A stretch of 64,000 nt of DNA from NCBI RefSeq assembly GCF_900101505.1, contig NZ_FMZI01000001.1, positions 186,001 to 250,000 of the forward strand, read 5' to 3'. The position numbers and the translations under genes were made by a program. Shown here piece by piece: positions 1-64,000 of this stretch; positions within the stretch are counted from its first letter, which is position 1, and every line of letters starts with the position of its first letter. Origin of the DNA: Antarctobacter albus. Its GTDB lineage: Bacteria; Pseudomonadota; Alphaproteobacteria; Rhodobacterales; Rhodobacteraceae. Under the pieces are notes generated by a model. That model did not search any database. It was not told where the DNA came from and was given only the letters and a program-made list of their open reading frames with translations.

Positions 1-2133
1 GATGTCACGGTGCACCGACCAGTCCATGCGGATCCAGTAGTTCAGCCCGATGTTGCGGTCGACATGCAGGGCGCGGCCCCTCTGACGCTTGATCAGGAAG
101 CTTTCGGCGGACCGCAGGGCGTAATGGTTGAGTTGGATCAGGTCATAGCCGATGGTCCGCTTGGAACTACGCCAGCCGTTGCGGATCGCCGCCTCCGTCA
201 TGTCGCGGCCCGAGCCGTTGACCCATTTCACGCGGTCCTCGAACCCCTCGGCCAGCTTGTTGGGCCGGTGGCACGAGATCTTTTCGTAGGCGCCTATGTT
301 GCGGAACATGGTCTTGAAGCCCCAGACCGTGTGCGGCTTGGGGCAGTATTTCGGGGCGCAGGTGTCGAATTGCTCGATCACGAAACGGTCCTGAAAACGG
401 CGCACGCCATTGTGCCCGAACAGCCGCCAGGTCATCGCGATATTGGTGGCGTCCGGCACCCGCTGGAACACGTCCGAGAGCGTGCCGTTGCCGCAACGGA
501 TGTTGACGAACTCATCGACGTCGATATGGGCGATCCAGTCGGCCTGCCTGATCACCTCCTCGTCCAGCGCGGCATCCAGCGCGTGCTGTTGCGGGGACTT
601 GCCGGACCAGGTGTTGTTGTCGCGGTGATGGACGATGCCCAGGGCATCCAGCCGCTGCAGGATCTCGACCGTGCCGTCGGAACAATCGTTGGTATAGATC
701 AGGAAATTGTCGAAACCGACCGCGCGGTGATAGGCGATCCATTCGAGGATATAGGGCCCCTCGTTCTTCATGCAGGCCACGACCACATTGCCGGTCGACC
801 CCTTGGGCAAAAGGCGATGCGGGGCAGGGGTGAATGCGGCGGCCAGGTCCTCTTCGTTGACGCGGCCCAGCTTGTTGTGTGGGGCGTAGGGCGAGCCGTG
901 CAGCCGCACGAAATTCTGTTTTGCCTGCGCGGGCAGGGTCTCTGCCGCGGCGTCGGTCAGGGGCGGTGTGTCCGGCTCTGCCGGGGTGTCGCCGGTCAGA
1001 TGGGCCAGCTCCTCGGCCCTGGCCGCACGCTCTTCCTTGTCGCCCTGAGCGATGCGCCAGCGGAAGGCCATCAGGTACTGCGTCGCACGGAAACCACGCG
1101 TCGGGTCCGTCTCTGTCCAGTCGCCGCACATGGGGTCGGCCTCCATGTCCTCGGGCGACATGCCGGGATGGGCGGCGCAAAGGGCGGCGATGTCCTCTTC
1201 GAAGCGCATGGAAATGGCCGAGAGGCCGCCCGCGAGGATCGCGCCGCCGGGCACCTTGATCTCTGCCAGCAGCTTGCGCCAGAGCGGACGGGGCAGCAGG
1301 ATGTCCTGCCGGTCGAGAAGGCGCAGCACCGCATCGTTGAACAGCCGCGCGCGGGTCAGCCAGGCCGCCGAGGGCAGGCGCGGCAGATCCTCTGCCTCGG
1401 CCTTGCCGATCTGGGCGGAAATGCCAAAGGCGGCGCGCAATTCATCCGTCGCCTGCTCGGACCAGAGCCGGTCGCGGTTGATCGAGCGGAACTGCACCGT
1501 ATCGGCGCCAAAGACCGCCTCCCATTCCTCTTGCAGGCGGGTGTAATCCAGCCAGAAGTTGGCACCCTGCACCTCGCCGAACAGCCCGGCCAGGGGCGCG
1601 GTCTCGGGCCGGGTGTCCAGCGCGGCCTGCCAGTAGTCCGGGGCCGCCAACAGGCCCAGTTCCAGGTCCAGAGAGCGCGCGCGCCCGTCCAGGACTTGCG
1701 CGCCATAACGTGCGACCAGCGCACGGGCCGGTTCGTCCAGCCAGGCAACGATGCGGACATCGGTCGAGATCGGCGCCAGCAGGTCGCGCAGGCGCTCCAG
1801 CTCGGCCCGGGTGCTCAGCGAGGTTCCCAGTTGATGCGCCGAGAGGATCAGGGCCTGCGGCGCGTCACGGGCGACCTCATGCGCCAACTGGCGGGCCACC
1901 TCGTTACGCAGGGCTTGCTGTTTCTCGGGCAGCATCAGGCCGCGGTTGAAGCGCAGCACATCCGGGCGGTCCGGGTCGCTGACGGCCATGAACAGGCGGG
2001 TGTGATTTCGGGCGCCGGGGCTGCGGGCGTAAAGAACGCCCTCGTCCCTGAGCCGCCCGCGCTTGGCGTCGAGAACCCTCTGTATCCGGTCGCTGGACGG
2101 ACCATCCGGCCCGATATGTAGATAGATCCTCAT
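1..2133 (-). CDS. Glycosyltransferase (Glyco_tranf_2_4-like) with N-terminal sulfotransferase-like domain, partial
   Basis: The frame opens at the ATG at 2133 and stays open to base 1, so 711 residues are visible and the C-terminus is missing. From about residue 445 it is a family-2-type glycosyltransferase: CMKNEGPYILEWIAYHR, then NDCSDGT, then a DxD metal/nucleotide-sugar site in HIDVDEFVNI near residue 534. The first ~440 residues differ. They begin MRIYLHIGPDGPSSDRIQ, which resembles the start of the sulfotransferase fold (HIG..KTGTT) but lacks the Lys-Thr-Gly-Thr phosphosulfate loop. I infer a degenerate sulfotransferase-like module fused to a glycosyltransferase. Its start overlaps the upstream gene's stop by one base, so it is the last visible gene of a three-gene operon, probably decorating a surface glycan. 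Acceptor and donor are unknown. Confidence 0.75.
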   Translation of the reverse strand, partial: MRIYLHIGPDGPSSDRIQRVLDAKRGRLRDEGVLYARSPGARNHTRLFMAVSDPDRPDVLRFNRGLMLPEKQQALRNEVARQLAHEVARDAPQALILSAHQLGTSLSTRAELERLRDLLAPISTDVRIVAWLDEPARALVARYGAQVLDGRARSLDLELGLLAAPDYWQAALDTRPETAPLAGLFGEVQGANFWLDYTRLQEEWEAVFGADTVQFRSINRDRLWSEQATDELRAAFGISAQIGKAEAEDLPRLPSAAWLTRARLFNDAVLRLLDRQDILLPRPLWRKLLAEIKVPGGAILAGGLSAISMRFEEDIAALCAAHPGMSPEDMEADPMCGDWTETDPTRGFRATQYLMAFRWRIAQGDKEERAARAEELAHLTGDTPAEPDTPPLTDAAAETLPAQAKQNFVRLHGSPYAPHNKLGRVNEEDLAAAFTPAPHRLLPKGSTGNVVVACMKNEGPYILEWIAYHRAVGFDNFLIYTNDCSDGTVEILQRLDALGIVHHRDNNTWSGKSPQQHALDAALDEEVIRQADWIAHIDVDEFVNIRCGNGTLSDVFQRVPDATNIAMTWRLFGHNGVRRFQDRFVIEQFDTCAPKYCPKPHTVWGFKTMFRNIGAYEKISCHRPNKLAEGFEDRVKWVNGSGRDMTEAAIRNGWRSSKRTIGYDLIQLNHYALRSAESFLIKRQRGRALHVDRNIGLNYWIRMDWSVHRDI

Positions 2134-2810
2134 CACGCTGCCCCTCGTGCCGTTCCGGCCTTGGTTTTCTTGCCTGTCGTCCCCGTTTCGGGGTTCTTGT
2201 TCAGCCTGCCCCACCAGGGCAGGTCGATCCTGAGATGTGCCGAGAGCCGCTGCCGTGCATCGGCGGCGCCCACCGGCAATTCCAGAAAGCGCGGATCCTC
2301 GCCAAAGAGGTCGCGCAGCATGGCGTAGTGCCCCTCGATCCAGCGGATGCGCTGGTCGTCGTTGGCGCCATATCCCTGCGGCAGACCCGGGATGGCCCCG
2401 CCGGGCAGGCGATCCTGCCCGAGATTGCCCCAGCGGCGCATGCTGTCCGAAATCTCTGCCGACGGGCGCCAGGTGGCCACGAACAGCATGTCGGGCCGCG
2501 CCAGGCGCATTGCCTTGATCATCGTGTAATCGCATTGCGGCCAGAGCGAGGCCGACGGGTTCAACATGCTGATTTCCGTCAGCGCATCGTAAAGCCCGTC
2601 GAGATGGGCAAAGGGGTCGCCGGTTTCGAAATAGCCGTTATACAGCTGGCGCGCGATGGAGGTGCCGCCCAGGCCGGGGGTGCGGCAATGCACACGGCGC
2701 ACCTTGTGATCCGCCGCCCGCCAGCCGCCTTCGTTCAGCGCATGGGCCAGCGTCGTGGTGCCCGTCTTGGGCAGGCCGAGGTTCACCAGCTTGACGGTCA
2801 GGTCGCTCAT
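2133..2810 (-). CDS. Sulfotransferase-like protein
   Basis: Short protein of 225 residues. The N-terminus VNLGLPKTGTTTLAHAL carries the 5'-phosphosulfate-binding loop typical of sulfotransferases (PKTGTT) directly after the first beta strand, so the start at 2810 (MSDLTVKLVNLG) is preferred over upstream in-frame starts. The rest fits small single-domain bacterial sulfotransferases, which move a sulfuryl group from PAPS to a hydroxyl or amine. It shares the ATGA overlap (2807-2810) with the preceding glycosyltransferase and a one-base overlap with the next one, showing tight translational coupling. Between two glycosyltransferases it most likely sulfates a polysaccharide or glycolipid. The acceptor is not deducible. 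Confidence 0.75.
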   Translation of the reverse strand: MSDLTVKLVNLGLPKTGTTTLAHALNEGGWRAADHKVRRVHCRTPGLGGTSIARQLYNGYFETGDPFAHLDGLYDALTEISMLNPSASLWPQCDYTMIKAMRLARPDMLFVATWRPSAEISDSMRRWGNLGQDRLPGGAIPGLPQGYGANDDQRIRWIEGHYAMLRDLFGEDPRFLELPVGAADARQRLSAHLRIDLPWWGRLNKNPETGTTGKKTKAGTARGAA

Positions 2811-3874
2811 AGTCCCAGCGCCTCGATCAGTTCGGCCTCGCCGGGCGGAAGCGCGGGCAGGGCCGCCAGGTGCGCGTACATCCTGGCGTAGTCCGCCTGC
2901 GCCATCAGAGCATCGCGCCTTTCGCGGTGCAGGCGCACGCAGTCGCCGTGCAGGCGCGCGATGTCCGGGTCCGCCTTCAGGGTGTCCAGCGCGGTCTCCA
3001 GCCGTGGCAGGTAGCGCAGGATCGAGCGATCCTCGACGGCGGCATCGTTGCGCTCGCGCCAATAGGTGTCGTCAAAGACGCGGCCCTCGCGGTTCACATC
3101 GCCCCGGTCGTTCTTGACCAGGTAACTGTCCAGCGAGCGCAGGGCATAGTGGTTGAGCGTCGCGAAATTGCGCGCCCCGGCGGCGGGAAACTTGCGGATG
3201 CGGCGCGGATTGGCGGCAGCCAGGAACTTGGGCGGGACCTTGCGCCCCGAGGCATCGGTCCAGGCCGGCAACTTGTCCTCTGGCAGGGACTTGCGGAAAA
3301 AGGGCCGATGCGCGCCGAAATACTGCAGGGGGAAATCGCGGCGCACGAGGCTTTTGACCTCTATCGCGGTTTCGGCGCACCAGAGATCGGGATTGTGGGA
3401 CCGGGTGAACTGGGCAATCACCGGGCGATCAACGAAATCCGTCACGCCATCGTTGGCAAAGAACTGGAAATTGACGGAAATCGCCTGCGGGTTACCACAT
3501 GCGGCGATCAGCGCGGGGATGGTGTGATCGCCCACGTGCACGTTCAGGAACTCGTCGACATCGGCAATCCAGACCCAGTCGGCGCCCGTCACCAGCGGGT
3601 GTTTCGCCGCCGCCTTCAGCGCCTCCATCTGGTAGTTGCGGCCCTCGGCGGGGTTGGGCAGGTGCACGACATGGCCGGTTTCCGGGCGATCGGAGGCGGC
3701 CAGTGCGTCCAGCAGCACATCGGTGCCATCGGTACAGTCGTTGGAATAGAACAGGAAATCACTGATACCCAGAAGACGATGAAAGGCGATCCATTCCAAC
3801 AGGAACGGGCCCTCGTTCTTCACGCAGGTTACAGCGGTGATGCGCCGCGCGGCGCCCGCCTTGATATCAGCCAT
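2807..3874 (-). CDS. Glycosyltransferase family 2-like protein (Glyco_tranf_2_4 type)
   Basis: Protein of 355 residues from the ATG at 3874 (MADIKAGAARR). It has the same landmarks as the C-terminal half of the gene at 1-2133: CVKNEGPFLLEWIAFHR near residue 18, SNDCTDGTD near 44, and a DxD motif in WIADVDEFLNV (Asp105/Asp107). These mark the Glyco_tranf_2_4 group, common in marine Rhodobacteraceae and usually linked to surface polysaccharide. The longer reading frame reaching upstream adds a basic low-complexity leader with no visible ribosome site, so it was not used. It is the first gene of the three-gene minus-strand operon. Sugar specificity is unknown. Confidence 0.8.
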   Translation of the reverse strand: MADIKAGAARRITAVTCVKNEGPFLLEWIAFHRLLGISDFLFYSNDCTDGTDVLLDALAASDRPETGHVVHLPNPAEGRNYQMEALKAAAKHPLVTGADWVWIADVDEFLNVHVGDHTIPALIAACGNPQAISVNFQFFANDGVTDFVDRPVIAQFTRSHNPDLWCAETAIEVKSLVRRDFPLQYFGAHRPFFRKSLPEDKLPAWTDASGRKVPPKFLAAANPRRIRKFPAAGARNFATLNHYALRSLDSYLVKNDRGDVNREGRVFDDTYWRERNDAAVEDRSILRYLPRLETALDTLKADPDIARLHGDCVRLHRERRDALMAQADYARMYAHLAALPALPPGEAELIEALGL

Positions 3875-4044
3875 GTCTGCTCGTCTGCCAGAACCCCGGG
3901 TTTCTTCCCGGGTTTTATACCCCGAATCATGACATTCCGTGAGCACCCCGTCAATCCGCGCCGTCGTCAAGGGCATCGGGGCGTGACTTCCGTCCTATTG
4001 ACGGCCCTCGCGGGGCTTGGGAAACCGGGGGCAGGAGGACCGCC

Positions 4045-4953
4045 ATGACATTGCCTGCATCAATCGACGAAGTTCAGGAAACGCTGGGCGCCACGGGCTA
4101 TGTCTGTGGCCGGGCGCTGGCCACCGTCGTGTTCCTGTCGCTGCGCCTGGGCCGGCCCCTGTTCCTCGAGGGCGAGGCCGGGGTTGGCAAGACCGAGATC
4201 GCCAAGGCGCTGTCCGCGGCGCTGGGACGGCGCCTGATCCGGCTGCAATGCTACGAGGGGCTGGACGCCTCGAGCGCGGTCTACGAATGGAACTTCCCGG
4301 CCCAGATGATCGCCATCCGCACCGCCGAAGCGCAGGGCAGTGCAGACCGCGACGTCCTGAACCGAGAGCTTTTCGGTCCGGATTTCCTGATCGAACGTCC
4401 CCTGTTGCAGGCGATGCGCCCGGATGAACACGGCGCGCCGATCCTTCTGATCGACGAGCTGGACCGGACGGACGAACCCTTCGAGGCCTTCTTGCTGGAG
4501 GCGCTGTCGGATTTCCAGGTCACGATCCCCGAGATCGGCACCATCAAGGCGCCCGAGCCGCCCATCGTCATCCTGACCTCGAACCGCACGCGAGAGGTGC
4601 ATGACGCGCTCAAGCGGCGCTGCCTCTATCACTGGGTCGACTACCCGGGCTTCGACCGCGAGGTGGAAATCCTCAACGCCCGCGAACCGGATGTCTCCGA
4701 GACGCTGAGCCGCGAGATCGTGGCCTTTGTCCAGTCCCTGCGCACCGAGGACATCTTCAAGAAGCCGGGGGTGGCGGAAACGATCGACTGGGCGAAATGC
4801 CTGCTGGCGCTGGACGTGGTGGACCTGTCGCCCGAGGTGATCAGCGACACGCTGGGGGCAATCCTGAAATACCAGGACGACATCGCGAAAATCGAAGGCT
4901 CCGAGGCCAAGCGCATTCTCGACGAGGCAAAGGCCACCATCGAGGCCGCGTGA
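4045..4953 (+). CDS. MoxR/CoxD-like AAA+ ATPase
   Basis: Protein of 302 residues with a Shine-Dalgarno GGAGGA five bases before the ATG. Walker A is GEAGVGKT (43-50), Walker B is LLIDELD (134-140), and sensor 1 lies in VILTSNRTRE, as in MoxR ATPases. Together with the CoxE-like VWA protein at 5697-6947 it forms the MoxR-VWA pair that acts as a chaperone, best known for CoxD/CoxE in maturation of the CO-dehydrogenase active site. No coxMSL genes lie nearby, so the client here is unknown. The two partner genes are separated by a gene on the opposite strand. Confidence 0.85.
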   Translation: MTLPASIDEVQETLGATGYVCGRALATVVFLSLRLGRPLFLEGEAGVGKTEIAKALSAALGRRLIRLQCYEGLDASSAVYEWNFPAQMIAIRTAEAQGSADRDVLNRELFGPDFLIERPLLQAMRPDEHGAPILLIDELDRTDEPFEAFLLEALSDFQVTIPEIGTIKAPEPPIVILTSNRTREVHDALKRRCLYHWVDYPGFDREVEILNAREPDVSETLSREIVAFVQSLRTEDIFKKPGVAETIDWAKCLLALDVVDLSPEVISDTLGAILKYQDDIAKIEGSEAKRILDEAKATIEAA

Positions 4954-4963
4954 GCGCCGTGCC

Positions 4964-5602
4964 TCAGCCCTCGGGAGGTGCAGGTTGGCCCGGGTCTTCC
5001 GGCCCGGTCTTTCGCGTCCTGAGGGCAACGAGGGGTGGAACGACGATCACCAGTGTCAGCGCGGCGGCGGCCACGAGGAAGACGACCAGCATGAGGGTGA
5101 AATAATTATCGACGAAAAGGGCGGTCAGACTGCGGGCGTCGAAGAGCAACAGTGCCTCCGGCGCGGTTTTCGAGGCGGTATAGTAGAACTCCAGCGGCAC
5201 GGCGTTCGCCGTCGGCGCCTGCCGGACCGCAAGGGCAACCACGGCGCCTGGTACGAGGTTTGCCCGGATCGCCGCCTCGCGCGGGCCGGCCTCGAGCGTG
5301 ACATTCGTCGGCGACACCGGAGGTGTCCGGTCAAGCACCGCATAGCCGCCGGAGGGCTGCGCCATGAGACAATCCTCGCGCCCGTCGGTGCAGGCGATTT
5401 CGAACCTGGCGTCCGCAACAACCTGCGCCAGCGAGACGTTCTTGAGCCGCAATTCGGCGGTGCCGTCAGCAGACTGGCTGAAGCGATAGGTCACGACCGG
5501 CTGGCTGCGGATTTCCGCGATGACGGTCGAGATGTAGAAGCCGATGACCGAGAGGATGACCGCCAGGATGGCCGGCGCCTGTTGCGAGGTGAAAAGGTTC
5601 AT
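4964..5602 (-). CDS. Hypothetical membrane protein with a periplasmic domain
   Basis: Protein of 212 residues. A hydrophobic segment spans about residues 9-28 and a second about 161-190, with a ~130-residue region between them containing one Cys pair (IACTDGREDC). It ends in a short basic, proline-rich cytoplasmic tail. I do not recognise the family. The gene lies antisense between the MoxR ATPase and VWA genes, ending 11 bases from the stop of the former and starting 95 bases before the latter. The MoxR and VWA genes may therefore not share one simple transcript, or this protein may be a membrane partner of that pair. The placement is what is seen; the partnership is a guess. Confidence 0.6.
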   Translation of the reverse strand: MNLFTSQQAPAILAVILSVIGFYISTVIAEIRSQPVVTYRFSQSADGTAELRLKNVSLAQVVADARFEIACTDGREDCLMAQPSGGYAVLDRTPPVSPTNVTLEAGPREAAIRANLVPGAVVALAVRQAPTANAVPLEFYYTASKTAPEALLLFDARSLTALFVDNYFTLMLVVFLVAAAALTLVIVVPPLVALRTRKTGPEDPGQPAPPEG

Positions 5603-5696
5603 CGAGGGTCTCCTGACCAGGCCGGGCCCCTGAGGGCCAAGGCTATCACCCGAAAGTCGCCTTGTCTTGGGCGGTCAGACTGCGAAGGTACCCGTC

Positions 5697-6947
5697 ATGC
5701 CTGAATACCTGCCGCTTGAAATCCCGGAAAACCCGCGCCTTGCGCAGAACATCATCCATTTCGCACGCGCCCTGCGCCGGGCCGGGTTGCCCGTGGGACC
5801 GGGGCGGGTGATCGACGCCATCCGCGCGGTCGAGGCGGCGGGCTTTACCGAGCGGATGGATTTCTACTGGACCCTGCACGCCTGTTTCGTGAACCGGCCC
5901 GAGCATCGCGTCGTCTTTGCCCAGATCTTCCGCCTCTACTGGCGCGATCCGCGATTCCTGGAACACATGATGTCGATGATGCTGCCCGCCATTCGTGGCG
6001 TGCAGGAGGATCGCTCTGCCGTGGCCGCCGAGAAACGGGCGGCGCAGGCCCTGTTGGGTGACCAGATGCCCGAAGTGCCCACCGAGGAAGAGGAAGAAGA
6101 GGGCACCCAGATCGAGGTTGACGCCTCGATGACCATGTCCGCCGAGGAAAAGCTGCGCAGCCTCGATTTCGAGCAGATGTCGACAGAGGAAATCGCCCAG
6201 GCCAAGCGGATGCTGGCGCGGCTGACGCTGCCCGTAAAGCCGATCGAGAGCCGCCGCCTGATGGGATCGCACCTGGGCCACCGCATGGACGCGCGCAAGA
6301 CGATCCGCGACGCTCTGCGCAAGGGGGGAGAGATCCACTCCATCGCCCGGGCCAAACGGCGGCCGCGCTGGCCGAACCTGGTGGTGCTCTGCGATATTTC
6401 CGGCTCGATGAGCCAGTATTCCCGCATGGTGCTGCATTTCCTGCACGCGGTGGCCAATGAAAAGGGGCAGGGCTGGGCCAAGGTCCATGCCTTCACCTTT
6501 GGCACCCGGCTGACCAACATCACCCGGCACCTGGCCACCCGCGACGTCGACGCGGCGCTGAAGTCGGCAGGCGCCGAGGCGCAGGACTGGGAAGGCGGCA
6601 CGCGGATCGGGGCCTGCCTGCATGATTTCAACCGGGACTGGTCGCGCCGGGTCATGGGGCAGGGGGCGGTCGTGCTGGTGATCACCGACGGGCTGGACCG
6701 CGACGATGCGGGCGCGCTGGAAAAGGAGATGGAGCGGCTGCATCTGTCGGCGCGCCGTTTGATCTGGCTGAACCCGCTCTTGCGCTGGGACGGCTTCGCG
6801 CCCAAGGCGACGGGTATCCGGGCCATGCTGCCGCATGTGGACAGTTTCCGCGCCGGACATTCCATAGCCTCGCTGGAAGACCTGGCCGAGGCGATCTCGC
6901 GGCCTGACGACCTGGGCGAAAAGGCGCGGCTGATGAAACTGCTCTAG
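5697..6947 (+). CDS. VWA domain-containing protein, CoxE-like
   Basis: Protein of 416 residues. The start MPEYLPLEIPENP at 5697 is preferred because a GAAGG site precedes it; the in-frame start 30 bases upstream lacks one. The N-terminal half is helical with an acidic run of Glu (TEEEEEEGTQIE). The C-terminal half is a von Willebrand A domain with a MIDAS motif, DISGSMS, at about residue 232 and ITDGLDRDD further on. This layout is that of the VWA_CoxE family, partners of MoxR ATPases in metal-centre assembly. It probably works with the ATPase at 4045-4953. The target enzyme is not in the window. Confidence 0.85.
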   Translation: MPEYLPLEIPENPRLAQNIIHFARALRRAGLPVGPGRVIDAIRAVEAAGFTERMDFYWTLHACFVNRPEHRVVFAQIFRLYWRDPRFLEHMMSMMLPAIRGVQEDRSAVAAEKRAAQALLGDQMPEVPTEEEEEEGTQIEVDASMTMSAEEKLRSLDFEQMSTEEIAQAKRMLARLTLPVKPIESRRLMGSHLGHRMDARKTIRDALRKGGEIHSIARAKRRPRWPNLVVLCDISGSMSQYSRMVLHFLHAVANEKGQGWAKVHAFTFGTRLTNITRHLATRDVDAALKSAGAEAQDWEGGTRIGACLHDFNRDWSRRVMGQGAVVLVITDGLDRDDAGALEKEMERLHLSARRLIWLNPLLRWDGFAPKATGIRAMLPHVDSFRAGHSIASLEDLAEAISRPDDLGEKARLMKLL

Positions 6948-7046
6948 GCGGGTTGCCGCCTGTCCTTAAGATCCGGGGGAACCCGGGGCGGTGCATCGTG
7001 CGTTTCCTGTCCAAGCCCCACGCGGGCACAAGGAAAGGAGACTGCC

Positions 7047-8855
7047 ATGACCCCCATTCGCAACGCCACGGCGCTGGCCGGAGCCCTGACGCTCGTCGTC
7101 GGAGGGAGCGCGATGGCGCAGGGGCAGGACGGTGCAAACGCCGCCAAACGTCTGCCCCCGGCGCAACTGGAACTGCTGAGCGGAATCTGCGAGGTCGGTG
7201 GCAACCTGCCGGACGGGCTGACCTGCGATGATGTGGCCGAGGCCCTGCAGAACAAGGGCGGCGGCAAGGACAAGCCGGACCAGGCCGACGCGGACCCGGC
7301 GGCAGACCCGGCCGATGCGCTGAAACCGGCGCAACCCGCGCCCCCCGAGACCGCCGATGTGCCCAAGCCGCCGGAAGCTGCGGAGCCGGCCGAGGCACCG
7401 GAGCCCGAAGTTGCGGAACCGGCGGACCCGCCGGAGCCCGAGGCGCCCGAAACCGCGGATGTGCCGAAGGACCCGGCCCCCGAGGCAACGGACCCGCCCG
7501 AGACAGCCGATCCCGGTGATGTCCTGGTGCCCGAGGCACCCGAAGCGCCAGAGCCCGCGCCCGAAACCGCGGATGCGCCGAAGGACCCGGCCCCCGAGGC
7601 AACGGACCCGCCCGAGACAGCCGATCCCGGTGATGTCCTGGTGCCCGAGGCACCCGAAGCGCCAGAGCCCGCGCCCGAAACCGCGGATGCGCCAAAGGAT
7701 CCGGCCCCCGAGGCGCAGGATCCGCCGGAGGCCGCCGAGGCGGCGCCCGCCCCGGAGAGGCGTGATCCGCAGGCCCAGGTCGATGCCCTGCGGCGCCTGC
7801 TGGAAGGTTCGCCCGCCGCGGCGGCAACGGATCCGCGCGACGACGGCGAACTGGTCGAGGAAACCCTGGACGAGGGCGACGTGCGCCGCTCGGACGAGGA
7901 TTTCCGCACCGGACTGGACGGCGCGGTGAAGCCGGGCGCCGAAGCGCGCAAGGACAATGGCGACGACGACGGGCTGGAACCCTGGGCCAAGGCAGCCCTG
8001 CTGGGCCTTGGCGCCGTGGCCCTCTCCGAGATCCTGGACGAGGATGACCGCGTAGTCTCCAACTCGGGCGACCGGGTGGTTGTCGAACAGGATGGCCAGT
8101 TCCGCGTGCTGCGCAACGACGACGTCCTGCTGCGCCGCCCCGGTGCCGAGGTCGAGACCCGCCGGTTCGACGATGGATCGACCCGCACGCGTGTGCGCTA
8201 CGAAGACGGCTCTGTCGTCGAGACCATCCGCGCCGCCGATGGCCGGGTTTTGCGCCGGGTGCGTGTCCTGCCGGACGGAACGGAGGCGGTTCTCTTCGAT
8301 GACACCCAGGCCAGTCCCCGGGTGGAGGTAAGCGAACTGCCCCGCGTGACCGAGCGCAACCGCATCGACTATCGCGACACCACGGCGGAGTCGCTGGCGC
8401 GTGCGCTGGCTGCGACCGGGGCCGATGGCGTGAACCGCAGCTTCTCGCTGGCGCAGGTGCGCAACATCGACGCCGTGCGCCACCTGGTCCCCGAGATCAC
8501 GGTGGATACGATCAACTTCGAGACCAACTCGGCGGCGATCCGGCCCGAGGAGGCACAGGCGCTGGCGGTGCTGGGCGAGGCCATGAGAAGGGCCATCGCC
8601 CAGAACCCCGGAGAGGTCTTCCTGATCGAGGGGCACACCGATGCGGTGGGGGGCTTTGCCTATAACCTGGCCCTGTCGGACCGCCGCGCGGAATCCGTGG
8701 CCCTGGCCCTGACCGAGTATTTCGCCGTGCCGCCGGAGAACCTCGTGTTGCAGGGCTATGGCGAGGGCGACCTTCTGGTGCGCACAGAGGATGCGGAACG
8801 TGCCAATCGCCGCGCCGCGGTGCGCCGGATCACGCCGCTGCTTGCGGCGCGCTGA
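7047..8855 (+). CDS. OmpA-family outer-membrane/periplasmic protein with Pro-Glu repeat region
   Basis: Protein of 602 residues with a signal peptide cleaved near SAMAQ-GQ and an AAGGAG-type ribosome site. Residues ~65-250 are an acidic Pro/Glu/Ala-rich low-complexity region containing a 38-residue unit repeated twice almost perfectly (135-172 and 173-210) and once partly. A middle region (VSNSGDRVVVEQDG, LRNDDVLLRRPG) is shared with the paralogue at 9107-10756. The C-terminus is an OmpA peptidoglycan-binding domain: TINFETNSAAIRPEE, EGHTDAVGG, LSDRRAESVA. It likely tethers the envelope to peptidoglycan through a flexible spacer. An intrinsic terminator follows. The repeat length may vary between strains. 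Confidence 0.85.
   Translation: MTPIRNATALAGALTLVVGGSAMAQGQDGANAAKRLPPAQLELLSGICEVGGNLPDGLTCDDVAEALQNKGGGKDKPDQADADPAADPADALKPAQPAPPETADVPKPPEAAEPAEAPEPEVAEPADPPEPEAPETADVPKDPAPEATDPPETADPGDVLVPEAPEAPEPAPETADAPKDPAPEATDPPETADPGDVLVPEAPEAPEPAPETADAPKDPAPEAQDPPEAAEAAPAPERRDPQAQVDALRRLLEGSPAAAATDPRDDGELVEETLDEGDVRRSDEDFRTGLDGAVKPGAEARKDNGDDDGLEPWAKAALLGLGAVALSEILDEDDRVVSNSGDRVVVEQDGQFRVLRNDDVLLRRPGAEVETRRFDDGSTRTRVRYEDGSVVETIRAADGRVLRRVRVLPDGTEAVLFDDTQASPRVEVSELPRVTERNRIDYRDTTAESLARALAATGADGVNRSFSLAQVRNIDAVRHLVPEITVDTINFETNSAAIRPEEAQALAVLGEAMRRAIAQNPGEVFLIEGHTDAVGGFAYNLALSDRRAESVALALTEYFAVPPENLVLQGYGEGDLLVRTEDAERANRRAAVRRITPLLAAR
7449..7720 (+). repeat. In-frame 114-bp tandem repeat (two full, one partial copy)
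   Basis: Copies begin at 7449, 7563 and 7677, each with GAAACCGCGGATG and exactly 114 bases apart. Copies one and two differ at few positions. The third diverges after about 40 bases. The unit encodes 38 residues (ETADxPKDPAPEATDPPE and onward) in the Pro/Glu-rich spacer of the OmpA-family protein, so unit gain or loss keeps the frame. Confidence 0.95.
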
Positions 8856-8880
8856 CGCTCACGATCCGCCCATTTCCGGA

Positions 8881-8911
8881 CCCCCGGCAGAGCCTCTGCC
8901 GGGGGTCTTCC
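8881..8911 (+). terminator. Intrinsic terminator after first OmpA-family gene
   Basis: CCCCCGGCAGAG (8881-8892) pairs with CTCTGCCGGGGG (8894-8905), effectively an 11-bp GC-rich stem with a three-base loop. It is followed by TCTTCCTTT and lies 25 bases after the stop of the gene at 7047-8855. Confidence 0.85.
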
Positions 8912-9106
8912 TTTGCGGGTCTGGAATACCTCCGTTGTCCGAAATCGTCGAACGGGGTTTGATGACGCCACGTCACCAGACCCGCTGCCGGGAGTATTGT
9001 TTTCATTGCTGGCCGCCCTACCGGGCAGGGCCGCGCATTCGGTGTCGAGACTGGTGCGACAAGGACTTTACCTCCGTCCATGCCTTTGCTGGAAAGGAAT
9101 TGCCGA

Positions 9107-10756
9107 ATGAAACGCCTCCTCCTCGCCTCGGCTGCGCTTGGCCTGCTGACGGTTGGCTTTGCCGGCCCCGCCGCGGCCCAGAACTTTGACCTCAAGCAAC
9201 TCTGCAATCCCGCGCTGGGCATCAAGTGCGATCTCGACAGGGGCACGGTCCGCCGGGTGCCTCAGGTCAAGAAGACGCCGCAGGTGATCGTTCAGCCGCC
9301 GCAAAAGACCGTACGCACCCCGAAAAAGACCATCCCGGTGCCCCAGGTCATCGTGACCCCGCAGCCCAAGAAGCGCCCTGCGCAGGTCGTCATCCCCAAG
9401 CAGGTGACCCCCAAGGTGCGGGTGCCCGACGTCCAGATCGTGCGCCCGAAGGGCAAGACACCGACCATCCGTGTGCCCACCGGGACAATCGCGCCGGGCC
9501 TCAAGGTGCCGGACGTCAAGATCGCGATCCCGCCCAAAACCCGCCAGCCCGCCATCAAGGTCGCGCCCGGCGGCAAGGTCACGGTCAAGCCCGGTGCCGT
9601 GGACCTGGATGCGCTGCGAAAGCAGCTTGCCAAGGATATCGTCGGCGGCAAGCCCTCCGGCGGAGTCAAGATCGCGCCGCGCCCGGGCAAGACCGTGCGA
9701 CTGCCGGTCGGCAGCATCGACCTGGGGTCCAGCCAGCGACAGGCCGATATCGTGGCCCTGCGTGACGTGGCCAAGGTGGCCGCGGCCGTCGGCATCGCGG
9801 CCGGGGCGGTCAAGGTGCTGGATCGGACGCTGACCGCCGAGGACGTGCGCCGCTCGTCCGAGGATTTCGACAAGGTGGCCCGCCAGATCGGTATCAGGAC
9901 CGGCACGCTGGATTTTCGCCGCGTGGACCTGGGCAAGGTGCTGCAGAACGGTGACAAGGTCATCACCAACAGCGGTGACCGCATGGTGGTGCAGAACAAC
10001 GGTGTCATGCGCGTTTTGCGCAACGACGACGTGCTGTTGAACCGGCCCGGCACCAACGTGCAGACCTTTCAGTACAAGGACGGCTCCACTCGCAACGTGA
10101 TGCTCTACCAGGATGGCAGCCAGGTCGAGACGGTGCGCGCACCGGACGGGCGCGTGCTGCGCCGGTCCACCATCGCGCCCGACGGGACCGAGGTCGTGCT
10201 GTTCGACGACACGCAGCAGAGTGACCAGGTGGTCGTCACCAACCTGCCCGAGGTCAAGGGGCCCAGCGTCGTCGCCTATCAAAGCGACAGCGACGTGAAC
10301 GGGGCGTTGGGCGCCGAGACTGCCGTCGATGCGGGGCGGCTGTTCTCGCTGGCGCAGGTGCGTGACATCGACGCCGTGCGTAAGATGGCGCCGGGGATCA
10401 ACATCGACACGATCCACTTTGCCTCGAACTCTGCCGCGATCCGACCCGAAGAAGCCGAGGAGCTGGCCGCGCTGGGCTATGCCATGCTGGAGGCGATCGC
10501 CCTTGATCCGGGCGAGGTCTTTCTGATCGAGGGGCACACGGATGCGCGGGGGAACAAGGCCTACAACCTGTCGCTGTCCGACCGGCGGGCTGAATCGGTG
10601 GCCCTGGCCCTGATCGAGTATTTCGGCGTGCCGCCGGAGAACCTGGTGCTGCAGGGTTACGGCGAAAGCGATCTGCTGGTCGTGACCGACCAGGCGGAAC
10701 AGGCCAACCGCCGCGCCGCCGTCCGCCGGATCACCCCGCTTTTGACCGATACCTGA
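9107..10756 (+). CDS. OmpA-family protein, paralogue of the upstream gene
   Basis: Protein of 549 residues starting at the ATG at 9107 (MKRLLLASAALG), which has a GGAAAGGA ribosome site and a clean signal peptide ending AAAQ. Residues ~45-200 are Pro/Lys/Val-rich (KVPDVKIAIPPKT), basic where the neighbour's spacer is acidic. The middle block (EDVRRSSEDF, ITNSGDRMVVQNNG, RVLRNDDVLLNRPG) and the C-terminal OmpA domain (TIHFASNSAAIRPEE, EGHTDARGNK, LSDRRAESVA) are close to the gene at 7047-8855. The two arose by duplication. They have separate ribosome sites and terminators, so they are probably transcribed independently. Role: peptidoglycan-associated envelope protein. Confidence 0.85.
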   Translation: MKRLLLASAALGLLTVGFAGPAAAQNFDLKQLCNPALGIKCDLDRGTVRRVPQVKKTPQVIVQPPQKTVRTPKKTIPVPQVIVTPQPKKRPAQVVIPKQVTPKVRVPDVQIVRPKGKTPTIRVPTGTIAPGLKVPDVKIAIPPKTRQPAIKVAPGGKVTVKPGAVDLDALRKQLAKDIVGGKPSGGVKIAPRPGKTVRLPVGSIDLGSSQRQADIVALRDVAKVAAAVGIAAGAVKVLDRTLTAEDVRRSSEDFDKVARQIGIRTGTLDFRRVDLGKVLQNGDKVITNSGDRMVVQNNGVMRVLRNDDVLLNRPGTNVQTFQYKDGSTRNVMLYQDGSQVETVRAPDGRVLRRSTIAPDGTEVVLFDDTQQSDQVVVTNLPEVKGPSVVAYQSDSDVNGALGAETAVDAGRLFSLAQVRDIDAVRKMAPGINIDTIHFASNSAAIRPEEAEELAALGYAMLEAIALDPGEVFLIEGHTDARGNKAYNLSLSDRRAESVALALIEYFGVPPENLVLQGYGESDLLVVTDQAEQANRRAAVRRITPLLTDT

Positions 10757-10776
10757 TCCTGCCCTCTGAACATGGT

Positions 10777-10809
10777 AAAAGCCCCCGGCACGCGCAGGGG
10801 GCTTTTCCG
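10777..10809 (+). terminator. Intrinsic terminator after second OmpA-family gene
   Basis: AAAAGCCCCC (10777-10786) pairs with GGGGGCTTTT (10797-10806) around a 10-base loop. The stem runs into the T tract and lies 20 bases after the stop codon at 10756. Confidence 0.85.
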
Positions 10810-10894
10810 TTTCACGACCCGAACGAAATATTCTGTTTCTTGCACATTTTAAGCTGCGCATTGATCTGGATCATCCGCCCCTCCTTGCTCGAGT

Positions 10895-10916
10895 GATATT
10901 CTGAAAGTGGAATATC
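10895..10916. promoter_or_regulatory. ATTC-N8-GAAT operator (BigR/SqrR type) before the YeeE/YedE pair
   Basis: GATATTC (10895-10901), eight bases, GAATATC (10910-10916): a perfect 7-bp inverted repeat ending 22 bases before the ATG at 10939. From memory, ATTC-N8-GAAT is the core reported for the persulfide-sensing ArsR-family repressors BigR and SqrR, which control sulfide-responsive genes in alphaproteobacteria. The downstream genes are sulfur transporters, so repression relieved by reactive sulfur is the likely control. No such regulator gene is in the window. Confidence 0.7.
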
Positions 10917-10938
10917 AATGCAAAGGGGGAGAGAGCGC

Positions 10939-11487
10939 ATGACTCTCGACTGGAAACTTGGAGGCGTGCTCTTGGGCGTCGTCTTCTTTGCGGCGGTGCT
11001 GCTGGTCAAGCCCATCGGTGTCTCGACGCAATTCGTGATCCTGGACGGGATCGTGGCGGATGCGGTCAACCCGGATTTCATCACTCAGACCGAGGACGGA
11101 TATACCTCGACCAATGCCTACATGGCCAAATCGTCGGGCAAATATGCCAAGAGTGCGGCCAATCCGCTGAACTACTCGTTCATCTTCGTTTTGGCGATGG
11201 CAGCGGGTGCTGCGCTTTCGGCCTTTTCGCGCGGGGGCGTCGGACGGGCCGAAAAACGGTTGCCGCAGATCTGGGAGGCCAATTTCGGTGACACGCCGTG
11301 GAAACGCTATGCCGTGGCCTTTCTGGGCGGGTTTGTCGTGCTCTACGGCGCGCGTCTGGCGGGGGGCTGTACCTCGGGGCACATGATGTCGGGCATGATG
11401 CAGACCGCTCTGTCAGGCTACATCTTCGCCGCCGGGGCCTTTGCCGCCGCCATTCCCACCGCAATGATGATGTACAAGGAGGGCTGA
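10939..11487 (+). CDS. YeeE/YedE-family sulfur transporter subunit (first of pair)
   Basis: Protein of 182 residues. The ATG at 10939 is chosen for the AAGGGGGAG ribosome site 8 bases before it. It has about four membrane segments and the family signature GGCTSGHMMSG, whose Cys is thought to relay sulfur in YeeE/YedE (TsuA-like) transporters. Residues ~20-80 between the first two segments are soluble (STNAYMAKSSGKYAKS), probably periplasmic. The partner gene starts three bases after the stop, so they are co-translated as a split two-subunit (PmpA/PmpB-like) transporter for thiosulfate or related sulfur compounds. An SqrR/BigR-like operator lies directly upstream. Confidence 0.8.
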   Translation: MTLDWKLGGVLLGVVFFAAVLLVKPIGVSTQFVILDGIVADAVNPDFITQTEDGYTSTNAYMAKSSGKYAKSAANPLNYSFIFVLAMAAGAALSAFSRGGVGRAEKRLPQIWEANFGDTPWKRYAVAFLGGFVVLYGARLAGGCTSGHMMSGMMQTALSGYIFAAGAFAAAIPTAMMMYKEG

Positions 11488-11490
11488 ACG

Positions 11491-12081
11491 ATGGAAATCC
11501 TTCTGGCAATCGTGATCGGTGTCGCCTTCGGGGCGGTGCTGGACCGGATCGGGGCGACCAATCCCAACGTGATCTCGGGGATGCTGACCCTGCGGCGCAT
11601 CAAGTTGATGAAGACCATCCTGCTGGCGATCGGCACCGGCTCGATCCTGATGTTCGGCGGGCAGATGCTGGGCCTTGTCGACGTGGGCCACATGAGCGTC
11701 AAGGCCGCCTATATCGGTGTCTTCATCGGTGGCTTGATGCTGGGCGCGGGCTGGGCGGCCTCGGGCTTCTGCCCCGGCACCGGCGTCTGTGCGGCGGCCA
11801 CCGGGCGCCGTGACGCGCTGTTCTTCATCGCCGGGGGCCTTCTGGGCGCGGCTGCCTACATGGCGACCTACCCGGCCTGGAAGGCCAGCGGCCTGCTGAA
11901 CGACATCGCGGGTGGCAAGGTCACGTTGGGCAGCGTTCCGGGGGCGTCCTACGACGGGATCTTCGCTGTCTCTGGTGACATCCTCGGCATCGTGCTGGGC
12001 TTGGTCTTCGTGCTCGTGGCCTTTGTTCTGCCGGACAACCTGACCGGCCAGAAACGGCCCGCCGAGCTGCCCGCGGAATAA
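11491..12081 (+). CDS. YeeE/YedE-family sulfur transporter subunit (second of pair)
   Basis: Protein of 196 residues with four to five membrane segments. It carries the second copy of the family motif, GFCPGTGVCAAATG, with two Cys. A long extramembrane loop (residues ~125-160) and a final membrane segment follow. It begins three bases after the stop of the first YeeE-like gene, and an AGGAGGGC run overlapping that stop acts as ribosome site. Single-chain YeeE proteins contain both halves; here the two halves are separate genes, the PmpA/PmpB arrangement. A bidirectional terminator follows at 12099-12135. Confidence 0.8.
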   Translation: MEILLAIVIGVAFGAVLDRIGATNPNVISGMLTLRRIKLMKTILLAIGTGSILMFGGQMLGLVDVGHMSVKAAYIGVFIGGLMLGAGWAASGFCPGTGVCAAATGRRDALFFIAGGLLGAAAYMATYPAWKASGLLNDIAGGKVTLGSVPGASYDGIFAVSGDILGIVLGLVFVLVAFVLPDNLTGQKRPAELPAE

Positions 12082-12098
12082 ACCGCCACTCACGCAGC

Positions 12099-12135
12099 AA
12101 AAACGCCGTCCCGGGAGACCGGGGCGGCGTTTTTT
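12099..12135. terminator. Bidirectional intrinsic terminator between convergent genes
   Basis: AAAAACGCCGTCCCGG (12099-12114) pairs over its full 16 bases, with one G-U pair, with the run ending GGCGGCGTTTTT. The loop is GAGA and there are A5 and T6 tracts on the two sides, so it can stop transcripts from both strands. It overlaps the stop of the minus-strand gene at 12135. Confidence 0.9.
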
Positions 12136-12572
12136 CAGTCGATCAGAACGCCTTCGGTGACAAAGACCGCGCGATAGGTTTCCGGGCTGTCGTCGAAATT
12201 CAGGGTTCCGCGCACGGTGACCTTTGTCGCCTCGGGGACGTCGGGCATGGGGCGCTTCATGCTGACCTCGAGCGAGGGACCATAACCGTTCTGACCGCAG
12301 AACGGGCAATCGGCCGGGTCCGGCACCAGCAGGAAGGTCGAGACATAGGCCTGTGCCTCGACCGGGACGTAATAGCCCGTGACCTCGAAATCCTGCGCCT
12401 GGTCGCGCAGCGCCTCGGGGATGGTCTTGGCCACCGACCACGAGGTCTCTGTCTCTGTCTCCTCGTACTCGATCGCGCTGATCAGGTCCCAGGGGTTTGC
12501 CTCGGCCGTACAGGGTGCAGCAAGGCAGAGCGTGGCGGCGTGGAAGCCGGCGATGAGATGCATCATGGTCAT
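12135..12572 (-). CDS. DUF3299-like exported protein
   Basis: Protein of 145 residues from the ATG at 12572, which gives a signal peptide (MTMMHLIAGFHAATLCLAA) cleaved near CTAEA. The longer upstream reading is basic and not export-competent. The mature part reads NPWDLISAIEYEE, then VTGYYVPVE, STFLLVPDPADCPFCGQNG and VTVRGTLNF, matching the DUF3299 pattern: a polypeptide entering with PWDLI, a GYYVPLE strand, then a LLVP...C strand. Members are periplasmic or lipoproteins of unknown function, sometimes near metal or transport genes. The CPFC pair could bind metal or form a disulfide. It converges with the sulfur-transporter operon. Confidence 0.65.
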   Translation of the reverse strand: MTMMHLIAGFHAATLCLAAPCTAEANPWDLISAIEYEETETETSWSVAKTIPEALRDQAQDFEVTGYYVPVEAQAYVSTFLLVPDPADCPFCGQNGYGPSLEVSMKRPMPDVPEATKVTVRGTLNFDDSPETYRAVFVTEGVLID

Positions 12573-12720
12573 GGGGCGGAAGATAGGCCATGCGCCGCGC
12601 CCATGCCATGCCGATTGCGCACAAGGCCGGGGGGCTTGGCAAAGAATTGCGCGCCGCCGCCTTTCATGACCCGGTTCGCCTTGGCTATAGATTGGACAAG
12701 CTAGGAGGGTGAGGCACGGC

Positions 12721-13656
12721 ATGAAGGCATCGGAACTGACACGGCGGCAGGCAACGCGCACAATCGACGGGTTGTCCTTTCCGGTGATCCAGAGGATCGG
12801 CGACTATCACCTCGTGGACATGACCGTTTTCGAGGATGGTTTGATCGAGGCGCCGGAACTGATGGACCTGGCCATGTTCGAGGAGGACGTTCGCAAGGGG
12901 CGGGTCCGGACCTCGATCCCCGATGGCGAACCGTTGCGCCTTGGACGGTCCGGTTTGCTGGACCTGGAACAGGGGGACTGGACGCTCACGCCCGATGCGC
13001 TGGTCGAGCGGGTCTATGGCCTGCTGGCCGAGTTGAACCCCGACCTGGACAACCTGACAGACCTGCAAGGCAGCGCCAGCCATGTCGTCGATGGGCGGTT
13101 GCGCTGGAAGCAGAACCGCACCCGCAGTGCGCCCTGGTGCGAGGCTGAGCCGGACAGCGACCATGACCGGAATCCGGGTAAGTGGCTCTGGGCCTTCGAG
13201 AGGGGCGGGGAGAGTATCGACCTGGTGCAGCTGGTTCTGTTCCGGAACGATGCGCTGACGGTCACGGGCAGCGGCGGGACGCGGTCTGTGTCACTCGATG
13301 ATTTCGAGGTGGAGCTGGGACAGGGCCGATACGATTTCCCGCGTGAGGGCGACAGGGTGACGATCCGGGGGCTGGGGGCGGCAACCTGCGCCTATGCTGC
13401 GCCGGGGCCCTGTTCGGGTGAGGCGCTGATCGGAGAGTTGCGGGAAAGCGGGCGCGAACTGCGCGGCGAGCCGACGAGCTTCCATGTCTGCCGTTCGGCG
13501 GCGGATGCCTATTGGGCGGACCCCACGGAAGAAAACCTTGAAACCCTGCGGCGGACCTACGAGGCCGTACCACCCCACCTGCGCCGCTACTGCGGTGACA
13601 TGGATGACAAGGACGTCCCGATCCGCAAGGTGCTGTACGGCGACAGCAGGGTCTGA
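12721..13656 (+). CDS. Hypothetical protein
   Basis: Soluble-looking protein of 311 residues with no signal peptide or membrane segment and no family I recognise. AGGAGGG at 12703-12709 serves either the ATG at 12721 or a GTG at 12709; I prefer the ATG. Acidic and tryptophan-containing stretches (CEAEPDSDHD, GKWLWAFERGGE) and a small Cys set near the C-terminus (FHVCRS, RYCGDMDDKD) are the only landmarks. It has its own ribosome site and stands alone between a convergent DUF3299 gene and prfC. Codon use matches its neighbours, so it is probably a real lineage-specific gene. Confidence 0.6.
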   Translation: MKASELTRRQATRTIDGLSFPVIQRIGDYHLVDMTVFEDGLIEAPELMDLAMFEEDVRKGRVRTSIPDGEPLRLGRSGLLDLEQGDWTLTPDALVERVYGLLAELNPDLDNLTDLQGSASHVVDGRLRWKQNRTRSAPWCEAEPDSDHDRNPGKWLWAFERGGESIDLVQLVLFRNDALTVTGSGGTRSVSLDDFEVELGQGRYDFPREGDRVTIRGLGAATCAYAAPGPCSGEALIGELRESGRELRGEPTSFHVCRSAADAYWADPTEENLETLRRTYEAVPPHLRRYCGDMDDKDVPIRKVLYGDSRV

Positions 13657-13696
13657 GGCTTTGGTGTGGCACCCGGAATGGAGGGGTGTGGGCGGT

Positions 13697-13762
13697 GATC
13701 CTTTCCTGACGGAAAGGACACCTTTGCCCACCGTAACTTTCGCGATGGGACGCGAAAGTTAC
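13697..13762. repeat. Two hairpins between convergent genes, one spanning the prfC stop
   Basis: Hairpin one is a short CCTTTC...GGAAAGG stem near 13700-13717. Hairpin two is GTAACTTTCGCG (13733-13744) with CGCGAAAGTTAC (13751-13762), a perfect 12-bp repeat around a six-base loop that includes the prfC stop codon (13759-13761). Neither has a clear U tract. Confidence 0.7.
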
Positions 13763-15372
13763 ACCATCATCTCCTTGGTCGCGCTCAGGGTCACGTCCGG
13801 GTAGTCGCGTTCGATCCGGTCGATGTCCCATTGCAGACGCGTCAGGTAGACCACGTCACCGTCATGGTCATAGCTGATGTGCTGCTTGTTGGCGTTGATG
13901 AACTTTTCCACCGCGGCCTTTTCGCCGGTCACCCAGCGGGCCGAGGTGAACTGCGAGGCGTCGAACCGCACCGGCAGACCGTATTCCAGCTCGATCCGGC
14001 TGCCCAGCACCTCGAATTGCAGGGCGCCCACGACACCCACGACAAAACCCGAGCCGATCATGGGTTTGAAGACCTTTGCCGCGCCTTCCTCGGCGAATTG
14101 CATCAGCGCCTTTTCCAAGTGCTTTGCCTTCATCGGATCGCCCGCGCGAACGCTTTGCAGCAGTTCCGGCGCGAAGGAGGGGATGCCCGAGACCTTGAGC
14201 ATCTCGCCCTCGGTCAGCGTGTCGCCGATGCGCAGCTGGCCGTGGTTGGGAATGCCGATGATGTCGCCGGCCCAGGCCTCTTCCGCCAGTTCCCGGTCAG
14301 AGGCCAGGAACAGCACGGGGTTGGAGATCGCCATCGGTTTCTTGGTGCGCACATGGGTCAGCTTCATCCCGCGGGTGAAATGCCCCGAGGCAAGCCGCAC
14401 AAAGGCCACGCGGTCGCGGTGCTTGGGGTCCATGTTGGCCTGCACCTTGAAAACGAACCCGGCGACCTTCTTTTCCTCCGGCGCGATTTCGCGCGGGGTG
14501 GCCTGTTGTACCTGAGGTTCCGGCCCGTAGGTGCCGATGCCTTCCATCAGTTCCTTGACCCCGAAAGAGTTGATCGCCGATCCGAACCAGATCGGGGTCA
14601 TGTGCCCTTCCAGTACCGACTGAGGGTTCAGCGCGGGCAAGAGCTCTCGCGCCATCTCGACCTCTTCGCGGAGCTGTTCCAGCAGGTTGGCGGGGATGTG
14701 TTCGTCGAGCCTGGGGTCATCCAGACCCTCCATCGCGATGCTTTCCGCCACCCTGTTGCGGTCGGCGCGGTCCATCAACTCCAGCCGGTCGTTCAGCATG
14801 TCGTAACAGCCGAGGAAATCGCGCCCCATGCCGATGGGCCAGCTGGCGGGTGTCACGTCAATAGCCAGGTTTTCCTGGATCTCGTCAATGATCTCGAAGG
14901 TGTCGCGCGCCTCGCGGTCCATCTTGTTGCAGAAGGTCAGGATCGGCAGGTCACGCAGGCGGCAGACCTCGAACAGCTTGCGGGTCTGGCTTTCGACGCC
15001 CTTGGCCCCGTCGATCACCATGACCGCCGCGTCCACCGCAGTCAGCGTGCGGTAGGTATCCTCGGAAAAGTCGCTGTGGCCGGGCGTGTCCACCAGGTTG
15101 AAGCGGAAGTTCCGCTCTTTGCTGGAAAAGTCGAAGGACATGGCCGAGGCCGAGACGGAAATGCCCCGGTCCTTTTCCATCTGCATGAAGTCCGACCGCG
15201 TGCGCCGCGCCTCGCCCTTGGCGCGCACCTGCCCGGCCATCTGGATGGCGCCGCCATACAGAAGGAATTTCTCCGTCAGGGTCGTCTTGCCGGCGTCCGG
15301 GTGCGAGATGATCGCAAAGGTCCGGCGGCGGGCGATTTCGGGCGGCAGTTGGGGGCGGTTGGTGTCCAGCAT
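13759..15372 (-). CDS. prfC: Peptide chain release factor 3
   Basis: Translational GTPase of 537 residues, the usual RF3 length. It releases RF1/RF2 from the ribosome after peptide release. G-domain motifs are plain: SHPDAGKTTLTEK (G1, ~25), DRGISVSASAMSF (G2), DTPGHSDF (G3), FCNKMDRE (G4). The insert QMAGQVRAKGEARRTRSDF is characteristic of RF3 rather than EF-G or LepA. The start at 15372 (MLDTNRPQLPPEIARRRTF) aligns with family N-termini. It stands alone, divergent from the Hint-protein gene. A 12-bp inverted repeat lies across the stop codon. Confidence 0.95.
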   Translation of the reverse strand: MLDTNRPQLPPEIARRRTFAIISHPDAGKTTLTEKFLLYGGAIQMAGQVRAKGEARRTRSDFMQMEKDRGISVSASAMSFDFSSKERNFRFNLVDTPGHSDFSEDTYRTLTAVDAAVMVIDGAKGVESQTRKLFEVCRLRDLPILTFCNKMDREARDTFEIIDEIQENLAIDVTPASWPIGMGRDFLGCYDMLNDRLELMDRADRNRVAESIAMEGLDDPRLDEHIPANLLEQLREEVEMARELLPALNPQSVLEGHMTPIWFGSAINSFGVKELMEGIGTYGPEPQVQQATPREIAPEEKKVAGFVFKVQANMDPKHRDRVAFVRLASGHFTRGMKLTHVRTKKPMAISNPVLFLASDRELAEEAWAGDIIGIPNHGQLRIGDTLTEGEMLKVSGIPSFAPELLQSVRAGDPMKAKHLEKALMQFAEEGAAKVFKPMIGSGFVVGVVGALQFEVLGSRIELEYGLPVRFDASQFTSARWVTGEKAAVEKFINANKQHISYDHDGDVVYLTRLQWDIDRIERDYPDVTLSATKEMMV

Positions 15373-15473
15373 GGACGCGAATTACAGCGGATTTCCCGCA
15401 GGCACAATCCATGCTTGGACGACGCGCTGGGCATGAGTGGCGAAGGCGCGGCACGGGGGTAGGACGGACAGGG

Positions 15474-15486
15474 TGACGTTACGTCA
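15474..15486. promoter_or_regulatory. TGACG-TTA-CGTCA palindrome in the prfC/Hint divergent spacer
   Basis: A perfect 5-3-5 inverted repeat at 15474-15486 within the 256-base divergent spacer between prfC and the Hint-domain gene. It may be an operator; no regulator is implied by the sequence. Nothing else coding is visible in the spacer. Confidence 0.35.
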
Positions 15487-15628
15487 ATGTCGAGTGTTAA
15501 CCGTATGCGCCTCAAGTTGCCGCGGTTATCCTTTCGCGTGATATGGCCATCAGGTCGCCATGTCCGTCCGGCTTTCGACTTGCGTTGGCGGGATTGCTCC
15601 CTCGAAAATCAGACGCATAGGCCAATAC

Positions 15629-16819
15629 ATGACACTCAATCCCGGCTCTCTTTATTTCACCGCCGTCATTACCGATGCCAACGCGCCTTATGCGGAATCC
15701 TTTTCATTCGTGGTGACGCAGGCCGTGGCTCCGGGTGAACAGATCCAGTTCTGGGATGCCGACACCACGCCCGCGGGTTTCACCTATACGGTTGGTGCCG
15801 GCGGCCTCAGTCCGCTGGACCGGGTCACGATCGCCGAGTTTTCAGCGACCGCCAACACCTTCACGATCCTCGAAGATCCGTCGGGCGGATCGGTTTCGGG
15901 GCTGACCCTGGGCAGTGCCGCCACCTGGACCAACAACAACGCGGAAACCCTCATGGCCGTGTCCGGCAACCAGGTGATCGCGGCGATCAACTCGCGGGAC
16001 GCCTGGGACGAGAACTTCTCGGACATCGCGGCATACGGCGTCAGCCGGACCGCGATGGACACGTATCTGGCCGGCACGCCTGACCCCTCACCTGTTCTGT
16101 CGAATATCATCGGCACGCCGGCGGGGGCGGACAACTACATGTTCACCGGCACGGACCTTACCGGGCTGGACGATCCCGCAAACTGGACCGGGAACATCGA
16201 CCCGGTCGACCACACGAACCCCAATGTGAACGGAACCACCTACGCGACACAGGACGCCAACATCAGTTGTTTCGCGGAGGGCACCCTGATCGCCACGCCG
16301 CAGGGCGAGGTTGCGGTTGAGACCTTGAACGCCGGTGACATGGTGCTGACCGCAGAAGGCGCAGCGGTCGAGGTTCGTTGGATCGGGCGGCAGACAGTCG
16401 TAAAACGCTTTGCCGGGGAAAAGGCGCAATTGGTTCGCATCGCATCCGGGGTGTTGGGCAATCATTCGGATCTCTGCGTGACCGGCGATCATGGCATGGT
16501 GCTGGACGGTCTGGTCATCACTTCCGCGGCGCTGGTGAACGGCGGCAGCATCGACTGGGTGCCGCTGTCCGAGACGCCCGACCGGTTCACCGTCTACCAT
16601 GTCGAGACCGAGGCCCATGATGTGATCCTGGCCAATGGCGCCCCGGCAGAGAGTTTCGTCGATTATGCCACGCGGCGGCGTTTCGACAATCACGCCGAGT
16701 ACCTGGATCTCTACGGCGAGGATCGAGCGATCCCCGAAAGCCCGCTGCCGCGGATAAGCGCCGCGCGCCACGTGCCGCTTGCCCTTCGGCAGAGGCTGGG
16801 GATTTCCGGGGCGGCCTGA
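15629..16819 (+). CDS. Hint (Hedgehog/intein-type) domain protein
   Basis: Protein of 396 residues starting at MTLNPGSLYFTA (15629); no strong ribosome site is seen for the longer in-frame start. The first ~205 residues resemble the beta-sheet N-terminal domain found before Hint modules in Rhodobacteraceae (lamin-tail/calcium-binding-like, QFWDADTTPAGFTYT). The Hint_2-type domain begins at Cys214 (CFAEGTLIATPQGEV) and includes the VTGDHGMVLDG block with its conserved His, and HDVILANG near its end. Such proteins are usually secreted, often by type I systems, with autoprocessing at the Cys suspected but mostly untested. There is no classical signal peptide. No secretion genes are adjacent. Confidence 0.8.
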   Translation: MTLNPGSLYFTAVITDANAPYAESFSFVVTQAVAPGEQIQFWDADTTPAGFTYTVGAGGLSPLDRVTIAEFSATANTFTILEDPSGGSVSGLTLGSAATWTNNNAETLMAVSGNQVIAAINSRDAWDENFSDIAAYGVSRTAMDTYLAGTPDPSPVLSNIIGTPAGADNYMFTGTDLTGLDDPANWTGNIDPVDHTNPNVNGTTYATQDANISCFAEGTLIATPQGEVAVETLNAGDMVLTAEGAAVEVRWIGRQTVVKRFAGEKAQLVRIASGVLGNHSDLCVTGDHGMVLDGLVITSAALVNGGSIDWVPLSETPDRFTVYHVETEAHDVILANGAPAESFVDYATRRRFDNHAEYLDLYGEDRAIPESPLPRISAARHVPLALRQRLGISGAA

Positions 16820-16931
16820 TCGGCACGATTCCGGTGAGTTCTTGCCGGTTTCGACGGGCCAGTGCGTCGTCATTGGCAGAAATGCAGTTGAAGGCTATCC
16901 TGACGGGACCATTTCAGAAGGGGGTTCTTTC

Positions 16932-17219
16932 ATGTCGGACTCGTCGCGCATTAAATCGCGCCTGAATCGTGCGCTCTGTGCTTTCGTCTCGGTGCCGCTC
17001 AGCGCGCTGCCCGTTGCCGCTCAGGACGGCAAGCTGCCTGACCGCATTCCGGGGCGGACGCAGGGCCGCACGCAGATCCGCATCGACCGCAGCAGCAAGA
17101 TCCGCGTTCCGGGCCGGACCACCATCGGCAAGCGCCTGACCACCGGCGCCAGCATCGACGGCGGCCAACTAAGAACTCCCAGTGGGATCCGGGTGAACCG
17201 GACAAGGATCGGCGACTGA
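16932..17219 (+). CDS. Small basic exported protein, unknown function
   Basis: Protein of 95 residues from the ATG at 16932, preceded by AAGGGGG. The N-terminus is a signal peptide (ALCAFVSVPLSALPVAAQDG). The mature ~65 residues are rich in Arg, Thr, Ile and Gly with an alternating pattern (RTQIRIDRSSKIRVPGRTT) suggestive of short beta strands, and contain no Cys. I recognise no family. It lies between the Hint gene and the agmatine-deiminase-like gene, same strand, with 112 bases before it. The composition recalls the basic spacer of the OmpA protein at 9107-10756. An envelope role is a guess. Confidence 0.55.
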   Translation: MSDSSRIKSRLNRALCAFVSVPLSALPVAAQDGKLPDRIPGRTQGRTQIRIDRSSKIRVPGRTTIGKRLTTGASIDGGQLRTPSGIRVNRTRIGD

Positions 17220-17238
17220 TCCTGCGCGCGGGCGGCGT

Positions 17239-18159
17239 GTGATGGGCGGCACACGGTGCCTTGTGCCGGATTATGCCCTGCCTGACGCGTTATGCGTGCC
17301 CTATTGGCGCTTCGACGTGCGCGAGGCCCTTGAGGCCGTCGCCCGTACTGCGGCGCGCCAGTGTGGCGTGATCCTGATCACACCTGATCCGGCAAGCGCC
17401 CGCGAGTTTATCGCGACAACGGAGCATCCCGACCACTTCGGCATCGTGTCTGGCGCATTCGACAGCCCCTGGCTGCGGGATCATGCGCCGATCGCCGTTG
17501 CCGAGGGGGATGGCATCTGCCTCGTGCGGCCTGCGCGGCCCGAAGGCGACCGCAAGCGCGACCACGCCCTGTTCGAGACCATCCTGCCCGGGGTGCAGGA
17601 GGTGACGTGCCATATCGTGGCGGGCGGCAACCTGGTCGGCGGGCCAGAGGGCAAGGGGTTTTCCACGACCGATGTCCTGCGTGAAAACGGGCTGGAGGAC
17701 CCCGAGGTTCTGGTCGAGACCGGGCGCCAGCTTGGTCTCGAACACTGGCAGTTCCTGACGCCCTTTCCGGACGACATCAGCGCCCATGCCGATTGCATGT
17801 TGCGGTTCCTGGGGCCAGGACTTTGTGCGATCTGCGCTCGGGACGATACCCCCGAGGCGCGCGAGGTCAGTGCCGAGATGCGCGCCCGACTGGCCGAAAC
17901 ATGCCCGCAGGTGTCCATCCTGCCGCTGCCCTGCGTGGCGACGGACGGGTTCAACAGCCCGCTCAACTGGGTTCAGCTGGACCGTTGCCTTTTGGTGCCG
18001 GAGTTCGACCGGGCCGACCCGCTGGCCAAGACGCGGGCGGACCTGCTGCGCGAAGCCGGGTTCGAACCGGTGCCGATCCCCGCGATGACAGAGGGGCTGG
18101 GCGGTGCGCTGCACTGCCTGACCGCCTCGATCTTTGCCACTGCGCCGGAAGGGCGGTGA
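17239..18159 (+). CDS. Agmatine deiminase / peptidyl-arginine deiminase family protein
   Basis: GTG-ATG double start; from the ATG (17242) the protein has 305 residues. It has the guanidino-hydrolase fold signatures of the PF04371 family: SPWLRDHAPIAV (Asp80-His81), the GGN at 128-130, AHADCMLRFL with His182, and GALHCLT near the end supplying the catalytic Cys292. Family members hydrolyse agmatine to N-carbamoylputrescine and ammonia. This copy is shorter than typical agmatine deiminases (~365) and no polyamine genes are adjacent, so another guanidino substrate is possible. There is no export signal. The ribosome site is weak. Confidence 0.75.
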   Translation: MMGGTRCLVPDYALPDALCVPYWRFDVREALEAVARTAARQCGVILITPDPASAREFIATTEHPDHFGIVSGAFDSPWLRDHAPIAVAEGDGICLVRPARPEGDRKRDHALFETILPGVQEVTCHIVAGGNLVGGPEGKGFSTTDVLRENGLEDPEVLVETGRQLGLEHWQFLTPFPDDISAHADCMLRFLGPGLCAICARDDTPEAREVSAEMRARLAETCPQVSILPLPCVATDGFNSPLNWVQLDRCLLVPEFDRADPLAKTRADLLREAGFEPVPIPAMTEGLGGALHCLTASIFATAPEGR

Positions 18160-18224
18160 TTTGTCTTGCCGCTGTTACATGGGCATGGCAGTGTGAACGT
18201 ATAGTGAACATTTGGGAGGGTGAC

Positions 18225-18602
18225 ATGGATTTCAAGGCAATAGCACAGGAGCTCGTCGCGGGCTGCCGCGAAGGGCGCGAACTGGAAAATCTCGACAAGC
18301 TCTATGCCGCCGACGCCGTTTCGGTCGAGGCAATGACGATGCCGGGGGCCGACAGCGCCGAAACGCACGGGCTGGACGGGATCAAGGGCAAACATGCCTG
18401 GTGGTCCGAGAATTTCGAGGTGATCGAAGGGGTTGTCGACGGCCCCTATGTCCACGGCGAAGGCAGTTTCGCGGTGATCTTCGACATCAAGGCAAGGAAC
18501 AAGGCCACGGGCGACGTGGACGCGATGAAGGAGGTCGCGATCTACACCGTCGCCGGCGGCCGGATCGTGCGCGAGGAATTCTACTACGCCACCGCCGCCT
18601 AA
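18225..18602 (+). CDS. SnoaL/NTF2-like protein
   Basis: Protein of 125 residues with GGGAGGG six bases before the ATG at 18225. Its length, opening helices and beta-sheet half (HGLDGIKGKHAWWSENF, VHGEGSFAVIFDIKAR, REEFYYAT) fit the cone-shaped NTF2/SnoaL fold used by small ketosteroid-isomerase-like enzymes and binding proteins. No catalytic role can be assigned. The stop overlaps the 3' end of the convergent Hint gene by four bases. Confidence 0.7.
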   Translation: MDFKAIAQELVAGCREGRELENLDKLYAADAVSVEAMTMPGADSAETHGLDGIKGKHAWWSENFEVIEGVVDGPYVHGEGSFAVIFDIKARNKATGDVDAMKEVAIYTVAGGRIVREEFYYATAA

Positions 18603-19609
18603 CCGCCAGAGGACTTGCGCAGAACCTCGGCTGCGTCGGGGCGGGCCAATAATTGTTCTTCGACCTCCAGCGCCCGGGGATCGCTGCGGCGGTGGCCGGG
18701 CAACAGGTCGGCAACTTCGAGATCCTTGGGCAGCGCGGCGCGGGTGCGTGTATCGACCAGCATGGATTCCGCGGCGATTCCTTCGGCATAGATGATCTGA
18801 TGAGTGTCAAAGAGCATCTGGTAGTAGTCCACGAAACCGCCCTTGCGCCGGGCCACGGTGTCGCCGTTCACGAGGTGGCGGGCGCGGACCAGCAATTCCG
18901 ACCGGCCGGCGCCCAGGTGATCGCGGCGCTGGTAGATGAACAGGCGGTGGTCGGGCGAGACCAGCAGGTCACGGGTGTTATTCAACACGCCTTCGCGGAT
19001 ACAGATCGGGGCGAAGGCACCCACGGCGCGCACAGTCTGGTGACCGATCCAGCGGATCGGCTGCGGGCCGTCGTCGCGGGTCAGGATGCGGTCGCCGACC
19101 GTCAGCTGCTCGACCGCGCGCTGCGCGCCGTTGGCCAGCGTGATCATCGTCCCGGCGGTGAAGGATACGCAAGCCACCTGCGCATAGCGTTGCAGGGCGC
19201 CGTCGCAATCCACGCCGACAAGGACGTAATCCGCCCGGGCCGTCATCGGCGCCAGCGGCAGCAGGTAAACCTCTGCGGCATTGCCCTCGGCATCGGTTTC
19301 GACCAGCACCAGCGCCTCGGTCGTCTGGCCGTCGCCGGACATGAAGGTCACGCAACAATCCAGGTGCAGGTCGGCGCCGGAGGTGCCCAGGGCACTGCTG
19401 CCAGAGATTCGAAAGGGCGGCGTCGCCCCGGTTTCGACGGTCAGCGGTTTCAGCGCTGCCAGGGGCGAAAGTCGGTATATGTCGTCATGCACCAGTTCCT
19501 CGGCAAAGCCGATGGGATCGCCTAGGTTGGCACCGTTCACGACCCGCAGCGCATCGGCGCGGTAGACCTGCAGGCTTTGCGTGGCGCGGGCGGGATCGGT
19601 CTGGGGCAT
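18599..19609 (-). CDS. Hint-domain protein with Ser at the usual Cys position
   Basis: Protein of 336 residues from MPQTDPARATQSLQVY (19609). The first ~145 residues include SGADLHLDCCVTFMSGDG and match the N-terminal region of Rhodobacteraceae Hint_2 proteins. The Hint domain starts at about 147: CVSFTAGTMITLANGA. Against the usual CFxxGT start (seen in the protein at 15629-16819), the residue directly before Phe is Ser149, with a Cys two positions earlier. The later blocks VSPDHRLFIYQRRD and DTHQIIYAEGIAAES are intact. Ser can act as nucleophile in some inteins, so activity is not excluded. It is convergent with the SnoaL-like gene. Confidence 0.8.
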   Translation of the reverse strand: MPQTDPARATQSLQVYRADALRVVNGANLGDPIGFAEELVHDDIYRLSPLAALKPLTVETGATPPFRISGSSALGTSGADLHLDCCVTFMSGDGQTTEALVLVETDAEGNAAEVYLLPLAPMTARADYVLVGVDCDGALQRYAQVACVSFTAGTMITLANGAQRAVEQLTVGDRILTRDDGPQPIRWIGHQTVRAVGAFAPICIREGVLNNTRDLLVSPDHRLFIYQRRDHLGAGRSELLVRARHLVNGDTVARRKGGFVDYYQMLFDTHQIIYAEGIAAESMLVDTRTRAALPKDLEVADLLPGHRRSDPRALEVEEQLLARPDAAEVLRKSSGG

Positions 19610-19739
19610 GGGTCTTTCACAAGGGCGATGGTCACTGGATAGACGCGGTCGGCCATTGTATGCCAGCACAATGTGTCTTCAAATAGTCCCATCTCCGGCG
19701 TTTTGTCGGCAATTGGGAAACAGGAACAGGGAGCGGAAC

Positions 19740-20519
19740 ATGGATCTGGGAATTCGCGGCAAGCGGGCGCTGGTATGCGCCTCGTCCAAGGGGCTGGGGC
19801 GCGGATGCGCCGAGGCGCTGGCAGAGGCGGGCGTCGATCTCGTGATGAACGCGCGCGGCGCCGATGCCCTTGAGGAAGCCGCCCAGGACCTGCGGGATCG
19901 CTACCAGGTCTCGATCAAGACGGTCGCGGCGGACATTGTGTCGGAAGAGGGCCGTGCACAGGTTCTTGAAGAGGCGGGCGACGTCGACATCCTGGTGACC
20001 AACGCGGGCGGCCCGCCGCCGGGCATGTGGTCCGACTGGGGGCGCGAGGATTTCATCAAGGCGCTGGACGCCAACATGCTGACACCGATCGCGCTGATGA
20101 CGGCCCTGATGCCCAAGATGATCGACAAGGGGTGGGGCCGGGTCGTCAACATCACCTCTGTCTCGGTCAAGGCGCCTGTGGCGGTTCTGGGCCTGTCCAA
20201 TTCGGCCCGCACCGGGCTGACCGGCTATGTCGCGGGCACCGCGCGGCAGGTGGCGCCCGACGGGGTGATCGTCAACAACCTGCTGCCGGGGTTCCATGCC
20301 ACCGACCGGGCCGATGCACTGGACGGCGCGCGCGCCAAGGCGGCGGGGATCTCGATCGACGAGGCCCGCGCCGAACGCTATGCCACCGTCCCGGCGGGCC
20401 GCTACGGCACGCCGGAGGAATTCGGCAAGATGTGCGCCTTTCTCTGCTCGCAGCACTCCGGGTTCATCGTCGGCCAGAACATCCTGCTGGATGGCGGCGC
20501 CAGCAACATGACCATGTAA
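19740..20519 (+). CDS. Short-chain dehydrogenase/reductase with atypical active site
   Basis: Protein of 259 residues starting at MDLGIRGKRALVCASSKGLG; the frame extends further upstream but without a family-like sequence. The cofactor loop CASSKGLGRG, the NAGG block (VTNAGGPPPGM) and the NITS strand mark an SDR of the 3-oxoacyl-ACP-reductase-like group. At the position of the catalytic YxxxK the sequence is SNSAR (in GLSNSARTGLTGYV), so both Tyr and Lys are replaced, by Ser and Arg. Some SDR subgroups vary here; substrate and activity are open. It is directly followed, after four bases, by the AlkD-like gene. Confidence 0.8.
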   Translation: MDLGIRGKRALVCASSKGLGRGCAEALAEAGVDLVMNARGADALEEAAQDLRDRYQVSIKTVAADIVSEEGRAQVLEEAGDVDILVTNAGGPPPGMWSDWGREDFIKALDANMLTPIALMTALMPKMIDKGWGRVVNITSVSVKAPVAVLGLSNSARTGLTGYVAGTARQVAPDGVIVNNLLPGFHATDRADALDGARAKAAGISIDEARAERYATVPAGRYGTPEEFGKMCAFLCSQHSGFIVGQNILLDGGASNMTM

Positions 20520-20523
20520 TCAC

Positions 20524-21663
20524 ATGGCACGCGGACCGGACGGGCAGGGCGGCGGCGCGGGGTTCTCCCTCGCCGATCAGTTGTTCAACGCGGACAGCCT
20601 GCGCGACCTCGCGCGGGACTATGCTGCCCTGCCAGGATTCGATGCCGATCGTTTCCACCGGGAGGCGGTCGGCGGGCTGGACGGGCGCGGCCTGCTCGAG
20701 CGGCTGGACTGGATCGCCACCTGTGTCGAGCGGCAGTTACCCGCATCGTTTCCCGCGATGGCCGAGGCACTGGAGGCGGCCTTGCCGCCGCCCCTGGACC
20801 CGGCGCTGACCGATGACGATTTCGGCCGGTTCATCCACGCTGTTCCCGGTATCCTGGCGGTGCGGCACGGGCTAGAGGATCACCACGACCGTGCGCTGGA
20901 CCTGATCTACGAGGCGACAAAGCGGTTCTCGATGGAGTTCTACATTCGCCCCTTCATCAACCGTTGGCCGGACGCGACACTGGCCCGGCTGGATTATTGG
21001 GCGGGGGACGAAAACTATCACGTCCGCCGGCTGGTCAGCGAGGGCACGCGCCCGCGTCTGCCCTGGGCCGCGAACATCACGCTGGACCCGGCGGTGCCGC
21101 TGCGGTTTCTTGACCGGCTGCACGCGGACCCCACGCGCTATGTCACGCGTTCGGTCGCCAACCACATGAACGACCTGTCGAAAGTCATGCCGGACCGGGT
21201 GGTGGCGCGACTGCGGGACTGGCAGTCGCGGGGGCGGCAGGATGCCAGGGAAATGGATTGGATCACCCGTCACGCCCTGCGCACGGCGGTCAAGCGGGGC
21301 GAGGGCCCGGCGCTGGAGCTGCTGGGCTATCGCCGCGGACATGTCCGGGCGCGGATCGATGGGCTGGCCGATTGCCTGCGCATCGGCGACACGCTGGAAT
21401 TCGACGTGGTGCTGGAGGCGGACGAGGCGCTGCCGGTGCTCGTGGATTATCGCCTGCGGTTCAACCGTCCCAAGGGCACGGCGGAAAAGGTTTACAAGCT
21501 GAAAACGGCCAAGGTGACCCCGGGCAAGCCGCTGCGCCTGTCCAAGCGACACGCGCTCAAGGGAAATGCAACCACCTACACCCTGCACCCCGGCCCTCAC
21601 GGGATCACCGTACAGGTCAACGGGCAGGACGTGGCCGAGGCGGCGTTCGAGCTGACGGCCTGA
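20524..21663 (+). CDS. DNA alkylation repair enzyme-like protein (AlkD-like HEAT repeats)
   Basis: Protein of 379 residues beginning four bases after the SDR stop, so the two are probably co-transcribed. The sequence is helical and reads as HEAT-like repeats: YEATKRFSMEFYIRPFINR, LARLDYWAGDENYHVRRL, RYVTRSVANHMNDLSK. This matches the bacterial AlkC/AlkD group that excises alkylated bases. A C-terminal ~90-residue beta-rich extension (IGDTLEFDVVLEADE, PHGITVQVNGQD) is typical of the AlkC-like subfamily. I would call it a putative alkylpurine DNA glycosylase; catalytic residues were not verified. Confidence 0.75.
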   Translation: MARGPDGQGGGAGFSLADQLFNADSLRDLARDYAALPGFDADRFHREAVGGLDGRGLLERLDWIATCVERQLPASFPAMAEALEAALPPPLDPALTDDDFGRFIHAVPGILAVRHGLEDHHDRALDLIYEATKRFSMEFYIRPFINRWPDATLARLDYWAGDENYHVRRLVSEGTRPRLPWAANITLDPAVPLRFLDRLHADPTRYVTRSVANHMNDLSKVMPDRVVARLRDWQSRGRQDAREMDWITRHALRTAVKRGEGPALELLGYRRGHVRARIDGLADCLRIGDTLEFDVVLEADEALPVLVDYRLRFNRPKGTAEKVYKLKTAKVTPGKPLRLSKRHALKGNATTYTLHPGPHGITVQVNGQDVAEAAFELTA

Positions 21664-21668
21664 GCGGC

Positions 21669-22355
21669 TCAGGCCTGTTCCCAGCGCGCCTCCAGCACTT
21701 CCAGCGCCTTGATCCGTTCGGATGTCTTGGGGTGTGACATCAGCCATGCAGGCACGGCGCCCGCACGCGTCCTGGTCAGATCTTCCAGTTTGCCGAACAG
21801 CGATTTCTGCGGCGCCACGCCGATCCCGGCCTTGGTCAGCAGGGCAGCGGCATAGGCGTCGGCCTCGTATTCGTCAGAACGCGACAGGCGTGCCGCCAGC
21901 AGCGAGGCCAGCCCGTTGGCGATCAAGACGCCGATGCCGGGCAGGATACGTCCCAGAACCATCGCCAGGGCGGTCCGCAGCGCGTTCTGGCCGGAAAAGT
22001 CGATCATCCGGCGCCGCGTGTGCCCAAGGGCAACGTGTCCCAGTTCGTGGGCGATCACGCTGGCCAGTTCCTCGGCGCTGACCTCGCCCTGCTGGTACTT
22101 GCGATAGAAGCCGCGCGTGATGAAGATCCGCCCGTCAGGCGCCGCCAGCCCGTTGATCGGGTCGATCTCGTAGATGTTCACGCGAATGCGCGGCAGGTCA
22201 AGCGCGTCGGCCATGCGGTCGGTCAACCGCTTCAGCCGTGGGTCGGCCAGTTCCGTCGACTGGGCATCCAGCTCTTTCGCCGTGCGCCAGGCGGAAAAGC
22301 GGTAGTAGATCAGCCCGTAGGCCAGGGCGAGCAGGATCGGGGTCAGCTTCAGCAT
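21669..22355 (-). CDS. M48-family zinc metalloprotease
   Basis: Protein of 228 residues starting MLKLTPILLALAYGLIYYRF (22355), with a single N-terminal membrane anchor. The zinc site is VIAHELGHVALGH (HExxH at 103-107), with the third ligand in the SDEYEADAYA helix downstream. After the anchor there is a DPRLKRLTDRMADALD helix, and the tail MSHPKTSERIKALE contains the family HP.T..RI element. It belongs to the small HtpX/Oma1-like peptidases with one anchor and probable periplasmic or cytoplasmic quality-control roles. It lies in tandem after purL on the minus strand with a 71-base gap. Confidence 0.85.
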   Translation of the reverse strand: MLKLTPILLALAYGLIYYRFSAWRTAKELDAQSTELADPRLKRLTDRMADALDLPRIRVNIYEIDPINGLAAPDGRIFITRGFYRKYQQGEVSAEELASVIAHELGHVALGHTRRRMIDFSGQNALRTALAMVLGRILPGIGVLIANGLASLLAARLSRSDEYEADAYAAALLTKAGIGVAPQKSLFGKLEDLTRTRAGAVPAWLMSHPKTSERIKALEVLEARWEQA

Positions 22356-22426
22356 GAGGGGAATATGGGGCGGAACGCTGCCCGCGGAAAGGTGGCGTTC
22401 CCCCGTTTTCCGTGATTTGCCCCGGG

Positions 22427-24586
22427 TCAGCCGAAATGCTGTTCCAGCGCCCCCTTGGACAGGTCTGCCAGCTCTGCCAACGGCGCTTCGGACTTGCCAA
22501 AGCGAACCGTGTCGCCGGTAAAGCGGCCCACGGCACTGATCGGCACGCCGGCCTGGCCTGCGGCGATCATCAGCGCCTCTGCCGAGTCGAAGTTGCAGGA
22601 GACCAGGTAGCGGCCCTGGTCCTCTCCAAAGAGCGTGGCGGTGTCGTCGGTGTCGATCTGCACGCCCACGCCCGAGGCTGCGGCCATCTCGAAGGCCGCC
22701 AGCGCCAGCCCGCCATCCGAAAGGTCGGTACAGCAGCGGATCCATTCCCGGTTGGCGCGGATGAATTCTCCGGTCAACTTTTCGGCGGCCAGGTCGACCG
22801 CCGGTGCATCGCCGTCCTCGCGGTGGAACACCTCGTAAAGCAGGGCAGACTGGCCGAGGTGGCCCTTGGTCTCGCCGACCAGAAGGGCGACATGGCCGTC
22901 GCGTGCATAGTCGAGGATCGGTTCCTCATCGGCGGCGATCAGGCCCACGGCGCCGATGGTGGGCGTCGGCAGGATGCCCTGGCCATCGGTTTCGTTGTAA
23001 AGCGAGACGTTGCCCGAGACGATCGGCATGTCCAGCGCAAGGCAAGCCTGCCCGATCCCGTCCAGCGCGCCGACGAATTGCCCCATGATCTCGGGCTTTT
23101 CGGGATTGCCGAAATTCAGGTTGTCGGTGGTGGCCAGCGGCCTTGCGCCCACGGCGCAGAGGTTGCGCCAGGCCTCTGCCACTGCCTGCTTGCCGCCCTC
23201 GACCGGGTTGGCGCGGACATAGCGCGGGGTCACGTCGCTGGTGAAGGCCAGCTTCTTGTCGGTGCCGTGTACGCGGATGACACCGGCGCCAAAGCCGGGC
23301 ACGCGCATGGTGTCGGCCATGACCTGGCTGTCGTATTGCTCGTAGATCCAGGACCGCGAGCAGTAGTTGGGGCTGGCAAGCAGCAGTTTCAGCGCGTCCA
23401 CGGGGTCGACCTGCGGCACGTCCTCGAGGGGGGCGGGCGGCTCTGTCGGTTCCCAGGGGCGGTCGTATTCCGGGGCCGAGGACGACAGCCGCGACAGCGG
23501 CATGTCCGCCATGCACTGGCCGTTGTGCATGATCAGGAAGCGATCCTCGGGGATCGTTTCACCAACGATGGCAAAATCGAGGTCCCACTTGTCGAAGACG
23601 GCCTTGGCCTCGGCCTCTTTCGCGGGGTCCAGCACCATGAGCATCCGCTCCTGGCTTTCGGAGAGCATCATCTCGTAGGCGGTCATGTTGGTTTCGCGCT
23701 GGGGCACGTTCTCCAGGTCCAGCCGGATTCCCAGCTGGCCCTTGTCGCCCATTTCCACCGCCGAGCAGGTCAGGCCTGCCGCGCCCATGTCCTGGATCGA
23801 GATCACGGCGCCGGTCTGCATCAGCTCCAGCGTCGCTTCCATCAGGCGTTTCTCGGTGAAGGGGTCGCCGACCTGGACGGTGGGACGCTTTTCCTCGATC
23901 GACTCGTCGAACTCGGCGCTGGCCATCGTGGCACCGCCGACGCCGTCGCGGCCCGTCTTGGCGCCCAGGTAAACCACCGGGCGACCGACGCCGCTGGCGG
24001 CGGAATAGAAAATCTTGTCCGCATCGGCGAGCCCGGCCGCAAAGGCGTTCACGAGGCAGTTGCCGTTGTAGGCAGGGTGGAACCGGGCCTCGCCGCCCAC
24101 GGTCGGGACGCCGAAGGCATTGCCATAGCCGCCGATCCCTTCGACCACGCCATGCACCAGTTGCCGGGTCTTGGGGTGGTCCTTTTCGCCAAAGCTGAGC
24201 GAGTTCATCGCCGCGATGGGCCGTGCGCCCATCGTGAAGACATCGCGCAGGATGCCGCCCACGCCGGTGGCCGCACCCTGGTAGGGCTCGATGTAGGAGG
24301 GGTGGTTGTGGCTTTCCATTTTGAAGACCACGGCCTGACCGTCGCCGATGTCCACAACGCCCGCGTTCTCACCCGGGCCGCAGATCACCTGCGGGCCGGT
24401 GGTCGGCAGTTTCTTGAGGTGGATCTTGGACGACTTGTAGGAACAATGTTCGTTCCACATGGCCGAGAAGATGCCCAGCTCGGTAAAGCTGGGTTCGCGA
24501 TTCAGGATGCGCAGGATCTCGGCGTATTCGTCGGGCTTGATCCCGTGCGCCTCGATCAGCTCTTCGGTGATGGCCGGTTCCTGCAT
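22427..24586 (-). CDS. purL: Phosphoribosylformylglycinamidine synthase, large subunit
   Basis: Protein of 719 residues, the size of the small-type PurL that works with PurQ and PurS. It catalyses ATP-dependent amidation of FGAR to FGAM in de novo purine synthesis. Landmarks: [12 protein letters not shown] near residue 43, [21 protein letters not shown] (the ATP/substrate loop) near 90, [15 protein letters not shown], and [17 protein letters not shown] near the end. The start [15 protein letters not shown] matches family N-termini. It is transcribed away from a 583-base non-coding stretch that must hold its promoter; purQ and purS are not in the window. Confidence 0.97.
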
Positions 24587-25169
24587 CGTCTGTCCCCCGT
24601 CTGCACTGTCGAGCGGTCTTTACGCGATGGCTAGACGCAGGGAAAGGGGGCGGATTGCGGCGCATGTGCGCGGAGGCGCGTTATGCTGCAGGTGCGAAGG
24701 CCACGGGATGGGCAGCCTGCGGATCTGCGCTCCAAAAGAGAACCCTTGGCGGAGCGAATTGTCATTCACTCTCCCTTGGCGTGCAATTCCGGAGTATGCC
24801 GAGATGTGAATTTTCGGCCATTTGTCAGAGCGGGTGATGAAAATGCGGGCAAATCTCACGGTCTTTCGGTAATTGACGTATGGTCAACTGTTGGTATGTG
24901 GCCCAGATCAAGCGAGTGTCGTGTCAGGCGCCACACGATATAGCGGGAAATCAGGCGTTGTCCGTCGGGCCAAAAAAAAGGCCGAGCTCAAAGCTCGGCC
25001 GAAGTCCAACAGGGAGGTATGAAGATGAACCGCGAATGAGCGTTTCATCGTTCACATGCCGAATATGTCATCGGAACTGACTCGATCAAGCCATTTTACG
25101 TCGCAGGCGCAGCATTGCCGCTATGCGTGATGCGCATACCACAGTGATTTATGCCCGTTTAGCGAGAGT
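24587..25169. other. 583-base stretch without a clear gene
   Basis: Lies between the purL start and the end of the LysR gene, visibly richer in A+T than its flanks. It must hold the purL promoter on the minus strand. The only strong structure is the minus-strand terminator at 24972-25000. A tiny ORF, ATG-AAG-ATG-AAC-CGC-GAA-TGA (25019-25039), has GGGAGG just upstream on the plus strand but only six codons. Longer open frames here show no coding character. A small RNA ending at the terminator is possible but unproven. Confidence 0.5.
24972..25000 (-). terminator. Strong minus-strand intrinsic terminator
   Basis: On the minus strand GGCCGAGCT pairs with AGCTCGGCC (24980-24988 with 24992-25000) around a three-base loop, followed by eight U. 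It lies 170 bases past the LysR stop codon. Confidence 0.9.
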
Positions 25170-26075
25170 TCAGTCGTCTCCCATCGCGCGAACCTGGCGG
25201 CGGTGGGCCATGATTTCTTCCTGCACGAAGTCGCGGAACGCGGCTACGCGCTTGGATTGTCTCAACTCTTCCGGGTAGGCGAGGAACACCGGCACTTCGA
25301 CCGACTCGACCTCCGGCAGGACGCGTACGACATTCGGGAAATCCTCGATGATGTAATCGGGCAAGACGCCGATTCCGAGGTTCGAGATCACGGCCTGCAA
25401 TACGCCGAAATAGTTGTTCACGGTCAATGTGGCCGGCAAATCGTAGGTCAGCAGCTCCTGCACCAGTGCCTTGCCCGAAGCAACCTGCGCCGAATTCGGA
25501 TTCTGGCAGATCAGCCGATGCCCCTGCATGTCCTCCAGGGCCTTGGGCTCGCCATGAGCCGCAAGGTACTGCGGCGACGCGTAAAGACGCATCCGAATGC
25601 TCATCAGCCGTTTGCGGATCAGGTCGGCCTGGCTGGGTTCCTTCATGCGGATGGCCACGTCGGCCTCGCGCATGGGAAGATCCAGCACGCGTTCCTCCAG
25701 CATCAGGTCGATGTTCAGCTCGGGGTATTTCTCGTAGAGCTTGAAAAGGCGCGGTGCCAGCCAGAGGGCGCCAAAGCCATGCGTCGTGGTCACGCGCAGC
25801 TTGCCAAAGACCTCTTCCTCGCTGTCTCGGATGCGGGCGGTGGCGGCGTCGATCCGCTTGATCATCGACGAGGTCGCGTCGAACAGAAGTTCGCCCTGCT
25901 CGGTCAGGATCAGACCACGGGCGTGACGGTGGAACAGGGTGGTGTTCAGTGATTCCTCGAGCGCACGGATCTGCCGCGACACCGCCGATTGTGACAGGTG
26001 AAGCGTATCGCCCGCGTGCGTGAGGCTGCCTGCGTCAGCAACCGCGTGAAATATTCTGAGCTTATCCCAATCCAT
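25170..26075 (-). CDS. LysR-family transcriptional regulator
   Basis: Protein of 301 residues, standard LysR length. N-terminal winged helix-turn-helix: MDWDKLRIFHAVADAGSLTH, LSQSAVSRQIRALEE. The co-inducer-binding domain follows from ~90 (GKLRVTTTHGFGALWLAPRL). It is divergent from the indolepyruvate oxidoreductase gene across 165 bases. This spacer contains an inverted repeat with a T-N11-A LysR box, so it probably autoregulates and controls the oxidoreductase. The inducer is unknown; an aromatic amino acid catabolite would fit. A strong terminator lies 170 bases downstream. Confidence 0.85.
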   Translation of the reverse strand: MDWDKLRIFHAVADAGSLTHAGDTLHLSQSAVSRQIRALEESLNTTLFHRHARGLILTEQGELLFDATSSMIKRIDAATARIRDSEEEVFGKLRVTTTHGFGALWLAPRLFKLYEKYPELNIDLMLEERVLDLPMREADVAIRMKEPSQADLIRKRLMSIRMRLYASPQYLAAHGEPKALEDMQGHRLICQNPNSAQVASGKALVQELLTYDLPATLTVNNYFGVLQAVISNLGIGVLPDYIIEDFPNVVRVLPEVESVEVPVFLAYPEELRQSKRVAAFRDFVQEEIMAHRRQVRAMGDD

Positions 26076-26094
26076 ATCGCCACAGTCTTGTTTG

Positions 26095-26115
26095 TCTGTC
26101 TCATTATACGACAGA
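26095..26115. promoter_or_regulatory. LysR-type box (TCTGTC-N9-GACAGA)
   Basis: TCTGTC (26095-26100) and GACAGA (26110-26115) form a perfect inverted repeat containing T-N11-A (T26099, A26111), the LysR-family core. It sits 20 bases from the LysR start codon and 125 from the oxidoreductase start, the usual place for an autoregulatory and divergent activation site. Confidence 0.55.
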
Positions 26116-26240
26116 ATGCGTTTGTTAAGGGCTTTACAGGACTAACACGTCATTTTCGCGATATTTTCCCTGTTCGGGTCATACAGTCTGACCTATATTT
26201 TACCCTGAATGCACATATCTTCTGCGTTAGGAGGCGCGCG

Positions 26241-29200
26241 ATGAGCAAGCACCAGATTACGCTGAACGACCGGTTCGACCTGGACAAGGACAAGGTCCTG
26301 CTGAACGGGACACAGGCCCTTGTCCGGCTGATGCTGACCCAGAAGGCCCGCGACCGGGCCGCAGGACTGAACACCGCCGGTTTTGTCACGGGCTACAGGG
26401 GGTCCCCGCTGGGCGCGGTCGACATGCAGATGCGCCGGGCCGAGAAATACCTGCGTGCCGCCGATGTGAAGTTCGAGGAAGGGCTGAACGAGGACCTGGC
26501 TGCCACCGCGCTCTGGGGTAGCCAACAGGCGGAGCTGCGCGGCGAGGGCAAATTCGACGGGGTCTTTGGCCTCTGGTACGGCAAGGGGCCGGGCGTCGAC
26601 CGGTCCGGCGATGCCATGCGCCACGCCAACATGGCGGGCACATCGAAACATGGCGGCGTGCTGATGGCGATGGGTGACGACCACACCGGCGAATCCTCGA
26701 CCGTGCTGCACCAGTCCGAATGGGCGCTGGTGGATGCCTACATGCCGGTCGTGTCGCCCGCCGGCGTGCAGGAGATCCTGGACTACGGCCTGTATGGCTA
26801 TGCGCTGTCGCGCTTTTCCGGCCTCTGGGTCGGTCTGAAGACGATGAAGGACACGATCGAGGCGACAGCCGTGGTCGATGGTCGCCCCGACCGGGTGCAA
26901 CTGGTCACGCCTGACTTCGACATGCCCGAGGGCGGGTTGAACATCCGCCTTCAGGACACGCCGCACGCGCAAGAGGCGCGGATGATCGACTACAAACGCT
27001 TTGCCGCCGAGGCGTTCTCGCGCGCCAACGGCATGGACAAGCGGGTCTGGGGCAAGCCGGGGGCCAAGATCGGCCTGGTGGCGGCGGGCAAGAACTGGCT
27101 CGACCTGCAACATGCCATGTCGCTGCTGGGCATCGACGAGGGTGAGGCCGAACGCCTGGGGATCACGACCTACAAGGTCGGGCAGGTCTTTCCGCTGGAC
27201 ATGCAGGGGTTCTACGACTGGGCCGAGGGGCTCGACCTGATCGTGGTCATCGAGGAAAAGCGCAAGCTGATCGAGGTGCAGATCAAGGAGGCGCTGTTCG
27301 ACAACCGCCAGGGCCGCCGCGTCTATGGCTGGTACAAGGGCGGGGCAGGCGGCATGCACCGCGATGAGCTGTTCCCGACCCGTGGCGCGCTGGACCCGAC
27401 ATGGATCGCGCGCAAGCTGGGCGAAATTTTCGTCGAGGAAGGCCGGGGCACCGACCGGATCAAGGCCGGGCTGACGCAGATCGAAGAAGCGGCACGCGCC
27501 GACAACCTGCCCGAGATCGCCGCCCGTCTCCCCTATTTCTGCGCCGGTTGCCCGCACAATTCATCGACCAAGGTGCCCGAGGGCAGCCGCGCCTATGCCG
27601 GCATCGGCTGTCACTACATGGTACAGTGGATGGACCGCGAGACGCTGGGCTTTACCCACATGGGGGCAGAGGGCGCGAACTGGATTGGCGAGGCGCCGTT
27701 TTCGAAACGCGGCCATGTGTTCCAGAACCTCGGTGACGGCACCTACAATCACTCGGGTGTGCAGGCGATCCGCGCCGCTTTGGCGGCTGGCACAAACATC
27801 ACCTACAAGATCCTGTTCAACGACGCGGTCGCCATGACCGGCGGGCAAAAGAACGAGGGCGGGCTGACGCCACAGCGCATCGCCGCCGAGGTCAAGGCGA
27901 TGGGTGTCGAAGCCGTCGCCGTGGTCTACGATGAAAAGGAAGAGGTGAACCCTGCCTCTTTCCCGGACGGCGTGCAGACCTTTGAACGCGCCGAGCTGGA
28001 GACCGTGCAGAAGCGCATGGCCCAGACAGAGGGCGTTTCCGCCATCATCTATGTCCAGACCTGCGCCGCCGAGAAACGTCGCCGCCGCAAACGCGGCAAT
28101 TTCCCCGATCCCGATCAGCGCGTCTTCATCAATACCGATGTCTGCGAGGGTTGCGGCGATTGCGGGGTACAGTCGAACTGTGTCGCCATCACGCCCAAGG
28201 AAACCGAACTGGGCCGCAAGCGCGAGATCGACCAGAGCGCCTGCAACAAGGACTTTTCCTGCCTCAAGGGGTTCTGTCCCTCCTTCGTGACCCTCGAAGG
28301 CGCGCAGGTGAAGAAATCCGCAACCACGGAACTGCACCTGCCCGACATGCCCGCGCCGCAGATTCCCGGGATCGACGGCACGCATAACGTCGTCATCACC
28401 GGCGTCGGCGGCACAGGTGTGGTGACCATCGGCGCGGTGCTGGCGCAAGCGGCGCAGATCGATGGCAAGGGCGCGGCCATGATGGAGATGGCGGGCCTCG
28501 CGCAGAAGGGCGGGGCCGTCCATATCCACCTGCGGCTGGCCGAAACCCCCGAAGACATCAGCGCCGTACGCGTCGCCACCGGCGAGGCTCATGCGCTGAT
28601 CGGTGGTGACCTCGTTGTCTCTGCCGGGTCCAAGACTCTTGGCCTGACCCGCACCGGCCAGACCGGCGCCGTGGTCAACAGCCATGAAATCATCACCGGC
28701 GACTTCACCCGTGACACGGAATTCACCCTGCCCACCGACCAGTTGCGGCTCGCGCTCGAGGCGCGGCTTCAGGACCGTGTAGCCTTTTTCGATGCCTCGG
28801 AGCTGGCCCGCGCAACGCTGGGTGACTCGATCTTTTCCAACATGATGATCCTGGGCGCCGCCTGGCAGCAGGGGCTGATCCCGCTGGGTCATGACGCCAT
28901 CGCCGAGGCTGTGGAGCTGAACGGTGCCGCGGTGGACAAGAACCTGCGCGCCTTCGAGATCGGCCGTTGGGCGGTGCTGTACCCGCAAGAGGCGCGGGAT
29001 CTGCTGACGCCCAAGGTGGTGGCGAAACCCAAAAGCCTCGAGGAAAAGATTGCCTTCCGCGCCGACCACCTGGTGGAATACCAGGGCAAGGGGCTGGCGA
29101 AGCGCTATCGCAAGCTGGTCGATCCCATCGAGGACAAGCGTCTGAAAGAGGCCGTCGCCAAGGGGTATCACAAGCTACTTGCCTACAAGGACGAATACGA

Positions 29201-29660
29201 GGTCGCCCGCCTGCTGCTGGAGACCCGCGACAAGGCTGCGGGCACCTTCGGCGGCGACTTCAAGATGACCTTCCACCTTGCGCCGCCGATCCTATCGAAA
29301 ACCGGTGCCGATGGCCGCCCGGTGAAAAAGACCTTTGGCGAAGGGATGCTGCGCTGGTTCCGCCTGCTGGCCCGCTTGAAGGGCCTGCGCGGCACGCCGC
29401 TGGACATTTTCGGCCGCAGCGAAGAACGCCGCATGGAACGCGCGTTGATCAAGCAGTACGAGGCCGACATGGCCGAGTGGCTGCCCAAGGCACGCCCTGA
29501 AACAATGGATGCGCTGGTTGCCCTGGCCGAATTGCCTCTGCAAATCCGCGGTTTCGGTCCGGTCAAGGCTGGCAACGAGGCCAAGGCCGCCAAGCGGCGC
29601 GAAGAGCTGCTTTCGGTCCTACGGCAAGGCGGAAGCCCCTTGAAGGAGGCGGCGGAGTAA
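26241..29660 (+). CDS. Indolepyruvate ferredoxin oxidoreductase family protein (fused IorA-IorB type)
   Basis: Protein of 1139 residues from the ATG at 26241, with TAGGAGG eight bases before it. It is the single-chain form of 2-oxoacid:ferredoxin oxidoreductases that oxidatively decarboxylate aryl pyruvates to acyl-CoA in aromatic amino acid breakdown. Order: PP/pyrimidine domain with GYRGSPLGAVD (~50) and the EEGLNEDLAATALWGSQ block; TPP domain with PYFCAGCPHNSS (~430) and NLGDGTYNHSG; ferredoxin-like region with CEGCGDC (~634) and ACNKDFSCLKGFCPSF (~667); then the gamma-type domain (VVITGVGGTGVVTIG). A C-terminal ~150-residue extension is helical. Control by the divergent LysR is likely. 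Confidence 0.9.
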   Translation: MSKHQITLNDRFDLDKDKVLLNGTQALVRLMLTQKARDRAAGLNTAGFVTGYRGSPLGAVDMQMRRAEKYLRAADVKFEEGLNEDLAATALWGSQQAELRGEGKFDGVFGLWYGKGPGVDRSGDAMRHANMAGTSKHGGVLMAMGDDHTGESSTVLHQSEWALVDAYMPVVSPAGVQEILDYGLYGYALSRFSGLWVGLKTMKDTIEATAVVDGRPDRVQLVTPDFDMPEGGLNIRLQDTPHAQEARMIDYKRFAAEAFSRANGMDKRVWGKPGAKIGLVAAGKNWLDLQHAMSLLGIDEGEAERLGITTYKVGQVFPLDMQGFYDWAEGLDLIVVIEEKRKLIEVQIKEALFDNRQGRRVYGWYKGGAGGMHRDELFPTRGALDPTWIARKLGEIFVEEGRGTDRIKAGLTQIEEAARADNLPEIAARLPYFCAGCPHNSSTKVPEGSRAYAGIGCHYMVQWMDRETLGFTHMGAEGANWIGEAPFSKRGHVFQNLGDGTYNHSGVQAIRAALAAGTNITYKILFNDAVAMTGGQKNEGGLTPQRIAAEVKAMGVEAVAVVYDEKEEVNPASFPDGVQTFERAELETVQKRMAQTEGVSAIIYVQTCAAEKRRRRKRGNFPDPDQRVFINTDVCEGCGDCGVQSNCVAITPKETELGRKREIDQSACNKDFSCLKGFCPSFVTLEGAQVKKSATTELHLPDMPAPQIPGIDGTHNVVITGVGGTGVVTIGAVLAQAAQIDGKGAAMMEMAGLAQKGGAVHIHLRLAETPEDISAVRVATGEAHALIGGDLVVSAGSKTLGLTRTGQTGAVVNSHEIITGDFTRDTEFTLPTDQLRLALEARLQDRVAFFDASELARATLGDSIFSNMMILGAAWQQGLIPLGHDAIAEAVELNGAAVDKNLRAFEIGRWAVLYPQEARDLLTPKVVAKPKSLEEKIAFRADHLVEYQGKGLAKRYRKLVDPIEDKRLKEAVAKGYHKLLAYKDEYEVARLLLETRDKAAGTFGGDFKMTFHLAPPILSKTGADGRPVKKTFGEGMLRWFRLLARLKGLRGTPLDIFGRSEERRMERALIKQYEADMAEWLPKARPETMDALVALAELPLQIRGFGPVKAGNEAKAAKRREELLSVLRQGGSPLKEAAE

Positions 29661-29741
29661 GGGAAAAGGCGCCCGCGCCGGGTCACGAAAGCTTCATCGG
29701 AATGTCACATATTCTGGTCACAAGGGTCGAACGACAGTAAA

Positions 29742-30671
29742 ATGGCGCACGACACCAAGAAGGACCCGTTGCCGATGCCGAACCGGCGTCAGATCGCCCG
29801 TGACATCTCGTACAGCTATTCGGCCAGTACCCGGGGCGGGCGTGCCATGATCCGGCTGATGGAAAATGCCACGGGCCGGATCGGTCTGATCCGACGGGCC
29901 GAAGGCTATGAACATGAGGTCGCGCAGGGGCGGGATTTCTGGCAGGTCATGGTCGAACGCTATGGCCTGGGCCTCGAGGTGGTCGGCGGCAGCCTGGACA
30001 ACCTGCCCAAGGACGGGCCGCTGATCGTCATTGCCAACCATCCCTACGGCATTCTCGACGGGCTGATGCTGGGCCATATCCTGTCCGTCGTGCGGGGCGA
30101 TTTCCGTATTCTGGCGCACAAGATCTTTCGCAAGGCCGAAGAACTGGACCGGATCGTGTTGCCCGTCAGTTTCGAAGAGACGAAGGAAGCGGTGCAGCAG
30201 AACCTGGCGACCCGGAAAGAGGCGCTCGACTATCTCGCGAGTGGCGGATGCATCGGCATCTTTCCCGGCGGCACCGTGGCGACGGCGGGCAAGCCCTTTG
30301 GCCGCCCGATGGACCCGGGCTGGCGGACCTTTACGGCCCGGATGATCGCCAAGTCCAACGCGACCGTGGTTCCGATCTATTTCGACGGCCACACCTCGCG
30401 CCTGTTCCAGCTGGCCAGCCACCTGCACACGACGTTGCGCATGGGGCTGTTGATCAAGGAATTCCGCAAACGCGTGGACACGCCCGTGCGCGTCGCCATC
30501 GGGGAGGCGATCCCGAGGGCGGAAATCGACGCAAGGGCCAAGGATGCGCGCGCGATGATGGATTTCCTGCGAAAAGCCACTTATGAGCTGTCTCCGACTC
30601 CCCTGGCGTCCTACGACTACGGGTTCGAGTTCGAAGAGAAACACAAGGAAAAGCCGAAGGCGCGCCACTGA
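29742..30671 (+). CDS. Lysophospholipid acyltransferase family protein (PlsC-like)
   Basis: Protein of 309 residues. The acyltransferase block reads VIANHPYGILDGLMLG near residue 98 (NH...D catalytic pair, with five rather than four residues between His and Asp). Then come FRILAHKIF and GGCIGIFPGGTVAT near 168 (the FPGG substrate site). This is the NHPxGxxDG subgroup that includes OlsA-like and hemolysin-type acyltransferases, using acyl-ACP or acyl-CoA. A candidate internal start at MPNRRQIARD lies 12 codons in. It precedes murI by 36 bases on the same strand. The lipid acceptor is not determined. Confidence 0.8.
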   Translation: MAHDTKKDPLPMPNRRQIARDISYSYSASTRGGRAMIRLMENATGRIGLIRRAEGYEHEVAQGRDFWQVMVERYGLGLEVVGGSLDNLPKDGPLIVIANHPYGILDGLMLGHILSVVRGDFRILAHKIFRKAEELDRIVLPVSFEETKEAVQQNLATRKEALDYLASGGCIGIFPGGTVATAGKPFGRPMDPGWRTFTARMIAKSNATVVPIYFDGHTSRLFQLASHLHTTLRMGLLIKEFRKRVDTPVRVAIGEAIPRAEIDARAKDARAMMDFLRKATYELSPTPLASYDYGFEFEEKHKEKPKARH

Positions 30672-30707
30672 CAAGACGCGCCGCAGGGCAGGCGGGAGCG
30701 CGAGAGC

Positions 30708-31520
30708 ATGGCGGTAGGGATCTTCGACAGCGGCCTCGGTGGGCTGACGGTGCTGGATGCGGTATCGAAACGCCTGCCGGATGTGCCCTTTGTCTATTTC
30801 GGTGACAACAAGCACGCGCCCTATGGTGTGCGCGATGCCGACGATGTCTACAACCTGACCTGCGCGGCAACGGAACGGTTGTGGGACGCGGGCTGTGACC
30901 TGGTGATCCTGGCCTGCAACACCGCCTCTGCGGCGGCGCTGCGCCGGATGCAGGAAAGCTGGATTCCCCGCGACAAGCGCGTTCTGGGCGTCTTTGTCCC
31001 GCTGATCGAGGCGCTGACCGAACGCCAGTGGGGCGACAATTCCCCCCCACGCGAAGTGGCTGTCAAACATGTCGCGCTTTTTGCCACGCCGGCGACCGTG
31101 CGCAGCCGGGCCTTTCAGCGCGAACTGGCCTTCCGCGCCATCGGCGTCGATGTCGAGGCGCAGGCCTGCGGCGGTCTCGTCGATGCCATCGAGGAAGGCG
31201 ACATGATCCTGGCCGAGGCGCTGGTGCACAGCCATGTCGATGCGCTGAAACGCAAGATGCCGGCCCCGGAGGCGGCGATCCTGGGCTGCACGCATTATCC
31301 GCTGATGCAGGACATCTTCCAGGAGGCGCTGGGACCGGATGTGTCGGTCTATTCGCAGGCCAATCTCGTGGCGGAATCGCTGTCGGACTACCTGGAGCGA
31401 CATCCGGACATGATGGGCCCGGGCACGGAAAGCGGTTTCCTGACCACGGGCAACCCGCTGAAGGTCTCGCAGAACGCAACACAGTTCCTGCGCCGCAAGA
31501 TTTCTTTCGACGCGGCCTGA
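30708..31520 (+). CDS. murI: Glutamate racemase
   Basis: Protein of 270 residues, usual for MurI, supplying D-glutamate for peptidoglycan. Both catalytic Cys are present: Cys70 in [11 protein letters not shown] and Cys194 in LGCTHYPLM. The N-terminal [12 protein letters not shown] and the [10 protein letters not shown] segment are typical. It has an unusual charged insertion near residue 107 ([16 protein letters not shown]). A GGCGGGAG run before the ATG can serve as ribosome site. It follows the acyltransferase gene on the same strand. Confidence 0.93.
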
Positions 31521-31544
31521 ATGGTGGCGCAGTCCGGTCCGGGG

Positions 31545-32288
31545 CTATTCTGACGTGCCGGGCCGTTCGCCCACGTCGCCGGACCACCAGGCGCGCTTGA
31601 TCCCCTGGTAGACGGTGATTTCCTGGCCAGGCTGATAGGGGCTCAACTGGTGTTCCTTGTACGCCAGGCTTTCACCGTGGCGCCCGTTTTGCTCTTCCCA
31701 GGTCAGTCGATAGCGATAGCGGTTGTTGACGCGGTAATTGGTGCGCTTGGTGCCCGTCACCCGCGCGGTCTCGCGCGTGCCGTAGCGCCTGGCGCGCACG
31801 GCGGCCACGGCCTTTCGTCCGGGAAACCACATGGCCAGCAGGGCCGCGACGCCAAAGATCAGCGCAATCCAGCGCGTGATGACCGAGGCAGTCCGATTTT
31901 CACCTCGGCGCAGCTCGGTCGTGTCGGGAGCGCTTTCAAGATACCAGATCGGCACGCGGTCGCCGATGTCACTGTTGCGATAGAGGCTGGAACCGACCGA
32001 GCGGGTTAGGTTGATCGTCTCACCCCTGTTGGTCTCGAAGCGGAGCTGGAAGTAATAGGTGACTTCGCGATCGCCGTCGCTGTCGGTGGTGACGCGCTGG
32101 TACTTGTCCAGAAGGTCGGCGGCGGTCTCGCGCCCCTCGGCGTCAAAGCGATGCGCGAGGTTCAACGAGATGTGGCTGATGAAGGTCAGGATCGAGAGGA
32201 TCAGAACGAAAATCAGCGTGAGCCATCCGCCCATTCGCCAGAACAACCGCCAGAGCGGTACGGGTCTGTCACCTGCCACTTGTGCCAT
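31545..32288 (-). CDS. DUF3592 domain membrane protein
   Basis: Protein of 247 residues starting MAQVAGDRPVPLWRLFW (32288). Membrane segments lie at about 20-42 and 139-160. Between them a beta-rich domain (KYQRVTTDSDGDREVTYYF, FETNRGETINLT, DRVPIWYLESAPD) matches DUF3592, where a conserved strand ends in V..WYxPxNP-like text. A second similar soluble domain follows the last membrane segment (ARVTGTKRTNYRVNNRY, GQEITVYQG), so it is a double-domain version. Function unknown. It converges with murI and is divergent from the argC leader. Confidence 0.75.
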   Translation of the reverse strand: MAQVAGDRPVPLWRLFWRMGGWLTLIFVLILSILTFISHISLNLAHRFDAEGRETAADLLDKYQRVTTDSDGDREVTYYFQLRFETNRGETINLTRSVGSSLYRNSDIGDRVPIWYLESAPDTTELRRGENRTASVITRWIALIFGVAALLAMWFPGRKAVAAVRARRYGTRETARVTGTKRTNYRVNNRYRYRLTWEEQNGRHGESLAYKEHQLSPYQPGQEITVYQGIKRAWWSGDVGERPGTSE

Positions 32289-32347
32289 GTCGGCATATTG
32301 GCGGCGACCGCGCCGGGGATCAACCGTGCAAGCGCCGGTTTTCTCCA

Positions 32348-32376
32348 TTGATTACAGGGGAGGGGGCGGCTATAGC
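32348..32376 (+). promoter_or_regulatory. Candidate sigma-70 promoter for the argC leader
   Basis: TTGATT (32348-32353), 17 bases, TATAGC (32371-32376). Spacing is ideal and each hexamer matches four of six consensus bases. Transcription would begin near 32383, just before the leader ribosome site at 32385. Confidence 0.5.
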
Positions 32377-32398
32377 CTTTGATCAGAGGAGCCCTGTC

Positions 32399-32434
32399 AT
32401 GACCGCCTTTCACGCCCTGCGCCTGCGACGATGA
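32399..32434 (+). CDS. Putative arginine-rich leader peptide upstream of argC
   Basis: Eleven-codon ORF encoding MTAFHALRLRR and ending in TGA. The last four codons are Arg(CGC)-Leu-Arg(CGA)-Arg(CGA), and CGA is generally a rare Arg codon in high-GC genomes. AGAGGAG (32385-32391) lies seven bases before the ATG, stronger than most sites in the window. A hairpin with a pyrimidine-rich tail begins three bases after the stop, and argC starts 94 bases after the stop. This is the layout of amino-acid biosynthetic attenuators such as trpL or hisL: stalling at Arg codons when arginyl-tRNA is short would prevent the terminator. Too short for statistical coding evidence; inferred from arrangement. Confidence 0.6.
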   Translation: MTAFHALRLRR

Positions 32435-32436
32435 CC

Positions 32437-32478
32437 CGCCAGCCGTCCCCTTCGGCGGCGCCTTTCTCCTTTATTTCC
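32437..32478 (+). terminator. Putative argC attenuator hairpin
   Basis: CGCC-A-GCCG (32437-32445) pairs with CGGC-GGCG (32453-32460) with one bulged A and a seven-base loop. The stem is followed by CCTTTCTCCTTTATTTCCC. The tail is pyrimidine-rich but not a pure U run. The stem starts three bases after the leader-peptide stop, so a ribosome on the leader would interfere with its folding. An alternative antiterminator pairing was not worked out. Confidence 0.45.
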
Positions 32479-32528
32479 CGCATTTCGCGCGGTGCGACCC
32501 GTGCGCCCCAATCTGCAGGTGACCTGAC

Positions 32529-33557
32529 ATGACCCATTCCATCGCCATCATCGGTGCCTCCGGCTACACCGGGGCCGAGCTGATCCGGCTGCTCGCCACC
32601 CACCCCTCGTTCGAGATCAAGGCACTGGCTGCCAATTCCAAGGCCGGCCAAAGCCTTGCCCAGGTCTTTCCGCACCTGCGCCACCTGGACCTGCCGGATC
32701 TCGTGACCTGGGAGCAGATCGACTTTGCCGGGATCGACCTCTGTTTCTGCGCCCTGCCGCACAAGACCAGCCAGGAGGTGATCTCGCAATTGCCGAAATC
32801 GGTGAAGATCGTCGACCTCTCGGCGGACTTCCGGCTGCGCGATCCGGCGGACTACGAGAAATGGTACGGCAATGCGCATGTGGCCGTGGAGACGCAGGCC
32901 GAGGCGGTCTATGGTCTGACCGAGTTCTACCGCGACCAGATCAAGGGCGCGCGGCTGGTGGCGGGCACGGGCTGCAACGCGGCAACCGGGCAATACATCC
33001 TGCGGCCACTGATCTCGGGCGGGTTGATCGACCTCGACGAGATCATCCTGGACCTGCAATGCGGCGTCAGCGGTGCGGGACGGTCGCTGAAGGAAAACCT
33101 GCTGCACGCGGAGCTGTCGGAGGGCACAAATGCCTATGCGGTCGGCGGGACGCATCGTCACCTGGGCGAGTTCGACCAGGAGTTCAGCGCCCTGGCGGGC
33201 CGCCCGGTCGAGATCCAGTTCACCCCGCACCTTGGCCCGTTCAACCGGGGCATCCTGGCGACCGCCTACCTGAAAGGCGATCCGCAGGCGATCCATGCCG
33301 CGTTGACCACGGCCTATGCGGATGAACCCTTTGTCGAGGTGCTGCCCTTTGGCGAGACCCCTTCGACCCACCATGTGCGCGGTTCGAACTTTTGCCATCT
33401 CGGGGTCAGCGGCGACCGGCGTCCGGGGAGGGCCATTGTCGTGGCCGCGCTGGACAATCTGTGCAAGGGCAGTTCGGGGCAGGCGTTGCAGAACGCCAAC
33501 CTGATGCTGGGCGAGGCGGAAACCGCCGGGTTGATGCTGGCGCCCTGTTTCCCCTGA
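32529..33557 (+). CDS. argC: N-acetyl-gamma-glutamyl-phosphate reductase
   Basis: Protein of 342 residues, the length of ArgC. It makes N-acetylglutamate semialdehyde, the third step of arginine synthesis. N-terminal NADP loop [25 protein letters not shown] near 98; catalytic Cys149 in [35 protein letters not shown]; and [13 protein letters not shown] near the C-terminus. A short leader ORF rich in Arg and a hairpin precede it, suggesting attenuation. The start at 32529 follows CAGGTGACC, a modest ribosome site. ccmE follows on the same strand after 213 bases. Confidence 0.95.
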
Positions 33558-33615
33558 TCCAGCGGAGCGCGCTGGCCGCGCGCGCAGGTGAGTTTGCGTT
33601 CAGGCCACGCAGGCC

Positions 33616-33673
33616 TTGAGGAGGGCGCTGCCCTCCTCAAACTCCTCCCGGAGGTATTTCTGGCCCAAAGAAG
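33616..33673. repeat. Interspersed palindromic repeat (roseobacter type), copy 1
   Basis: TTGAGGAGGGC (33616-33626) pairs with GCCCTCCTCAA (33630-33640). It is followed by the palindrome CCTCCCGGAGG (33644-33654), then TATTTCTGGCCCAAAGAAG. The same order (GC hairpin, CTCC..GAGGTATTT, CCCAA.GAAG) recurs at 60151-60208. In the 213-base argC-ccmE spacer it could also end argC transcription. Confidence 0.75.
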
Positions 33674-33770
33674 CTGGCAGGCGCGGCAAATTGTGCAAGC
33701 CCCTCCCCAAGGGCCCGTGGTTTCTCTATATTTGCGGCATAGCTTCGCGACGCGGTGAAAGAGGATCCAC

Positions 33771-34220
33771 ATGGCCCTGAAATCCCTCAAGAAACAAAGG
33801 CGGATCCAGATCGTTGCGCTGGCCGCCGTGGCGCTGATCGTCTCGACCGGGCTGATCGGTTACGCCATGCGCGACGGGATCAACTTCTTTCGCTCGCCCA
33901 GCCAGGTGATGGAAGAGCCGCCTGCTCCGAACGAGGTGTTCCGCATCGGCGGGCTGGTCGAGGAAGGGTCCCTTGTGCGGGGCGCGGGTGAGCAGATCCG
34001 GTTCAGTGTGACCGATGGCGGGGCGACGGTGCCCGTGGTCTATACCGGCGTGCTGCCTGACCTCTTCGAGGAGAACCAGGGCATGGTCGGCACCGGTCGC
34101 TATGTGGACGGCGTGTTCGAGGCCTCGGAGATCCTGGCCAAGCATGACGAGACCTACATGCCCAAGGAAGTGGTCGATGCGCTGAAGGAACAGGGCGTCT
34201 ACCAGGAGCCCGAGAGCTGA
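33771..34220 (+). CDS. ccmE: Cytochrome c-type biogenesis protein CcmE (haem chaperone)
   Basis: Protein of 149 residues. A single N-terminal membrane anchor (IQIVALAAVALIVSTGLIGYA, residues 12-32) holds a periplasmic OB-fold. The haem-binding His125 is in the signature HDETYMP. RIGGLVEEGSLVRG and VVYTGVLPDLF are typical family blocks. It receives haem from CcmC and passes it to CcmF/H for attachment to apocytochromes c. No other ccm gene is adjacent. Its last 22 bases overlap the 3' end of the convergent histidine kinase gene. Confidence 0.95.
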   Translation: MALKSLKKQRRIQIVALAAVALIVSTGLIGYAMRDGINFFRSPSQVMEEPPAPNEVFRIGGLVEEGSLVRGAGEQIRFSVTDGGATVPVVYTGVLPDLFEENQGMVGTGRYVDGVFEASEILAKHDETYMPKEVVDALKEQGVYQEPES

Positions 34221-35548
34221 GCACCGGGTTTGCTCGGCGTGTTGGGCGTTTCGACCATGTAGAGCACCACGCGCAAGCCGCCGCGTAGCGGGCGGTCCAG
34301 CATCATGCCGCCGCCGGACTGGCGGGCAAAGCCGGCAACGGAGGACAGGCCGAGGCCGCTGCCTTCGTGCGGAGGCTTGGTGGTGTAGAAGGGTTCCGCA
34401 AGGCGCGGCAGGGCCTCTTCCGGCACGCCGGGTCCGTCATCCTCGACGATCAGCGCGACGTAGGGCGGAGGGGATTCGGGAGCGGGGTCCAGCCCTCCGG
34501 CAGAGCCACGACGTTCCGCGGTGATCCGGATCGTGCCGTATCCGCCCGTTGCCTCCTGCGCGTTCAGGCACAGTTGAATGGCGCAGGTTTCCAGCATGTC
34601 ACGGTCGGCCAGGGCCACGAGCGGATCGTCGGGCGGCTGGGTCTCGACCCGCATGTCGGGGCCGAGCATGTCGCTCAGGACCTCTGTCAGGTCGAAGAGG
34701 AACCCTTCCATCGGGATCGGGGCAGGTGACAGGCGGGTGCGACCGCTGGCCGCCATGAGTTGTCGGACGGTGACCGCAGCGCGGCTGGCGGCGGCGCGGC
34801 TTTCTTCGATGGCGGCCTGGCGTTCACGGGCATCGGGCAGGGTCTCGAACAGTTCGAGGTTGCCCAGGATGACGGTCAGCTGGTTGTTGAATTCATGCGC
34901 GACGCCGCCGACGAACTGACCCAGGGCGCGGGCCATCTGTGCGCTGGCATAGCGTTTCTGCGCGGTGCGCAGATCGGCCTGCAGCCGCCAACCCACGATC
35001 ATCGACCCGATGTAGTAGCCAAGCACCGCCAGGGCGACGAAGGCGACCAGAAGCCGGTCGGTCCAGGTCTCGAGAAGTGGCTGCAGCAACACCACGAGCG
35101 ACAGCATCATGATGGAGACCAGAGCGCAGTCGGCGACCAGCAACCCGGATTCGCGCTGCGGGCGTTGCAGGGTGTAGAGCGCGTAACCCACGAGACCCGC
35201 AGCGCCTGCAAAGGTCGTTCCGGGGTTCATCTGGACGGACACCAGGTAGAGCGGCAGCGCCAGGAAAGAGAAACCGGCCAGAACGTAGCAGGCCAGCGCA
35301 CCCCAGTAACGCAACGGCGCCGGACCTGTCCGCAGGCGCAGCAGCAGGAAGGCAAGCCCGCCTTCGAAGACAAGGTAAGCCGCACCCCAGGCCAGGGCGA
35401 TCTGCCGGTCGATGACTAGCAGCAGCACGGAGACCACCACGGCAATGACGACATAGCGGATCACGATCTCGAGCGGGGATCCGTATTCGGCGCGCCGCAT
35501 CTCGTCCAGCCGCGTCTGATAATTGTCACGGGAGGGGAGCGGGGCCAT
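34199..35548 (-). CDS. Membrane-bound sensor histidine kinase
   Basis: Protein of 449 residues from MAPLPSRDNYQTRL (35548), chosen because GGGAGGGGAG precedes it. About six membrane segments fill residues 28-185. The HisKA helix carries the phospho-acceptor His218 in GGVAHEFNNQLTVILGNLEL. The HATPase domain has the N box (QLCLNAQEA), G1 (VEDDGPGVP) and F/G2 (FYTTKPPHEGSGLGLS). There is no PAS or receiver domain and no adjacent response regulator, so it is an orphan kinase. The HEFNN type H box often goes with kinases acting on stand-alone or hybrid receivers. The signal is unknown. Confidence 0.85.
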   Translation of the reverse strand: MAPLPSRDNYQTRLDEMRRAEYGSPLEIVIRYVVIAVVVSVLLLVIDRQIALAWGAAYLVFEGGLAFLLLRLRTGPAPLRYWGALACYVLAGFSFLALPLYLVSVQMNPGTTFAGAAGLVGYALYTLQRPQRESGLLVADCALVSIMMLSLVVLLQPLLETWTDRLLVAFVALAVLGYYIGSMIVGWRLQADLRTAQKRYASAQMARALGQFVGGVAHEFNNQLTVILGNLELFETLPDARERQAAIEESRAAASRAAVTVRQLMAASGRTRLSPAPIPMEGFLFDLTEVLSDMLGPDMRVETQPPDDPLVALADRDMLETCAIQLCLNAQEATGGYGTIRITAERRGSAGGLDPAPESPPPYVALIVEDDGPGVPEEALPRLAEPFYTTKPPHEGSGLGLSSVAGFARQSGGGMMLDRPLRGGLRVVLYMVETPNTPSKPGAQLSGSW

Positions 35549-35668
35549 GTCCTGCGTCTCTCCGCCTGGGCCGCGCGAACATGCGGCTGTGATCACGATA
35601 AAACATGGCTCAGGGTACGCAATCTCCTGGGCCGCGTCACTTGCGTTATTCGGAATGCTACCCGAATG

Positions 35669-35702
35669 AACAGGGCCCGATGGCATGCCTTAGGGCCCTG
35701 TT
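35669..35702 (-). terminator. Hairpin downstream of eno
   Basis: AACAGGGCCC (35669-35678) and GGGCCCTGTT (35693-35702) form a perfect 10-bp stem with a 14-base loop, 24 bases past the eno stop. The trailing T tract on the minus strand is weak (TTCATTC), so it may be a terminator or an mRNA 3'-end stabiliser. Confidence 0.5.
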
Positions 35703-35725
35703 AAGGTTTTGAAACCAAAAGGTTG

Positions 35726-37012
<1,287 letters not shown>

Positions 37013-37073
37013 TCAAGGCTGTCCGTTCGCCGGTGTCATAACAGGCGCGCGGGGAAAGTAAACGTGAGCGATA

Positions 37074-37124
37074 GCGCTAACGCCCCTTTGTGTGTGAGGG
37101 TTGCGCTAACGTCGCGCGCTAACG
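37074..37124. promoter_or_regulatory. Three copies of GCGCTAACG upstream of eno
   Basis: GCGCTAACG occurs at 37074-37082, 37103-37111 and 37116-37124. The first sits in a near-palindrome (GATAGCGCTAAC) and the second in GTTGCGCTAAC. GCGC-centred near-palindromes resemble LacI-family operators. They begin 73 bases before the eno start codon, in its probable promoter region. Confidence 0.45.
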
Positions 37125-37212
37125 GTCCGGGGCAGACAGGGCTGCGGAACGAAGAAACCCAGTCATTGTAACCCCTTGATGACGTTCCGTCGCCCAGTAA
37201 CGGGCAGGTGGA

Positions 37213-38082
37213 TCAGGCCTCCGCGGCGCGGGCCAGCCGCCGCTCGCGCACGAAGGTATAAAGCCCGGCGACGAGGATGAGGGCGGAGCCCGCAAGCGTC
37301 CAGAAATCCGGTCGATCGCCAAAGATCAGCACGCCCAGCCCGGTGGTGAACACGAGCCGCGAATAGCGGAAAGGTGCCACGATCGAGGCCGGTGCCATGC
37401 GCATGGCCGAGGTGATGGCCAGGTACCCCGAGGTCGTCACCACGACCGCGCCCAGGGTCGGCCAGAGCGCGGCGCCGGTAAAGCTGGAGGGTTCCGGTGT
37501 CAGTGCCCAGAGCGTCAGCCCCGGCAGCAGGGTCGAGCCGAATCCCCAGGTCGAGATCGCCAGTGCCGGGATGTGGCCGGGCGAAAGCCGGGTGACAAGG
37601 TCACGGGCCGACAGCGCGGTGATGCCCATGACGGCGAACAGTTCCCATCCGGTGAACGCGGCACCGAAGGGGCGGATCACCATCATCATGCCGATTATGC
37701 CGACACCCACGGCAGCCCAGCGGCGCCAGCCCACATGTTCGTTCAGGAACAGCGCCGCGCCCAGCGTCACCACCAGGGGGCCGGTCTGGATGATCGCGGC
37801 AAAGACCGGCAGTGGCACATAGCGCAGCCCGACCACCATGCCGATGGCGCCGAAGACCTCGAAGAGATTGCGCAGCAGGATCATCGGGTGCAGTGCATCA
37901 CGGCTCCAGACAGTGACGCGCAGGGCGCGGGCCATGACGATGAACAGCAGCGTGCCGCCCAGTCCCACCAGCGTCATCACCTGCCCGATGGGCGCGGCAA
38001 GCGTGGCGAGCTTGAAAAACGCATCCGCCCCGGCCAGCAGCGCCATCGAGAGGATCATCAGGGAAATGGCGCGCAGGATCAT
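37213..38082 (-). CDS. EamA/DMT-superfamily transporter
   Basis: Protein of 289 residues with about ten membrane segments, made of two repeated EamA halves (MILRAISLMILSMALLAGAD and ELFAVMGITALSARDLVTR). The start MILRAIS at 38082 places the first helix at the N-terminus; the in-frame upstream part is a basic tail without a ribosome site. Typical DMT features: VGLRYVPLPVFAAIIQTGP in helix 3-4 and APFRYSRLVFTTGLGVLIFGD in helix 9. Such proteins export metabolites or amino acids; the substrate cannot be told. It is separated from glk by three hairpins. Confidence 0.85.
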   Translation of the reverse strand: MILRAISLMILSMALLAGADAFFKLATLAAPIGQVMTLVGLGGTLLFIVMARALRVTVWSRDALHPMILLRNLFEVFGAIGMVVGLRYVPLPVFAAIIQTGPLVVTLGAALFLNEHVGWRRWAAVGVGIIGMMMVIRPFGAAFTGWELFAVMGITALSARDLVTRLSPGHIPALAISTWGFGSTLLPGLTLWALTPEPSSFTGAALWPTLGAVVVTTSGYLAITSAMRMAPASIVAPFRYSRLVFTTGLGVLIFGDRPDFWTLAGSALILVAGLYTFVRERRLARAAEA

Positions 38083-38179
38083 GCGGGCGCCTGCGCGGGG
38101 CGGGTGCGGGTCATTCCGGGGCTTTCGGTGAGTGTCGTGTCCCGCAGGTATCGCCCGGGCGCGCGCGCGGGGCAAGGGG

Positions 38180-38246
38180 CAAGCCGCTTCGAAGCGGCTT
38201 GGGAACGGGTTCGGAAACCCGTTGCAAGGGCTTTCGAAAGCCTTTG
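38180..38246. repeat. Three tandem ~22-bp hairpins
   Basis: Hairpin 1 is a perfect palindrome centred on CTTCGAAG (38180-38201). Hairpin 2 is AACGGGTT with AACCCGTT (38204-38211, 38216-38223). Hairpin 3 is centred on CTTTCGAAAG (38225-38246) with one G-U pair. Each has the form CAA/GAA-stem-TTCG or CGGA-stem-TTG. They lie 10-76 bases past the glk stop on the minus strand. Confidence 0.85.
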
Positions 38247-38255
38247 CGCGCCAGA

Positions 38256-39215
38256 TCAGGCGGCCATGATCTCGGCCAGATGGGCGGCGCAGCCCCGGAG
38301 CGCGGCGTAATCGTCGGTGACCAGGTCGACCGGAAACTGGGTCATGTAGGCATTGAACCGCCCCTTGTCGGCAAAGGCCTCGGCAAAGCCCAGGTGGCGC
38401 AGGTGTGGGCCCAGGTGGCGCGTCACGCCGCCGACCAGATAGATGCCGCCAAAGGGCAGGGTGACCAGAGCCAGGTCGCCGGTGTAACGGCCCAGAAAGC
38501 GCACAAAGAGCCGTGCGGCCCGCTGCGCGCGCGGCTCACCGGCCTCGAACCCGGCCATGATCTCGGCCGCGGGCAGGGGCAGGCCGTCGCCCTCGTCGTG
38601 ACAGACCCAGGCGTAAAGCCGTTCCAGCCCGCGGCCCGACAGGATCTCTTCGAGGCCCGGATGCCCGGTCTTTTCAGCGACCCAGTCGACCAGCCGCAAT
38701 TCCTCGGCATCGCGCGCCAGAAGCGAGACATGCCCCGCCTCTGCCGGGGGTACAAGGGTGCGAGCGCCCTGGGTGTAGACGGGTACGGCGTTCAGCCCGG
38801 TGCCCACGTTCACCACAAGGCGCACGGCATCCGCCGGGGCTTCGCGCCCGGTCAGGACCGGCGACAGGCTATCGTGACCCAGGTGTGCCACGGCGAACCC
38901 CTGCGCCTGAAGGTCGTTCAGAACCGCAACCCGGGCCGCCCCGATGCGCTTCTTGAGCGCGGCCGAATCCACAGTCCAGTCCAGGTTGGTCAGCGTGCCC
39001 ACCCCGTCATGCACCGGCCCGGCCATGTCGATGCAGACACCGACGGGGGCCACTTTCTGGTCGTCCAGGTAGCTGTCCAGGATCGGTTCGATCCCGGCGT
39101 TCTCGGAGTTGCGAAAGCGGCGGATGCTGTCGTCCAACACCTGGCCGTCCCGGCTCAGGGCGACCCGCGTGTTGGTGCCGCCGATGTCGGCGACAACGGA
39201 AAGCTCTTGCGTCAT
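38256..39215 (-). CDS. glk: Glucokinase
   Basis: Protein of 319 residues, matching the E. coli-type Glk family (PF02685). Phosphate loop ADIGGTNTRVALS near the start; LNDLQAQGFAVAHL; VVNVGTGLNAVPV; EAGHVSLLARDAEELRLVDW; and GGIYLVGGVTRHL near the C-terminus. It phosphorylates glucose released by the neighbouring glucosidases. The ATG at 39215 lies 11 bases after the GH1 glucosidase stop, so aglR-bgl-glk form one minus-strand operon divergent from aglEFGAK. Three tandem hairpins follow the stop. Confidence 0.92.
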   Translation of the reverse strand: MTQELSVVADIGGTNTRVALSRDGQVLDDSIRRFRNSENAGIEPILDSYLDDQKVAPVGVCIDMAGPVHDGVGTLTNLDWTVDSAALKKRIGAARVAVLNDLQAQGFAVAHLGHDSLSPVLTGREAPADAVRLVVNVGTGLNAVPVYTQGARTLVPPAEAGHVSLLARDAEELRLVDWVAEKTGHPGLEEILSGRGLERLYAWVCHDEGDGLPLPAAEIMAGFEAGEPRAQRAARLFVRFLGRYTGDLALVTLPFGGIYLVGGVTRHLGPHLRHLGFAEAFADKGRFNAYMTQFPVDLVTDDYAALRGCAAHLAEIMAA

Positions 39216-39226
39216 GGCGTGGCCTT

Positions 39227-40549
39227 TCAGGTGGTCAGGGCTTTGGCAAGCGCGTGATACGATGCCTTGGGCGTCCGCGCCAAGGTCTCGAAATCGACAT
39301 GGACCAGGCCAAAGCGCTTTTCGTACCCAAGCGCCCATTCGTAATTGTCCAGCAGAGACCAAGTGAAATAGCCCTTCAGCGGGACGCCCTCGGCAATGGC
39401 CTGCCGGACCTTGTCCAGGTGGGCATCCAGATAGGCGGTGCGGGCCGGGTCCTCAATCTTGCCATCCTCCAGCACATCGGCCGAGGCCATGCCGTTCTCG
39501 GTGACGTAAAGCGGCAGGTCGCCAGTGTACTCGCGCGCGGTGCGGGTCAGGAAATTGTAGAGGCCCTCGGGGTAGATTTCCCAATCCATGAAGGTCTTTG
39601 GCAGCGGGCCTTCGACCTCGCGGTAATCGGGCCAGGGGTTTCCGGCGGGGGCGATCAGCTTGCGCGTGTAGTAATTGATCCCGCACCAGTCGAGCGGGGC
39701 GGTGATGGTCGGGAAGTCCTCTTGCCAGCCCCTGGGCAGATGTGGCTCCAGCCCGTCCAGCGCGGCCTGCGGATAGGCGCCCTTGAACACGCCAGCCATG
39801 AACCAGTGGTTGTAGATCGCGTCATAGCGGTCGGCGGCGGCGCGGGCGGCCGCGCTGTCGTCGGCTGGGTCGGCCCATTCCATGTTGAAGACCCCACCAA
39901 GGTTGTCCATGCCCAGTCCGCGCATGGTTTCGATGGCGCGGCCATGTGCCAACAGGACGTGGTGCATTGCGCGCGCCGTGGCGCGGATGTCGCGGACGCC
40001 GGGGGCGTGGTGGCCGTCGAAATGGCTGAGCCAGGCGACGCACCAGGGCTCGTTTATTGGCGCGACGGAAAACATCCGGTCGCCGATGCGCTCCATGATG
40101 ATCTGCGTGTAGTCGGCGAACCAGCCGGCGATGTCCCGGTTGCGCCAGCCGCCGAGGTCCAGCACGGGCGAGGGCAATTCCCAGTGATAAAGTGTGGCGC
40201 AGGGCCTGATGCCGCGATCCAGCAGAGAGTCGGCCAGGCGATCGTAGAAATCCAGCCCCTCTTGGTTGACCGGCCCGCGCCCTTCGGGCAGCACGCGCGC
40301 CCAGCTCAGCGAAAAGCGGTAGGCGTCGAAGCCGGCCTGTTCGACCAGGTCCAGATCCTCGCCATAGCGGTGATAGTGATCGCAGGCCTTGTCGCCGTTC
40401 TCGAAACGGGTGACGTTCCCCGGGGTCGCGGCGAAATCATCCCATTGGGTGCGGCCTGCGCCACCAAAGGCGTGACCCTCGATCTGGTAGCTCGAGGTGG
40501 CGCAACCGAAGAGGAAATCTTCGGGAAAATCAGATCTCTGGTGTTTCAT
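39227..40549 (-). CDS. GH1 beta-glucosidase
   Basis: Protein of 440 residues from the ATG at 40549; a TTG two codons earlier is also possible. Glycoside hydrolase family 1: N-terminal FPEDFLFGCATSSYQIEG, acid/base Glu167 in PINEPWCVAW, nucleophile Glu351 in YVTENGMAS, and WSLLDNYEWALGYEKRFGL. It hydrolyses beta-glucosides such as cellobiose in the cytoplasm. Start 9 bases after the aglR stop, followed 11 bases later by glk. Its presence in an alpha-glucoside locus widens the sugar range. Confidence 0.92.
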   Translation of the reverse strand: MKHQRSDFPEDFLFGCATSSYQIEGHAFGGAGRTQWDDFAATPGNVTRFENGDKACDHYHRYGEDLDLVEQAGFDAYRFSLSWARVLPEGRGPVNQEGLDFYDRLADSLLDRGIRPCATLYHWELPSPVLDLGGWRNRDIAGWFADYTQIIMERIGDRMFSVAPINEPWCVAWLSHFDGHHAPGVRDIRATARAMHHVLLAHGRAIETMRGLGMDNLGGVFNMEWADPADDSAAARAAADRYDAIYNHWFMAGVFKGAYPQAALDGLEPHLPRGWQEDFPTITAPLDWCGINYYTRKLIAPAGNPWPDYREVEGPLPKTFMDWEIYPEGLYNFLTRTAREYTGDLPLYVTENGMASADVLEDGKIEDPARTAYLDAHLDKVRQAIAEGVPLKGYFTWSLLDNYEWALGYEKRFGLVHVDFETLARTPKASYHALAKALTT

Positions 40550-40558
40550 GTTCAACCT

Positions 40559-41581
40559 TTATTGCGCGGGTCCGGTCGAGCTTCCGATGATCAGCTCGGC
40601 CTCCATCAACTGGGTCAAGGGCGCATGCGCGGGATTGCGGATAAGCTCCAGCAGCATTTCAGCCGCCCGCATCCCGGCCAGGCGCACCGAGGAGCGCGTG
40701 GCGGTAAAGATCGGCACGTCATGGCCGTTGCGCAAATAGCCCAGGTCGTCGTCATGGGTGATGACGGACACGTCTCGTCCCATTTCCAGCCCGGCCTCGT
40801 GGATCGCCCGGCGGACGCCGATGGCGGTGATCATCGAGGAGACAAGGAAGCCGGTGGGCGGAGTGTCCAGCGCCAGCATCTCTGCCGCGCTGCGGTAGCC
40901 ATAGACCTCTGTCATCTCTTCCGAGCGCATCAGCGCCGGGTCCAACGCGATGCCACGGTCGGCCAGTGCCGCCTCATAGGCGACGCGGCGGCGGTGGGCG
41001 AAATCCATGAATTCCAGCCCGTTGATCAGGGCAATCCGCCGGTGGCCCAGGTCCAGCAGGAACTCGGTCGCGCGCTGGAACGCGCGCCCGTTGTTGGTGT
41101 CCAGCCAGGAATAGGGCAGGCTGACCTGAGAGGCGCGGCCATGCACGACGAAGGGCAGCCCCAGCTCGGTCAGCAGCGCGATCCGGCCGTCGGTCATGCG
41201 TGGGCCGTGCACGATGATCCCGTCGACATTGCCACGGCTGCGGATCGAACGATAGGCCTGTTCCTCGTCCTTGTCGTCGACCAGGCTGATGACCACCTCG
41301 TAGCCCGCCTTGGAGTAGGTCTGACCGGCCCCGGCGATGAAATCTCCGAAGATCGGGTTCACCATCTCGTGCTGGTCGCTGATCGGCAGGACGTGACCGA
41401 TGGCATGGGCGCGGCCCGTGGCCAGCCCCTTGGCCCTGGCGTTGGGGCTGTAGTTCAGCTCGCGCGCGGCACGCAGAACCTTTTCCCGGGTCTTTTCACT
41501 GACCTCTGGATAACCGTTCAGCGCACGGCTGACGGTGGTCTGGGAAAGGTCGAGGTGTTCGGCGAGCTGCTTGAGGTTCAT
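40559..41581 (-). CDS. aglR: LacI-family repressor of the alpha-glucoside locus
   Basis: Protein of 340 residues starting MNLKQLAEHLDLSQTTVSRALNGYPEV (41581), where the helix-turn-helix begins at residue 2 as in LacI proteins; the in-frame upstream codons contain an operator and were excluded. The periplasmic-binding-like effector domain follows from about 60. It lies divergent to aglE and in the position of aglR of Sinorhizobium meliloti. Operators containing AAAGCGCTTT lie 15 bases before its own start and at the aglE promoter, so it likely represses both operons until an alpha-glucoside is bound. Confidence 0.88.
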   Translation of the reverse strand: MNLKQLAEHLDLSQTTVSRALNGYPEVSEKTREKVLRAARELNYSPNARAKGLATGRAHAIGHVLPISDQHEMVNPIFGDFIAGAGQTYSKAGYEVVISLVDDKDEEQAYRSIRSRGNVDGIIVHGPRMTDGRIALLTELGLPFVVHGRASQVSLPYSWLDTNNGRAFQRATEFLLDLGHRRIALINGLEFMDFAHRRRVAYEAALADRGIALDPALMRSEEMTEVYGYRSAAEMLALDTPPTGFLVSSMITAIGVRRAIHEAGLEMGRDVSVITHDDDLGYLRNGHDVPIFTATRSSVRLAGMRAAEMLLELIRNPAHAPLTQLMEAELIIGSSTGPAQ

Positions 41582-41595
41582 GTCACGATAAGGCC

Positions 41596-41607
41596 CAAAG
41601 CGCTTCG
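41596..41607. promoter_or_regulatory. AglR operator at aglR
   Basis: CAAAGCGCTTCG, one mismatch from the perfect palindrome at 41739-41750. It is 15 bases before the aglR start, placed for autorepression. Confidence 0.65.
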
Positions 41608-41700
41608 GATTTGTCAAGAGACGACCGCACGGATGGTGCTGTATTGCAGAAAGCTTAGCCGCACCGCAGCATGTAAATTTCAATGGTCAAAGGACGAATG

Positions 41701-41729
41701 TTGACAGGTTGGGCCGACTCGCAGATAGT
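41701..41729 (+). promoter_or_regulatory. Sigma-70 promoter of aglEFGAK
   Basis: Perfect -35 TTGACA (41701-41706), 17-base spacer, -10 GATAGT (41724-41729). The operator at 41739-41750 covers the predicted start region, so bound repressor would block transcription. Confidence 0.7.
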
Positions 41730-41738
41730 GGCGCCACC

Positions 41739-41750
41739 CAAAGCGCTTTG
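41739..41750. promoter_or_regulatory. AglR operator at the aglE promoter
   Basis: CAAAGCGCTTTG, a perfect 12-base palindrome of the LacI/AglR type, nine bases after the -10 hexamer of the aglE promoter and 76 bases before the aglE start. Confidence 0.75.
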
Positions 41751-41825
41751 AGAAACTTTGTTTTCGACGGGTGCGGGATACGCAGGAGAACCCGCGCGGC
41801 GAGGTGCGGGAGGGGAGGATAATCA

Positions 41826-43091
41826 ATGAAGTCACCGTTTTACCTGAGCGTCGCGGCCCTGGCCCTTGGCGCCGGCATGGCGCATGCGGAGAAGCTGACC
41901 GTTTTCGGCCCCTGGCTGGGTCCGGACCAGGAGCTGGTCGAGGATGTTCTGGATGTCTTCGCCGAACAGACCGGCCATGACGTTTCCTATGTGGGTTCTG
42001 ACAGTTTCGAGCAGCAGATCGTTGTCGATGCCGAAGCAGGTTCGCCCCCGAACGTCTCGATCTTCCCGCAGCCGGGCCTTGCCTCCGACATGGCGTCGCG
42101 CGGTTTCCTGACCCCGCTCAAGGATGGCACCGGCGACTGGATTCGCGAGAATTACGCGGCAGGCGACAGCTGGGTCGACCTCGGGACCTACGCCGACCAG
42201 GACGATGCGGACAAGTTGTTCGGCTTCTTCTACAAGGTCGATGTGAAATCGTTGGTCTGGTACAACCCCGAGAACTTCCTCGATTTCGGTTACGACGTGC
42301 CGGAAACGATGGAGGAGCTGCGTGCGCTGGAGCAGCAGATGATCGACGATGGCGAAACGCCCTGGTGCGTGGGCCTGGGATCGGGCGGGGCGACCGGCTG
42401 GCCGGCCACGGACTGGGTCGAGGACCTGATGCTGCGCACGCAGCCGCCCGAAGTTTATGACCAATGGGTTGCCAACGAGATCCCCTTTGACGATCCGCGC
42501 GTCGTGGCCGCGATCGAGGAATTCGGCACCTTCATCGAGGATGACAAGGTGGCCGGCGGCCGGGGCGCAGTTGCCTCGACCGATTTCCGCGACAGCCCCA
42601 AGGGTCTGTTCTCGGCACCGCCGCAATGCATGATGCACCGTCAGGCGTCATTTATTCCGACCTTCTTCCCCGAGGGGACAGAGGTCGGCCTTGATGCCGA
42701 TTTCTTCTATTTCCCGGCCTACGAAAGCAAGGATCTGGGCCAGCCGGTCCTTGGCGCGGGCACGCTGTGGGCGATCACGAATGAAAACGACGCGGCACAT
42801 GACCTGATCGCCTTCCTGCAAACCACCGAGGCGCACGAGATCTGGATGGCCAATGGCGGCTTCATGACGCCGCTGAAATCGGTCGATCCGTCCAAGTTCA
42901 AGGACGAGGCCACCGCCAAGATGAACCAGATCCTGCTGGACGCGACGACCTTTCGCTTTGACGGATCGGACCTGATGCCCGGTGGCGTTGGCGCGGGCAG
43001 CTTCTGGACCGGCATGGTCGACTATGCCGGCGGTAAGCCCGCGGCAGAGGTGGCGGCCGAAATCCAGAGCAGCTGGGACTCGCTCAAGTAA
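41826..43091 (+). CDS. aglE: Alpha-glucoside ABC transporter, substrate-binding protein
   Basis: Protein of 421 residues with a signal peptide cleaved at AHA-EK. Family-1 solute-binding fold: LTVFGPWLGPDQELVEDVLD at the mature start, QQIVVDAEAGSPPNVSIFPQPG, and the sugar-site stretch FFYKVDVKSLVWYNPENF. The GSGGATGWPATDWVEDLML block is typical of AglE. It binds trehalose-, maltose- or sucrose-like alpha-glucosides in the periplasm for AglFGK. AGGGGAGGAT precedes the ATG. It is the first gene of aglEFGAK; the 165-base gap to aglF holds palindromic repeats that could protect aglE mRNA. Confidence 0.92.
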   Translation: MKSPFYLSVAALALGAGMAHAEKLTVFGPWLGPDQELVEDVLDVFAEQTGHDVSYVGSDSFEQQIVVDAEAGSPPNVSIFPQPGLASDMASRGFLTPLKDGTGDWIRENYAAGDSWVDLGTYADQDDADKLFGFFYKVDVKSLVWYNPENFLDFGYDVPETMEELRALEQQMIDDGETPWCVGLGSGGATGWPATDWVEDLMLRTQPPEVYDQWVANEIPFDDPRVVAAIEEFGTFIEDDKVAGGRGAVASTDFRDSPKGLFSAPPQCMMHRQASFIPTFFPEGTEVGLDADFFYFPAYESKDLGQPVLGAGTLWAITNENDAAHDLIAFLQTTEAHEIWMANGGFMTPLKSVDPSKFKDEATAKMNQILLDATTFRFDGSDLMPGGVGAGSFWTGMVDYAGGKPAAEVAAEIQSSWDSLK

Positions 43092-43113
43092 GCGGATCGA
43101 ACCGGACCCACCC

Positions 43114-43195
43114 GTCCCGGGCCTTGCCCGGGACCACTGCCGGGCCGATCAGCTCGATGAGGGCAGGGGCCCCGGATCAGGTCCGGGGCGGGGTT
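43114..43195. repeat. Composite palindromic repeat in the aglE-aglF spacer
   Basis: GTCCCGGG-N5-CCCGGGAC (43114-43134), then CCCCGGA-N5-TCCGGGG (43170-43188) continuing GCGGGGTTT. The same two palindromes occur in inverted order at 45606-45679, with identity over the second palindrome plus its CGGGGTTT tail. REP/BIME-like; likely stabilises or processes the agl mRNA. Confidence 0.85.
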
Positions 43196-43256
43196 TCTGA
43201 CGACCTGCGCTGCGCGAATGCGTGCGGCCAATATCCAGAGTGACAGGGAGCACAGC

Positions 43257-44258
43257 ATGCATCCGGCGCTACAAGGACTTCTGACAATCGTGATCGGCGT
43301 GGGGTCGTGTATCGGCTACTTCTGGGCGTCGAACCAGTTCCTGGACCGGGTCCTGTTTCCGGCCAGGGGGCCGAACGCGGGGCGAAACATCAACCGCGCC
43401 AACATGATCCGGCCCTGGCTGTTCCTGTTCCCGGCGCTGTTCGCGCTGACGCTCTACCTGGCCTACCCGGTTTTCGAGACGCTGCGCCTGTCGCTGACCG
43501 ACCGCGATCAAGGCGGGGCCTTCATCGGGCTGGCCAACTACACGCAGATGATGGGCGAATCCAAGTTCTGGGAGGCGATGGGCAACAACATGCTCTGGCT
43601 GATCGTCGTGCCGGCGCTATCGACGGCCTTTGGCCTGCTGGCAGCGCAGCTCACCGATCGCATCGGCTGGGGCAACATTGCCAAGTCGTTGATTTTCATG
43701 CCGATGGCGATTTCCTTTGTGGGTGCGGCGGTGATTTGGAAACTGGTCTATGACGCGCGCCCGCCGGATGCGGAACAGATCGGCGTGCTGAACGCACTCT
43801 ATGTCTGGTTCACCGGCAACGATCCGGCGCAATGGCTGACCATCCCCTTCTGGAACAACTTCTTCCTGATGATCGTGCTGGTCTGGATTCAGACCGGCTT
43901 TGCGATGGTGATCCTGTCGGCGGCGCTGCGCGGGATCCCCGAGGAAACGGTCGAGGCGGCCATCGTCGACGGGGCCAACCCGTTCCAGATCTTCTTCAAG
44001 ATCAAGGTGCCGCAGATCATGCCGACCATCATGGTGGTCTGGACGACGATCACGCTGGTCGTGCTCAAGATCTTCGACATCGTCTTTGCCATGACCAACG
44101 GCCAATGGGGCACGCAGGTCCTGGCCAACTACATGTTCGACAAGCTGTTCCGCGCCAATGACTGGGGCGTGGGCTCGGCCTCGGCCATCGTCATCATGCT
44201 GCTGGTCACGCCGATCCTTGTCTGGAACGTGCGGCAGGCCCGCAAGGAAATGCGGTAA
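43257..44258 (+). CDS. aglF: Alpha-glucoside ABC transporter, permease 1
   Basis: Protein of 333 residues starting MHPALQGLLTIVIGVGSCIG (43257), with AGGGAG before it. An extra N-terminal membrane segment and linker (GPNAGRNINRANM) precede the usual six-segment MalF-type core that begins WLFLFPALFALTLYLAYPV. The cytoplasmic EAA loop that docks on the ATPase is EETVEAAIVDGANPFQIFFK. It pairs with AglG. 12 bases separate its stop from aglG. Confidence 0.92.
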   Translation: MHPALQGLLTIVIGVGSCIGYFWASNQFLDRVLFPARGPNAGRNINRANMIRPWLFLFPALFALTLYLAYPVFETLRLSLTDRDQGGAFIGLANYTQMMGESKFWEAMGNNMLWLIVVPALSTAFGLLAAQLTDRIGWGNIAKSLIFMPMAISFVGAAVIWKLVYDARPPDAEQIGVLNALYVWFTGNDPAQWLTIPFWNNFFLMIVLVWIQTGFAMVILSAALRGIPEETVEAAIVDGANPFQIFFKIKVPQIMPTIMVVWTTITLVVLKIFDIVFAMTNGQWGTQVLANYMFDKLFRANDWGVGSASAIVIMLLVTPILVWNVRQARKEMR

Positions 44259-44270
44259 GGGAGCGGGATC

Positions 44271-45605
44271 ATGGACAATATCGCAGGTCACAAGTCCTCG
44301 CTCACCTGGGCGGTTCATATCTCGGTCGTGCTGCTGGTTGCGCTCTGGCTGTTCCCGACCGTTGGACTGTTCGTGTCCTCCTTTCGCACGGCGGACCAGA
44401 TCGCATCCTCCGGCTGGTGGAACGCGCTGTTTCCAACGGAACAGTCGCTGACCCTGCGCACGGATTCTCCCGAGGAACAGGTGCAACAGGACGGGGTCTA
44501 CGTGCTGGAGGGCAACCTGTTCATGGTCGAGGGGCGTGAGGCTGCGCCGATCTCGTCCTATGGGACCTCCTCGCGCGACATCTCGGCCTTTGCGCCGGGT
44601 GAGGAGGCCGAGTTGCGCCGGGGCGGGACAATTACCGTGCAGGAAAACGGCGACTACCGCCTTGTATCCGATGAGGAAATTGCCGGTGGACGCGGCATCC
44701 GGATCTTTGTCACGGCCGAGATTCCACCGGAATTCACCCTGCGCAACTACGACACCGTTTTGGGCCAGGACGTGGTCAAGCGGCTGGCCATCTACATCGC
44801 GGCGGCGGCAATCCTATGGGGTGTGATGCGCTATACGCTGGCCGCGCAGCCCGCGATCGTGGCGCAGGGGGCGCCGGTCGTCGGCGGGCTGGTGCTGCTG
44901 GTCCTGCTGGCCGCGACGATCGGACTGTCCAGTGGCGCCGCCGAGGGGGCGCAGACCACCGACGACATGGGGCGCGCCTTTTTCAGTACGCTGACGGTGA
45001 CGGTTCCGGCGACGATCATCCCCATCGTGGTCGCCGCCTTTGCCGCCTATGCGCTGGCCTGGATGGATTTCCCCGGTCGGGCGCTGCTGATCGCCTTTGT
45101 CGTGGGCCTGCTGGTCGTGCCGCTGCAACTGGCGCTGATCCCGCTTCTGAAGCTGCACCTGGCCATCGGCATCGGCAAGGGCTACCTCGGCGTCTGGCTG
45201 GCGCATACCGGGTTCGGCCTGCCGCTGGCGGTCTACCTCTTGCGTAACTACATGGCCGGCCTGCCGCGCGACATCATCGAGAATGCTCGCGTGGACGGCG
45301 CGACGGAGTTCCAGATCTTCACCAAGATCATCCTGCCGCTGTCCTTCCCGGCGCTGGCCAGTTTCGCCATCTTCCAGTTCCTCTGGACCTGGAACGACCT
45401 GCTGGTGGCCAAGGTCTTTCTGATCGACGCGACGGGCCAGACCACCGTGATGACCAACCAGATCGTCGAACTGCTGGGCACGCGCGGCGGCAACTGGGAA
45501 ATCCTCGCAACGGCGGCCTTTGTCTCGATCGCGGTGCCGCTGGTCGTCTTCTTTGCCATGCAACGCTATCTCGTGCGCGGCCTTCTGGCCGGCTCTGTCA
45601 AGTAA
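44271..45605 (+). CDS. aglG: Alpha-glucoside ABC transporter, permease 2 with large periplasmic insert
   Basis: Protein of 444 residues, long for a MalG-type permease (~280). After the first membrane segment (SVVLLVALWLFPTVGLFVSS) come ~115 extracytoplasmic residues, partly beta-rich (QQDGVYVLEGNLFMVEGREA, RGGTITVQENGDYRLVSD). Two further hydrophobic segments (~170-220) precede the normal core, which resumes at FFSTLTVTVPATIIPIVVAA. The EAA loop reads DIIENARVDGATEFQIFTKI. AglG-type proteins of rhizobia also carry an insert, so this is family-typical in kind; its role may be in receiving the binding protein. Confidence 0.9.
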   Translation: MDNIAGHKSSLTWAVHISVVLLVALWLFPTVGLFVSSFRTADQIASSGWWNALFPTEQSLTLRTDSPEEQVQQDGVYVLEGNLFMVEGREAAPISSYGTSSRDISAFAPGEEAELRRGGTITVQENGDYRLVSDEEIAGGRGIRIFVTAEIPPEFTLRNYDTVLGQDVVKRLAIYIAAAAILWGVMRYTLAAQPAIVAQGAPVVGGLVLLVLLAATIGLSSGAAEGAQTTDDMGRAFFSTLTVTVPATIIPIVVAAFAAYALAWMDFPGRALLIAFVVGLLVVPLQLALIPLLKLHLAIGIGKGYLGVWLAHTGFGLPLAVYLLRNYMAGLPRDIIENARVDGATEFQIFTKIILPLSFPALASFAIFQFLWTWNDLLVAKVFLIDATGQTTVMTNQIVELLGTRGGNWEILATAAFVSIAVPLVVFFAMQRYLVRGLLAGSVK

Positions 45606-45679
45606 ACCCCGCCCCGGACCTGATCCGGGGTCACCCCCTGCGGGCACCGGGACAGGATGTCCCGGGTGAAGCCCGGGAC
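45606..45679. repeat. Composite palindromic repeat in the aglG-aglA spacer (inverted copy)
   Basis: CCCCGGA-N5-TCCGGGG (45612-45630) followed by GTCCCGGG-N5-CCCGGGAC (45659-45679). It is the reverse complement, in order and largely in sequence, of 43114-43195. The stop of aglG lies immediately before it. Confidence 0.85.
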
Positions 45680-45694
45680 GCGAAGGATCAAGAC

Positions 45695-47347
45695 ATGAAC
45701 GCGCAACTGCAAACCCAGACCGATCCGAAAGCCGACAAGGACTGGTGGCGTGGAGCGGTGATCTACCAGATCTACCCGCGCAGCTACCAGGACAGCAACG
45801 GCGACGGGATCGGCGACCTCAACGGCATCACGGCACGTCTGCCCTATGTGGCCAGCCTCGGCGTCGACGCCATCTGGATCTCGCCCTTCTTCACCTCGCC
45901 GATGAAGGATTTTGGTTATGACGTCAGCGATTACTGCGACGTGGACCCGATGTTCGGCTCGCTCAGCGATTTCGATGTCATGGTGGACACGGCGCACAAG
46001 CTGGGCATCCGGGTGATGATCGACCTCGTGCTGTCGCATACCTCGGACCAGCATCCCTGGTTCGCGCAAAGCCGGGCCAGTCGCGACAACCCGAAGGCGG
46101 ACTGGTACGTCTGGGCCGATCCCAAGCCCGACGGCAATCCGCCCAACAATTGGCTGTCGATCTTCGGCGGTCCGGCCTGGCAATGGGACGCGCGGCGCGA
46201 ACAGTATTACCTGCACAACTTCCTGACCGAGCAGCCGGACCTGAACTTTCACAACCCGGACGTGCAGGATGCGCTCTTGAACGTGGTCCGCTTCTGGTTG
46301 GATCGTGGTGTCGACGGCTTCCGCCTGGATACGATCAACTTCTACGTCCACGACCAGAAACTGCGCGACAACCCGCCCTTGCCGGTGGATCAGCGAGACG
46401 CCTCGATCGCGCCGCGGGTGAACCCCTACAATCACCAGCTGCACCTCTACGACAAGAACCGCCCCGAGAACCTCGATTTCCTGGCCCGTTTCCGCGCCGT
46501 GCTGGACGAATACGACGCGACCACGGCAGTGGGAGAGGTCGGCGATGCCCAGAAGGGGCTGGAGATCATGGGCGAATACACCGCCGGGGACGAGCGGGTG
46601 CACATGTGCTATTCCTTCGAGTTCCTCTCGGGCACCCAGCCGGACGCTGCGCGCATTGCCGACGTGATGGAGCGGGTCGACACGGTGGTGCCGGACGGCT
46701 GGGCCTGCTGGGCCTTTTCCAACCATGACGTGGTGCGCCACGCATCGCGGTGGGAACTCACACCCTCCGCGCAAAGGGCCTTTGCCACGCTGATGATGTG
46801 CCTGCGCGGGTCGGTCTGTATCTACCAGGGCGAAGAGTTGGGCCTGCCCGAGGCCGACGTGCCGTTCGAGGACCTGCAAGACCCCTACGGGATCGAGTTC
46901 TGGCCCGAGTTCAAGGGCCGCGACGGGTGCCGCACGCCGATGGTCTGGGAACAGTCGAACCAGAACGGCGGCTTTTCCACGGGAACGCCCTGGTTGCCGG
47001 TCAGCCACGCGCATCTTGGTCATGCTGTCGCGGTTCAGGAGGACGATCCTGGCGCGCTTCTTCACCACTATCGCAAGGCGATCCATTTCCGGGCGACCCA
47101 GCCCGCGCTGGTCAAAGGCACGCATGACAAGGTCAAAGCGACAGGCAGCGTCGTGCATTTCACCCGCAGCCACGAAGGCGAAGAGGTCTTTGTCGCGGTC
47201 AACATGAGCGGAGAGCCGGCGGTGATCGAGATGCCCGCCGGCACCTGGCAGCAGATCGGGCAGGAACTGGGCAGCGCCACGGCGGCGCCGGACGGCAAGC
47301 TGCACCTTGGACCTTGGCAGCCCGCGCTGGCGCGGCGGCAGGCATAA
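45695..47347 (+). CDS. aglA: Alpha-glucosidase, GH13
   Basis: Protein of 550 residues in the oligo-1,6-glucosidase/alpha-glucosidase group of GH13. N-terminal WWRGAVIYQIYPRSYQDSNG; region I DLVLSHTSDQHPWF; nucleophile Asp212 in GFRLDTINFY; general acid Glu281 in VGEVGDAQ; Asp345 in FSNHDVVRH. There is no signal peptide, so it cleaves imported alpha-glucosides in the cytoplasm to glucose, which glk can phosphorylate. It follows the inverted palindromic repeat and precedes aglK by 21 bases. Confidence 0.93.
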   Translation: MNAQLQTQTDPKADKDWWRGAVIYQIYPRSYQDSNGDGIGDLNGITARLPYVASLGVDAIWISPFFTSPMKDFGYDVSDYCDVDPMFGSLSDFDVMVDTAHKLGIRVMIDLVLSHTSDQHPWFAQSRASRDNPKADWYVWADPKPDGNPPNNWLSIFGGPAWQWDARREQYYLHNFLTEQPDLNFHNPDVQDALLNVVRFWLDRGVDGFRLDTINFYVHDQKLRDNPPLPVDQRDASIAPRVNPYNHQLHLYDKNRPENLDFLARFRAVLDEYDATTAVGEVGDAQKGLEIMGEYTAGDERVHMCYSFEFLSGTQPDAARIADVMERVDTVVPDGWACWAFSNHDVVRHASRWELTPSAQRAFATLMMCLRGSVCIYQGEELGLPEADVPFEDLQDPYGIEFWPEFKGRDGCRTPMVWEQSNQNGGFSTGTPWLPVSHAHLGHAVAVQEDDPGALLHHYRKAIHFRATQPALVKGTHDKVKATGSVVHFTRSHEGEEVFVAVNMSGEPAVIEMPAGTWQQIGQELGSATAAPDGKLHLGPWQPALARRQA

Positions 47348-47368
47348 CGAGAAAGAGGGGGAGGGGAC

Positions 47369-48457
47369 ATGGCCAACCTGAAACTGACCGATGTCGAAAA
47401 GACCTATGGCGGCACCGTGCAGGTGCTGCGCGACATCAACCTCGAGATCGACGAGGGCGAGCTGATCGTCTTCGTCGGCCCCTCGGGCTGTGGCAAATCC
47501 ACGCTTCTGCGAATGATCGCGGGACTGGAAAAGATCACCGGCGGCACGCTGGAAATCGACGGACAGGTGGTCAACGACGTGCCGCCCGCGCAGCGCGGCA
47601 TCGCGATGGTGTTCCAGAGTTACGCTCTGTATCCCCATATGACCGTGCGCGAGAACATGTCCTTTGCGCTGAAACTGGCGAAGAAAAGCCCTGACGAGAT
47701 CGACGCGGCGGTGGATCGGGCGGCCAAGATGCTGCAACTGGATCCCTACCTCGACCGCCTGCCCAAGGCCCTGTCCGGTGGCCAGCGACAGCGGGTGGCC
47801 ATTGGGCGGTCGCTGGTGCGCGATCCCAAGGTCTACCTGTTCGACGAACCGCTCTCGAACCTGGATGCTGCGCTGCGGGTGGCGACGCGGATCGAGATCG
47901 CGCAATTGAAGGAACAGATGCCCGACAGGACCATGATCTACGTCACCCATGACCAGGTCGAGGCGATGACGCTGGCCAGCCGGATTGTCGTGCTGGCCAA
48001 CAAGGGGATCGCGCAGGTGGGCAGCCCGCTGGAACTGTACGAGCGGCCCAACAGCGAGTTCGTGGCGCAGTTCATCGGCTCACCCTCGATGAACCTGCTG
48101 CCCGGCGAAGTGGTCGAGACCGGCACGCAGACCCGCGTGAAACTGGACGGCGACGGTACGGCCCTCTCGGACTATCCGACCACCGAGGCTGACAAGGGGC
48201 TGCGGGTCAATGTCGGCGTGCGGCCCGAGGATTTCGTGCCCACCGAGGACACGCCGATCTATTCCGGCATGGTCGAGATCACCGAGGCCCTTGGGGAGGT
48301 GACGCTGCTCTACTTCCAGGCCGAAGGTGGGGGCGACCCGGTCATCGGCAAGCTGCCCGGCATCCACCGCGAGATGCGTGGCAAGCAGGTGTCGCTGGGC
48401 GCGGAACCGGACAAGGTGCACCTCTTCGCGGAGGGGGGGTCGCTGCTGTATCGGTGA
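47369..48457 (+). CDS. aglK: Alpha-glucoside ABC transporter, ATP-binding protein
   Basis: Protein of 362 residues. Walker A GPSGCGKSTLLRM (~37), signature LSGGQRQRVAIGRS (~135), Walker B VYLFDEPLSNLDA (~155), switch His in YVTHDQVEAMTLA. The C-terminal ~120 residues form the MalK-type TOBE regulatory domain (NVGVRPEDFVP, EALGEVTLLYFQA). It energises AglF/AglG. GAGGGGGAGGGG precedes the ATG. Last gene of the operon. Confidence 0.93.
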   Translation: MANLKLTDVEKTYGGTVQVLRDINLEIDEGELIVFVGPSGCGKSTLLRMIAGLEKITGGTLEIDGQVVNDVPPAQRGIAMVFQSYALYPHMTVRENMSFALKLAKKSPDEIDAAVDRAAKMLQLDPYLDRLPKALSGGQRQRVAIGRSLVRDPKVYLFDEPLSNLDAALRVATRIEIAQLKEQMPDRTMIYVTHDQVEAMTLASRIVVLANKGIAQVGSPLELYERPNSEFVAQFIGSPSMNLLPGEVVETGTQTRVKLDGDGTALSDYPTTEADKGLRVNVGVRPEDFVPTEDTPIYSGMVEITEALGEVTLLYFQAEGGGDPVIGKLPGIHREMRGKQVSLGAEPDKVHLFAEGGSLLYR

Positions 48458-48529
48458 GGCGCTGCCCGCTGTTGCCGTGGTCGACCTTGCGGCGGCGTTG
48501 ACTGCCCCCGTCCGAGCGTTTCAGGTCGG

Positions 48530-48592
48530 TTGCCAATGATCCACGTTCTTGCCATGTCCCCAAACAGGGTAGGAGACGTGCGACATTGGCAA
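48530..48592. repeat. 9-bp inverted repeat before the glyoxalase-like gene
   Basis: TTGCCAATG (48530-48538) and CATTGGCAA (48584-48592) flank 45 bases upstream of the gene at 48611. They could form a long-looped stem or two operator half-sites. Confidence 0.35.
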
Positions 48593-48610
48593 TTTACCGG
48601 AAGGAACAGC

Positions 48611-49006
48611 ATGGCCAAGGCAATACACAGCATGATCCGCGTGCTCGACGAGGCACGTTCGGTCGATTTCTACCGGACGGCTTTCGGGTTGGAGATCTCG
48701 GAACGCAAGGACTTCGATGATTTCACGCTGGTCTACCTGAGCAATGCAGAGAGCAGCTTCGAGATCGAACTCACCGTGAACAAGGGACGTACCGAACCCT
48801 ATGACCTGGGCGACGGGTATGGTCATCTTGCGGTTTCGGTCGCGGACCTGGACGACACCCACAAGCGGCTGACCCATGCGGGGCTGGCACCGCGCAAGAT
48901 CGTCGAATTCGCGCCGGACGGAAAGAGGTTCGCCCGTTTCTTCTTTGTCGCGGACCCCGATGGTTATCAGATCGAGGTCATCGAACGGGGTGGTCGGTTT
49001 CTCTAA
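48611..49006 (+). CDS. VOC-family protein, lactoylglutathione lyase-like
   Basis: Protein of 131 residues from MAKAIHSMIRVLDEARSVDF (48611), with GGAAGGAA before it. It is the two-module glyoxalase I fold: the His6 region at the start, FEIELTVN in the middle (Glu ligand), GYGHLAVSVADLD (His ligand) and YQIEVIER at the end (Glu ligand). This supplies the four metal ligands of the glyoxalase I pattern, so conversion of the methylglyoxal-glutathione hemithioacetal is likely. It has its own ribosome site and does not overlap aglK. Confidence 0.8.
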   Translation: MAKAIHSMIRVLDEARSVDFYRTAFGLEISERKDFDDFTLVYLSNAESSFEIELTVNKGRTEPYDLGDGYGHLAVSVADLDDTHKRLTHAGLAPRKIVEFAPDGKRFARFFFVADPDGYQIEVIERGGRFL

Positions 49007-49441
49007 GGGTGCCGGACATGGACGACAGGCAAAAGTGTCCCCGGGACGGCGGGCCTTGAAAAATTCGTGCTTGGGAAAGCGGTGAGGTTCGAAGCGCAGC
49101 GACTGCTTTGACCCCGAGGGCCAGCCACACGCGCCATTGCTGCGCGAGCGGTTTCGTCCTCGGGTCGTCCTTGAAGATGGCCGAGGCGTTTAGATTTCAA
49201 TAGCTTTAGAAATCGCCAGCGCATCTTCAAGTTCAACGCTGAGCTGCCTCAGAGGGCAGTCATGAGTCCCGTTCGTGCCTAATGCTGCATGGCGTATCCA
49301 ATCGGGACACAAGGCGCCGATGCTCGTCCGTCGTTCCAAATCAGGCTGTCGCCGTCAGGCAACCCTTGGCTGACAGATGGGGTTCTGTCGGAAACGCTCT
49401 TCCGCCGCGCTGATGATCTTTCCCGCTCTGTTCTTGGCGGA
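49007..49441 (-). pseudogene. Stretch without intact gene; minus-strand coding-like remnants
   Basis: No full gene is present in these 435 bases. On the minus strand two adjacent frame segments look protein-like: one ending IGALCPDWIRHAALGTNG...VELEDALAISKAIEI before a stop near 49194, and, in another frame, IFKDDPRTKPLAQQWRVWL...GVKAVAALRTS down to about 49050. Together they suggest a frame-broken gene, possibly a remnant of a mobile element beside the lower-GC phospholipid operon. I cannot name a parent family. Confidence 0.35.
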
Positions 49442-50065
49442 TCACCGATCCGCTTTCTCAAGCACCAGGAACGTCATCATGCCGAAAGGGGGCAGCGGTT
49501 TCTTCTCTCTGACCGTAAGCTCCGGTTGTTTAAGCACGGTGCCGATGTCGAAATCGGAATGCCAGCCCAACAGGTTTGCGAATGGCGCAAAAAATCGTTC
49601 GATCCGTGCCATGATACCGGTTTCCTGGGCGAAGTGATTGGTGATGACGACCTTGCCTCCGGGTTTGCAGACCCGCGCTATCTCGGCCATCACGCGTTCG
49701 GGTTCCGGCACGACAGAGATGATGTGCATCGCTGCGACGGTATCGAAATGATTGTCCGGAAAATCGAGACTTCGCGCATCCATCTGCCGGAGGCTCCTGA
49801 CGTGCCCCAACCCGAAGCGATCGACTTTTTCCCGCGCCTTGGCCAGCATGTCGTCGCTGAAATCAATACCCGTGACGCAAAGGTCTGAACGATAGTTTCG
49901 TAGTGCAAGACCGGTCCCGACACCGACCTCCAGAACGCTCGTCCCGCTTTGTCCATTGATGTACTCGACTGCCGCGCGCCGTCCGGTATTTGTAATCGCG
50001 CCGAAGGTCTGGTCATAGACGGGGGCCCACCTCGCGTAGGAGGTCTTGATTGCGCCGAGTTCCAT
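49442..50065 (-). CDS. pmtA: Phosphatidylethanolamine N-methyltransferase, Rhodobacter type
   Basis: Protein of 207 residues, length and text of the Rhodobacter-type PmtA: MELGAIKTSYARWAPVYD, the SAM loop VLEVGVGTGLALRNY, GIDFSDDMLAKAREKV, and the C-terminal ADR/FG end (LPPFGMMTFLVLEK). It adds up to three methyl groups to PE to give phosphatidylcholine. It lies four bases after pssA and third in psd-pssA-pmtA, so one transcript could encode PS synthesis, decarboxylation and methylation. Codon use and base composition are visibly less GC-rich than in neighbouring genes. Confidence 0.88.
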   Translation of the reverse strand: MELGAIKTSYARWAPVYDQTFGAITNTGRRAAVEYINGQSGTSVLEVGVGTGLALRNYRSDLCVTGIDFSDDMLAKAREKVDRFGLGHVRSLRQMDARSLDFPDNHFDTVAAMHIISVVPEPERVMAEIARVCKPGGKVVITNHFAQETGIMARIERFFAPFANLLGWHSDFDIGTVLKQPELTVREKKPLPPFGMMTFLVLEKADR

Positions 50066-50069
50066 CGCG

Positions 50070-50822
50070 TTAGTCCTTTGTGTTCCTTGATTTGCGAGCG
50101 GATCGAAACGCCCAGATCAGGCTGCAGATGTAGGCAAATGTCATCAGCGCCAGGGTGGCCCAAAGATATGTCAGCAATGCTGCAGCCATAAGCCCGGCGC
50201 CAAGAAGGAAAAATTTGGCGTTCCCTCGGTCGATTGACAGCTGCTTGAAGGAATAGGTCGGGATGCGACTGATCATCAAAAGACCGACAAGAAAAACGTG
50301 GCCAGCGATGACCGAAGGCGCGGCCAAGGGCAGGTCAGAGAAGAGAAAGGAGATAACCATTGGCAGCAACACGAGAACTGCGCCCGCTGGCGACGGGACA
50401 CCGACAAAGTAACCGCATCCGGTGTCTTCTTTGTCCATCCGGCTGTCGACGTTGAATCGTGCCAGTCGCAGGACGCAGCAAATGGAATAGCTCAAGACAG
50501 CTATCCAGCCCGCGCTTTGGAAATCCTGCAGGGCCCATTGGTACATGATCAGTACAGGCGCCACTCCGAAATTCAGGAAATCCGCCAGGGAATCCAGTTC
50601 CGCACCGATCGGCGACTCGCTTTTCGTCAAACGCGCGAGCCGACCGTCCAGACCATCCAGAACGCAGGCCACCAGAACCAGGCGCACGGCCAATTCGAAA
50701 TTCCCTTCATAGCCAAAGCGTATGGCCGAAAGCCCCGCACATATGGCCGAGATGGTGACCAGATTCGGCAGCAGCTGCAGGACGTTGATTTTCTTTCTCT
50801 TGTCGGGCAACGGGTGGGGCAT
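50070..50822 (-). CDS. pssA: CDP-diacylglycerol-serine O-phosphatidyltransferase
   Basis: Protein of 250 residues, integral membrane with about eight segments. The CDP-alcohol phosphotransferase signature DG..AR...G...D...D is seen as LDGLDGRLARLTKSESPIGA followed by ELDSLADF. It makes phosphatidylserine from CDP-diacylglycerol and serine at the inner membrane. It begins three bases after the psd stop and ends four bases before pmtA. Confidence 0.92.
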   Translation of the reverse strand: MPHPLPDKRKKINVLQLLPNLVTISAICAGLSAIRFGYEGNFELAVRLVLVACVLDGLDGRLARLTKSESPIGAELDSLADFLNFGVAPVLIMYQWALQDFQSAGWIAVLSYSICCVLRLARFNVDSRMDKEDTGCGYFVGVPSPAGAVLVLLPMVISFLFSDLPLAAPSVIAGHVFLVGLLMISRIPTYSFKQLSIDRGNAKFFLLGAGLMAAALLTYLWATLALMTFAYICSLIWAFRSARKSRNTKD

Positions 50823-50825
50823 GCT

Positions 50826-51518
50826 TTAATCTGTTCGCGCCGAACGAGCAGGCTCGTCCGAGGCCAAGTCGGCAAGGACCGTCTCGCCCGCGATCATGGT
50901 TTGCCCCAGAGCGACAAGTGGTTGCACACCATCCGGCAAATAGACGTCCAGTCGCGAACCGAAGCGTATCAGGCCAAACCTTTCACCGGTTGCCAAGACG
51001 TCGCCCTGCGCGGAAAAACAGACGATCCGCCGCGCAACCAATCCAGCGATCTGAACCACGGCGATCTGTCGCCCGTCCGCCATGTCGATGCACAGGCTGT
51101 TCCGTTCGTTGTCGGCGCTGGCCTTGTCCAGAGAGGCATTGAAGAACTTGCCCGGCCGATAGGCGATCGCCGAAATCCGGCCCGCGACAGGTGCACGGTT
51201 CACATGGCAGTTGAAGACACTCATGAAGACGCTGACACGGGTCAATGGCTGATCCGTCATGCCCAATTCCGGCGGCGGCACGGCCTTTTCGATCAGCGAG
51301 ACCACGCCATCGGCGGGACTGACGATCAGGCCCTCACGGCTTGGTGTCACACGTGCCGGGTCACGGAAAAAGTAGTAACACCAAATCGTCAGTCCGACGC
51401 CCACCCATCCCAGGACGGACGAGACCAAGAAGAGCGCGGCTGCGAAAACCGCGAAAACGGCCACAAAGCGTCGCCCTTCGGGATGCATCGGTTTGATGAA
51501 TGTATCGCGCATTTTCAT
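50826..51518 (-). CDS. psd: Phosphatidylserine decarboxylase proenzyme
   Basis: Protein of 230 residues from [20 protein letters not shown] (51518). One or two hydrophobic segments near the N-terminus ([20 protein letters not shown]), then [29 protein letters not shown], and the self-cleavage site [11 protein letters not shown], where cleavage before Ser yields the pyruvoyl group. This is the short Psd-A type. It converts PS to PE. First gene of psd-pssA-pmtA; the 329-base upstream gap must hold the operon promoter. Confidence 0.92.
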
Positions 51519-51847
51519 GGATGTGTCGCTTTTCCTTGGCGAATGGTCGCTTCCATATCCAACCCGGGCACGGACCACAACATCTTAAGGGTGATGGATG
51601 TAGCCGCGCCCCAAGCCGAAGAAAACGAACCTGTCGATCTGTTCCGCTACCGACGGACAGTACTTTTCGGTGAAAGTCGGCTTAAGTCCGATTGGCCGGG
51701 GTTCAGCGCAAACAGCTCCCGAAGGTTTCTTCGGGAGCTGTTGTGCGACATGGCTTTGTTCCGACAATGCCACAAGCAACAAGTTGTATCGTTTCCTGCA
51801 AAGGGCTGGCCGGGACAGGGGCCTTGTGATCGACTGGTTGGCCGGCC
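51519..51847. other. 329-base gap between psd and the VWA gene
   Basis: No credible gene. It holds the psd promoter region (minus strand) near its left end. It also contains a perfect 11-bp hairpin, AGCTCCCGAAG/CTTCGGGAGCT, at 51714-51739. Open frames here are short and lack coding character. Confidence 0.5.
51714..51739 (-). terminator. Hairpin downstream of the VWA-repeat gene
   Basis: AGCTCCCGAAG, four-base loop, CTTCGGGAGCT. It lies about 110 bases past the VWA gene stop on the minus strand and is followed there by GTTTGCG. The U tract is weak, so terminator function is uncertain. Confidence 0.45.
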
Positions 51848-54307
51848 TTACTCCGGCTCGTAGGTCAGTTCGATGGGCTTGCGGAACAGCACCTTGTTGC
51901 CTTGACCCATCACGTAGCGCAGCTCGTACTTGCCCGGACCTTCGGGGAGTTTCAGCACCAGCGGGCTGTCCTCGGAGGTGTGCTTGTAAGTGCTGTACTT
52001 GTTGTCCGGCTCACCGACGCGGGCAAGGCTGATGTAGTCGCCCTTGTAGTCCGGCCCGTCCCAGTCCAGCCCGAGGACCGCGCCCGCAGGCACCTGTTCC
52101 GGCGCGTCGATGCTGGCCGTCACCTCGGTCAGGGTGATCTGGTTGCGCGCCACCACGCGGGGGCTGTCGCCCGCCGCCACGTACCGGATCTCATAGGTGC
52201 CCGGTTCCGCCGGCAGCCGCAGCAGCAGCGGAGAGCCTTCGCGCGTGTAAGTGTAGAAGTGGTACTTGTTGTCGGCCATGTCGGCATCGGCCACGGTGAC
52301 ATAGTCCTTGTCGTAGCCGGGACCGTCCCATGTCACCAGCACCGAGGCGCCGGCCCGCGCCTGCGTGACCACGTCAAGCGTCGCGCTGACATCAGAGACC
52401 TCGATGGTCTTGGTGGCCAGAACGGTCCGGTCCTGCCGCATGACATAACGGATTTCGTAGGTGCCTGCATCGGCGGGCAGGGTCAGGTCCAGCGGCGAGC
52501 CTTCGCGGGTATAGGTATAGTTCACATAGCCGTCCTCGCCGATCTCGGACACGGTGATGTAGTCACCCTCATAGTCCGGCCCGGTCCATGTCACTGGGAT
52601 GTCCGATCCCGCCGCGCCTGTCGGCGCCACGTCCAGCGTGGCCGAAACCTCTGTCACCTCGATCATCCGCGTGGCCAGAACGGTCCGATCCTGGCGCATG
52701 AAATAGCGCAACTCGTAGGTCCCCGGTTCCGAGGGCATCTTGAGTGTCAGGGGCGAACCCTCGCGGGTGTAGGTGTAGTTGACATAGCCCTTGTCGTCCG
52801 GCTTTGAGACGGCGATGTAGTCGCCCTCGTAGTCCGGCCCGGTCCAGGTCACGGGGATGTCGGCACCCACCTCCGCCGTCTCGGCGGCCTCGAGGCTGGC
52901 GTCCAATGCCGTCACCTCGATCATGCGGGTGGCCAGCACGGTACGGTCCTGGCGCATGAAATAGCGCAATTCGTAGGTGCCTGGCTCGGGCGGCATCACC
53001 AGTTGCGCGGGCGTGCCGTCGCGGGTGTAGCTGTAATTGACATAGCCTTTGTCGCCGGGTTCCGACACGGCGATGTAATCGCCGTCGTAATCCGGACCGG
53101 TCCATGTCACCGGGATGGTTGCACCGGTGGGCACGCTGCCGTCCGCGTCAAGGCTGGCCTCTGCCGCGGTGACGGTGATCGCCTGCGTGGCCAGTGTCTG
53201 GCGTCCGTCCCGAAGCACATAGCGCAGCTCATATTCGCCGGGTTCGGGCGGCATCACCAGTTGCGCGGGCGTGCCGTCCCGCGTGTAGGTGTAGTTCACG
53301 TAGCCCTTGTCGTCCGGCCTGGAGACGGTGACATAGTCGCCGTCCTCGTCCGGGCCTTCCCAGGTGACAGGGATCGTCGATCCGGCCACCGCCTGTTCAG
53401 CACCGCTGACCAGCGCCTCGGGCAGGGAACTGGGCAGCACAAGAGTGACGGTCTGCGTGGCGTCGGTCACGTCAAAGCTCTTTTCGACGCTGCTTTCGTC
53501 CTCGGGGCGCAGCACGGTCACGGTATAGCTGCCGGCGGGCAGGTCGATGTCCAGCGAGGCGCTTTGCTGAAAGTCGACGATCACCTCGTCGCCGCGGCGA
53601 ACATCCCAGACCAGCGGCGTTTCGATGGTGCCGCCTTCGGCGCCGTCCTGCGCCACGAACCGGGTCGAGAAGGTGGCCGCCGGCTGCGCCTGGGTCACCT
53701 CGGTCAGGGCCTTGCCCAGCTCGCTGGCATTGGCGGCCAGCAGGAACTGGCCACCGGTCTCGTCGGCCATGCATTGCATCTGGCGGCGTGCCTCGGGGTC
53801 GCTGACGTCAAAGCCGACCACGTGCACGGTCAGGTCCACGCCGGCCTCTTCCAGCGCGCGGGCGGCGGCGCAGGGATCGGGGTTGCAGGTCTCAATCCCG
53901 TCGGACACCAGGATCACGGTGGCCGGGTCTTCGGTGTATTTCAGAGCCTGGGCGGCCTGGATGACCGCATCGGTCATCGGCGTCTTGCCACGCGGACGCA
54001 GCTTGTTCACCTGGGCGGCGATGGCGTCGCGGCTGGCGGTGCCGGGTTCGACAAGCGTCTGGATGTCCGTGCAATCGCCCTTGGTGCGGTGGCCATAGGC
54101 GGTCAGCCCCAGCGCCTGCGTCTCTGGCAGGGAGGACAGCAGGTCGCCGACGACGCCCTGAGCGATGGTGATCTTGGCGACCCCGTCTATCTGGCCCCAC
54201 ATGGAGCCGGAGGCGTCGAGTACGAGAATGGACTTGCTGTCTTCCTGTGCGGCGGCAAGCGCCGGAACAAGGCAAAGCGCCAGAGCGGCGCGGCGAAACC
54301 CGGTCAT
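51848..54307 (-). CDS. Secreted VWA-domain protein with six Ig-like repeats
   Basis: Protein of 819 residues. Signal peptide ending ALAAAQ; VWA domain 25-205 with MIDAS DASGSMWG (31-38), GKTPMTDAV and SDGIETCNPDPC. A beta-sandwich linker spans ~210-295. Then come six ~86-residue repeats: 297-380, 381-466, 467-552, 553-638, 639-728, 729-816. Their core is GPDYxGDYIxVS, DKGYVNYTYTR, PxEPGTYELRYxMRQDR. Repeats 2-4 are nearly identical and 5-6 are divergent. The VWA domain probably binds a metal-dependent ligand outside the cell membrane while repeats project it. AAGGGGGG precedes the start. No partner genes adjacent. Confidence 0.85.
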   Translation of the reverse strand: MTGFRRAALALCLVPALAAAQEDSKSILVLDASGSMWGQIDGVAKITIAQGVVGDLLSSLPETQALGLTAYGHRTKGDCTDIQTLVEPGTASRDAIAAQVNKLRPRGKTPMTDAVIQAAQALKYTEDPATVILVSDGIETCNPDPCAAARALEEAGVDLTVHVVGFDVSDPEARRQMQCMADETGGQFLLAANASELGKALTEVTQAQPAATFSTRFVAQDGAEGGTIETPLVWDVRRGDEVIVDFQQSASLDIDLPAGSYTVTVLRPEDESSVEKSFDVTDATQTVTLVLPSSLPEALVSGAEQAVAGSTIPVTWEGPDEDGDYVTVSRPDDKGYVNYTYTRDGTPAQLVMPPEPGEYELRYVLRDGRQTLATQAITVTAAEASLDADGSVPTGATIPVTWTGPDYDGDYIAVSEPGDKGYVNYSYTRDGTPAQLVMPPEPGTYELRYFMRQDRTVLATRMIEVTALDASLEAAETAEVGADIPVTWTGPDYEGDYIAVSKPDDKGYVNYTYTREGSPLTLKMPSEPGTYELRYFMRQDRTVLATRMIEVTEVSATLDVAPTGAAGSDIPVTWTGPDYEGDYITVSEIGEDGYVNYTYTREGSPLDLTLPADAGTYEIRYVMRQDRTVLATKTIEVSDVSATLDVVTQARAGASVLVTWDGPGYDKDYVTVADADMADNKYHFYTYTREGSPLLLRLPAEPGTYEIRYVAAGDSPRVVARNQITLTEVTASIDAPEQVPAGAVLGLDWDGPDYKGDYISLARVGEPDNKYSTYKHTSEDSPLVLKLPEGPGKYELRYVMGQGNKVLFRKPIELTYEPE

Positions 54308-54457
54308 GAAATCCCCCCTTTTGGCGGTAATACGCCGCTACCCTGCACCGAGGGACACTGTCCGGGCAAGGAAAGGTTTACCCCACTGGCGCCCGCTTTC
54401 CGACCAGCCTGCGGCGTGAGGAAGCACGCCGACGGAAATCCGGGCGCTGTTGCTTTT

Positions 54458-54472
54458 GTTCACACTTCGTTC
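54458..54472. promoter_or_regulatory. LexA/SOS box upstream of uvrA
   Basis: GTTC (54458-54461), seven bases, GTTC (54469-54472): the direct-repeat SOS box of alphaproteobacterial LexA, 69 bases before the uvrA ATG. It predicts DNA-damage induction. Confidence 0.85.
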
Positions 54473-54541
54473 ACGTTTTTCGATTGGCGGTCTCGCCGAA
54501 TTCAACTATGTCTACGCAGGTTGGAATGCCGGGGGTGAGTG

Positions 54542-57400
<2,859 letters not shown>

Positions 57401-57412
57401 CGAGCCGGTTTT

Positions 57413-57464
57413 TGTACGAAACGTACAAAACGTACAGCGAATCCGGCAAAACGTACAAAACGCA
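57413..57464. repeat. Cluster of CGTAC(A) motifs after uvrA
   Basis: TGTAC-GAAAC-GTACA (57413-57427), a perfect 5-5-5 inverted repeat, is followed by AAACGTACA and, after a short break, AAAACGTACAAAACG. Four GTAC units in ~50 bases between two convergent genes. Confidence 0.6.
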
Positions 57465-57477
57465 CCAGAAGTGAACA

Positions 57478-57497
57478 GGAGGGCCTTTCGGCCCTCC
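57478..57497. terminator. Hairpin between uvrA and convergent gene
   Basis: GGAGGGCC, four-base loop, GGCCCTCC: a perfect 8-bp stem shared by the convergent 3' ends. No strong T tract on either side. Confidence 0.6.
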
Positions 57498-57503
57498 GCT
57501 GGA

Positions 57504-57830
57504 TCAGTCCAGAAGTGCGGCGAGAGAGCCGATGAAATTCAGGATCTCGCCGGTTTCGCGGTCCACCCGCACGACCTCGTCCCCTAGGCGATAATAGGTG
57601 CGGTCCGGGTCCAGGCCGTAACGCAGCGGATCGCCCAGGATGACGTAGTCATCCGTGATGTAGTGGCGGTCGCGGTCCGGGGCCTTGACGCCTTTCTTGG
57701 CCAGACCGGGCGGCACGCAGGCCGGATCCTTCTTGGCGAGTCCGGGCGGACAGCCTTTGGGCTGGGCCGTGGCGGGCAGGGCCAGTGGCATGGCGGCCAG
57801 GACAAGGATGGCAAGCGAGCGGGTTTTCAT
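57504..57830 (-). CDS. Small exported protein, unknown function
   Basis: Protein of 108 residues from MKTRSLAILVLAAMPLALPA (57830), a clear signal peptide cleaved at ATA-QP. The mature part starts with a short duplicated element, CPPGLAKKDPACVPPGLAKK, and continues acidic-aromatic (HYITDDYVILGDPLRYGLDP, YYRLGDEVVRVDRETGEI). This PPGLAKK plus RxGD pattern is seen in small alphaproteobacterial exported proteins of unknown role. GGAGATCCGACC precedes the ATG. Probably periplasmic. Confidence 0.7.
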   Translation of the reverse strand: MKTRSLAILVLAAMPLALPATAQPKGCPPGLAKKDPACVPPGLAKKGVKAPDRDRHYITDDYVILGDPLRYGLDPDRTYYRLGDEVVRVDRETGEILNFIGSLAALLD

Positions 57831-57937
57831 GGTCGGATCTCCTGTGTCTTTGGAGGGAAATACCGTCCAAAGCCTTCGGGTTCCGACAAAAGTCATGCCC
57901 CCGGCAAAGACTTGCCGAGGGTGTCATGTGCCTGTGG

Positions 57938-58141
57938 TTACTTTCGGGCGCAGGTCTTGATGCCAAGCAGGCTGTAGGGCGGGCAGGATCCCATCGCGGC
58001 GGTGGCCAGCATGACCACGCCGACGATCAGGGCAATCCAGGCCCAGGTGCCGCTGAGCCATGCAAAGAAGGCGATCACCAACAGGACGCCCAGAACGGCA
58101 CGGATGGCGCGATCGGCGGACCCCATGTTTTTCTCGAACAT
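57938..58141 (-). CDS. DUF2892 (YgaP-like) inner-membrane protein
   Basis: Protein of 67 residues with two membrane helices (AIRAVLGVLLVIAFFAWLSG and WIALIVGVVMLATAAMGSCP) ending SLLGIKTCARK. The N-terminal NMGSADRAIR and the C..YxxLGI.TC end define DUF2892, the membrane part found alone or fused to rhodanese domains. The two Cys match the family. Function unknown, often linked to sulfur metabolism. A 6-5-6 palindrome (58182-58198) lies upstream. Confidence 0.85.
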   Translation of the reverse strand: MFEKNMGSADRAIRAVLGVLLVIAFFAWLSGTWAWIALIVGVVMLATAAMGSCPPYSLLGIKTCARK

Positions 58142-58181
58142 AACGTTTCCCCAGACAAAGGTTCATCTTCGGGTAAGCTAT

Positions 58182-58198
58182 GACTCGGATCGCGAGTC
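58182..58198. promoter_or_regulatory. GACTCG-GATCG-CGAGTC palindrome before the DUF2892 gene
   Basis: Perfect 6-bp arms, 41 bases upstream of the DUF2892 start and 16 bases past the stop of the valine-catabolism fusion gene. It could be an operator or a weak 3' hairpin. Confidence 0.4.
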
Positions 58199-58214
58199 GG
58201 GAATATGATTTGGA

Positions 58215-60125
58215 TCAACTGCGCCCGCGGGTCTCGAACCGGGGCAGCATGGCCGAGAAATCGCGGCCCGCGCCGTCCTCTTCCTCGACGAAGCGGCGGT
58301 AGAGATCCATCGCGGCCTGGCCCAGCGGCGTATCGGCGTCGACCTCGCTGGCGGCCTGCTGGCTCAGGCGCAGGTCCTTGAGCATCAGGTCGGCGGCGAA
58401 CCCGGGCTTGTAGTCGTTGTCCGAGGGCGATTGCGGGCCGACGCCCGGGGCGGGGCAATAGGTGGTCATCGACCAGCTCTGTCCCGAGGAGGTCGAGACC
58501 ACGTCGTACATGGCCTCGCGCGACAGGCCCAGCTTGTCGGCCAGGGCAAAGGCCTCGCAGGTGGCGATCATGGTCACGCCAAGGATCATGTTGTTGCAGA
58601 TCTTGGCCGCCTGGCCATTGCCCGAGGCGCCGCAATGCACCGCCTTCTGGCCCATGACCTCGAACAGGGGCAGGGCGCGGGCAAAGGCGGCGTCGGAGCC
58701 GCCGACCATGAATGTCAGCGTGCCGCCCGCCGCGCCACCGACCCCGCCGGAAACCGGCGCATCCAGCGCCTCGACCCCATGTTCGGCAGCCATATCCGCC
58801 GCCGCCCGGGCGGCGGCCACGTCGACGGTGGAGCAATCGAGGTGAATGGCGCCCTTGTCCATGACGGGCAGGATCTCTGTCGCGACGGCCTTGAGGATCG
58901 CGCCGTTGGGCAGCATGGTGATGACCACGTCGGCGCCCTGTGCGGCCTCCTGTGCGGTGGCGACGGAGGTGACGCCCTCGGCGGTTGTGCCCGCCACGTC
59001 GAAGCCCTTGACCGCATGGCCCGCCTTGGCAAGGTTGGCGGCCATCGGCGCGCCCATGTTGCCCAGTCCGATGAATCCGATCTGCATGGTCCTCTCCCTG
59101 AAATCCAGCTTGTCCTTGCCGAGCGGCATCAGCATCTTCGACACGTCCACGAGGGGCACGCTGTCGAGCGCGTGGCGCCAGTTCGGCGATTTGTCCTTGT
59201 CGATGATGGCCGCCCGGATGCCTTCAAGGAAGTCCCCCTGGTCCATGATCCGGTGGCTGACCCGGTATTCCATCTCGAGCGCCTTGCGGATGTCGAGGCC
59301 GGGGGTGCGCAGACGGTGGATCATTTCCAGCGTGACGGCCATCGACAGCGGCGAATTGCGGGACAGGCGCTTGAGCGCGTCCCGGGCCAGGTCGCTGTCG
59401 CTGGCCCGGAGGGTGTTGAGCACGTCGCGCAGGGTCTCGCCGCCGAAAAGCGCGTCGATTTCGGCCTGTGTGGCGGCCAGCGGGCTGTCCGGGGCCTGTG
59501 GCGCCTCGCCCAGGGCGGCCACGTCGCCGCTGTCGATCAGCGCCTGTTTCAGAGCGGGCCAGACCGCTTCGGGGTGGAACCGATCGGCAAAGCCCGCGTG
59601 GATGGCGTCGCCCGGACCCATGCGCGCGGCGGTGATCCCGAGGTATTCGCCCAACCGCCCCGGTGCGCGGGCCAGCGTGTAGGTGCCGCCGACGTCGGGC
59701 ACAAAGCCGATGCCGCATTCGGGCATGGACACCTGCGTCGTCTCGCCCACGATCCGGTGCGAGCAATGCCCGCCGATGCCGACACCGCCGCCCATGACAA
59801 AGCCGTGCAGGAAGCTGACGATGGGTTTCGGATATTCGGCCAGCTTGGCGTTCATGCGGTATTCGTCGCGCCAGAAGCTGCGCCCGTAGTCGAGGTCGCC
59901 CGCCTTGCCGGTCCGGTACATCTCGGCGATGTCGCCGCCGGCGCAGAAGGCGCGGTCGCCTGTCGCGTCGAGGATGATCAGCTTGACGGTGTCGTCACTG
60001 GCCCAGGCGTCCAGCGCCTGTTCCGTGGCCAGGCACATGTCCCAGGTCAGCGCGTTCAGCGCCTTGGGACGGGACAGGGTGATGCGGCCGGCCTGGCCTT
60101 CGGTGCGGATCTGGATGTCTGACAT
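58215..60125 (-). CDS. Fused 3-hydroxyisobutyryl-CoA hydrolase / 3-hydroxyisobutyrate dehydrogenase
   Basis: Protein of 636 residues. Residues 1-346 are a crotonase-fold HIBYL-CoA hydrolase: FCAGGDIAEMY, FVMGGGVGIGGHCSHRI, MPECGIGFVPDVGGTY. Residues 347-636, from MQIGFIGLGNMGAPMAANLA, are a complete HIBADH: NAD loop, DAPVSGGVGGAAGGT, catalytic Lys in GQAAKICNNMILG. Both act in consecutive steps of valine breakdown and are normally separate genes. The junction DFRERT-MQI contains no stop, yet GGGAGAGGACC lies just before the internal ATG at 59087, a normal ribosome site. So this may be a recent stop-codon loss giving a fusion, a separate dehydrogenase, or both. Follows the acyl-CoA dehydrogenase gene. 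Confidence 0.8.
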   Translation of the reverse strand: MSDIQIRTEGQAGRITLSRPKALNALTWDMCLATEQALDAWASDDTVKLIILDATGDRAFCAGGDIAEMYRTGKAGDLDYGRSFWRDEYRMNAKLAEYPKPIVSFLHGFVMGGGVGIGGHCSHRIVGETTQVSMPECGIGFVPDVGGTYTLARAPGRLGEYLGITAARMGPGDAIHAGFADRFHPEAVWPALKQALIDSGDVAALGEAPQAPDSPLAATQAEIDALFGGETLRDVLNTLRASDSDLARDALKRLSRNSPLSMAVTLEMIHRLRTPGLDIRKALEMEYRVSHRIMDQGDFLEGIRAAIIDKDKSPNWRHALDSVPLVDVSKMLMPLGKDKLDFRERTMQIGFIGLGNMGAPMAANLAKAGHAVKGFDVAGTTAEGVTSVATAQEAAQGADVVITMLPNGAILKAVATEILPVMDKGAIHLDCSTVDVAAARAAADMAAEHGVEALDAPVSGGVGGAAGGTLTFMVGGSDAAFARALPLFEVMGQKAVHCGASGNGQAAKICNNMILGVTMIATCEAFALADKLGLSREAMYDVVSTSSGQSWSMTTYCPAPGVGPQSPSDNDYKPGFAADLMLKDLRLSQQAASEVDADTPLGQAAMDLYRRFVEEEDGAGRDFSAMLPRFETRGRS

Positions 60126-60150
60126 GTCGGTCCTGGCTGTGAGGGCGGGA

Positions 60151-60208
60151 GCGAGGGGGCTGTCTGCCCCCTCGCGCTCCCCCGAGAGGTATTTTACCCA
60201 AGAAGAAG
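60151..60208. repeat. Interspersed palindromic repeat (roseobacter type), copy 2
   Basis: GCGAGGGGGC (60151-60160) pairs with GCCCCCTCGC (60166-60175), followed by CCGAGAGGTATTTTACCCAA and GAAGAAG. Same architecture as 33616-33673. It lies between the acyl-CoA dehydrogenase and the fusion gene. Confidence 0.7.
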
Positions 60209-60219
60209 CAGCGGGGCGG

Positions 60220-61359
60220 TCAATTGGCCAGCATCTGGCGCGAGACGATCAGGCGCATGATTTCATTGGTGCCTTCGAGGATCTGGTGCACGCGCAGGTC
60301 GCGGACGATCTTTTCGACGCCGTAGTCGGCCAGGTAGCCGTAGCCGCCGAACATCTGCAGGCAGCCGTTGGCGACCTCGAAGGCGCTGTCGGTGACCATG
60401 AGCTTGGCCATCGCGCAGAATTTCGTCGCGTCGGGGGCGCCGGTGTCGAGCTTCCAGGCGGCCTGGCGCAGGAAGGTGCGGGAGGCCTGGAGCCTGGTCT
60501 CGTACTCGGCCAGGCGGAATTGCAGGGCCTGGAACTGGTCGATGGTGCGGCCGAAGGCCTTGCGCTCGGACATGTATTGCAGCGTCAGGTCGAGCGCGTT
60601 CTGCGCACCGCCAAGCGCGCTGGCCGAGATATTGAGGCGGCCGCCGTCGAGGCCGGCCATCGCGTAGCTGAATCCGCGGCCTTCCTCGCCGATGAGGTTT
60701 TCCGCCGGGACCGGGCAGTCGTCGAACTGGACCTGGGCGGTGGGCGAGGATTTCCAGCCCATCTTGTCCTCGAGCGCGCCGAAGCTGAGGCCCTCGGCCC
60801 CGTCCTCGATGTAGAGCGTCGAGATGCCTTTCGGGCCGTCGTCGCCGGTGCGGCACATGGTGACATAGGCATCCGAGTAGCCGCCGCCGGAGATGAAGGC
60901 CTTGGTGCCCGTCAGGCGGTAGCCCTCGTTGGTCTTGGTGGCGCGGGTGCGCAGGGCGGCGGCGTCCGAGCCCGAGCCCGGTTCGGTCAGGCAGTAGCTG
61001 AGGACCGTTTGCATCGTCAGGACCTTTGGCAGGACCCGGGCCTTGAAGGCGTCGCTGGCGAAGCTGTCGATCATCTTGGCGCACATGTTGTGGATCGACA
61101 GGAAGGAGGCGACCGAGGGGCAGGCCATGCTGAGGGCCTCGAAGATCAGCGTCCCGTCGAGACGGGTGAGACCGGCGCCGCCGCTCTCCTCGCTGACGTA
61201 GAGCCCGCCGAAGCCCAGTTCGGCGATCTCTGGCCAGAGCTGTTTCGGGATGGTGCCCTCGGCCTCCCACTGGCGGGCAAAGGGGGCGATCCTTTCCTGC
61301 CCGAAGGCATAGGCCATGTCGAAGATGGCGGTCTGTTCCTCTGAAAGCGCGAAATCCAT
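60220..61359 (-). CDS. Acyl-CoA dehydrogenase, probably isobutyryl-CoA dehydrogenase
   Basis: Protein of 379 residues starting MDFALSEEQTAIFDMAYAFG (61359), preferred over a longer basic reading. ACAD signatures: YCLTEPGSGSDAAAL, GTKAFISGGGYSDAY, and ILEGTNEIMRLIVSR holding the catalytic Glu. The neighbours are the next valine-pathway enzymes (HIBYL-CoA hydrolase and HIBADH), so isobutyryl-CoA is the likely substrate. Two inverted repeats upstream (61386-61399 and 61449-61468) may be operators. It is the first gene of a minus-strand catabolic operon. Confidence 0.88.
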   Translation of the reverse strand: MDFALSEEQTAIFDMAYAFGQERIAPFARQWEAEGTIPKQLWPEIAELGFGGLYVSEESGGAGLTRLDGTLIFEALSMACPSVASFLSIHNMCAKMIDSFASDAFKARVLPKVLTMQTVLSYCLTEPGSGSDAAALRTRATKTNEGYRLTGTKAFISGGGYSDAYVTMCRTGDDGPKGISTLYIEDGAEGLSFGALEDKMGWKSSPTAQVQFDDCPVPAENLIGEEGRGFSYAMAGLDGGRLNISASALGGAQNALDLTLQYMSERKAFGRTIDQFQALQFRLAEYETRLQASRTFLRQAAWKLDTGAPDATKFCAMAKLMVTDSAFEVANGCLQMFGGYGYLADYGVEKIVRDLRVHQILEGTNEIMRLIVSRQMLAN

Positions 61360-61385
61360 TGCGGCCGTCCTCCCCCGGGCTGAAA

Positions 61386-61399
61386 TGAACGCATGTTCA
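61386..61399. promoter_or_regulatory. TGAAC-GCAT-GTTCA inverted repeat before the acyl-CoA dehydrogenase gene
   Basis: Perfect 5-bp arms around four bases, 27 bases upstream of the start at 61359. The size fits a TetR- or GntR-type operator. Confidence 0.5.
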
Positions 61400-61448
61400 A
61401 ATTGTCGCCCGAAGGGCCGCGCAATGCAACCATGCACAGCGCAGGACT

Positions 61449-61468
61449 GCTTTGCATTTCTGCAAAGC
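61449..61468. promoter_or_regulatory. GCTTTGCA-TTTC-TGCAAAGC inverted repeat
   Basis: Perfect 8-4-8 repeat about 90 bases upstream of the acyl-CoA dehydrogenase start and 36 bases from the GT4 gene stop. TTTGC-centred sites are used by the RamB/ScfR-type acyl-CoA regulators, so control by propionyl-CoA-type signals is possible. It could also be a 3' hairpin of the GT4 gene. Confidence 0.5.
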
Positions 61469-61503
61469 GGTGGTGCCGGTCGGTGACCTGTGTTTGCGGT
61501 AAC

Positions 61504-62640
61504 TCAGGTGTTGCCGAGGGTCGTGCGGATCACCTCCTCGACCCGGGCCAGGCCGATGTCGTTGTCGAACTTTGCCTCGGCGGTGGCGCGGGCGGCGCGG
61601 GTCATCTCTGTGCGGTCGGGCGTGTCGAGGATCTGTGCGATGCGATCGGCAAAGCCGGTTTCGTCCCATTCATCGACCAAAAGGCCGTTCACGCCGTCCT
61701 CGACCGCCTCGGGGATGCCGGCGTGGCGTGTCGACAGGGTGATGCAGCCGCAGGCCAGTGCCTCTTGTATGGCGGTGGGCAGGCCCTCGGTGTTGCCGTC
61801 CGGGGCGGTGATGGAATGCTGCAGGAAGACCTCTGTGGATTGCAGGTGCTGGCGGACCTGGTCGTGGGGCAGGGCGCCGGTGAAGGCCACCTTGTCCCCC
61901 ACGCCAAGGGTCTGGGCCAGGGCCTGGCATTCTGCCAGTAGGGGGCCGTCGCCGATGAAGGTCAGATGCGCGTCGCGGGTGGCGGCGGCGCTGGCGAAGG
62001 CGCGCAGGGTCACCTGCGGGGCCTTCTTTGTGACCATGCGCCCCACGGCCAGGAAGCTGCCGGGGCGTTTGTCCGCCGGGGTAAAGCGGCGGATGTCGAC
62101 GCCGGAGGGGACCACATGGGCGTTGTCGTGGCGGATGCCGTGGCGGGCGAGGTTGTCGAGCAGGAATTGTGAGACCGAGAACATGCCAGCGAGGCGCGGC
62201 ATCATCAGCCGGTAGGAGCGCACCCGCTGCGCCGAACGGAGCATCTTGGAGGCATCGGTGCCGCGCCAGTAGGTGAAGACGGGAATGCCCAGATCATTGC
62301 CCAGCTTGGCCATGACCAGCGCCTGGGTGCCGAACTCGGCCAGGATCACCTGCACGCCCTGGTCTTGCAGGAAGCCGGCCAGGCGCTTGCGGTTGTCACC
62401 GAAGGGCAGGCGCGAGGTGCCGTGCAGCAGGGCGCCGGAGGCGGCGGCAAAGGGAGCCCGCAGCTTGTCCATCGGGGTCAGGGGGGCGCGGCGGGTGAAA
62501 AGGGGTTTGCCCAATGGGTCCTCGCCGTTGGACCGCCCGCAGACCACGCAGGTATCGCCCCCGAACAGGTGGGCGATGTGGCGATTGATGAAGGTCTCGC
62601 CCATCACGAAGTAGTCGGAGGTGGCGATGGCGGTTTTCAT
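61504..62640 (-). CDS. GT4-type glycosyltransferase
   Basis: Protein of 378 residues from MKTAIATSDYFVMGETFINR (62640); GGAGAG precedes it. The upstream in-frame extension is Pro/Arg-rich and improbable. Two Rossmann halves; the donor-binding half has SGVDIRRFTP, FLAVGRMVTKKAP, FIGDGPLLAECQALA, and the nucleotide-sugar site DGNTEGLPTAIQEALACGC with HAGIPEAVEDGVNG. This is the family GT4 pattern. It probably builds an extracellular or lipid-linked glycan. Standing alone between the valine operon and the NCS1 permease. Confidence 0.85.
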   Translation of the reverse strand: MKTAIATSDYFVMGETFINRHIAHLFGGDTCVVCGRSNGEDPLGKPLFTRRAPLTPMDKLRAPFAAASGALLHGTSRLPFGDNRKRLAGFLQDQGVQVILAEFGTQALVMAKLGNDLGIPVFTYWRGTDASKMLRSAQRVRSYRLMMPRLAGMFSVSQFLLDNLARHGIRHDNAHVVPSGVDIRRFTPADKRPGSFLAVGRMVTKKAPQVTLRAFASAAATRDAHLTFIGDGPLLAECQALAQTLGVGDKVAFTGALPHDQVRQHLQSTEVFLQHSITAPDGNTEGLPTAIQEALACGCITLSTRHAGIPEAVEDGVNGLLVDEWDETGFADRIAQILDTPDRTEMTRAARATAEAKFDNDIGLARVEEVIRTTLGNT

Positions 62641-62829
62641 GGGGCTCTCCACGCTGTTCCGGCCTCGTAGCGCGGGCAGGGCGCGGTGCCAAGGGGATCG
62701 TCCCGTCGCGGCCGGTCCGGCGGCAAGAGGCGGCGGCCCCGGGTCCCGATCCTTCGGAAAATCCGAAAGGTCATGTTTGGTTTTCATTATACCCAGCGTG
62801 TAATCTATTAACTAACATTTCACAAATCA

Positions 62830-62841
62830 TGCCAGCTGGCA
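62830..62841. promoter_or_regulatory. TGCCAGCTGGCA palindrome upstream of the NCS1 permease
   Basis: A perfect 12-base palindrome 65 bases before the permease start, in an AT-rich promoter-like region. A candidate operator. Confidence 0.5.
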
Positions 62842-62906
62842 GGTCAATAAGAACGGGAGGGCCGGGGGCGCCGAATGCTCCGGGCCGGGAGAAAGGGAGA
62901 GGAAAG

Positions 62907-64000
62907 ATGCACGCAATCACGGCAGAGGCCGACAGCGGCGAGGTGGCGCAGGACGCGCTGCGCCCGGTGACGGAGAAGGAAAAGACCTGGGGCTGGTTCG
63001 CGATCTTCAACGTCTGGGCAAACGACATCCAGTCGCTGTTCGGCTATTCGCTGGTGGCCTCGTTGTTCATTTCGTTCGGGGTCAGCGGCTGGACGGCCTT
63101 TGCCTCGCTGATCGTGGCGGGGCTGTTCGTGATGTTCCTGGTGAACCTCTCGGGGGCGGCGGGGGAACGCTATGGCATTCCCTACCCGGTCTTTGCCCGC
63201 GCCAGCATGGGCACCCAGGGCGCCAAGCTGCCCGCCGTCCTGCGGGCGACGGTGGCGGTCTTCTGGTACGGGGTGCAGGTCTATTTCGCCTCGACGGCGC
63301 TGGCGCTACTGATCAAGTCGGTCACCGGGATCACCGGCGGCACCGCCTACCTGGGCCTGACAGAGATCGACTGGCTGTCCTTCGTCCTGGTCTGGGCCTT
63401 TCACATCGTGATCTTCTGGCGCGGCATGGACTGGGTCGAAGGCTTCCTGAACTTTGCCGGGCCGTTCGTCTATGCGGTCATGATCGGGCTGGTGATCTAC
63501 CTGTGGTTCGCCGCTGACGGCAAGCTGTTGTCCGAGGCGCAGACGATCTTTGCCAATCCCGAGGGCACCTGGGCGACCGAGCTGAAGGGCGCCGTGGCGA
63601 TCTTTGGCACGATGGTGGCCTATTTCGCCGCCGTGATGATCAACTTTTCGGACTTCTCGCGCTATGCCCGGGACAAGAAGGCAATGGTGCGCGGCAACCT
63701 GGCGGGTCTGCCGTTCAACATGATCCTCTTTTCGGCGCTGGCCCTGCTGACCACCGCCGGGGCCGCCGTGGTCTATGGCGAGAAGATCATCAACCCGACC
63801 GAGATCGTCGACCGCACCGACAGCGTCGTTCTGGGGATCATCGCGGCCATCACCTTCTTTGCCGCGACCGTGGGCATCAACCTGGTGGCCAATTTCATCC
63901 CGGCGGTGAACGGCATCGCCAACCTTGCGCCGTCGAAGATCAGCTTTCGCAAGGCGGGGCTCATCACCTCGGGTTTTGCGCTGGTGATCGGCGGGCTCTG
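62907..64000 (+). CDS. NCS1-family nucleobase/hydantoin permease, partial
   Basis: 364 residues visible from the ATG at 62907 (AGAGGAAAG before it); the C-terminus is beyond the window. Multi-pass transporter of the nucleobase:cation symporter-1 family: NVWANDIQSLFGYSLVASLF in helix 1, PVFARASMGTQGAKLPAVLR, FWYGVQVYFAST, WVEGFLNFAGPFVYAVMIG, and FSDFSRYARDKKAMVRGNLA (the NFSDFSR segment is family-typical). Substrates are uracil, allantoin, hydantoins or thiamine-like compounds. The promoter contains a TGCCAGCTGGCA palindrome. Confidence 0.85.
   Translation, partial: MHAITAEADSGEVAQDALRPVTEKEKTWGWFAIFNVWANDIQSLFGYSLVASLFISFGVSGWTAFASLIVAGLFVMFLVNLSGAAGERYGIPYPVFARASMGTQGAKLPAVLRATVAVFWYGVQVYFASTALALLIKSVTGITGGTAYLGLTEIDWLSFVLVWAFHIVIFWRGMDWVEGFLNFAGPFVYAVMIGLVIYLWFAADGKLLSEAQTIFANPEGTWATELKGAVAIFGTMVAYFAAVMINFSDFSRYARDKKAMVRGNLAGLPFNMILFSALALLTTAGAAVVYGEKIINPTEIVDRTDSVVLGIIAAITFFAATVGINLVANFIPAVNGIANLAPSKISFRKAGLITSGFALVIGGL

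What the first reader, a model, noticed from the sequence alone, without database searches (positions are those of the whole stretch)
32348..32528. Putative arginine leader peptide and attenuator controlling argC
Directly before argC: a -35/-10 pair with 17-base spacing, AGAGGAG seven bases before an ATG, an 11-codon ORF ending Arg-Leu-Arg-Arg (CGC-CTG-CGA-CGA), TGA, and three bases later a GC-rich hairpin with a pyrimidine-rich tail. This is the arrangement of trp/his/leu leader attenuators. As far as I know, arginine genes in bacteria are usually controlled by ArgR, and many alphaproteobacteria lack a clear ArgR. Leader-peptide attenuation of argC would then be a little-described solution.
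Basis: partly seen in the sequence, partly recalled or inferred. Interest (0 to 1): 0.8.

Follow-up and report, generated by a model that had tools for sequence, protein, structure and literature searches.

The report
Arginine-sensing leader peptide before argC
A tiny gene ending in two slow arginine codons sits in front of the arginine-making gene argC and probably switches it on when arginine runs short; many related bacteria carry the same two codons in the tail of the neighbouring gene murI instead, which suggests that an ordinary gene may double as an amino-acid sensor.

Summary
In detail: promoter, Shine-Dalgarno site, 11-codon ORF (MTAFHALRLRR*) and hairpin lie where stated. Among 204 distinct argC loci of the family, 17 carry such a stand-alone ORF. 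The peptides differ, but each contains CGA-CGA (right before the stop in 15 of 17). A GC hairpin follows, then a T-rich, purine-poor tract.

A larger finding lies outside the given coordinates. In 105 further loci the same CGA-CGA pair is carried by codons -9/-8 of murI, just upstream of argC. With murI 36-145 nt from argC, CGA fills 201 of 235 Arg codons at those positions, against 56 of 2093 elsewhere in the same genes. Where murI is farther off, the bias is gone (2 of 34); 11 of those 20 loci have a CGA-CGA mini-gene before argC. In 82 loci neither form was seen.

Best reading: the window element is a ribosome-mediated arginine attenuator with one hairpin and no detectable antiterminator. 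No ArgR match was found, and CGA has only tRNA-Arg(ACG) to read it. The murI-borne form lacks a terminator signature, so how it acts is open; a phylogenetic pair test of murI-argC linkage is suggestive only (median p 0.07). No expression was measured.

The parts
32348..32376 (+). leader promoter, TTGATT - 17 nt - TATAGC
   Evidence: Sequence. Best-scoring promoter-like pair upstream of CGACGA has a 17-nt spacer in 15 of 16 leaders, TTGA in 13 of 16, first bases TA of the -10 in 15 of 16; mean score 5.7 against 2.8 (sd 2.2) in shuffles. Not listed by the consensus scan.
32385..32391 (+). Shine-Dalgarno site AGAGGAG of the leader ORF
   Evidence: SD-like stretch in the leaders; L150 looks leaderless instead.
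32399..32434 (+). leader peptide ORF MTAFHALRLRR*
   Evidence: peptide varies between species, frame and end kept.
32426..32431 (+). regulatory codon pair CGA-CGA
   Evidence: the kept part of the element in both architectures.
32437..32460 (+). terminator-like hairpin
   Evidence: 3' end of the stem 30-44 nt after the first CGA in 19 of 21 leaders; own arms pair better than swapped arms in 12 of 16.
32461..32478 (+). pyrimidine/T-rich tract after the hairpin
   Evidence: T 45%, purines 21% at +38..+53 over 21 leaders; T 21% further downstream.
32529..33557 (+). argC, N-acetyl-gamma-glutamyl-phosphate reductase
30708..31520 (+). murI (Asp/Glu racemase family); its -9/-8 codons are CGC CGC here but CGA CGA in 105 of 204 loci, where it lies just upstream of argC
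31545..32348 (-). DUF3592 gene that separates murI from argC in the window (ORF from the outermost ATG; a start near 32291 is likelier)

Best explanation
The window holds a ribosome-mediated transcription attenuator that makes argC respond to arginine. SHOWN (sequence and comparison): a kept promoter starts a short leader RNA with a 10-13 codon ORF whose peptide is free to vary but which carries CGA CGA at or next to its stop; a GC hairpin and a T-rich tract follow at a set distance; the genome has a single kind of tRNA able to read CGA, tRNA-Arg(ACG), and no ArgR match. INFERRED: with arginine plentiful the ribosome passes CGA-CGA, terminates and leaves, the hairpin forms and RNA polymerase stops before argC. 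With arginine short, tRNA-Arg(ACG), which also serves CGC and CGT, loses charge; the ribosome stalls on the CGA pair, sits on or right against the 5' arm of the hairpin (stem start 10-23 nt after the first CGA) and lets transcription run into argC. No antiterminator is needed or seen. SHOWN for relatives: the same CGA-CGA pair is held in codons -9/-8 of murI when murI lies just upstream of argC, and is not held when murI lies farther away. INFERRED and open: that these murI codons also report arginine supply to argC; how they do so is not known, since no terminator signature follows them.
For: Kept leader: 13 of 81 loci by an Arg-only filter, all CGA CGA; 17 of 204 loci in all (the last four, L085, L094, L098, L150, came from searching for CGACGA itself); 5 of 5 other genomes of the genus. 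Hairpin place and T-tract; T content at +38..+53 differs from the murI type (0.45 against 0.26, Mann-Whitney p 5e-7). Codon specificity: over the last 45 codons of murI in 144 loci only codons -9 and -8 show strong synonymous bias (G per sequence 4.29 and 3.43; next 0.64); Arg-Arg pairs elsewhere in murI and argC are CGA-CGA in 4 of 467. Linkage to argC: CGA-CGA in 104 of 156 loci with murI within 145 nt, 1 of 20 beyond, and 11 of those 20 have the mini-gene. tRNA-Arg anticodons ACG, CCG, CCT, TCT, no TCG. No ArgR match. In Salmonella, Arg-Arg pairs with CGA in the his leader raise de-attenuation (passages of PMC4046918).
Against: No expression data. Single leaders are weak: the terminator score beats the mean of 12 shuffles in 20 of 21 but the best shuffle in only 6 of 21. 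In about half the leaders the stem starts beyond the reach I expect of the stalled ribosome (about +16; recalled, not computed). Part of the set was chosen by CGACGA. The murI form has no T-tract and only a weak hairpin over the stop (native pairing better than swapped in 74% of 88), and some loci have a promoter-like pair downstream of the codons (15 of 104 above score 7, 14% against 6% in shuffles). 82 of 204 loci, and 61 of 130 in the one-per-genus sample, have neither form. Phylogenetically independent pairs for linkage: 7.1 for, 1.0 against, 2.9 tied, median p 0.07.
Confidence: 0.78

Rival explanations
1. CGACGA is a nucleotide motif (DNA operator or RNA-protein/sRNA site) and its reading as codons is incidental.
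For: Invariant at the nucleotide level; in murI the frame is fixed by the protein, so phase gives no evidence there.
Against: In the stand-alone form the hexamer is in frame with a fast-changing ORF in all 17 loci and next to the stop in 15. Neighbouring synonymous sites in murI are free. The hexamer is absent from 6734 nt of murI-argC spacers. Its place relative to the promoter differs between forms. Hexamers upstream of argF and argJ (9 of 34 loci) lie out of the CGA frame of the gene they sit in.
Confidence: 0.08
2. The leader acts on translation or mRNA decay instead of termination: stalled ribosomes change access to the argC start or protect the RNA, as in Salmonella speF.
For: speF orf34 uses two consecutive Arg codons this way (passages of PMC6386406); S. 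aureus rbfL senses arginine by occluding a start site (passages of PMC13009471).
Against: CGA-CGA lies about 47-196 nt from the argC start over both forms, too variable for start-site occlusion; pairing of the downstream region with the hairpin does not stand out; the T-tract argues for termination.
Confidence: 0.12
3. The murI codon bias has nothing to do with argC and reflects murI itself (for instance slowing translation near its stop).
For: The pair test for linkage is not significant (median p 0.07); no terminator follows the murI codons.
Against: CGA share 201 of 235 near argC against 2 of 34 far from it, and in 11 of 20 far loci the pair reappears in a mini-gene before argC.
Confidence: 0.2
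4. The hairpin is a plain terminator of a small RNA that acts in trans, and argC has another promoter.
For: Attenuator RNAs and peptides with trans functions exist in Sinorhizobium (rnTrpL/peTrpL, passages of PMC10117765).
Against: Peptide and RNA sequence are not kept between species; the kept partner is argC.
Confidence: 0.05

Closest known systems
trp/his/leu-type leader-peptide attenuators of proteobacterial biosynthetic operons
   Same: Own promoter, short ORF with tandem codons of the product amino acid, stop near a terminator hairpin, biosynthetic gene downstream.
   Different: Amino acid is arginine; one fixed rare synonymous codon; two regulatory codons at the stop; no antiterminator found.
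uORFC-8-2 motif upstream of cysS in Rhodobacterales (PMC8632094, passages seen)
   Same: Same bacterial order, uORF with two tandem codons, intrinsic terminator, predicted ribosome-mediated attenuation.
   Different: Cysteine codons before a tRNA synthetase gene; two prominent stems, codons inside the first; codon not fixed (UGC and UGU).
Salmonella speF orf34 (PMC6386406, passages seen)
   Same: Two consecutive Arg codons in a leader ORF sense arginine.
   Different: Controls ornithine decarboxylase by RNA structure/RNase G and Rho; rare or frequent Arg codons worked alike; pair early in the ORF.
S. aureus rbfL (PMC13009471, passages seen)
   Same: Leader peptide with rare Arg codons senses arginine limitation.
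   Different: AGA/AGG codons, represses translation of a biofilm regulator by occluding its start site.

Membership tests
ribosome-mediated transcription attenuator | short translated-looking leader ORF with tandem codons of the pathway's amino acid, kept in relatives | tested here: met
ribosome-mediated transcription attenuator | intrinsic terminator between leader ORF and first gene | tested here: met
   As a sequence signature over 21 leaders and by arm swap; single leaders often not beyond shuffles; not assayed.
ribosome-mediated transcription attenuator | alternative antiterminator structure | tested here: not met
   Five pairings, 8-11 of 16 leaders better than swapped. Hence I call it a variant that works like an attenuator.
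ribosome-mediated transcription attenuator | readthrough depends on the amino acid through ribosome stalling | not testable with these tools
   Needs reporter or RNA end mapping.
ArgR regulon | ArgR repressor in the genome | tested here: not met
   PF01316 0 of 1, controls 9 of 14; PMC5343134 passages place ArgR in gammaproteobacteria and absent from other classes.
known Rfam RNA family | match above gathering score | tested here: not met
   One match in the whole window, SorX at 24974-25044, none at the leader.
murI-embedded form as the same attenuator | terminator after the codon pair | tested here: not met
   T 0.26 at +38..+53 in 85 loci, weak hairpins.

The most novel reading that the evidence does not exclude
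The last codons of an ordinary cell-wall gene, murI, work as a built-in arginine sensor for the next gene: selection fixes two synonymous codons (CGA CGA, positions -9/-8) only because argC lies downstream, and when the genes part the sensor is rebuilt as a free-standing mini-gene. A bias at the same -9/-8 positions of rpsI, which precedes argC in other Alphaproteobacteria, hints that argC has long used the tail of whatever gene lies before it.
Probability: 0.5. Interest if true: 0.88.

Novelty: new variant of a known kind. Interest (0 to 1): 0.74.

Why it matters
Bacteria without ArgR need another way to sense arginine; this gives a testable one in a large marine family. If the murI form is real, it shows that regulatory codons can be written into a normal gene's 3' end and seen by looking for a frozen synonymous codon, a kind of signal that genome annotation and RNA-structure searches overlook. 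It would also explain why CGA, normally avoided, is fixed at two places.

Tried and rejected
The hexamer occurs upstream of argF in 6 of 17 and argJ in 3 of 17, but in each case the long upstream frame does not read it as CGA CGA.

Antiterminator: not found. Overlapping second ORF from the ATGA at 32431 to 32532: four leaders of the first set have TAA at that place, so I hold it to be chance.

38 loci picked as lacking the element or odd were searched for other leaders: none convincing, though L205 has MLPPEPETVCRRR* ending CGG CGG CGC 96 nt before argC, which may be an Arg leader without CGA or chance. L091 carries the pair in murI at 165 nt. L098 is a weak member (no clear hairpin).

Papers: search listings showed no report of an argC leader peptide or murI-argC arginine control in Rhodobacterales; passages only were read. 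Vitreschak et al. 2004, the natural place for a prediction of this kind, was seen only as a reference, so I cannot say what it lists. The library lacks most subscription journals.

Full report
Setting. The window lies in contig C34 of an unnamed Rhodobacteraceae genome (5.26 Mb). argC (32529-33557) follows, on the same strand, murI (30708-31520) and an oppositely directed DUF3592 gene (31545-32348). Between DUF3592 and argC lies the reported leader; every described piece is present.

Comparison. I collected 80 named argC loci (the best 80 of 557) and, from 149 genomes of as many genera (136 with argC), the upstream DNA of 130 (own, 29 returned as loci, 100 fetched; six of the 136 were left out, four of them weak, two partial). 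After removal of duplicates 204 of 210 loci remained. They fall into stand-alone leaders (17), murI-borne pair (105) and neither (82). In the one-per-genus sample: 9, 60 and 61 of 130.

Stand-alone form. Examples: MTAFHALRLRR, MIAYPALRLRR, MFRATPLLRR, MYDIIAPLSRR, MPGFGLILRR, MTKGHLALRR, MSVSPVNRLRR, and in L150 the apparently leaderless MKQNCTSSLRR. Thirteen came from a filter for Arg near the stop without regard to codon, and all thirteen use CGA CGA; four (L085, L094, L098, L150) came from looking for CGACGA. The stop follows directly in 15 of 17; L003 and L044 have one and two codons more. Other Arg codons in these ORFs are mixed (CGC, CGT, CGG, AGG, AGA, CGA). Five other genomes of the window's genus all end in LRR with CTGCGACGATGA.

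Promoter and terminator. A TTGA..-17-TA.. promoter ends 33-49 nt before the pair (16 leaders). The best terminator-like hairpin has its 3' end 30-44 nt after the first CGA in 19 of 21 leaders (16 loci plus the five genus members; exceptions L094, L098); its score beats the shuffle mean in 20 of 21 but the best of 12 shuffles in 6. Pooled, positions +38..+53 are 45% T and 21% purine, against 21% T beyond. The arms co-vary (12 of 16), alternative pairings do not stand out (8-11 of 16).

murI form. In 105 loci CGA CGA stands at codons -9/-8 of murI, 25-165 nt before argC. For murI 36-145 nt away CGA is 201 of 235 Arg codons there against 56 of 2093 elsewhere in murI; below 36 nt 27 of 48 (against 11 of 485); beyond 145 nt 2 of 34 (against 8 of 304). 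The pair by distance: 0 of 6 (<25), 10 of 23 (25-35), 11 of 16, 34 of 41, 22 of 30, 22 of 24 (to 100), 5 of 16 (101-145), 1 of 9 (146-400), 0 of 11 (farther). Over the last 45 codons only these two positions are frozen. Arg-Arg pairs elsewhere in murI (last 12 codons excluded) and argC: 4 of 467 are CGA-CGA. Of the 20 loci with distant murI, 11 have the stand-alone leader. These p-values ignore kinship; on an argC tree of 171 loci near/far changes at least 17 times, and independent pairs give 7.1 for, 1.0 against, 2.9 tied, median p 0.07: suggestive only. Form changes (stand-alone or not) at least 5 times on the tree of 204.

What the murI form lacks. No T-tract (0.26 T in 85 loci). A weak hairpin over the murI stop pairs better than with swapped spacers in 74% of 88 loci. 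Some loci have a promoter-like pair in the spacer (15 of 104 above score 7, shuffles 6%), by eye often TTGCGG-17-TACATC with the -10 about 25 nt before ATG. If argC is mainly transcribed from there, the murI codons cannot act as a simple attenuator; relief of interference from murI transcription or action on readthrough RNA would be needed. I leave this open.

Outside the family. In a sample of 142 Alphaproteobacteria (68 with argC) I read 48 loci; in 31 rpsI lies upstream. Its C-terminal Arg-Arg also sits at -9/-8, and the first is CGA in 11 of 31, against 28 of 515 other rpsI Arg codons (p 2e-6) and 1 of 30 in Rhodobacteraceae rpsI. Against it: the full pair is CGA-CGA in only 1 of 31, and CGA is not rare in Rhodobacteraceae rpsI (109 of 725).

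Decoding. All 49 tRNA matches of the genome were read: tRNA-Arg anticodons ACG, CCG, CCT, TCT, none TCG; one contig-end fragment was not called and one gene got a four-base anticodon. CGA therefore depends on tRNA-Arg(ACG), presumably inosine-modified (recalled). Passages of PMC4046918 report that CGA is read poorly and that Arg pairs with CGA de-attenuate the Salmonella his leader; passages of PMC1183508 describe why sensitive isoacceptors make good attenuator codons.

Judgement. Window element: attenuator-like arginine control of argC, likely (0.78). Filing: works like a leader-peptide attenuator, but lacks the antiterminator, so a variant. The murI-borne sensor is the bolder and more surprising part, well supported as a codon-level constraint, weakly as a mechanism.

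Noticed in passing
window 24974-25044 (-): SorX small RNA (Rfam RF02784), 49.7 bits, above the gathering score.
   Followed up: no
murI-argC spacers, e.g. L152, L163, L181: Recurrent TTGC..-17-TA.. promoter-like pair right after the murI stop with the -10 about 25 nt before argC.
   Followed up: partly
L335-L382 (other Alphaproteobacteria): CGA enriched at the first Arg of the rpsI C-terminal Arg-Arg (-9) when rpsI precedes argC: 11 of 31 against 28 of 515.
   Followed up: partly
L150, 86 nt before argC: Apparently leaderless leader ORF MKQNCTSSLRR* with a strong hairpin and TTTTCTTCG tail.
   Followed up: partly
L002 after the leader ORF: Two mutually exclusive hairpins (GTGCCTGCC/GGCAGCAC and ACAAGGC/GCCTTGT followed by ATTTTCC); seen by eye, not kept elsewhere.
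   Followed up: no
window 32431-32532: Overlapping 33-codon ORF from the ATGA at the leader stop to a TGA overlapping the argC start; four leaders have TAA there instead.
   Followed up: partly
L205, 138-96 nt before argC: ORF MLPPEPETVCRRR* ending CGG CGG CGC, maybe an Arg leader without CGA.
   Followed up: no
L447 (G000:C14:18911-18984): tRNA gene for which ARAGORN reports a four-base anticodon cttc.
   Followed up: no
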